Made by a program: the position numbers and the translations under genes | Assembly: GCA_016186945.1 (NCBI GenBank) | Contig: JACPKR010000010.1 | Coordinates: 1 to 23,339 of the forward strand | Direction of reading: 5' to 3' | DNA: 23,339 bases | Source of the DNA: Deltaproteobacteria bacterium | Lineage (GTDB): Bacteria; Bdellovibrionota_B; Oligoflexia; Oligoflexales; Bog-1112 | Part shown: positions 1 to 23,339 of the stretch, one piece after another | Layout: each line of letters starts with the position of its first letter | How positions within the stretch are numbered: the first letter of the stretch is position 1 | Notes under the pieces: model-generated | Told to the model about the DNA's origin: nothing | The model's input: the letters and a program-made list of their open reading frames with translations, nothing else | The model's database searches: none

Positions 1-30
1 AGTTCTTTACCGAAATCGGGATTTGGGGAT

Positions 31-999
31 TTGGTCTTCGCAGACCTCAAGCAACGTTTAGAAGAAGATTTGGGAACGGCTAGCTCCCGCAAAGATTTAG
101 AGCATCTGATTCACTCGCTTAGTGCTCTGATGAAAGAGGAAACTTATACCGAGCAGGAACGCTACGAGTTCAAAAAGATTCGACAGCGGGCGTATGATAA
201 AAGACGCAATCCCAAATCTCTCTCAAACGTCCCAAACCTCAATCCCGAACATTTGGAGACTCCCCAATACGTTCCAAATGTTCCCAAACCAAATCCCAAA
301 CATTTGAAGGACCCAAACCCGACCGCCAAAGGAATAAGGCCTATCGGTCTATTTCCCATTATGGGTCTGGTGGCAGCCTGTATTTTTGTCGGCTGCTTGT
401 TACTCGAACAGACCATTCCACTTTATAGCTCCGCCAAATTCCCAGACCCGGCTCTTGCTTCTGTTGGGGCGATCGTGGTCATGATCGGATTTTCAGCCTT
501 TCATGCGTTGTCACCGAGCTGGCTTTCGATGTTTCTCTGCGTCTATGTCTGCGTTTACGAGATCGGCTTCGTCGCTTTCGGAACGTGGAAGAATGAGGTC
601 GTCATCGCCAGAAATGAAGTTGAGGCAGACGCTACCGTCCTGTGGCTTCAGGAGAAAGTCTCAAAAGCCAGGGGAGACTATGAAGAGGAAAGGGCAAGGT
701 TTGAGAATCCAGAGAGCAAGGTTTTCAAAAACGGGTGGTTTAAGTCCAAGATCGTCAACCCGACTTGGCAAGGCTATCAAGAAGCGCAAGAAAAACTTGC
801 GAGAACGATTGACCACTTAGAGGTCGAGCGAGATCTCCTCGACCCCGTTCTCATGTTGAAGGTGGCGTATCGCCTAGCCCTTGTTTTCCTTGCCATGCTT
901 CTTGTCCATCTGTCGGTTGGATTAATCAGAAACAAGGAGGGGTCCAGGGGAACCTTCGTAGATGGTGCCCCTGGGTTCAGACTTGCAAGTTACCAGTGA
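31..999 (+). CDS. Unknown membrane protein with proline/asparagine-rich linker and coiled coil (possibly 5' partial)
   Basis: I do not recognise this 322-residue protein. The first third is charged and probably cytoplasmic. It is followed by a linker carrying two 17-residue tandem repeats (about residues 65-98, core NP-K/E-HL). Around residues 106-190 there are about three hydrophobic membrane segments. Residues about 195-275 are Glu/Lys/Arg-rich and heptad-like, so a coiled coil is likely. A last membrane segment lies near residues 280-300. The start is uncertain: a TTG at 31 is used, but the frame is open to the left edge of the window, so the true start may lie outside. It is followed convergently by a minus-strand recombinase-like gene. 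A structural or sensor role at the membrane is only inference. Confidence 0.6.
   Translation: MVFADLKQRLEEDLGTASSRKDLEHLIHSLSALMKEETYTEQERYEFKKIRQRAYDKRRNPKSLSNVPNLNPEHLETPQYVPNVPKPNPKHLKDPNPTAKGIRPIGLFPIMGLVAACIFVGCLLLEQTIPLYSSAKFPDPALASVGAIVVMIGFSAFHALSPSWLSMFLCVYVCVYEIGFVAFGTWKNEVVIARNEVEADATVLWLQEKVSKARGDYEEERARFENPESKVFKNGWFKSKIVNPTWQGYQEAQEKLARTIDHLEVERDLLDPVLMLKVAYRLALVFLAMLLVHLSVGLIRNKEGSRGTFVDGAPGFRLASYQ
223..324 (+). repeat. Two diverged 51-bp tandem repeats inside the membrane-protein gene
   Basis: Bases 223-273 and 274-324 are degenerate in-frame copies. They encode SNVPNLNPEHLETPQYV and PNVPKPNPKHLKDPNPT, a 17-residue repeat. The repeats form the linker between the charged N-terminal part and the first membrane segment. 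Confidence 0.7.
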
Positions 1000-1054
1000 C
1001 TATCATCCCGAAAAAGAAGGTCTTGGCACCCCTCAGTGGTGGGAATAAAGTGGT

Positions 1055-1498
1055 TCAAGAGCGATCATGAAATTGAGATGGCGCTAATACCCGCTTAACC
1101 ATCTCCGGGTGCCACCCTTTCCCGCGGCACTTAGTCGGGATTTTCATGTGGTCCAGAATCGCCGCTATCCTCCTCAAGCTCATTCCTTCGGCTTTCAGCA
1201 TCTTTACGGTCTCGACGACCCTCTTCTCTGCCGTATGTTCTATCACCTTCCCTTTTCGGACTTTCGCTCCATATTTAGGTTGGGAAGGATGTCCGTGGGG
1301 TTTGTGAGGTTCGCGCGGTGGAATTTGATATCTCGCCAAGGCCGCTGTTACTGCTGATTTTGAGGAAAAAATTTCTGAAGCAATTTGCCTTGCAGAGAGT
1401 CCTTCCATGACGTATTTCTGAGTGAGGAAACTCTTGTCTTGGAGTGGAGAAATCAACGGATATCCGCTGGCAATAGGCAAAAGCAAGTGAGGAAACAA
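1055..1498 (-). CDS. Small HTH/recombinase-domain-like protein
   Basis: This 147-residue basic protein has an HTH-like stretch near residues 28-58 (EGLSARQIASEIFSSKSAV). A second stretch near residues 97-140 (GMSLRRIAAILDHMKIPT, then RGKGWHPEMVKRVL) is typical of the Recombinase domain found after the catalytic domain in serine recombinases. There is no serine-recombinase catalytic domain, so this is either a stand-alone DNA-binding accessory protein or the remnant of a larger recombinase. It reads away from the regulatory gap at 1499-1943, whose repeats and hairpin could be its target. The start is the ATG at the upstream end; the internal Met in YVMEGLS is an alternative. Function is inferred from motif resemblance only. 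Confidence 0.65.
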   Translation of the reverse strand: MFPHLLLPIASGYPLISPLQDKSFLTQKYVMEGLSARQIASEIFSSKSAVTAALARYQIPPREPHKPHGHPSQPKYGAKVRKGKVIEHTAEKRVVETVKMLKAEGMSLRRIAAILDHMKIPTKCRGKGWHPEMVKRVLAPSQFHDRS

Positions 1499-1622
1499 AA
1501 GTTGAGGAATTAGTTCCGATCGGCCGCCATCCCAATCTTTTCAATTAGTTACAAGAGACAAAACAAAGATTCCTGTAAATTCCATAAGTTACAAGAAACG
1601 TCGCGTAGTTCATCCCCTCTCT

Positions 1623-1648
1623 AATCACCTGAAATCACGTCAAATCAC
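1623..1648. repeat. Three AATCAC repeats with 10-bp phasing
   Basis: AATCAC occurs at 1623-1628, 1633-1638 and 1643-1648. The exact 10-bp period would put all copies on the same face of the helix, as in short iterons or multimeric operator sites. Function is unknown. Confidence 0.5.
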
Positions 1649-1677
1649 AGCAGTCGTAGTTATTTTGTCGTCAGCTT

Positions 1678-1702
1678 TGTCGTTAGTGAAACGCTAACGA
1701 CA
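1678..1702. repeat. Perfect inverted repeat TGTCGTTAG / CTAACGACA
   Basis: The 9-bp arms (1678-1686 and 1694-1702) are perfectly complementary around a 7-base loop. No T-run follows, so it does not look like an intrinsic terminator. A binding site for a dimeric protein, or a recombination subsite, is more likely. Confidence 0.55.
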
Positions 1703-1820
1703 GACTTAGCTATCCTCCTGTTCTTTCAGCATAAAACTAAGTAATTGCGCTCAACTCATACCCCCTATCCTCGCCAAGCCTATGTAGCCATAAAATTCAA
1801 TGATAACGAGGCATTACCAA

Positions 1821-1859
1821 TTGTAAGATTTTCTTGCTTTTTCTATACTTCTAAGTATA
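1821..1859 (+). promoter_or_regulatory. Promoter with palindromic operator for the XRE-ImmA gene
   Basis: A candidate -35 TTGTAA (1821-1826) and -10 TATACT (1844-1849) are separated by 17 bp. The -10 lies inside a perfect 16-bp palindrome TATACTTCTAAGTATA (1844-1859). The layout fits autorepression by the XRE-type HTH protein encoded about 85 bp downstream. It was read by eye. Confidence 0.5.
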
Positions 1860-1943
1860 TGGATAGGCGTCTCTGTAAGAATTTATTCCAATTAGACCGA
1901 TATACATAATGGCGTGAAACACGGGGGACATTTGGAGCCAAGT

Positions 1944-3107
1944 ATGCAAGTCACAGAACTAAAACTCGCGATCGGAAAAAAGATCAAATCTCTGCGAGAG
2001 GCCCTGCATCTGTCGCAAGAGGACCTCGCTAAAAAGATGGACTGGAACTCCCACGTTACTGTTGGAAGCGTGGAAAGAGCCGAACGCGATCTCAAGGCTT
2101 GGGAACTTGCGAAGCTGAGTTCTATCTTTCGCGTACCTTTGCACGAATTGCTAGCAACGGAAATTGCTGTTGAGCAAAAACCCGCATTTGTTCTGTGGCG
2201 CTCGCGCCCATCTGAACAAGTAGTTAAAGAGCAGGAAGCACGATTTTTTGAGGTTTGCCGACGCTTTGACTTCCTAGAGAAGGCACTTGGGCTGCACGAA
2301 AAAAGACCTGCGACGAAAAATTTACCTTCCTTTCCTCTCGATCTTTCCAAAACGACATACTCGCAAGTTTATGATCTCGCCAATGATTGCAGAGAAGTCA
2401 TGGGTCTTAGAAATTTTCCTGCCAAACAATTGGTTTCCAAACTTGAAGATGAATATGAAATCCGGGTCGTCTATTTAGACCTTGATGACAACCAGGGCTC
2501 CGCTGCATGCACTATCTCTGAATTTGGAAAGTGCATGATGCTTAACAGGAACGAGGTTCCATGGCGTAGAAATTTCAGTATCGCTCACGAGCTTTTCCAC
2601 ATCATCACTTGGAATCAATTATTGTTTGAACAAATTTCGTCAAACAAAGAACTGTTGGAGAAGAACGAAAAGCTTGCCGAAACTTTCGCTGCTGGTCTGC
2701 TCATGCCTGCCGAACAGATTCAACAGGCCATTGAGGAGTGTGCAAGTGACGACAAAATTGGCGCTTCTGATATACTAGCCATTGCCCGCGAATTTGAGGT
2801 GTTAGCGGAAGCGTTACTGTGGAGACTTGTGAATTTGAAGTTCATCGACAGCAGCGCAGTTGAAAAAATTCGCATTGATAGAAAATTTCGCGAATTGGAA
2901 ACTGAATTGAATAGCGAACGCAAAACCAAGGATCATTTCTGTAGCTGGCGCTTCGTGCGTCTTGCTTACCAGGCCCATAGCAAGGGGAGACTCTCCAAAG
3001 CTAATTTAGCAAAATATCTAGACGTGTCGTTGGTTGACCTTGAAAATAAATTAGCAGACTTTGGGTTGGCAGAAATCGATGGCCCCGAAATCAAAATTCA
3101 TTCTTGA
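1944..3107 (+). CDS. XRE-family HTH regulator with ImmA/IrrE metallopeptidase domain
   Basis: This 387-residue cytoplasmic protein has an N-terminal XRE helix-turn-helix (about residues 8-65, with LSQEDLAKKMDW at the turn). A COG2856 (ImmA/IrrE-like) zinc peptidase domain follows, with HELFH at residues 215-219 and the downstream helix ETFAAGLLMP that supplies the third metal ligand. Family members cleave a partner regulator or act as the antitoxin half of a toxin-antitoxin pair. The ATG at 1944 is chosen because GGAG lies six bases upstream; a GTG at 1914 is an in-frame alternative. The gene overlaps the following PIN-domain gene by 29 bp, so the two are probably co-expressed. The palindrome over its promoter suggests autoregulation. 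Family assignment is strong; the TA role is inference from the neighbour. Confidence 0.88.
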   Translation: MQVTELKLAIGKKIKSLREALHLSQEDLAKKMDWNSHVTVGSVERAERDLKAWELAKLSSIFRVPLHELLATEIAVEQKPAFVLWRSRPSEQVVKEQEARFFEVCRRFDFLEKALGLHEKRPATKNLPSFPLDLSKTTYSQVYDLANDCREVMGLRNFPAKQLVSKLEDEYEIRVVYLDLDDNQGSAACTISEFGKCMMLNRNEVPWRRNFSIAHELFHIITWNQLLFEQISSNKELLEKNEKLAETFAAGLLMPAEQIQQAIEECASDDKIGASDILAIAREFEVLAEALLWRLVNLKFIDSSAVEKIRIDRKFRELETELNSERKTKDHFCSWRFVRLAYQAHSKGRLSKANLAKYLDVSLVDLENKLADFGLAEIDGPEIKIHS

Positions 3108-3605
3108 TGCCAACGTAATCATCACTGCTCATTCTTTTGGTATCTGGCAACAGGTAACAAATAAATATGACGTCTACGTCACAAAAACGGTGATCGAAGA
3201 AGTCCAGTATTTTCTTTCAAAGAAAACTTCGCAAAAAGTTTCCATCGAGCTTAAAGCAGAGGTCACAAAGCAAAACATCACTGCAATCGAAGGTGACGTT
3301 TTGTTGCTGCAAAAACTCTTCGCAAAGACAAAAAACCTGTCTGACACCATCGACCCGGTGAAACCGAGGCCATTTCTCTTCTTCTAGGCGATGAGTTTAA
3401 GGAGTTCCGCTTTTGCACAGGCGACCGAACTGCCATCAAGGTGTTGTCCGCTCTTGGAATCTCACACATGGGTATCTCGATGGAGAAACTTCTGAAAGAT
3501 GCAGGGATCTCAACAAAAGGACTGCATGGTTCTTATTCCAAAAAGGCATTTCAACACAGGGTCTCGGAAGGTTTTCTTGAGAAGTCGTACTACGTTAAGG
3601 GTTAG
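3079..3605 (+). pseudogene. PIN-domain ribonuclease toxin, frameshifted
   Basis: The first frame (from ATG 3079) opens with KFILDANVIITAH, the classic PIN-domain first acidic motif, and ends early at 3387. A one-base shift near 3357-3358 (CCGGTG where CCGGGTG would keep the frame) restores a second frame to a TAG at 3605. That frame carries GETEAISLLLGDE (second acidic motif) and FCTGDRTAIKVL (third acidic motif). Together they make about 175 residues, a normal PIN length. PIN toxins cleave RNA. The overlap with the upstream XRE-ImmA gene suggests a toxin-antitoxin pair. As written the protein would lose two of its metal-binding acidic residues and be inactive, unless the missing G is a sequencing error or a ribosomal frameshift occurs. 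Confidence 0.8.
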
Positions 3606-3735
3606 GAGAACTCACTTTTCAGATGAAGTTATCATTCTATCGTCTCTGATATTTTACATACGATATTTATAATATAAAAATAGGTGGGGGGGAGAAGCCG
3701 TCGGTTCCAAATCTCGGGTTTCTCTATTTTGGCGG

Positions 3736-3750
3736 ACTTTTTCAAAAAGT
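3736..3750. repeat. Short palindrome ACTTTTTCAAAAAGT
   Basis: Perfect 7-bp arms around one base, weakly extended by flanking GGC/GCC. It lies between the PIN pseudogene and the small RHH-like gene. It could be an operator or a weak terminator for the upstream pair. There is no clear T-tract after the stem. Confidence 0.35.
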
Positions 3751-3844
3751 GCCTCCAATGAAAACAGTGCATTATGTTTTAAGGAGTGGTGTTTTGCCTA
3801 TAAGCAAGGAACGATGTAAAAATATCTAAAAAGAAAGGACTTTG

Positions 3845-4132
3845 ATGCCTAGGCCTAAAATTAATCCAAATAAAAAAAGAGTAGCCGTGAGCGTCTCCTT
3901 GCGACCAGACATAGTTGAACTTGCCGAACGTACAGAAAACAAGTCTAAATTTTTTGAAACCTCCGTCGACGTTGTAATGAGTCTTAGAGAATTGGTTGCC
4001 GAACTCAAAAAACGAAAAATGGACATCACAAGGGCAACCCAGGACCTTGAGGATTTGGTTGATGTATGGGAAGCACAGTTCGATAGCAGCGTCCCCTTCT
4101 CAAGTGCACGTACAAAAAAACCGGTGAAATGA
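3845..4132 (+). CDS. Small basic protein, possible ribbon-helix-helix DNA-binding protein
   Basis: This is a 95-residue protein. The N-terminus is basic (PRPKINPNKKR) and is followed by VAVSVSLRPDIVELAERTE, the strand-then-helix pattern of ribbon-helix-helix antitoxins and relaxase accessory proteins. The rest is Lys/Glu-rich and helical. ATG 3845 is chosen over the TTG at 3842 because AGAAAGG lies at the right distance upstream. The stop overlaps the ATG of the decayed acetyltransferase (ATGA), so the two were one operon. An antitoxin-toxin (RHH-GNAT) reading was considered, but the partner looks like an aminoglycoside acetyltransferase rather than a TacT-type toxin. Specific function unknown. 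Confidence 0.7.
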   Translation: MPRPKINPNKKRVAVSVSLRPDIVELAERTENKSKFFETSVDVVMSLRELVAELKKRKMDITRATQDLEDLVDVWEAQFDSSVPFSSARTKKPVK

Positions 4133-4617
4133 AAATAATCTTAGAAAGAGATCACCGTTTGAAAGACGCATTCAAAGTTCGAGCAGCAACAAAAAATGAT
4201 ATCTCGGCGTGGGGGCAAATGCGCGAAGCACTGTGACCCGAAACTTGTCTTGAGAAACATCGTGCGGAAATAGAAAAAGCCATCGACAAAAGCGATGTCG
4301 GCAACTTCATGGGGCAAACAGAAACCGATGGGCTCCTGGTCGGTTTCGTAGAGGTCCCGCTGAGACCCTATGCCAATGGATGTGTTCAACCCCTGTCGCA
4401 TTTGGCGAGGGAATATGGATTCAGGAACAATACCGCAAAAAAGGGATCGGTAAGCTACTGATCCAAGCAGCAGAGCAAATGGGCCAAAGAAAAAGGTGTC
4501 AATGAACTTGGTTCCGACACGGAAATCGGCAATACATCTTCTCAGGAAGCTCATAAACAGGGGGGTTTCGAAGAAACCGGGCGGGTGGTTTATTTTCGAA
4601 AGAGGCTTCAATTTTGA
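4129..4617 (+). pseudogene. Decayed AAC(6')-like GNAT acetyltransferase
   Basis: Reading across three lesions gives a protein of about 162 residues, collinear with aminoglycoside 6'-N-acetyltransferases. Its segments include FVEVPLRPYANGC, then EGIWIQEQYRKKGIGKLL (the GNAT acetyl-CoA loop), then GSDTEIGNTSSQEAHKQGGF and ETGRVVYFRKRL at the C-terminus. The lesions are a TGA at 4234-4236, where the family has Trp in a LWP motif; a missing C in the run at 4390-4393; and an extra A in the run at 4477-4479. The stop codon makes real decay more likely than sequencing error. In function it would have acetylated aminoglycosides. The substrate is inferred from family resemblance only. Confidence 0.75.
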
Positions 4618-4648
4618 CCTCATCCCCTATATACCGCCTCTTTACCTA

Positions 4649-4678
4649 TTTACTTTCTCGTGGTTACATGTTTATAAT
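4649..4678 (+). promoter_or_regulatory. Promoter for the 4744-7431 gene cassette
   Basis: A perfect -10 TATAAT (4673-4678) is preceded by TTTACT (4649-4654) at 18 bp. It lies in an AT-rich stretch 65 bp before the TTG start of the next gene and after the acetyltransferase remnant. This suggests an independent transcription unit. Confidence 0.5.
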
Positions 4679-4743
4679 ATCAATATATTGAATTATTCAA
4701 CTAATTGACGTAATAGCCGATACAAGAAACGAGGACTTTTCTC

Positions 4744-5193
4744 TTGATTGATGACTGGATGGGGGATCTTCAACGGCTCGCTGAACAAAGTCCGGACTCC
4801 GTCCTGGTTAATCACCCTATGACGGAGCGATATTGGAGAGCAGAGACAATGCTCAGTAGCGTTATTAAAAATGGCACTCCTATCGGTTGGATGGAACGAT
4901 CAAAAAGTGAGCCAGATTACAGCAATGAAGTCGACAAGACTTTTCATCTCGTCGTGTATTTGGAAAATGAGGACGAAGGATTTTTCGACGAGGAACCGAG
5001 TTATTACAGTGTCTTCAGGATGGGATATGATGATTATGAAGGTGAACTAGTCGCTGTTTTTGCAGACCTATTTTGTTTTTATGACGGAAAAAATCCAAAG
5101 AAAGGTGATCCTAATAATCCCAAAATCTGGTCAAAGGCAGAGGCAATTGAGTTCATGCAACATCGATTCCCCGAATACGAGGTGATAGAATGA
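4744..5193 (+). CDS. Unknown acidic protein, first gene of SIR2-cyclase cassette
   Basis: I do not recognise this 149-residue cytoplasmic protein. It is strongly acidic in the second half (FFDEEPSYY, GYDDYEGELVAVFADLF) and alternates hydrophobic strands with charged turns, suggesting a compact alpha/beta fold. No signal peptide or membrane segment is visible. The TTG at 4744 is used because GAGG (4731-4734) is nine bases upstream. Its end overlaps the ATG of the HTH gene by four bases, so the two are translationally coupled. An acidic product paired with an HTH protein fits a toxin-antitoxin pair or a sensor with its regulator. Neither can be shown from sequence. Confidence 0.7.
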   Translation: MIDDWMGDLQRLAEQSPDSVLVNHPMTERYWRAETMLSSVIKNGTPIGWMERSKSEPDYSNEVDKTFHLVVYLENEDEGFFDEEPSYYSVFRMGYDDYEGELVAVFADLFCFYDGKNPKKGDPNNPKIWSKAEAIEFMQHRFPEYEVIE

Positions 5194-5648
5194 ACCAAAA
5201 AAACTTAGTATTAGAAAAAAACTATAAAATTCATGCAGCAGGAGAACTCTGGACTGTTCCCGAAATCAGCTTTGTTCGCCGAGAGAATGGTCAACTAATG
5301 CTGACAAAAGAAGAAATAGATAGAGTGAATAGTTCAATAGCGAATGTTCTCTGCTCCGACGAAACAGAGTTAACCTGGGATCAATTTGATTTTCTCTGCA
5401 AAACTACGATGACCAAATATTCACATATAGCCAGTATGCTTAGGATTGATAAAAGCACTGTCAGTAAATGGAAAAGTGGAAAGCTAGATTACTCAGCAAG
5501 CTTCGTTTTGAAACAGTTTTTTTGGCAAAAAATATTTGCTGATCATTTGAACGAAAAAAGAGCCGATTCCATTGAAAGTCAGCTTAAAAATATGGGAAAA
5601 AAAGCTGTTGATGAAAAATGGACGGGTCGGGTTAGCAGAGCCGCATAA
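5190..5648 (+). CDS. HTH transcriptional regulator (MqsA-like C-terminal HTH)
   Basis: This 152-residue protein has a helix-turn-helix near residues 68-98 (TKYSHIASMLRIDKSTVSKWKSGKLDY). It is preceded by LTKEEIDRVNSSIANVL, the arrangement seen in MqsA/YgiT-type antitoxin C-terminal domains. The usual zinc-binding cysteines of that family are not present at the N-terminus. It is coupled by an ATGA overlap to the 149-residue protein and lies 64 bp before the SIR2-cyclase gene. It probably represses this cassette. Antitoxin function is possible but unproven. Confidence 0.75.
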   Translation: MNQKNLVLEKNYKIHAAGELWTVPEISFVRRENGQLMLTKEEIDRVNSSIANVLCSDETELTWDQFDFLCKTTMTKYSHIASMLRIDKSTVSKWKSGKLDYSASFVLKQFFWQKIFADHLNEKRADSIESQLKNMGKKAVDEKWTGRVSRAA

Positions 5649-5712
5649 TGATTTAAGAGCGGTGAATCATTGCCAATGATCTCAGCATGGTGGGTGGAGA
5701 AAAGGACTAGCA

Positions 5713-7431
5713 ATGCATCATCGAATAGTCATTCTATTTGGAGCAGGGGCAAGTCTTGGCTCCCAAGAAACAGGGATGCCTAGTCCTTTGGGACCTGAAT
5801 TGGTTGCCACCCTCAAGAAGAACTATCCGGAGTCATGGGGACGATTGGGATACTGCTGGAGTAAAGAATTTGAAAAGGATTTTGAACAAAGTCAGCTCAA
5901 ATTGCTCCAACTGGAATGGAAAAGGCACAGCAAATGGAAGAGGCAAGGATTTCAAGCAACTCCTCAAAATCCATATCGCACTAAGCAGTGGGATCTTGCG
6001 GATTATTTTCACAACTTCACGATAGACGGAATGAAATCCTTCTATGTACACCTATTGGATAAGCTCAGGCGAATACTGCCCGATGTTGTGTTTATCAATC
6101 TAAATTATGACACTCTTCTGCTGCAAGCTTTGGAACACCTCAAAATACAATATGCGGTACCAGGGATAAACAGTCACATGAGAGGAGAAACACTCATCTG
6201 CATGCCTCACGGCTCATCCTCGGCGCTTGCAAGGAATGGTATTGAGATTTCGGAAGCAACTCAATGTGAAGCCACCGAATTTGAACTAGTAGTTGATCGC
6301 GGCAGTTTTCAAAGACGAAGAGGGGTCTTAGAGAATTTTCTATGCTTACCTGCTATGAGTTACATAGAGCCAACCAAGTTTGCCTTGTCTGGAGCTAACT
6401 TTCTTAATGCGAATCGATTCAACCTCGAAAGTGCTCTAAACTCAGCATCGCTAATCTTTTTGATTGGAGTCAATTGCCACCCAGGCGATTCTCACATTTG
6501 GGTTCCTATCGGTAAATCTGATGCAGATTGCGTTTTCGTAAATCCCGAACCAAGTTCTTTTTGTGAATGGATAAAAACCAATAGGAAGGGAAAAACAAGC
6601 ATCATTCTATCTGAACCCTGGGGCGCAGCTTTTGAAAGGGTAATCGACTTGATTGCTCTCGGCCATCGCAAAATGCTCATACACAGACCCCGACCGCAGG
6701 GCGACTGGTGCAACATAGGCGAAAGAATAAAATGGATCTTTAATCCTACCACTGGAAAGGGGCACAGAAGCGTAAAGGGATTCTGTCTTTTTTTTGACAT
6801 TCTTGGCTATTCGCCCTTAATGTCGAAGTCGGATTGTGTCTCCTTCCATATCGAAGCGGACAATTTTTTTGTGGAATGCATTCAGTCAATCCCAGGAGAT
6901 CAGTTCCCGGATGGAAAAATTCAAGAATTGAGAGGATGCTATCTGAGGATTTCCGATACGGGAGTCATTTGGACTTATCTTTACCCAAATTTTAGTAAAT
7001 CGGATTGTTTCAATCTAATCACAACGGTGGCGAAGCAGCTACTCGTTTTTGGGTTCAAAAGACGATTTGCTCTACGTGGTGCTATTGCTTTTGGTGACTG
7101 CGTTAATGATATTGAAGGAAATTCCTTTACTGGCACGCCATGGATCGAAGCCCACAAAGCAGAACAATCATCCCCTTGGGCTGGCATGCGAATTTGCTCT
7201 GAGGCGATTGAAGATTTACCTCAAGAAAAAACAAATTGTTCTAAAATTAAAAAGTGGAAATTTGCAGATTCTAACGAGATTCTAGCGATAGATTGGGTCA
7301 CAGGAAGCGATTTAAATAGAAGTGATATCGAAGATACATTTGATAGAATACCAATCGACGAGAAAATTAAGGAGCGCGCGAAAATAAAGAAAGAGAACAC
7401 ACTGAGTTTCTTCGATTCATTTGCATCATAA
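5713..7431 (+). CDS. SIR2-like NADase fused to class III nucleotidyl-cyclase-like domain
   Basis: This 572-residue protein has two recognisable halves. The N-terminal half is SIR2-like: ILFGAGASLG (residues 7-16) is the NAD-binding glycine motif, NLNYDTLL (129-136) matches the NYD motif, and PHGS (165-168) matches the active-site His-Gly. The C-terminal half, from about residue 355, resembles a class III nucleotidyl cyclase. CLFFDILGYSPLM places an Asp at 362, YLRISDTGVIW an Asp at 415 (the two metal positions), then ALRGAIAFGD (Arg455), and FTGTPWIEAHKAEQ followed by GMRICSEA matches the usual final strand-helix. SIR2-like domains in phage defence deplete NAD, and cyclases in Pycsar make cCMP or cUMP. 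Both in one chain is unusual. ATG 5713 has AGGA upstream. No membrane segments. Domain calls are firm to moderate; the biological role is inference. Confidence 0.82.
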   Translation: MHHRIVILFGAGASLGSQETGMPSPLGPELVATLKKNYPESWGRLGYCWSKEFEKDFEQSQLKLLQLEWKRHSKWKRQGFQATPQNPYRTKQWDLADYFHNFTIDGMKSFYVHLLDKLRRILPDVVFINLNYDTLLLQALEHLKIQYAVPGINSHMRGETLICMPHGSSSALARNGIEISEATQCEATEFELVVDRGSFQRRRGVLENFLCLPAMSYIEPTKFALSGANFLNANRFNLESALNSASLIFLIGVNCHPGDSHIWVPIGKSDADCVFVNPEPSSFCEWIKTNRKGKTSIILSEPWGAAFERVIDLIALGHRKMLIHRPRPQGDWCNIGERIKWIFNPTTGKGHRSVKGFCLFFDILGYSPLMSKSDCVSFHIEADNFFVECIQSIPGDQFPDGKIQELRGCYLRISDTGVIWTYLYPNFSKSDCFNLITTVAKQLLVFGFKRRFALRGAIAFGDCVNDIEGNSFTGTPWIEAHKAEQSSPWAGMRICSEAIEDLPQEKTNCSKIKKWKFADSNEILAIDWVTGSDLNRSDIEDTFDRIPIDEKIKERAKIKKENTLSFFDSFAS

Positions 7432-7531
7432 AAGCTAACAGAAAATCACATATGCTAACCACGCTGCCATACAGGCTTTAACGTGTCAAAAGAACAGTTG
7501 CACCTAAAATTCATTCGCTCTTATCCTGCAT

Positions 7532-7891
7532 TTATAGATGAATTTCTTTCACGGAAAATTTGTCTCCCACCTTCCCCACCGGAGATACTTCATGGATCTC
7601 TTCGATTCGCACCGAGACCTGCTCGGGACTTTTCCCCACGATAAAGATGGAATACCAAGACGGGAGTGCAATGCTCCCCCGCATTTCTGTCAGCGAGAAA
7701 TCGTGCTGAAGGTTGCCCGCCGTCTCGTCCAAAATCGAAGCCCACAGACGGACAAAAAAAGCATCCACCTGACCCAATTTGATGAACGCCTCGTAGAGCA
7801 CATGCAGAAGAACAGAGGTTGGGATCACGGATCGCAACTGCTGTGGACAAGACGTGGATTTGAAATCCAGGCGGCTAAAAAGAGAGTCCAA
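7532..7891 (-). CDS. Possible antisense gene overlapping the Replic_Relax-like gene
   Basis: This minus-strand 119-residue frame (TTG start) has protein-like character toward its C-terminus. It alternates hydrophobic and charged residues, as in SWYSIFIVGKSPEQV and SVRIEEIHEVSPVGKVG. The opposite plus frame over 7538-7700 is rich in His, Arg, Pro and Cys, as antisense frames often are. The 7532-7700 part may therefore be a real gene or the remnant of one. The plus strand is clearly coding by about 7765. Only one reading can be right in 7703-7891. No family recognised. Confidence 0.33.
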   Translation of the reverse strand: MDSLFSRLDFKSTSCPQQLRSVIPTSVLLHVLYEAFIKLGQVDAFFVRLWASILDETAGNLQHDFSLTEMRGSIALPSWYSIFIVGKSPEQVSVRIEEIHEVSPVGKVGDKFSVKEIHL

Positions 7892-8566
7892 TCGTTAAAA
7901 GCAGGTGGCTTTCTTGACCGGAATTTCTCCCCTACAGAGAAATTTGCCTCGGAATTGCAAATTCTGAAAGAGAAACGAAAAAATCACGCGGAACGACGTT
8001 TCCACTACTTCCGAGAAGCAAGAGACCGAGAGACTAGAGAATTTTTCCAACGGAGCAGCACGCCACTTTATTCCCTGACCAAAAGGAATGGCCGCAGTTT
8101 TTCCGGAAAAGACCTTGCGCGAGTCGGTGTCGGTATCGAAAAACCCGTCACAGGCATTCAACGCGACCACAGTAAGATTCTCCACGACGTCTCCGTTATA
8201 GACGCAGTACGCCATGCGCAAACCCGCTTTGTCAAACGAGGTTATCAAACTGTCGCCGTCCTTAGCGAACATCAAATGTATCAGACCAAAACGTCTCCTA
8301 ATTCCGACACCAATCATCGCTATGCCGACGCTTACCTCATCATGAAATCCCCACGGGGTGATGAGGAGACTGTAGCAGTTGAATTTGGCAACTACGCCCC
8401 TTCGTACATGAAAGAAAAAATGCAGGGAATCGATGCTGATCACCGCGTGATCTATACCCACGATTCCAACCGAGCGGAGGAGTATCAAAATGTACTGGAA
8501 GATATCCCAGGACCGCCAGTCGAAGTCTGCGTGATTCCGACCCTACACATGGAGGTAGAACGATGA
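7703..8566 (+). CDS. Replic_Relax-like protein with winged-helix N-terminus (putative DNA processing)
   Basis: A winged-helix stretch begins the recognisable part (LTQFDERLVEHM, then AAKKRVQSLKAGGFLDR). After a charged linker comes a domain resembling the replication-relaxation family (Pfam Replic_Relax): KILHDVSVIDAVRHAQ, then a YADAYLIM strand, then ETVAVEFGNYAP, then a helix and VIYTHDS. The Asp and Glu positions recall PD-(D/E)XK-like folds. Family members are linked to plasmid nicking or replication, so this could be the element's relaxase or replication factor. The start is uncertain. The frame is open to an ATG at 7538, but its first 55 codons look non-coding, so the GTG at 7703 is chosen; ATG 7592 is another option. 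It overlaps the next gene by ATGA. Confidence 0.6.
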   Translation: MLKVARRLVQNRSPQTDKKSIHLTQFDERLVEHMQKNRGWDHGSQLLWTRRGFEIQAAKKRVQSLKAGGFLDRNFSPTEKFASELQILKEKRKNHAERRFHYFREARDRETREFFQRSSTPLYSLTKRNGRSFSGKDLARVGVGIEKPVTGIQRDHSKILHDVSVIDAVRHAQTRFVKRGYQTVAVLSEHQMYQTKTSPNSDTNHRYADAYLIMKSPRGDEETVAVEFGNYAPSYMKEKMQGIDADHRVIYTHDSNRAEEYQNVLEDIPGPPVEVCVIPTLHMEVER

Positions 8567-9255
8567 TGCGTCTTGGGAAAGCTGAACATACACTCACGAG
8601 ACTCTCGGAACTCGATCGTAAGATCATAAAAGACCTTGCGCTATCACGAGGCTGCATGACTCTGAGAGAGTACACCCGAGTTCATGACATCTCCATCGTC
8701 GGCGCACGCAAAAAAATCAGGAAAGCCCCCCTCGATCACATCTTCAAAAGTATTCGTCTGACAGGGGGGCTGAAGGCACCAGAGTTTTTTCTGTTGAGGT
8801 CACGGTATGGACGAATTTACGCCACTAATCACAAAGAACCACGATCCCTAAAAACTATCCTCGATGCCTTGCTGAGGTTTCAAATTCAATGTGAAGGCGG
8901 AGTTTGGCAACACAACCTGCGACACGCTGGCGTGATGTTCTTCGGAAATTGTGCTCACATTGCAGATTGCCTTGATAGAAGTGAGCCATCCGTTTTACGA
9001 CTCGCAAACGAAATCAAAACAGTTAAGAAGGTGATCCATACCCTCAGTCTTTCACGGTTGAATGCATTTCATAGTCTCTTGTTACGCGCCGGAAAAGTCG
9101 AGCCGAAGTCCCCTACCAACAAGGAAAATTTATTCACTTGGGAAGACCTTTGGAATGCGAAAGTTACAAGCAACATAGACTCACCCCCTGTAAATATATC
9201 TCTCATCGAAATCAATTTTCATAGCTTACCGATTACTCGCACCTTGAAGGTATGA
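8563..9255 (+). CDS. Partner protein with winged-helix domain, function unknown
   Basis: This 230-residue protein starts with a segment that aligns by eye with the winged helix of its upstream neighbour: RLSELDRKIIKDLALSRG against HLTQFDERLVEHMQKNRG, then GARKKIRK against AAKKRVQS. The remainder (about 70-230) is a helical, basic region with no recognised motif and no membrane segment. It overlaps the Replic_Relax-like gene by four bases and sits just before a gap containing a nested hairpin. A DNA-binding accessory role in replication or transfer, perhaps at that hairpin, is a reasonable inference. Confidence 0.6.
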   Translation: MMRLGKAEHTLTRLSELDRKIIKDLALSRGCMTLREYTRVHDISIVGARKKIRKAPLDHIFKSIRLTGGLKAPEFFLLRSRYGRIYATNHKEPRSLKTILDALLRFQIQCEGGVWQHNLRHAGVMFFGNCAHIADCLDRSEPSVLRLANEIKTVKKVIHTLSLSRLNAFHSLLLRAGKVEPKSPTNKENLFTWEDLWNAKVTSNIDSPPVNISLIEINFHSLPITRTLKV

Positions 9256-9624
9256 AGATATGCTTGAAAGATGCTTGAAACCAAATTCATCCCAAAACCC
9301 TTGTAGAACAACGATTGCAAAATTCTGTGCAAGAGGATCAAGACAGGTTGCAGCTTTAAAAAGGAAATACAGATTCTCACAAATTGTCGCCAACGATCGT
9401 TTACCCCGTGAATTCACGGTTCGATCATGTCGAAGTAACTTAGCATGTAACTTCGGAAGAAACTCAGACACGGGAAAAACCGTTGATTATCAAGGAAGAG
9501 AAGAACAGAGAGAACAACTTACATATACCTTAAATAGCGCGAGTCCCTACGGTCCTGGGCTTTGCCCACAACCTAAAGGTTGCAAAGACCGAGGAACTCG
9601 CGCTTGCAATTCGGGGGTCAACCG
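9256..9624 (+). other. Gap before the transfer operon, no convincing gene
   Basis: A plus-strand frame runs from 9260 to 9628, but it is rich in Cys, Arg, Asn and Ser without domain-like pattern, so I do not call it a gene. The gap begins with a tandem copy of ATGCTTGAAA (9260-9269, 9271-9280) and ends with the nested hairpin at 9537-9603. An operon leader, an oriT region or an old broken gene are all possible. Confidence 0.45.
9537..9603. repeat. Nested imperfect hairpin, candidate oriT or leader structure
   Basis: Outer arms GCGCGAGT (9537-9544) and ACTCGCGC (9596-9603) pair perfectly, followed by CGGT/ACCG. Inside, CTTTGC (9560-9565) pairs with GCAAAG (9582-9587), and AACC (9570-9573) with GGTT (9578-9581) around the loop TAAA. 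The 67-base structure ends 22 bases before the coupling-protein start. It has no T-tract, so it is not a typical terminator. Confidence 0.55.
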
Positions 9625-11629
9625 ATGATCTCTCAGACTCCAAGAAAAGATCCCGAACTTGCAAGTGCACTCCTCGTCTTCGCAGCGTTATCCTGCCTTG
9701 CAACATACCTGCTCATCCCTCGTGAGAAGTTGGCCCAATTCGGCGTTCTTTTTCCTCGTATGGATACACTGGTAACTCTGATCCTTGCAGGCATTGTTTA
9801 CGGGACGTTTTCTTGCCTCTCCTGGATTCACCACAACCTGACTTTGCGTACGCCCGGGAAAACGATCTCCGCGATGAGAAGGCAAAAGCCAAACTTCAAA
9901 CTTCATGCCGTCTACCTTCTATTTGTCCTGGCCGTCGGTTTGCCAATAACTTGCCTCCTCACGAGTTTGCTTCCCATCCAAAGCAAACTTCTCGCCCACC
10001 TCCTCGGTTGGTCAGCAGCCCAGCCGTGGTGGATACCCGCCTTTGTCTGCCTCATACCCTTCTCCTGCGGCGTTGGGGACCTCTGTTGGCTTTTCACAAG
10101 CAAACTAAGAAAGATGCGCAAGAAGTTCCCATCGCTCCCCCCTATCTCTGAGAACCCAAGTCAGGAGCTATGCGTCAACATTGGAAGCAAGGGTGAGGAT
10201 GGACGTAATCCGGAATGGGTGACTCTTGGCGAGACGGATTTACTCAAGAGTATGATCATCACCGGCGGTGTTGGTTTTGGAAAGACTCAGTTGATTTTTC
10301 GAATCCTCGACCAAGTTCTGGCAAGCTTTCGAGACAATCCGAAACGCAAGCTATCCCTCCTTTTGTCCCTGTGGATGACATCAAATTCAAGTACTACAGA
10401 GTCGCTCAGCTCATGCAACTCTTGCTTTGCGAGCAATTTAAAAATTCTCATTTACTGGCAACCATGACTCAGGTCGGCTGATAAGGGCAGAGCCCTCAAT
10501 ATCTACAATTTTTCCTACTGGGGTATTTCCAGTTAACTACCAGGGAGGATCATCGCACGACCCCTTTTGGATCGAGTCGGGAACGAATCTTATAGGGTGG
10601 CTGATATGGTTATCCGCGGGTTCTTTGGAAGACGTGACGTTTGGTAACCTCTACAAGCTCCTCCTGGCGTCTTCTTCACAAGATGGGAGCGAAGATACCC
10701 TCGGACTTATCCTTAAGCTGGCTGAGAAGAAAATTGGAGGACTGGACAAAGCGGTTCAGGAAGAACAGTTGGTCAACCTCGAAACTTGCAAGCTTTACCT
10801 TGAACGAGACTTCCGCAGGATGCCGGATAAGACGCGCATGAACGTTGTCGCCAATCTCTCAAGCTTTCTGCAATTGTTTCTGACTTCTGAAGCCCTACGC
10901 ATGTTCAGCCCGAAACGAAGCGACGCAAGTTTCGGAAATATTCGAGAACTTATCGACAGCGGCAAAATCTTGGCTCTGGACATGACGCAAAACGATCGAC
11001 CTGGCTTATGTCGTGCCGTGGGGACTTTGCTCAAGTTGTCCTACCAAAACGCTGTCATGTCTCGACTGGCAGGAGGACAAACACCTGAACGTCTGGCCTG
11101 CCTCATCATGGACGAATACCAGAACTTTGCGACCAGCAGCCATGGAGAAACACAGTTTGGTGACGACCGCTTTTTTGACCAATGCAGAGCAGCCAAAGGT
11201 TTCGGTATCCTTGCGACCCAAAGTTACGCAACCCTCACGATGGTGTTGAAGAAGGAAGCCGCCGCTCACGAATTACTCGGACAAATAGCACACAAAATCA
11301 CTTTTGCCACCGATGAACCTTCAACCTGTGCCTATTTTCGAAGGCTTGCAGGGAAGCAGTGGGTGAAACGACACTCAGAAAGCATCTCGGAGTCCAGTTC
11401 CAACGCTCGCAAAACCCTCTTTCAAGACGGACTCACCACCGAAAAGTCAAGCGTGGGTCTGTCCTATTCTACCTCAGAGGTAGAAGTTGACGCGGTCAAG
11501 GACGAGGACATTGCGAAACTTCCCCCGTTCAAAGCCTTCGCAGCACTAAAGATGGCCGATAAACCCAAGACTCACTATCTTTATACCCGCCCACTTTTCG
11601 ATCCGGCACCACACAAACCATTCAGGGAC
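9625..11629 (+). pseudogene. traD: Type IV coupling protein (VirD4/TraD-like), multiply frameshifted
   Basis: From ATG 9625 the N-terminus has about four membrane segments. A Walker A motif GGVGFGKT follows at 10264-10287. Coding quality then jumps between frames: near 10350 to a frame reading PFVPVDDIKFKYYRVAQL, near 10476 to one reading KGRALNIYNFSYWGISS with a TAA at 10534-10536, then to the long final frame beginning NYQGGSSHDPFWIES. That last frame holds the Walker B LACLIMDEYQNFAT (Asp at 11111) and ILATQSYATL, typical of the TraG/TraD C-terminal ATPase. Coupling proteins bring the relaxosome to the secretion channel. As written no full product can be made, and the usual DPKGD-like segment after Walker A cannot be found. 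The gene runs into TraU without a stop. Confidence 0.75.
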
Positions 11630-12718
11630 TTGGCGTCCCGACTTTCGATTGTTTTGCTTTGTGTCGTCGCAAGCGTTTCCGCAAAAGCAGTGGTGCCACC
11701 TAATATCTGCGAAGCCGTCAACGCAGGAGCAGCTCTGTCCTGCTTCGGGATAAGGCAAGGATCATGCACCTGTCATAGTTTTGGAATCCCTTACCCCTGT
11801 GTGCGTGTCACCTACTGGGTGCCGAAAACCTTTGTCGAGGTCAGCCCCCGAATCGGGGAATCGTACTTTTCCATGATTCCCATTGTTCAAGCTCAGCTTC
11901 TTGCTGGATTCAAAACCTGGAACTGGGGGGTGAACCAACTCGGCGCGATGGGCACAGGACTTTTGAATGTGGGGGAAGTCGATGACAACGGATCCAGCTT
12001 TTTTCATGCGCACACGGCTCCTGTCTTATTATCTCACGAGGTGCTGAAAGGGCTTCCATGCGGAAGTCCGGGTTACAGCCTGCCCTGTCTGAGCGCCATG
12101 TCGGAACATCATCCCCTTCAGTGGTCGACAGGTTACTTCGATTTCAAGCAGCCGCAACTTGCAGGAACTCAGCTCTGTGGGGGAGCCGTGGACAGCGTGG
12201 GAAGTGTCGTCCAGTCCGCGCGAAGACTGCTCGACGGACCGATCGGAGACATCCTGGCAGGCGCAGGCATACCAGACTTTGCTTCTCCTGAAGGTGCTGG
12301 GTGTTCGATTCCCCTCGCCGCTACGTTAGGTTCCATCAAGCCGAGTTCAGAAATGCCTTGCGTCGGAAGCCTTGGCTCCGTCTTTCCTCGCTACGGAACC
12401 GTCAACGGTCCAACGAATGTCTCGGGAGCCTTGGCAGCGGCTTACAAATTCCGAAGTCTGGCTGATGAGCATTTTGGGACCGTTCCCAAAGGGGGAACTG
12501 AAAAATGGCAGATGGTTCGCCCAAAAATAAGCGGATGCTTCTTCCCGGGTGAAAACCTCTTCATGGTGGAAGGAGTCTTCACACCTTCGATTCGAGACCA
12601 ATTCCTTTTCCTCGTTTGGGAAAAACGCTCCTGCTGTGTCGATTACTTACGAAATGGCTTCGGACTTGCCTTCCTGTCCGGAGTCAAAGCCACATGCGCA
12701 GCAATGGGAGGAAGATAG
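11630..12718 (+). CDS. traU: TraU-like conjugal transfer protein (periplasmic, cysteine-rich)
   Basis: A TTG at 11630 with AGGG upstream gives a clean signal peptide (LSIVLLCVVASVSAKA) and a mature protein of about 340 residues rich in cysteines. These include CTCHSFGIPYPC, ending in a RVTYWVPKTFVEV segment, and a WEKRSCCVDY segment near the C-terminus. The pattern fits the TraU / TIGR03756-like family of periplasmic conjugation proteins needed for DNA transfer, with multiple disulfides. The reading frame is continuous with the coupling-protein tail upstream (open from 10625), so either TraU is translated from this internal TTG or a TraD-TraU fusion is made. Its stop lies two bases before the ATPase start. 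Family is moderately sure; the exact subfamily is not. Confidence 0.65.
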   Translation: MASRLSIVLLCVVASVSAKAVVPPNICEAVNAGAALSCFGIRQGSCTCHSFGIPYPCVRVTYWVPKTFVEVSPRIGESYFSMIPIVQAQLLAGFKTWNWGVNQLGAMGTGLLNVGEVDDNGSSFFHAHTAPVLLSHEVLKGLPCGSPGYSLPCLSAMSEHHPLQWSTGYFDFKQPQLAGTQLCGGAVDSVGSVVQSARRLLDGPIGDILAGAGIPDFASPEGAGCSIPLAATLGSIKPSSEMPCVGSLGSVFPRYGTVNGPTNVSGALAAAYKFRSLADEHFGTVPKGGTEKWQMVRPKISGCFFPGENLFMVEGVFTPSIRDQFLFLVWEKRSCCVDYLRNGFGLAFLSGVKATCAAMGGR

Positions 12719-12719
12719 C

Positions 12720-13586
12720 TTGAGTAGAAATGCCTTCCAAAAACTTTGGGATGAAATTCTACAAAACGCAGTTGATCGACAAGCTTCCGACATCCACCTT
12801 GGGCCGGAAAGCGAAGCTCCTCATGATTTCATCCTGAACTTTCGTATCGTTGGGCTTCTCGTGAGACAGGAATCTTACAGCCACCTGCTGGGGGCACTGC
12901 TCCTCGATCATCTCAAACAAATGTCGAGCCTGGATATTGCGGAACACTCCCTTCCGCAGGATGGAAGCTTGTCGATCTCGGTGGCAGACTTTCGCGTGAG
13001 TACTCTTCCCTGTTTGGGTGGGGAAAAAGCGGTCTTAAGGGTTCTCAAACGAAACAAGCGACAGAATTTGGCTTCCTTGGGTATTCCAACCGAAGCGGAG
13101 TTAGCTGTACGAACAGCCCTTCAAAAAAACTCTGGCCTTATTGTCATCGCAGGAGCAACCGGCTCCGGCAAGACTTCAACTGTTCATGCCCTGTTGTCTG
13201 AAATAGATACGCTCTCTCTCAACGTGATGACATTGGAAGACCCTGTGGAGTATCGTGCCGCAAGGCTTTCCCAGGTTCAAATTTCGAAGCACCTGACATT
13301 CGCGACGGGACTTCGCTCCATCCTTCGCCAAGACCCCGACGTGATCTTTGTGGGCGAGTGTCGCGACGCGGAAACCGCAAACCTGGCAATTGAAGCTTCA
13401 GGCACAGGCCACCTTGTCCTGACAACCGTTCACACAGGCCATGTGGAGCACATTGCGCATCGTTTTGAGGAACTCGATTGCGATAAAGTTTCGCTGGAGC
13501 GGGTACTCCTTTTCACTGCATTTCAGCAACTCGTTCCTTCACCTCAAGGACTGAACCTGGATTTTCAATGGAAGTCATACCTATGA
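12720..13586 (+). CDS. GspE/PilT-type secretion ATPase in the transfer operon
   Basis: This 288-residue ATPase closely follows the GspE/PilB pattern: ASDIHLGPE, PQDGSLSISVADFRVSTLP, Walker A GATGSGKT (residues 145-152), Asp box TLEDPVEY, and Walker B region LRQDPDVIFVGECRDAETA with a TGHLVLTTVHT His box. It lacks the N-terminal GspE domain and the C-terminal zinc-binding Cys4 region, so it is compact like VirB11 or DotB. Canonical F systems have no VirB11; this protein may fill that role, powering pilus biogenesis or substrate switching. The TTG at 12720 follows GGAGGAAG and lies just after the TraU stop. A longer upstream frame is only the shadow of traU. It overlaps traF by four bases. Confidence 0.85.
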   Translation: MSRNAFQKLWDEILQNAVDRQASDIHLGPESEAPHDFILNFRIVGLLVRQESYSHLLGALLLDHLKQMSSLDIAEHSLPQDGSLSISVADFRVSTLPCLGGEKAVLRVLKRNKRQNLASLGIPTEAELAVRTALQKNSGLIVIAGATGSGKTSTVHALLSEIDTLSLNVMTLEDPVEYRAARLSQVQISKHLTFATGLRSILRQDPDVIFVGECRDAETANLAIEASGTGHLVLTTVHTGHVEHIAHRFEELDCDKVSLERVLLFTAFQQLVPSPQGLNLDFQWKSYL

Positions 13587-14146
13587 AACTTGCCCTTCTG
13601 TTTTTCATGGCGACCACACTACTTGCGAAAGATCGTCCCGTAACTTACTGGGACGAAGATCGCGAGGAAACACCCGAGCACTGGAAAAGTTTTCTCGACA
13701 TGAACTCGATCAATTTTTGGAAAGAAGGCGACTACACACCACCCCTTCCTCTGATCTGGGCGATGAAAGACCCCACCCCTCAAAACATAGCACTCTACAA
13801 GACCTATCTTCAGAAGAGAGCCGAGGTTCTGGAGACCTTTCACCAGGCTATGAAGAAAGATCGTATCGAACACATCGAGCAAATTGTCGTCGTCTTTCGT
13901 AGTGACTGTAACGCATGTCATCGGCTCTTATCCGAGTTAGCGGCTCATGGGGAGATCGTCGAGAAGGTACAACTCCTTCAGCTTGACAGTGGACGCTTCC
14001 CCTCTCCCTGGCCGACCCGACACCTTTCCCAAGCCCAGGCGCAAAGTTTGGGAGTCCAGACTGTTCCCATGGTCTGGGTTAAAAACGATGGTGAGAATGT
14101 CCGTCTTCTGGAGCATCCTGGTCAACTTTTTGAGGAGTATTTATGA
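13583..14146 (+). CDS. traF: TraF-like periplasmic thioredoxin-fold protein
   Basis: This 187-residue protein starts with a signal peptide (MKLALLFFMATTLLA). A thioredoxin-like domain in the second half has a CNACH redox motif (Cys109 and Cys112) after IVVVFRSD, and a TVPMVWV cis-Pro loop. In F-type systems TraF is a periplasmic thioredoxin-fold protein for pilus assembly and probably helps disulfide formation in cysteine-rich partners such as TraU and TraH. TraF of F lacks the active-site cysteines but many relatives keep them. ATG 13583 is chosen over the upstream start because the signal peptide begins there; it overlaps the ATPase stop as ATGA. TrbB-like is an alternative name. Confidence 0.75.
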   Translation: MKLALLFFMATTLLAKDRPVTYWDEDREETPEHWKSFLDMNSINFWKEGDYTPPLPLIWAMKDPTPQNIALYKTYLQKRAEVLETFHQAMKKDRIEHIEQIVVVFRSDCNACHRLLSELAAHGEIVEKVQLLQLDSGRFPSPWPTRHLSQAQAQSLGVQTVPMVWVKNDGENVRLLEHPGQLFEEYL

Positions 14147-14472
14147 ACTCACAAAGGGTCTGTGTATTGATTGCGTTATGCCTTTTCGCTTGTCCTGTCC
14201 TCGCTGGCGTTAGTATTCCCGGAACAAGCGAAGCTGACCAACTTGACACGCTGGGGACGATGGCAAAGACGTTGGATGTTGTGATTTTTATATGGGGCGC
14301 AAAAATTGCCGCAGCCGTTGTTTTTCTTCTCGGAGGGTGGGCGATCAAGGAGAACAGACTGGGAGTCGCTCTTCTCTGCCTTTGCGCTGGTTTCCTGATC
14401 CTCTTTGCTCCCAAACTTGCCACGGAAATCCAAAGCCTTTCCGGAATTAAATCTGTCTTTGGTGGTGAATGA
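14143..14472 (+). CDS. Small pilin-like membrane protein (TraA/VirB2-like)
   Basis: This 109-residue protein has a signal peptide (about 1-21, ending PVLA) and two hydrophobic helices (about 46-65 and 71-90) separated by a short polar loop KENRLG. That matches the topology of conjugative pilins of the TraA/VirB2 kind. Its position right before traL, traE, traK and traB is also where F-type operons carry the pilin gene. Sequence similarity to pilins cannot be asserted by eye. It overlaps both neighbours by four bases. Confidence 0.65.
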   Translation: MNSQRVCVLIALCLFACPVLAGVSIPGTSEADQLDTLGTMAKTLDVVIFIWGAKIAAAVVFLLGGWAIKENRLGVALLCLCAGFLILFAPKLATEIQSLSGIKSVFGGE

Positions 14473-14795
14473 TGAGCAATTTTCAAGACTATACGATGAT
14501 GCGTCTTGGTCGCGTTGAGAAGATGGCCACCTACCTTTCTCTCAGCGAACCGGTTTTGCTTTTTAACCGCTTCCGGATTTACGAAATTTCCTACGCACTT
14601 GCTGGCATTGTGATCTTCGGTGTCATAAGACAAGACTGGTTTCTCGCGTCTTTGCTTGTTCTTGTCATGCTGCTCGGCTCACCGGCCTTGCGCAGGCGAA
14701 AGCCCCCGACTTTTCTCTACAGGCAATGTCTCGATCGCTTTTCGAAGCTTCCTTGCGGTCCTTTTAGCTGGGGAAACACCCGCAGCCCATTCTAA
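14469..14795 (+). CDS. traL: TraL-like inner-membrane pilus assembly protein
   Basis: This 108-residue protein has polar ends and a hydrophobic middle (about 40-68). The context PVLLFNRFRIYEISYALAG resembles the TraL/VirB3 pattern, in which a short soluble start is followed by one or two membrane helices. TraL is an inner-membrane partner of the TraC ATPase in pilus assembly. The gene sits between the pilin-like gene and traE, the canonical order. Two adjacent ATG codons are possible starts; the first overlaps the previous stop. Confidence 0.75.
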   Translation: MMSNFQDYTMMRLGRVEKMATYLSLSEPVLLFNRFRIYEISYALAGIVIFGVIRQDWFLASLLVLVMLLGSPALRRRKPPTFLYRQCLDRFSKLPCGPFSWGNTRSPF

Positions 14796-14804
14796 GGAGA
14801 CCTT

Positions 14805-15431
14805 ATGTCAAATCCCATCAAGCGATGGACCGATCTTCACATTGCACTTTTTGAGCAGCGAATCCTTCTCATCGTCGTAAGTATCGCTGCCCTGATTCTC
14901 ATCATCACAGACCGCGTCAGTCTCAATGAACTGCAAACCAAGCTGCGGGAAAAAGAGTACATCCTGGCTCCGGGAGTGATGGATTTTGCGAAGGTCAACC
15001 CTGGAGTGATTTCACATGACTACGTTAGGGAATTCGTCGAGTCGCTCTCCCTGTCTCTCGGCTGTTTTGGGGCAAGCGATATCGAAACGCGACACAGAGG
15101 GCTTGAAAAATACATGGCAGATGACTTTCGCATCAGGTTTCGCGAGACAACGAAGAAAGACCTGACCCTCTTTACAAGTAACGATGTAGCAGAACTGTTC
15201 TCAGTTAAATCAACGGAAATCATCGAAAAAGACTCGGGCTTTGAAGCTGTCGTAAAAGGCACGCAGACTCGTTTTGTTTCCGGTCTTAAAGTTTTCGAGG
15301 GGCCTCATGTATTTATCTTCTCTCTCAAGGCAGTCGCCCCAAGTTCAGCAAGTCCGTGGGCGCTTGAGATCAAGGATATTACTCGTCTATCGGAAGAAGA
15401 CTTCCAAAATCTAAAAAGGAGTGTGAAATGA
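14805..15431 (+). CDS. traE: TraE-like inner-membrane T4SS protein (VirB8 functional class)
   Basis: This 208-residue bitopic protein has a short cytoplasmic start, one membrane helix (about 20-37, ILLIVVSIAALILIITD) and a periplasmic domain of about 165 residues with alternating strands. Length and topology fit F-type TraE, the VirB8 equivalent that links the ATPases to the outer-membrane core. AAGGAG lies upstream of ATG 14805. It is one of the few junctions with a gap (9 bp) instead of an overlap, and it overlaps traK by four bases. Confidence 0.82.
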   Translation: MSNPIKRWTDLHIALFEQRILLIVVSIAALILIITDRVSLNELQTKLREKEYILAPGVMDFAKVNPGVISHDYVREFVESLSLSLGCFGASDIETRHRGLEKYMADDFRIRFRETTKKDLTLFTSNDVAELFSVKSTEIIEKDSGFEAVVKGTQTRFVSGLKVFEGPHVFIFSLKAVAPSSASPWALEIKDITRLSEEDFQNLKRSVK

Positions 15432-16063
15432 AATCTGTTCTTGTGGCCATGACACTGGTAACGATTCCCGCGCTTGCTCGCGACATCGAACATGCCGACC
15501 TCGACAATCGCATAGCGATTGACCAGAGCGTTCCCACACTGCTCATGTTTCCCGATTCGGTGCAAGCAGTCCTTTCCTCCTCGAACCTGCAACTTAGCTC
15601 GATGTCAGACGGTGAGACGAGCAGGTTATGGAAGGCAAGTCCCCAATGCACGAAAGGCTGTGAAGACATGAATGCCGAGTTTGTGACGAACAGTGGAAAG
15701 CACTTGTTCCTTCGCCTGAAAACACAGTCCGGGCTTAAGGATCATGTCCTTTCCTTTAAAGATGAGCTACCTCAAGGATCGCTTGAAGCTACCCGGCAGC
15801 GAATTCCTCCACTGGCGCGTGAAGCGTTTCTGCAAGTCGTTCGTGGGCGGACATCCTTTGCAAAAAACGAAGAAGAGACGCCAAAGTCTGTGAAGAAATT
15901 TGCAGACAATTGGGTGGGATACGTGACAGACCACCTTATGGTTTTCGTAGGCACTCCCGCGAAACTTACAAGAAAGGACGTTGAAACCCTCAACGACGCA
16001 TCGCTCGTCTTGGTCGGTGCCTACGATGATAGCGTTGTTGTTATCACAAGGAGGATGCCATGA
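15428..16063 (+). CDS. traK: TraK-like periplasmic/outer-membrane core protein
   Basis: This 211-residue protein has a signal peptide (MKSVLVAMTLVTIPALA) and a beta-rich mature part. A helical patch around LEATRQRIPPLAREAF precedes the C-terminal strands. Size, signal peptide and place between traE and traB match TraK, the VirB9 equivalent that forms the outer-membrane core with TraB and TraV. Two cysteines in SPQCTKGCED could form a disulfide. The direct motif evidence is weak, so the call leans on operon position. Overlaps both neighbours as ATGA. Confidence 0.75.
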   Translation: MKSVLVAMTLVTIPALARDIEHADLDNRIAIDQSVPTLLMFPDSVQAVLSSSNLQLSSMSDGETSRLWKASPQCTKGCEDMNAEFVTNSGKHLFLRLKTQSGLKDHVLSFKDELPQGSLEATRQRIPPLAREAFLQVVRGRTSFAKNEEETPKSVKKFADNWVGYVTDHLMVFVGTPAKLTRKDVETLNDASLVLVGAYDDSVVVITRRMP

Positions 16064-17100
16064 ACTGGCTTGTTCTTTTCCTGTTCCTGACTTCGAGCCA
16101 GCTTCTTCTTGCTTCCGACTCACATTACTTGGGAACCAACAGGGCCGACATCGAAGCGGGCCTTCGCGCCTATACGGAAAAACAACTGAACGATCTAAGG
16201 AGAAAGGAACGCTTCGACGGAGTCAGGCTTGCGCCGCCCGCTCCTGAAGCGAAGGAAGATGAAAAGGTTGTCAGTCCGGCAAGCTGGGAAGAAGAGATCG
16301 CTGCTCTTATCCGAGAGGAAACAGTTAAGCAAAAGCCCCAGGCTGAGAGTGCTCCAACTGCTGAAACATCTAACAAGCCTTCTTTGCGGAAAAGTCAGCG
16401 TCCAGCCAAAGTTGACTGGAAGCGAACGGAAGCCAGCTCGACTTATAGGGAGAAAGCGGCACCCCCTGGGGAACTTGTCACGATCCCAGCGGGAAGTTAC
16501 ATCACGGCTGATCTTCTAACGGGTGTTGATGCACCGACCCAGACTTCCATTCCTGCACTGATCCGGACAAGGTACGGCTTTGTTTCGCCCAACGACGGTT
16601 TTGTCGATCTTTCGGGATGCCATGCTGTGTCTCAGGCGACAGGGGATCTTTCGACGGAAAGGGTCAGGATTAAGACTGTAAGTCTTGCCTGCCTTAGTCC
16701 GGAACGGGTGCCGCATGAGATGAACTTTATGGCTTTTGCGGTGGGAGAGGACGGGTCGTTTGGGATCCCCGGAGAATTGCGTTCCCGTCAGGGAAGGGTT
16801 GCTATGATGGCTTTTCTCAACGGAGTTGTGGAGGGGGCGACGAAAATTGTCTCGGAAACGTCCTCGACTGTTGTCTCTCCCGTTTCTGCGTTGGGGAATC
16901 AAAGTTCTTCCTCCGCAGCGGCAGAAGTCGTGCGCTGGTATCTCGAACATGCCAAGGCTCTCGTTCCTACGGTGGAAGTCAAGGCTGGTGTGTCGATTCG
17001 CCTTGTCTTGCTTGAGACCTTGAAGTTTCCCAGAAAGTTCTTTTCAAGTTTCCAATCCACTAAGGAGAATGTCCATGCTGAGAGTGATCTTATTTACTAG
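16060..17100 (+). CDS. traB: TraB-like core-complex protein (VirB10 class)
   Basis: This 346-residue protein has a hydrophobic N-terminus (1-18), a charged linker with Pro/Glu/Lys (about 35-130) and a conserved C-terminal domain. The latter contains VTIPAGSYITADLLTGVDAP, then SGCHAVSQATGDLSTERV and AVGEDGSFGIPGE, the hallmark series of F-type TraB. TraB spans the periplasm and connects the inner-membrane complex to the outer-membrane pore. It is shorter than F TraB (475 residues); the missing part is mostly in the N-terminal region. Its end overlaps the lipoprotein gene by 26 bp. Confidence 0.9.
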   Translation: MNWLVLFLFLTSSQLLLASDSHYLGTNRADIEAGLRAYTEKQLNDLRRKERFDGVRLAPPAPEAKEDEKVVSPASWEEEIAALIREETVKQKPQAESAPTAETSNKPSLRKSQRPAKVDWKRTEASSTYREKAAPPGELVTIPAGSYITADLLTGVDAPTQTSIPALIRTRYGFVSPNDGFVDLSGCHAVSQATGDLSTERVRIKTVSLACLSPERVPHEMNFMAFAVGEDGSFGIPGELRSRQGRVAMMAFLNGVVEGATKIVSETSSTVVSPVSALGNQSSSSAAAEVVRWYLEHAKALVPTVEVKAGVSIRLVLLETLKFPRKFFSSFQSTKENVHAESDLIY

Positions 17101-17284
17101 CGTTGTCCTTTTCTCTTCCTGTGCAACGAAATCGTCCGATCTTCTGAGGTCTCATGCGGAAGAAAGTATTCCGGGGAAAGAAAATCTCCGGGTGAAACGT
17201 CTGCATGTCTACCTTTTCCCCCATGTGAATGCCTTGGGGGATCTTGTTTCTGGCGCATTGATTAAAATTGAGGACCCTCGATGA
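17075..17284 (+). CDS. Very short TraV-like lipoprotein
   Basis: This 69-residue protein has a hydrophobic start followed by LFSSC, a plausible lipobox, so it should be an outer-membrane lipoprotein. The position between traB and traC is where TraV (VirB7 class) sits in F-type operons, but TraV of F is about 170 residues with more cysteines. Here only about 50 residues remain after the lipidated Cys. ATG 17075 is preferred to ATG 17069 because AAGGAG (about 17061-17066) is correctly spaced. It overlaps traC by four bases. Confidence 0.65.
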   Translation: MLRVILFTSVVLFSSCATKSSDLLRSHAEESIPGKENLRVKRLHVYLFPHVNALGDLVSGALIKIEDPR

Positions 17285-19629
17285 AGCTTGGAACTTACAT
17301 CCGGTCTCGATTCAAGGAAGCTAAGTTGAGGCAGTATTTTGCCATTGCTCCTGCTTTATCTGACATGCTTCCATACGAAGATCTGATCGTGGAGGATGGC
17401 AAAACCTTCGTCTTCCTCAAGAACGGATCGCTTGGCCTGGGGGTGGAAGTTCAATGGCCCAACCATCTGACATCTTCTGACAGGGTTCTCGTTGACTTGG
17501 AGGCTACGATCTGCCGCTTTCTGAAAAGGGTCGATCATTCTTACCAGCTTCAGTTTCAACTGAGTAAACAGGAGGATGGTTTTCACGGATATCTGTTTTT
17601 AACTTCCCCCAAAGGGCGGGTGAAGACTTCTCTGCTCCCCGCTCGTATGCAGAAAACGGGACTGGCTTCATTCAGGGCACGAGGGGAGCAGATGACGGGA
17701 TTGCTGGAAAATTTTTCCTTCGCCATTCAAGGAGAGGGGTCTCGTTGTCAGCCTATGGATGAGGAGAAGCTTCTTCGTCTTCTTTCCTATCGTCTCGGTG
17801 AAACGGAACGACAGTGGAAATCTCTGCGAAGTGTCTCCGTAATGAGTGGGCAGGTAAGCGGGACTTCGCTTCGAATCGGGGAGAAGAACTACAGCGCGAT
17901 TGTTCCGGTAAGTCTTCCTGCCGTTGTCGCAAGTCAGGTGCTTAGACCGATCTATTTTGAACAGGCAAACTTTCTGATCTCTGTCGGGCTTCGTGTCCTC
18001 TCGCGAGAGGAGACGGAGCTTCGAATCAGCAAGAGAAAGTTCTGGCTGCAAAACGCTTTGGGTGCGGGGGCAGCAAGGCTTCGCGAGGAGATTGAGAGTT
18101 TCGAGAAGGAATTCGCAATGGGTGAAAGGCTGGTGGCCATGACGTTGACTGTTGTAACGGATGATCCCAGTTCTCCAACCGTTATCAAAAACACGCTTGA
18201 CCAGGCTACACAAAGTCCCTGGACTCTTGAAACCGCGGGGGCTTCAAAGATTGTCCTGGATTCTTTTCCCTTCAATCATGACCAGGCTTTCATGGAGCGC
18301 ATGGGGCGTTGCACTTACATCCCCGCTGCGAGTTGTTGTAGGTTTCTGCCTCTATGTTCTGGGACAATAACCAAGGATGTCAAACCTCTAAATTATCACT
18401 CACAGGAAGGGGAACTTACGGGCTTTGATCTTCGCGACACGCCAGGGAGTCACACGGCTGTCATCGCGGGAACGAGGTCGGGCAAGAGTTTTCTTGTTGC
18501 CAATATCCTTCGTTCCTACCTTTGCTCAGATAAGGCGCCCGTTGTTTCCATCATCGACAAGAGAGCGAGCTATGAAACCCTGACCCAGTATCACGGAGGG
18601 TCTGTCATTGTTTTTACTTCTGACAAATTGAAGTCCCCTGACTTTCCCTTCCATCCTTTGGCCGGTTCCCTGGATGATGAGCACATTGAATTTCTCAGTT
18701 CTTACATTGGCCTTCTTGCTGAGTTGGCCAAGCCCGACCAACCTGTTTTTGCGGTGGACAAGGTTGTCATCACGGATGCCTTGCGTGAAGCGGTACAGTC
18801 GCTCAGGGTCTGTGCTGAGTTGACGAACGAAGATGGCAATTCGCTTACAATGTCTGACATCGTGAAAGCCCTTGGGCGAAACGCTAATCCTGTGGCCAGA
18901 ACCCTTGCTGGCAGACTTAAGCCTTACTATGGCGCGGGGACTTACGCTGCCTACTTTGACAGGGAACACGGGGCAAGCTCACTAAAAGCGGACATCATTT
19001 CCTTCGATCTTGACGGTCTGGAGAGTGACCTCCTTCTACAGGGTGCCATAAGTCAGGCCATCCTTGGGCAGGTGATGGCCCGCATGCGGAAGGTTTCCCG
19101 AGAGGGAAGGTGGGGCATACTTCTGATGGAAGAGATTGGTGTCCTTGGTGATTCGATCGCGGGACTGGCGCAGTTTGTCGCAGATGCCTGGAAGACCATG
19201 GCAAAATTGGGGGTTGTGTGCATTGGGGTTACAAACGACGTCGAAGATTATTTGCGTAAGCCTGCGGCTAAGGCGATTTGGAACAACTCGCCGAACAAGA
19301 TTTACCTGCGCATGACTTCTGATCAGATTCGCACGCTTGTCTCTTCAAATGAACATGGGCCGGCAGTTGTAGGTGGACAATTAGCGGAACTTCTTCCCTT
19401 CCTAAAAACGATTCCTGGGGAGAAGGCCGACTTCATTGTTTCGGCAGAAGATCGTCTCTACCCTCTTGTGTTCAGGCCCGACAATAAATCCTACTGGCTT
19501 GGAACTTCAAGGCATGAGGACGTTCTGAAACTGAGAGACCTTGCAGAACGAGTGGGGATTCGCGAAGCGATCGACAAACAGGGAGAGGGGGGTTTGGGGA
19601 TGCGAGGGAACCGTCGCCCCCCAAGATAA
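17281..19629 (+). CDS. traC: TraC-like T4SS ATPase (VirB4 class)
   Basis: This 782-residue cytoplasmic ATPase has an N-terminal VirB4-like domain (about 20-350). The C-terminal RecA-like domain carries Walker A GTRSGKS (residues 397-403), IDKRASYE shortly after, and the Walker B region WGILLMEEIGVL (Glu617 and Glu618). It ends with NNSPNKIYLRM and a terminal domain, as in F TraC. TraC energises pilus assembly with TraL at the inner membrane. Length is close to F TraC (875), slightly shorter. The gene is intact, unlike the coupling protein upstream. ATG 17281 overlaps the lipoprotein stop. Confidence 0.93.
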   Translation: MKLGTYIRSRFKEAKLRQYFAIAPALSDMLPYEDLIVEDGKTFVFLKNGSLGLGVEVQWPNHLTSSDRVLVDLEATICRFLKRVDHSYQLQFQLSKQEDGFHGYLFLTSPKGRVKTSLLPARMQKTGLASFRARGEQMTGLLENFSFAIQGEGSRCQPMDEEKLLRLLSYRLGETERQWKSLRSVSVMSGQVSGTSLRIGEKNYSAIVPVSLPAVVASQVLRPIYFEQANFLISVGLRVLSREETELRISKRKFWLQNALGAGAARLREEIESFEKEFAMGERLVAMTLTVVTDDPSSPTVIKNTLDQATQSPWTLETAGASKIVLDSFPFNHDQAFMERMGRCTYIPAASCCRFLPLCSGTITKDVKPLNYHSQEGELTGFDLRDTPGSHTAVIAGTRSGKSFLVANILRSYLCSDKAPVVSIIDKRASYETLTQYHGGSVIVFTSDKLKSPDFPFHPLAGSLDDEHIEFLSSYIGLLAELAKPDQPVFAVDKVVITDALREAVQSLRVCAELTNEDGNSLTMSDIVKALGRNANPVARTLAGRLKPYYGAGTYAAYFDREHGASSLKADIISFDLDGLESDLLLQGAISQAILGQVMARMRKVSREGRWGILLMEEIGVLGDSIAGLAQFVADAWKTMAKLGVVCIGVTNDVEDYLRKPAAKAIWNNSPNKIYLRMTSDQIRTLVSSNEHGPAVVGGQLAELLPFLKTIPGEKADFIVSAEDRLYPLVFRPDNKSYWLGTSRHEDVLKLRDLAERVGIREAIDKQGEGGLGMRGNRRPPR

Positions 19630-19677
19630 TGAGATAAAGTTGTGAGGTTTTCGCCAGTCTTTCATCAAAGGGTGTTT

Positions 19678-20958
19678 ATGAGATGCCTTCCGGTTGCAAT
19701 CTTCACTGCCGTTTTCTCGTACCTTTCTCATGCAGAGGAATGGTCCTATAAGAACAGGCGTTCTTTATCTTCCGATGCCATGAATTACTTCGGGGTGACG
19801 GAGGACCTTTCTCGTAAGGAGAAGGAGGCGTTCAGGCTTTACAACTTCAGTGCGAATATCAGTCTTCTCGGAGATTGCGGGAATCTTGATTTCAGAGCTT
19901 CCTTCAAGTCAATTTATGCGGAAGCCAATCGTCTTTTTTCAGACTTGAAGGAAGCTGCGATCGGTAGTATCGGAAGCATCTCGCGGGCTGCGCCGATGTT
20001 GGCTCTCTGTTATTTTTCGCCGACGGCTTGTTCAATAGCGAAAAACCTACAGCTTTACTCAAGTTACTCGGCAAAGCTCAAATTCGATCAATGTCAGGCC
20101 ATCAACAAGTACATTTCCAATCAATCTGGAGCGTATAAGGAGCAGCAGGCGAGTTGTCTTCGGCAGAAAATGCAGGAGACGGGAAATATCACTGTCGCTG
20201 TCGAGTCGTGTAAGAGTTCCGCAGACAGGCTGGCTTCCTGGCTTGACGGTTCCAGTTACACGAATATTTCGACCAACCAACTTGTCAAGACGAGTGCAAA
20301 ATGGGCTGGCATTTCCGACGATGAAGCTAATCTCCTGTCTGCCTTGGTGGGGGGAATTGAGTATGAGTCGCGAGGTACGACGAGGGTAAACTTCGGCGGC
20401 TACAGCCCAACGACCCCTGGAAGGCTTTTTGACTATTACGCCAAGGCTGCTTTTCGAAGGCTTTGCGGGGATAAGGGTCTGCTGCAAGCGTGGGAGAAGG
20501 GGAAGCGATCGGCGATCGACGAAACTGAGTATTTTCAAAGTAAGGGAAGACTTCTTCTGGATGACAACTTGATGAATGCCTTGGCTCGCCTTTCTTTTGG
20601 GGAAAGAGAGGCTGCCTGTGATCGCTTGGCAAACTCGATGTCGTTGACGAAGTTTATTGATGAAATGGAGGAAAGGTTCGACCAGCTTTATGTTATGTCG
20701 CAAAACCCTCACCTTCCTGACGAACAGAGGGAGCATCTTGAACGCAAGACTTCAAAACTTGTCGATCACACCCTTGCGGTGCTTAAGATCAAAAACCTTC
20801 GGCAGGAGAACCTGAACGCAGTGCGCTCCCGAATCCTTTCAGAGTCGGCAAAGGTGTCAGAGCGAGAAGGTCAGAGAGCTGCGGATTTAAGCAAGCCTTC
20901 GAAACTTCTCGCACCAACCGCTGAGTGTGACGATTTTACGAATTGTGGAGGCTTGTGA
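19678..20958 (+). CDS. traH: TraH-like conjugative pilus assembly protein
   Basis: This 426-residue exported protein has a signal peptide (LPVAIFTAVFSYLSHA) and a cysteine-bearing N-terminal domain (GDCGNLDF, then CSIAKNLQLY and KFDQCQAINKYI) that resembles TraH. The second half is helical and charged. TraH works with TraF and TraU in F pilus extension/retraction and sits just before traG, as here. ATG 19678 gives the signal peptide directly and has AAAGGG upstream; a GTG at 19642 would add 12 residues. The stop overlaps the traG start (TGATG). Confidence 0.78.
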   Translation: MRCLPVAIFTAVFSYLSHAEEWSYKNRRSLSSDAMNYFGVTEDLSRKEKEAFRLYNFSANISLLGDCGNLDFRASFKSIYAEANRLFSDLKEAAIGSIGSISRAAPMLALCYFSPTACSIAKNLQLYSSYSAKLKFDQCQAINKYISNQSGAYKEQQASCLRQKMQETGNITVAVESCKSSADRLASWLDGSSYTNISTNQLVKTSAKWAGISDDEANLLSALVGGIEYESRGTTRVNFGGYSPTTPGRLFDYYAKAAFRRLCGDKGLLQAWEKGKRSAIDETEYFQSKGRLLLDDNLMNALARLSFGEREAACDRLANSMSLTKFIDEMEERFDQLYVMSQNPHLPDEQREHLERKTSKLVDHTLAVLKIKNLRQENLNAVRSRILSESAKVSEREGQRAADLSKPSKLLAPTAECDDFTNCGGL

Positions 20959-22424
20959 TGTTTGCGGTAGACAGCACGGAAGCTATTTATCGCTTTATAG
21001 GAATCAAGACGCAGGAAGGGGTGATCGTCCTTCTTACCCATCATTGGGTCTTTGCCGCCGTCGTTTTGTTTGTCATTGCCTGGAGGCTTCTAAGAACGGG
21101 CTACTTTTTGCCGTTTCGGGATGGGAGCTTTTCCCTATTTGTTTCTCCGAACAGAACCTTAAGTGTTAGTCAGCTTATCATTTCGCTCTGCGTTTCTTTA
21201 CTGCTCTTGAGTGCTTTAAAACCCCTGCGAATCCTTACAATAGAAAACTTTGCAGGCCAGAATTGGTCTCAGCATCCGCTTGCGGGAAAGAGGCTGACAG
21301 AAGCCACCCCGAAAGCGAATACACTCTTTTCGTACTTAGCGGGAGGTGCTGAGGAACTTGCCCATCTTTCGCACCGATTATTCAACAGTATGTTTGCGGG
21401 GGGGCAGGCGAATATGGAATCCCCTCGTTGGCTTTTCAAGGCCATGATTCAAGCTTCTGCTGTCCACATTGACCAGCCTGAACTTTTGGATGAGGTAGAA
21501 GCGTACGGGGAAGCCTGCCTGGAACCGGTCATAGAAAGTTTGGGAACTTCTGACTTCTGGTTGAAGGAGGAGGAACATCGCAGTTCGGAAGTCTGGAATA
21601 AATTCGCCACAATCCATCCCTTTGGAGGTTCCAGAACTTGTGTCGACTTACGGGAGGAACTTGCTCATCATCTTCTTCGGTGGGCAGCGACCCATCCAGG
21701 CACGGCGCATGTGTTTCACTGGCAGCCGTCGGGGATTACGGAACTCATGCCGGAGTTCAAAAGTTACGACTGGATGGTGAACACCTTCGCCGCTAATGCG
21801 CTACGCAATCACATTGCTGCTATGGAGGGGCATGCTTTAAGTCCTTTCCACAATCCTGAGGGCGCAAATTTCGATAATGGGTCGGGTGTGTGGAGAGTAA
21901 TTCGCAAGATTTTTTCGGTCGAAACGTGGGAGCGTTTTTTCTTCGGAAACGCAAGTGGTGGAAGCCTCAGTGCAGCCAACGCAGCGGAGGAACTGTCTCG
22001 CGTTCTCAAAGTTGCTCCGGAAGTCAAAGGGCGCATTCTTTTCTTCCTTATCGCAGCCTTTCCCTTCTTTCTTTTCTGGGCTGCCTTGCGAGGCGTCTTC
22101 GGTCCGCTTTTCTTTTGGACCCTCATGTATTTTTCGATCGCCATGTGGGAACCTCTCTGGTCCCTTTCCTACAATGTGCTGTTGGCGCAGATGAACGCGC
22201 ACAAGTACCTATCCGCTCTTGCCGAGTTGAACGACGCCATCTCCATCACCGCAGCAGAGACTCTGAGACTGCGTTTCAACCGGGCCATCGAAGCCTACGT
22301 CTTCACTCAGTTCGGGATTGCGACCTTAGTAACCTCCTTCGCCTTCTGGATGGGCAAAGGCTGGCTGCAACAAGGAGCCAACGAGGGCCTGCCAGGGGGA
22401 TGGTTGCTGAGGAAGTTGTTGTGA
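20958..22424 (+). CDS. traG: TraG N-terminal-like mating-pair protein, shortened
   Basis: This 488-residue polytopic protein has membrane segments near residues 30-50 and 75-95. A long periplasmic domain (about 100-345) contains several cysteines. A hydrophobic cluster follows (about 355-410), and a last segment lies near 455-475. The layout matches the N-terminal membrane part of F TraG, needed for pilus assembly and mating-pair stabilisation. F TraG is about 938 residues, and its large C-terminal periplasmic domain (entry-exclusion recognition) is missing here. The end is a normal TGA, not a visible truncation. It closes the operon. Confidence 0.78.
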   Translation: MFAVDSTEAIYRFIGIKTQEGVIVLLTHHWVFAAVVLFVIAWRLLRTGYFLPFRDGSFSLFVSPNRTLSVSQLIISLCVSLLLLSALKPLRILTIENFAGQNWSQHPLAGKRLTEATPKANTLFSYLAGGAEELAHLSHRLFNSMFAGGQANMESPRWLFKAMIQASAVHIDQPELLDEVEAYGEACLEPVIESLGTSDFWLKEEEHRSSEVWNKFATIHPFGGSRTCVDLREELAHHLLRWAATHPGTAHVFHWQPSGITELMPEFKSYDWMVNTFAANALRNHIAAMEGHALSPFHNPEGANFDNGSGVWRVIRKIFSVETWERFFFGNASGGSLSAANAAEELSRVLKVAPEVKGRILFFLIAAFPFFLFWAALRGVFGPLFFWTLMYFSIAMWEPLWSLSYNVLLAQMNAHKYLSALAELNDAISITAAETLRLRFNRAIEAYVFTQFGIATLVTSFAFWMGKGWLQQGANEGLPGGWLLRKLL

Positions 22425-22506
22425 CCCACCATTTTACAATTGCATGTTCTGACTTTACCCATATCGAAGATTTCGTTTTGTTACTTTTTTTTGATAGAAA
22501 TCGAAT

Positions 22507-22519
22507 GTTAAAAGTTAAC
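22507..22519. repeat. Short palindrome GTTAAAAGTTAAC between convergent genes
   Basis: GTTAA and TTAAC flank three bases in the space between traG and the minus-strand 144-residue gene. A run of Ts lies nearby (22486-22493) but is not directly after a stem, so terminator function is doubtful. Confidence 0.2.
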
Positions 22520-22526
22520 CCCAAAA

Positions 22527-22961
22527 TCAAAAGTCCCGAGAAAAATAATTCAAATCAAAGCTCTTACCTTCCTTCTTCGCAAGCTTGTCCAAGTACCATA
22601 GCCACAGCCTTTTCGTTGTCATCATAAATTCTTTCCATTCAGTCCTATCCAGATCTGCTATCGTTTGCGCTTTTTGCGTATTGTAGTGCTTGTTCTTGTC
22701 AGTAAAAAGATCCTGAAATTTCCCGTAAGCATCGAATAAATTGCAATCCTCTGCTTTAAGATCCCAATTGACGCTTGGAAATACTTTCGTGATAAAATGA
22801 TTCAGAGGCGGCATAGCTGAAGCTGGCGGATGATTTGCAGCAACAAGATCGTTAAAACTTTGGCCAGCTAAGTGAACCACAACTTTGAAGTCATCCCAGT
22901 CAGCTCTGCTATCATCGATAATTTGGTCGTAAATTTCGCATGCCCTAAGCCACATCTTCAT
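22527..22961 (-). CDS. Unknown 144-residue cytoplasmic protein
   Basis: No family recognised. The protein is rich in Trp, Phe, Asp and Lys (WLRACEIYDQIIDD, TEWKEFMMTTKRLWLWYLDKL), mostly helical in appearance, with no signal peptide or membrane segment. An in-frame TGA lies immediately upstream of ATG 22961, so the start is fixed. It is convergent with traG and lies 85 bp downstream of a gene tail that is cut by an insertion sequence; the two may have formed an operon. Function unknown. Confidence 0.65.
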   Translation of the reverse strand: MKMWLRACEIYDQIIDDSRADWDDFKVVVHLAGQSFNDLVAANHPPASAMPPLNHFITKVFPSVNWDLKAEDCNLFDAYGKFQDLFTDKNKHYNTQKAQTIADLDRTEWKEFMMTTKRLWLWYLDKLAKKEGKSFDLNYFSRDF

Positions 22962-23046
22962 TCAGTTGCACGATTAGTCTCAATTGCAATTGAAGGGTAT
23001 TTACGCAAGATAGGCGAATATCCGAGGGAGAAAAATTAGTTTGGTT

Positions 23047-23166
23047 TTACACCGCTATGTAAACAGTGTACTTGAGTACAGCTTCCTCTTGAAGGTATTC
23101 TGGTATATCAAGATTCTTGCAGATCCTGGTAAGTAGTTTGTCAATTTGATCTTTCAAAACAGTAGT
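23047..23166 (-). pseudogene. 3' end of a gene truncated by an insertion sequence
   Basis: The minus strand stays open from the IS end (23166) to a TAA at 23047-23049. It gives about 39 residues with a helical, charged pattern (LKDQIDKLLTRICKNLD, then IPEYLQEEAVLKYTVYIAV). The open frame starting exactly at the inverted-repeat boundary suggests a gene interrupted by the IS. No family can be named from this tail. Confidence 0.4.
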
Positions 23167-23339
23167 TGAGGTGGACCCCGTTGTCTAGACAAATTTTGAC
23201 CTAAAATAAGTAAAACCCAAGACACTAAATAATGGCAGAGTCCCTGGTCTAGGGAGTCGCCAAGTCAAACTTCCCTCACTAAGCTGCATAATGCATCTCC
23301 TCTGGGGTAGAATAGGAAAGACTCTGATGGGGGCGCTTC
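23167..23339 (-). mobile_element. IS3-family insertion sequence, right edge of window (partial)
   Basis: A terminal inverted repeat starts at 23167 with TGAGGTGGACCCCG and continues to TCTAGACA, matching the TG...CCC...GACA style of IS3-family ends. About 90 bp further in, the minus strand encodes a transposase C-terminus. The other end lies outside the window. Confidence 0.75.
23279..23339 (-). CDS. IS3-family transposase OrfB, C-terminal fragment
   Basis: The last 20 codons read KRPHQSLSYSTPEEMHYAA and then stop. This matches the conserved RPHQSL-Y-TP end of IS3-family OrfB (DDE integrase) transposases, which cut and join the element's ends. Only the tail is inside the window, so completeness cannot be judged. 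Confidence 0.8.
   Translation of the reverse strand, partial: KRPHQSLSYSTPEEMHYAA

Follow-up and report, generated by a model that had tools for sequence, protein, structure and literature searches.

The window analysed here, 23,339 bp in length, represents a whole contig in which F-type conjugation genes (TraU-like, TraD-like and TraC) surround a gene that encodes a SIR2-like half joined to a class III cyclase homology domain (CHD). This SIR2-CHD gene is read on the forward strand as 572 codons, starting with an ATG at 5713 and closing with a stop codon that ends at 7431, with no internal stops and with the sequence AAGGAC, which resembles a ribosome-binding site, just 5' of the ATG. No long in-phase frame was found on the complementary strand of 5713-7431. 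The GC3 value is alike across the two halves of the gene, at 0.41 and 0.38. The overall GC contents of the SIR2-CHD gene and the two genes upstream of it are 0.43, 0.37 and 0.43, against 0.51-0.52 in the tra genes, and this lower GC fits the expectation for cargo. The features of the locus are collected in Table 1.

Table 1. Features of the SIR2-CHD locus, with positions in the window (residue numbers are those of the 572-aa protein)
Feature	Position	Strand	Basis or remark
149-aa protein, unrecognised family	4744..5193	+	4-bp overlap with HTH gene
HTH protein, 152 aa, probable regulator or antitoxin-like	5190..5648	+	weak HTH and MqsA-family matches
SIR2-CHD fusion gene	5713..7431	+	572 aa, single open frame, RBS-like AAGGAC
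SIR2-like NADase-type domain, residues 1-320	5713..6672	+	homology to single-domain SIR2 proteins
GAGAS nucleotide-binding motif, residues 10-14	5740..5754	+	invariant, 6-row alignment
N131-Y132-D133, N131 predicted catalytic	6103..6111	+	invariant (6-row alignment); aligns with NYD of KomC and 8w9l
H166-G167-S168, H166 predicted catalytic	6208..6216	+	invariant (6-row alignment); aligns with HG of KomC
Linker, residues 321-351	6673..6765	+	low confidence; pLDDT 35-41 across most of it (full model)
Class III cyclase homology domain (CHD), phrog_23933-like, residues 352-572	6766..7428	+	AF2, Foldseek, VIA-align, profile comparison
D362, predicted first metal Asp	6796..6798	+	invariant, n=23; aligns with Asp of FxDIxGF in class III cyclases
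D415, predicted second metal Asp (SDT replacing GDx)	6955..6957	+	invariant, n=23; aligns with GD Asp of class III cyclases
R455 (RGA motif), family-invariant	7075..7077	+	CHD family alignment, n=23
I478...K482 at positions of transition-state Asn...Arg	7144..7158	+	alignment with class III cyclases
K559, last-helix Lys, family-invariant	7387..7389	+	CHD family alignment, n=23

The HTH gene is separated from the SIR2-CHD gene by a gap of 64 bp. A promoter-like site, TTTACT-18-TATAAT, is located at 4649-4678 before the gene for the 149-aa protein. Since this site precedes the first gene and no terminator-like site lies between the three genes, it is plausible that they form a three-gene operon. 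No homologues of the 149-aa gene or the HTH gene were found in the plasmid set.

Several other features are found on the contig. At 1914-3387 (forward strand) the gene for an XRE/ImmA-IrrE (M78) protein overlaps a PIN-domain ORF that comes after it, and the two probably form a toxin-antitoxin or defence regulator pair; the former protein matches the PADLOC RmrA and capP models. At 9580-12718, also on the forward strand, a gene for a TraD-like coupling protein is broken across frames, with its C-terminal part in-frame with a TraU match, and would represent either a pseudogene or assembly errors. A GspE/PilB-like secretion ATPase (12549-13586, forward strand) is located inside the F-type conjugation cluster, where it is an unusual neighbour.

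Sequence evidence gives good support for a domain of the SIR2-like NADase type at residues 1-320, as anticipated in the original prediction. A haloarchaeal (Halorubrum) plasmid protein of 297 aa shares 28.7% identity with the SIR2 half over 306 aa (tblastn E 4e-20), and relatives are also present in one Pseudomonadota genome and in the phyla of genomes G060 and G061. The GAGAS, NYD and PHGS motifs are present at residues 10-14, 131-133 and 165-168 of the 572-aa translation, exactly where they had been claimed to be. H146 of KomC, the SIR2 NADase of the Kongming system, is the residue mutated in structure 9xvc according to its title, and the HG motif of KomC aligns with H166-G167 of the window protein. 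When the full model was searched with Foldseek, KomC (8zsf_A and 9xvc_E) provided the sole non-cyclase matches at E <= 0.001. The VIA-align rows for the full model contain cyclases alone, with KomC confined to the Foldseek list, and the confidence of this model over the SIR2 half is low to medium. The SIR2 half is predicted to act as an NADase.

Pfam, NCBIfam and PADLOC recognise the SIR2 half weakly, and the window protein itself matches Pfam SIR2_2 with an E value of 0.056, under the cut-off. One of its relatives matches the PADLOC SIR2 (E 7.6e-8), Aga_SIR2 and PDC-S21 models, and another matches Pfam SIR2_2 at E 7e-4, which is also under the curated cut-off. The SIR2 relatives examined consist of this one domain and are about 300 aa long. 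A scan of Bacteroidota with the SIR2 profile returned chiefly other SIR2-like subfamilies, and a small SIR2 profile matched six viral contigs. On four of these viral contigs (L040, L041, L042 and L045) the SIR2 gene is located between endolysin/spanin-like genes and a terminase-like region, with the gene names assigned by eye. The site between the lysis genes and the terminase is a common one for prophage cargo. The single-domain SIR2 genes of the prophage-like contigs L040-L045 are, in their own right, candidates for a prophage-encoded NAD-depleting defence.

The other half of the protein had been proposed to hold a cyclase homology domain after residue 355, with profile-profile comparison and structure prediction suggested as the means of checking it, and both approaches lead to class III cyclases as matches. 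The domain boundaries of the original prediction hold as well. The AF2 model of the CHD half has a pLDDT of 88.3 and a pTM of 0.87, and each of the best 50 rows of a Foldseek search with this model is a class III cyclase (lowest E 7.8e-7). Alignment of the model with VIA-align gives Z values of 13-15 on the DALI scale, with ~156-176 aligned residues and an rmsd of ~3-4 Å. In the profile-profile comparison the CHD family matches canonical class III cyclases, represented by a profile of four cyclases taken from the same genome scans, with a probability of 95.5% and an E value of 1.3e-8, compared with a probability of 0.1% for the SIR2 profile that served as a negative control. When the window protein was left out of the CHD profile, the PDB entries that scored best against the profile were bacterial class III adenylate cyclases (CyaB, E 0.017). 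At the level of the predicted structure, the class III cyclase fold of the CHD half is confirmed. Direct scans of this half with Pfam, NCBIfam and PADLOC gave no match, and it is identified from its homologues, its fold and the profile comparison.

Relatives of the CHD are mostly free-standing proteins of ~230-330 aa, encoded on plasmids, phages, prophages and the chromosomes of many phyla. Several of them match phrog_23933, an uncharacterised family; in a direct scan the CHD of the window protein falls short of this model. The domain is also joined to TPR-like repeats in Fusobacterium (L005:3828-5612) and is found within an 802-aa protein in L189.

Whether the CHD acts as a cyclase or as a sensor depends upon its active site. 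In a family alignment of 23 members the residues D362, G365, S414, D415, R455, G456, G474 and K559 are invariant. The aspartates D362 and D415, which had been put forward as metal ligands, align with the class III catalytic pair, a match made by sequence alignment with canonical cyclases and not by atomic superposition. In class III cyclases the transition-state Asn and Arg are supplied by a GDxVNxAxR motif, and in adenylate cyclases a base-selecting Lys (in KTIGD) and Asp (in YDxWG) specify adenine. Where canonical cyclases have GDxVNxAxR, the CHD of the window protein reads GTPWIEAHK. The Asn...Arg pair is absent from the alignment in all 23 members, and neither the KTIGD Lys nor the YDxWG Asp is conserved among them. 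Plain decay of the domain is hard to reconcile with metal ligands that are so strictly conserved, and standard cyclase chemistry with an Asn/Arg pair that has been lost. On the choice between an active and a degenerate cyclase half, which the original prediction did not decide, the alignment leans towards a modified or degenerate active site, in which the metal aspartates are invariant and the Asn/Arg and adenine-selecting residues are gone family-wide. Given that the metal Asp residues are kept and the Asn/Arg pair lost, a nucleotide-binding regulatory role for the CHD, which we would rate at about an even chance, is favoured over the unlikely case of an active enzyme with altered chemistry.

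The genes that flank the CHD relatives were compared with PADLOC models at a threshold of E 1e-10, taking up to two genes on each side of the CHD gene. The 135 flanking proteins of 36 CHD loci gave 331 model matches, a count inflated by redundant models, against 88 matches for 126 proteins in control regions, drawn from many of the same genomes but not matched for mobile regions. With redundant models and such a control, the excess beside CHD loci is indicative at most. Single cases are clear: CHD relatives adjoin a DISARM DrmMI (L138), a type I methylase (L147) and PDC-S62 (L124). In L017 (1310-2029) a free-standing CHD gene is flanked by an hsdS-like and an hsdM-like gene of a type I restriction-modification locus, as read by eye. 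The genome that carries the SIR2-CHD gene also encodes a free-standing CHD paralogue of 289 aa (G000:C24:52997-53530; loci L064, L117 and L151), which adjoins a DNA methylase with a C-terminal stretch that looks Mrr-like by eye (L151). Small membrane proteins are encoded directly 5' of the free-standing CHD genes of L009, L018, L021 and L023 and are possible effector partners. A conserved membrane partner for free-standing CHDs, as in a Pycsar-like pair, was considered but is not proposed, as the upstream membrane proteins look unrelated and many CHD genes are without one.

The combination of the two halves in one polypeptide is unusual: it is rare and perhaps unique in the data searched. Viral contigs, genome contigs, plasmids and phages yielded no further SIR2-CHD fusion, and none was recovered with the window protein in ~830 genomes of five groups or with the CHD profile in ~750 genomes, which are partly the same. 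The ~40 strong CHD matches in the ~750 genomes lie in open frames that are all <=440 aa, with the exception of the SIR2-CHD frame (583). One match, in L024, extends back to residue 278 and was considered as a possible fusion, but proved to be a fragment, out of frame, that precedes a free-standing CHD gene. A description of a SIR2-cyclase fusion was not found in the literature searched, with most subscription journals outside that search. The fusion is a singleton, and the coupling of its halves is thus not demonstrably conserved.

The preferred interpretation, for which the chances appear roughly balanced, is that the SIR2-CHD protein represents a single-protein NAD-depleting anti-phage effector, gated by its CHD and carried as cargo of a conjugative element. 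The CHD would be a module that binds nucleotide and metal, probably dimerises and has an altered or degenerate active site; it would keep the SIR2 half inactive pending the binding, or loss, of a nucleotide altered by infection. Such a change at the CHD may then allow the SIR2 half to assemble and, once activated, to hydrolyse NAD+, leading to its destruction. For the SIR2-CHD protein we infer the NADase activity, the ligand, the gating and the defence phenotype. This interpretation draws upon the SIR2 catalytic set of G10AGAS, N131, D133 and H166, which is invariant in the relatives, upon the SIR2 relatives that occupy prophage cargo sites and match PADLOC defence SIR2 models, upon the KomC matches of the full model, upon a CHD fold in which the metal Asp residues are kept and the Asn/Arg pair lost, and upon the CHD relatives beside defence genes and the low GC of the gene and its upstream neighbours. 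It is weakened by the singleton status of the fusion, by the low-to-medium confidence of the SIR2 model and by the limits of the PADLOC comparison, with its redundant models and unmatched control. The proposal that one protein couples sensing or signalling to NAD depletion is divided by the active site: sensing is plausible, and synthesis of a signal is the less likely form now that the Asn/Arg pair is seen to be gone.

That less likely form would see the CHD as an active nucleotidyl cyclase that uses an unusual substrate or reaction and makes a product by which the SIR2 half is switched on, within one molecule or in its neighbours, so that a single protein would supply both signal and effector. 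A diverse family keeps both metal Asp residues, one Arg and one Lys without exception, which pure decay would not preserve, and the Anabaena uridylate cyclase (8jsz) is among the fold matches; moreover, the specificity residues of PycC proteins differ widely from each other and from those of adenylate cyclases (PMC11224242). However, with the Asn...Arg pair and the adenine Lys/Asp absent in 23/23 members, and with no separate cyclic-nucleotide receptor domain recognised within the SIR2-CHD protein, an active cyclase is unlikely. The fuller proposition, that one polypeptide makes a nucleotide signal and is the NADase it switches on, so that a single gene would amount to an entire immune system of signal and effector, and that the free-standing CHDs are a new family of defence-linked nucleotide enzymes, is a shade more doubtful still. 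Alternatively, the SIR2-CHD protein may be the toxin of a toxin-antitoxin operon that stabilises the element, with the 149-aa and HTH gene products neutralising or repressing it. The same-strand genes, with their short overlap and then a terminator-free gap, the one good promoter-like site before the first of them and the weak MqsA-family match of the HTH protein are all consistent with this. Yet the upstream genes lack a homologue in the plasmid set, so that co-occurrence with SIR2 is not demonstrable, and SIR2 relatives are seen without such neighbours, which makes this explanation distinctly improbable. Accessory genes of conjugative elements often serve other roles, and the protein could be a housekeeping or mobile-element regulatory NAD-binding protein and no defence effector; this is marginally less probable again, given that SIR2 relatives occupy cargo sites of prophages and fit defence models, and that CHD relatives are found near defence genes. 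Finally, the singleton status of the fusion and the broken frames of the TraD-like gene on the same contig could suggest an artefact of mis-assembly or a chance joining of two genes, but a single 572-codon frame in which both halves are intact and homologous in phase, with similar GC3, makes this very improbable indeed.

SIR2 effectors are activated via many partner or ligand domains, and a cyclase-fold gate would represent a new type of switch. The fusion also gives a handle on a widespread and uncharacterised cyclase-like family, some members of which are found in defence regions, and suggests that this family senses or makes a nucleotide that controls an effector. The SIR2-CHD protein is best grouped with the SIR2 effectors, as a predicted member whose regulatory domain would be new, and in it known parts are brought together in a new combination.

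The protein lies outside the Thoeris, Kongming and Pycsar systems. In scans of the neighbouring genes with Pfam, no TIR domain (ThsB) was found for Thoeris, no KomA deaminase or KomB domains for Kongming and no TIR or cyclic-nucleotide-binding domain for Pycsar. Pycsar is the nearest case of a class III cyclase-fold protein tied to a NAD-destroying effector. In Pycsar, however, the cyclase PycC and its TIR effector do not share a polypeptide (PMC11224242) and the partner is PycTIR or PycTM, whereas here a SIR2 NADase-type domain is fused to a CHD without the standard catalytic residues. KomC is a SIR2-like NADase, with NYD and HG motifs that align with those of the window protein, and provides the closest solved SIR2 fold found, but it is a single-domain protein of 264 aa that acts with KomA and KomB. 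In ThsA of Thoeris, gcADPR binds to the SLOG domain, leading to filament assembly and NAD depletion (PMC12948488). ThsA, which carries both a SIR2 NADase and a domain for a nucleotide ligand on one polypeptide, is the closest in logic to the SIR2-CHD protein, although its second domain is a SLOG domain and that of the SIR2-CHD protein has a predicted class III cyclase fold.
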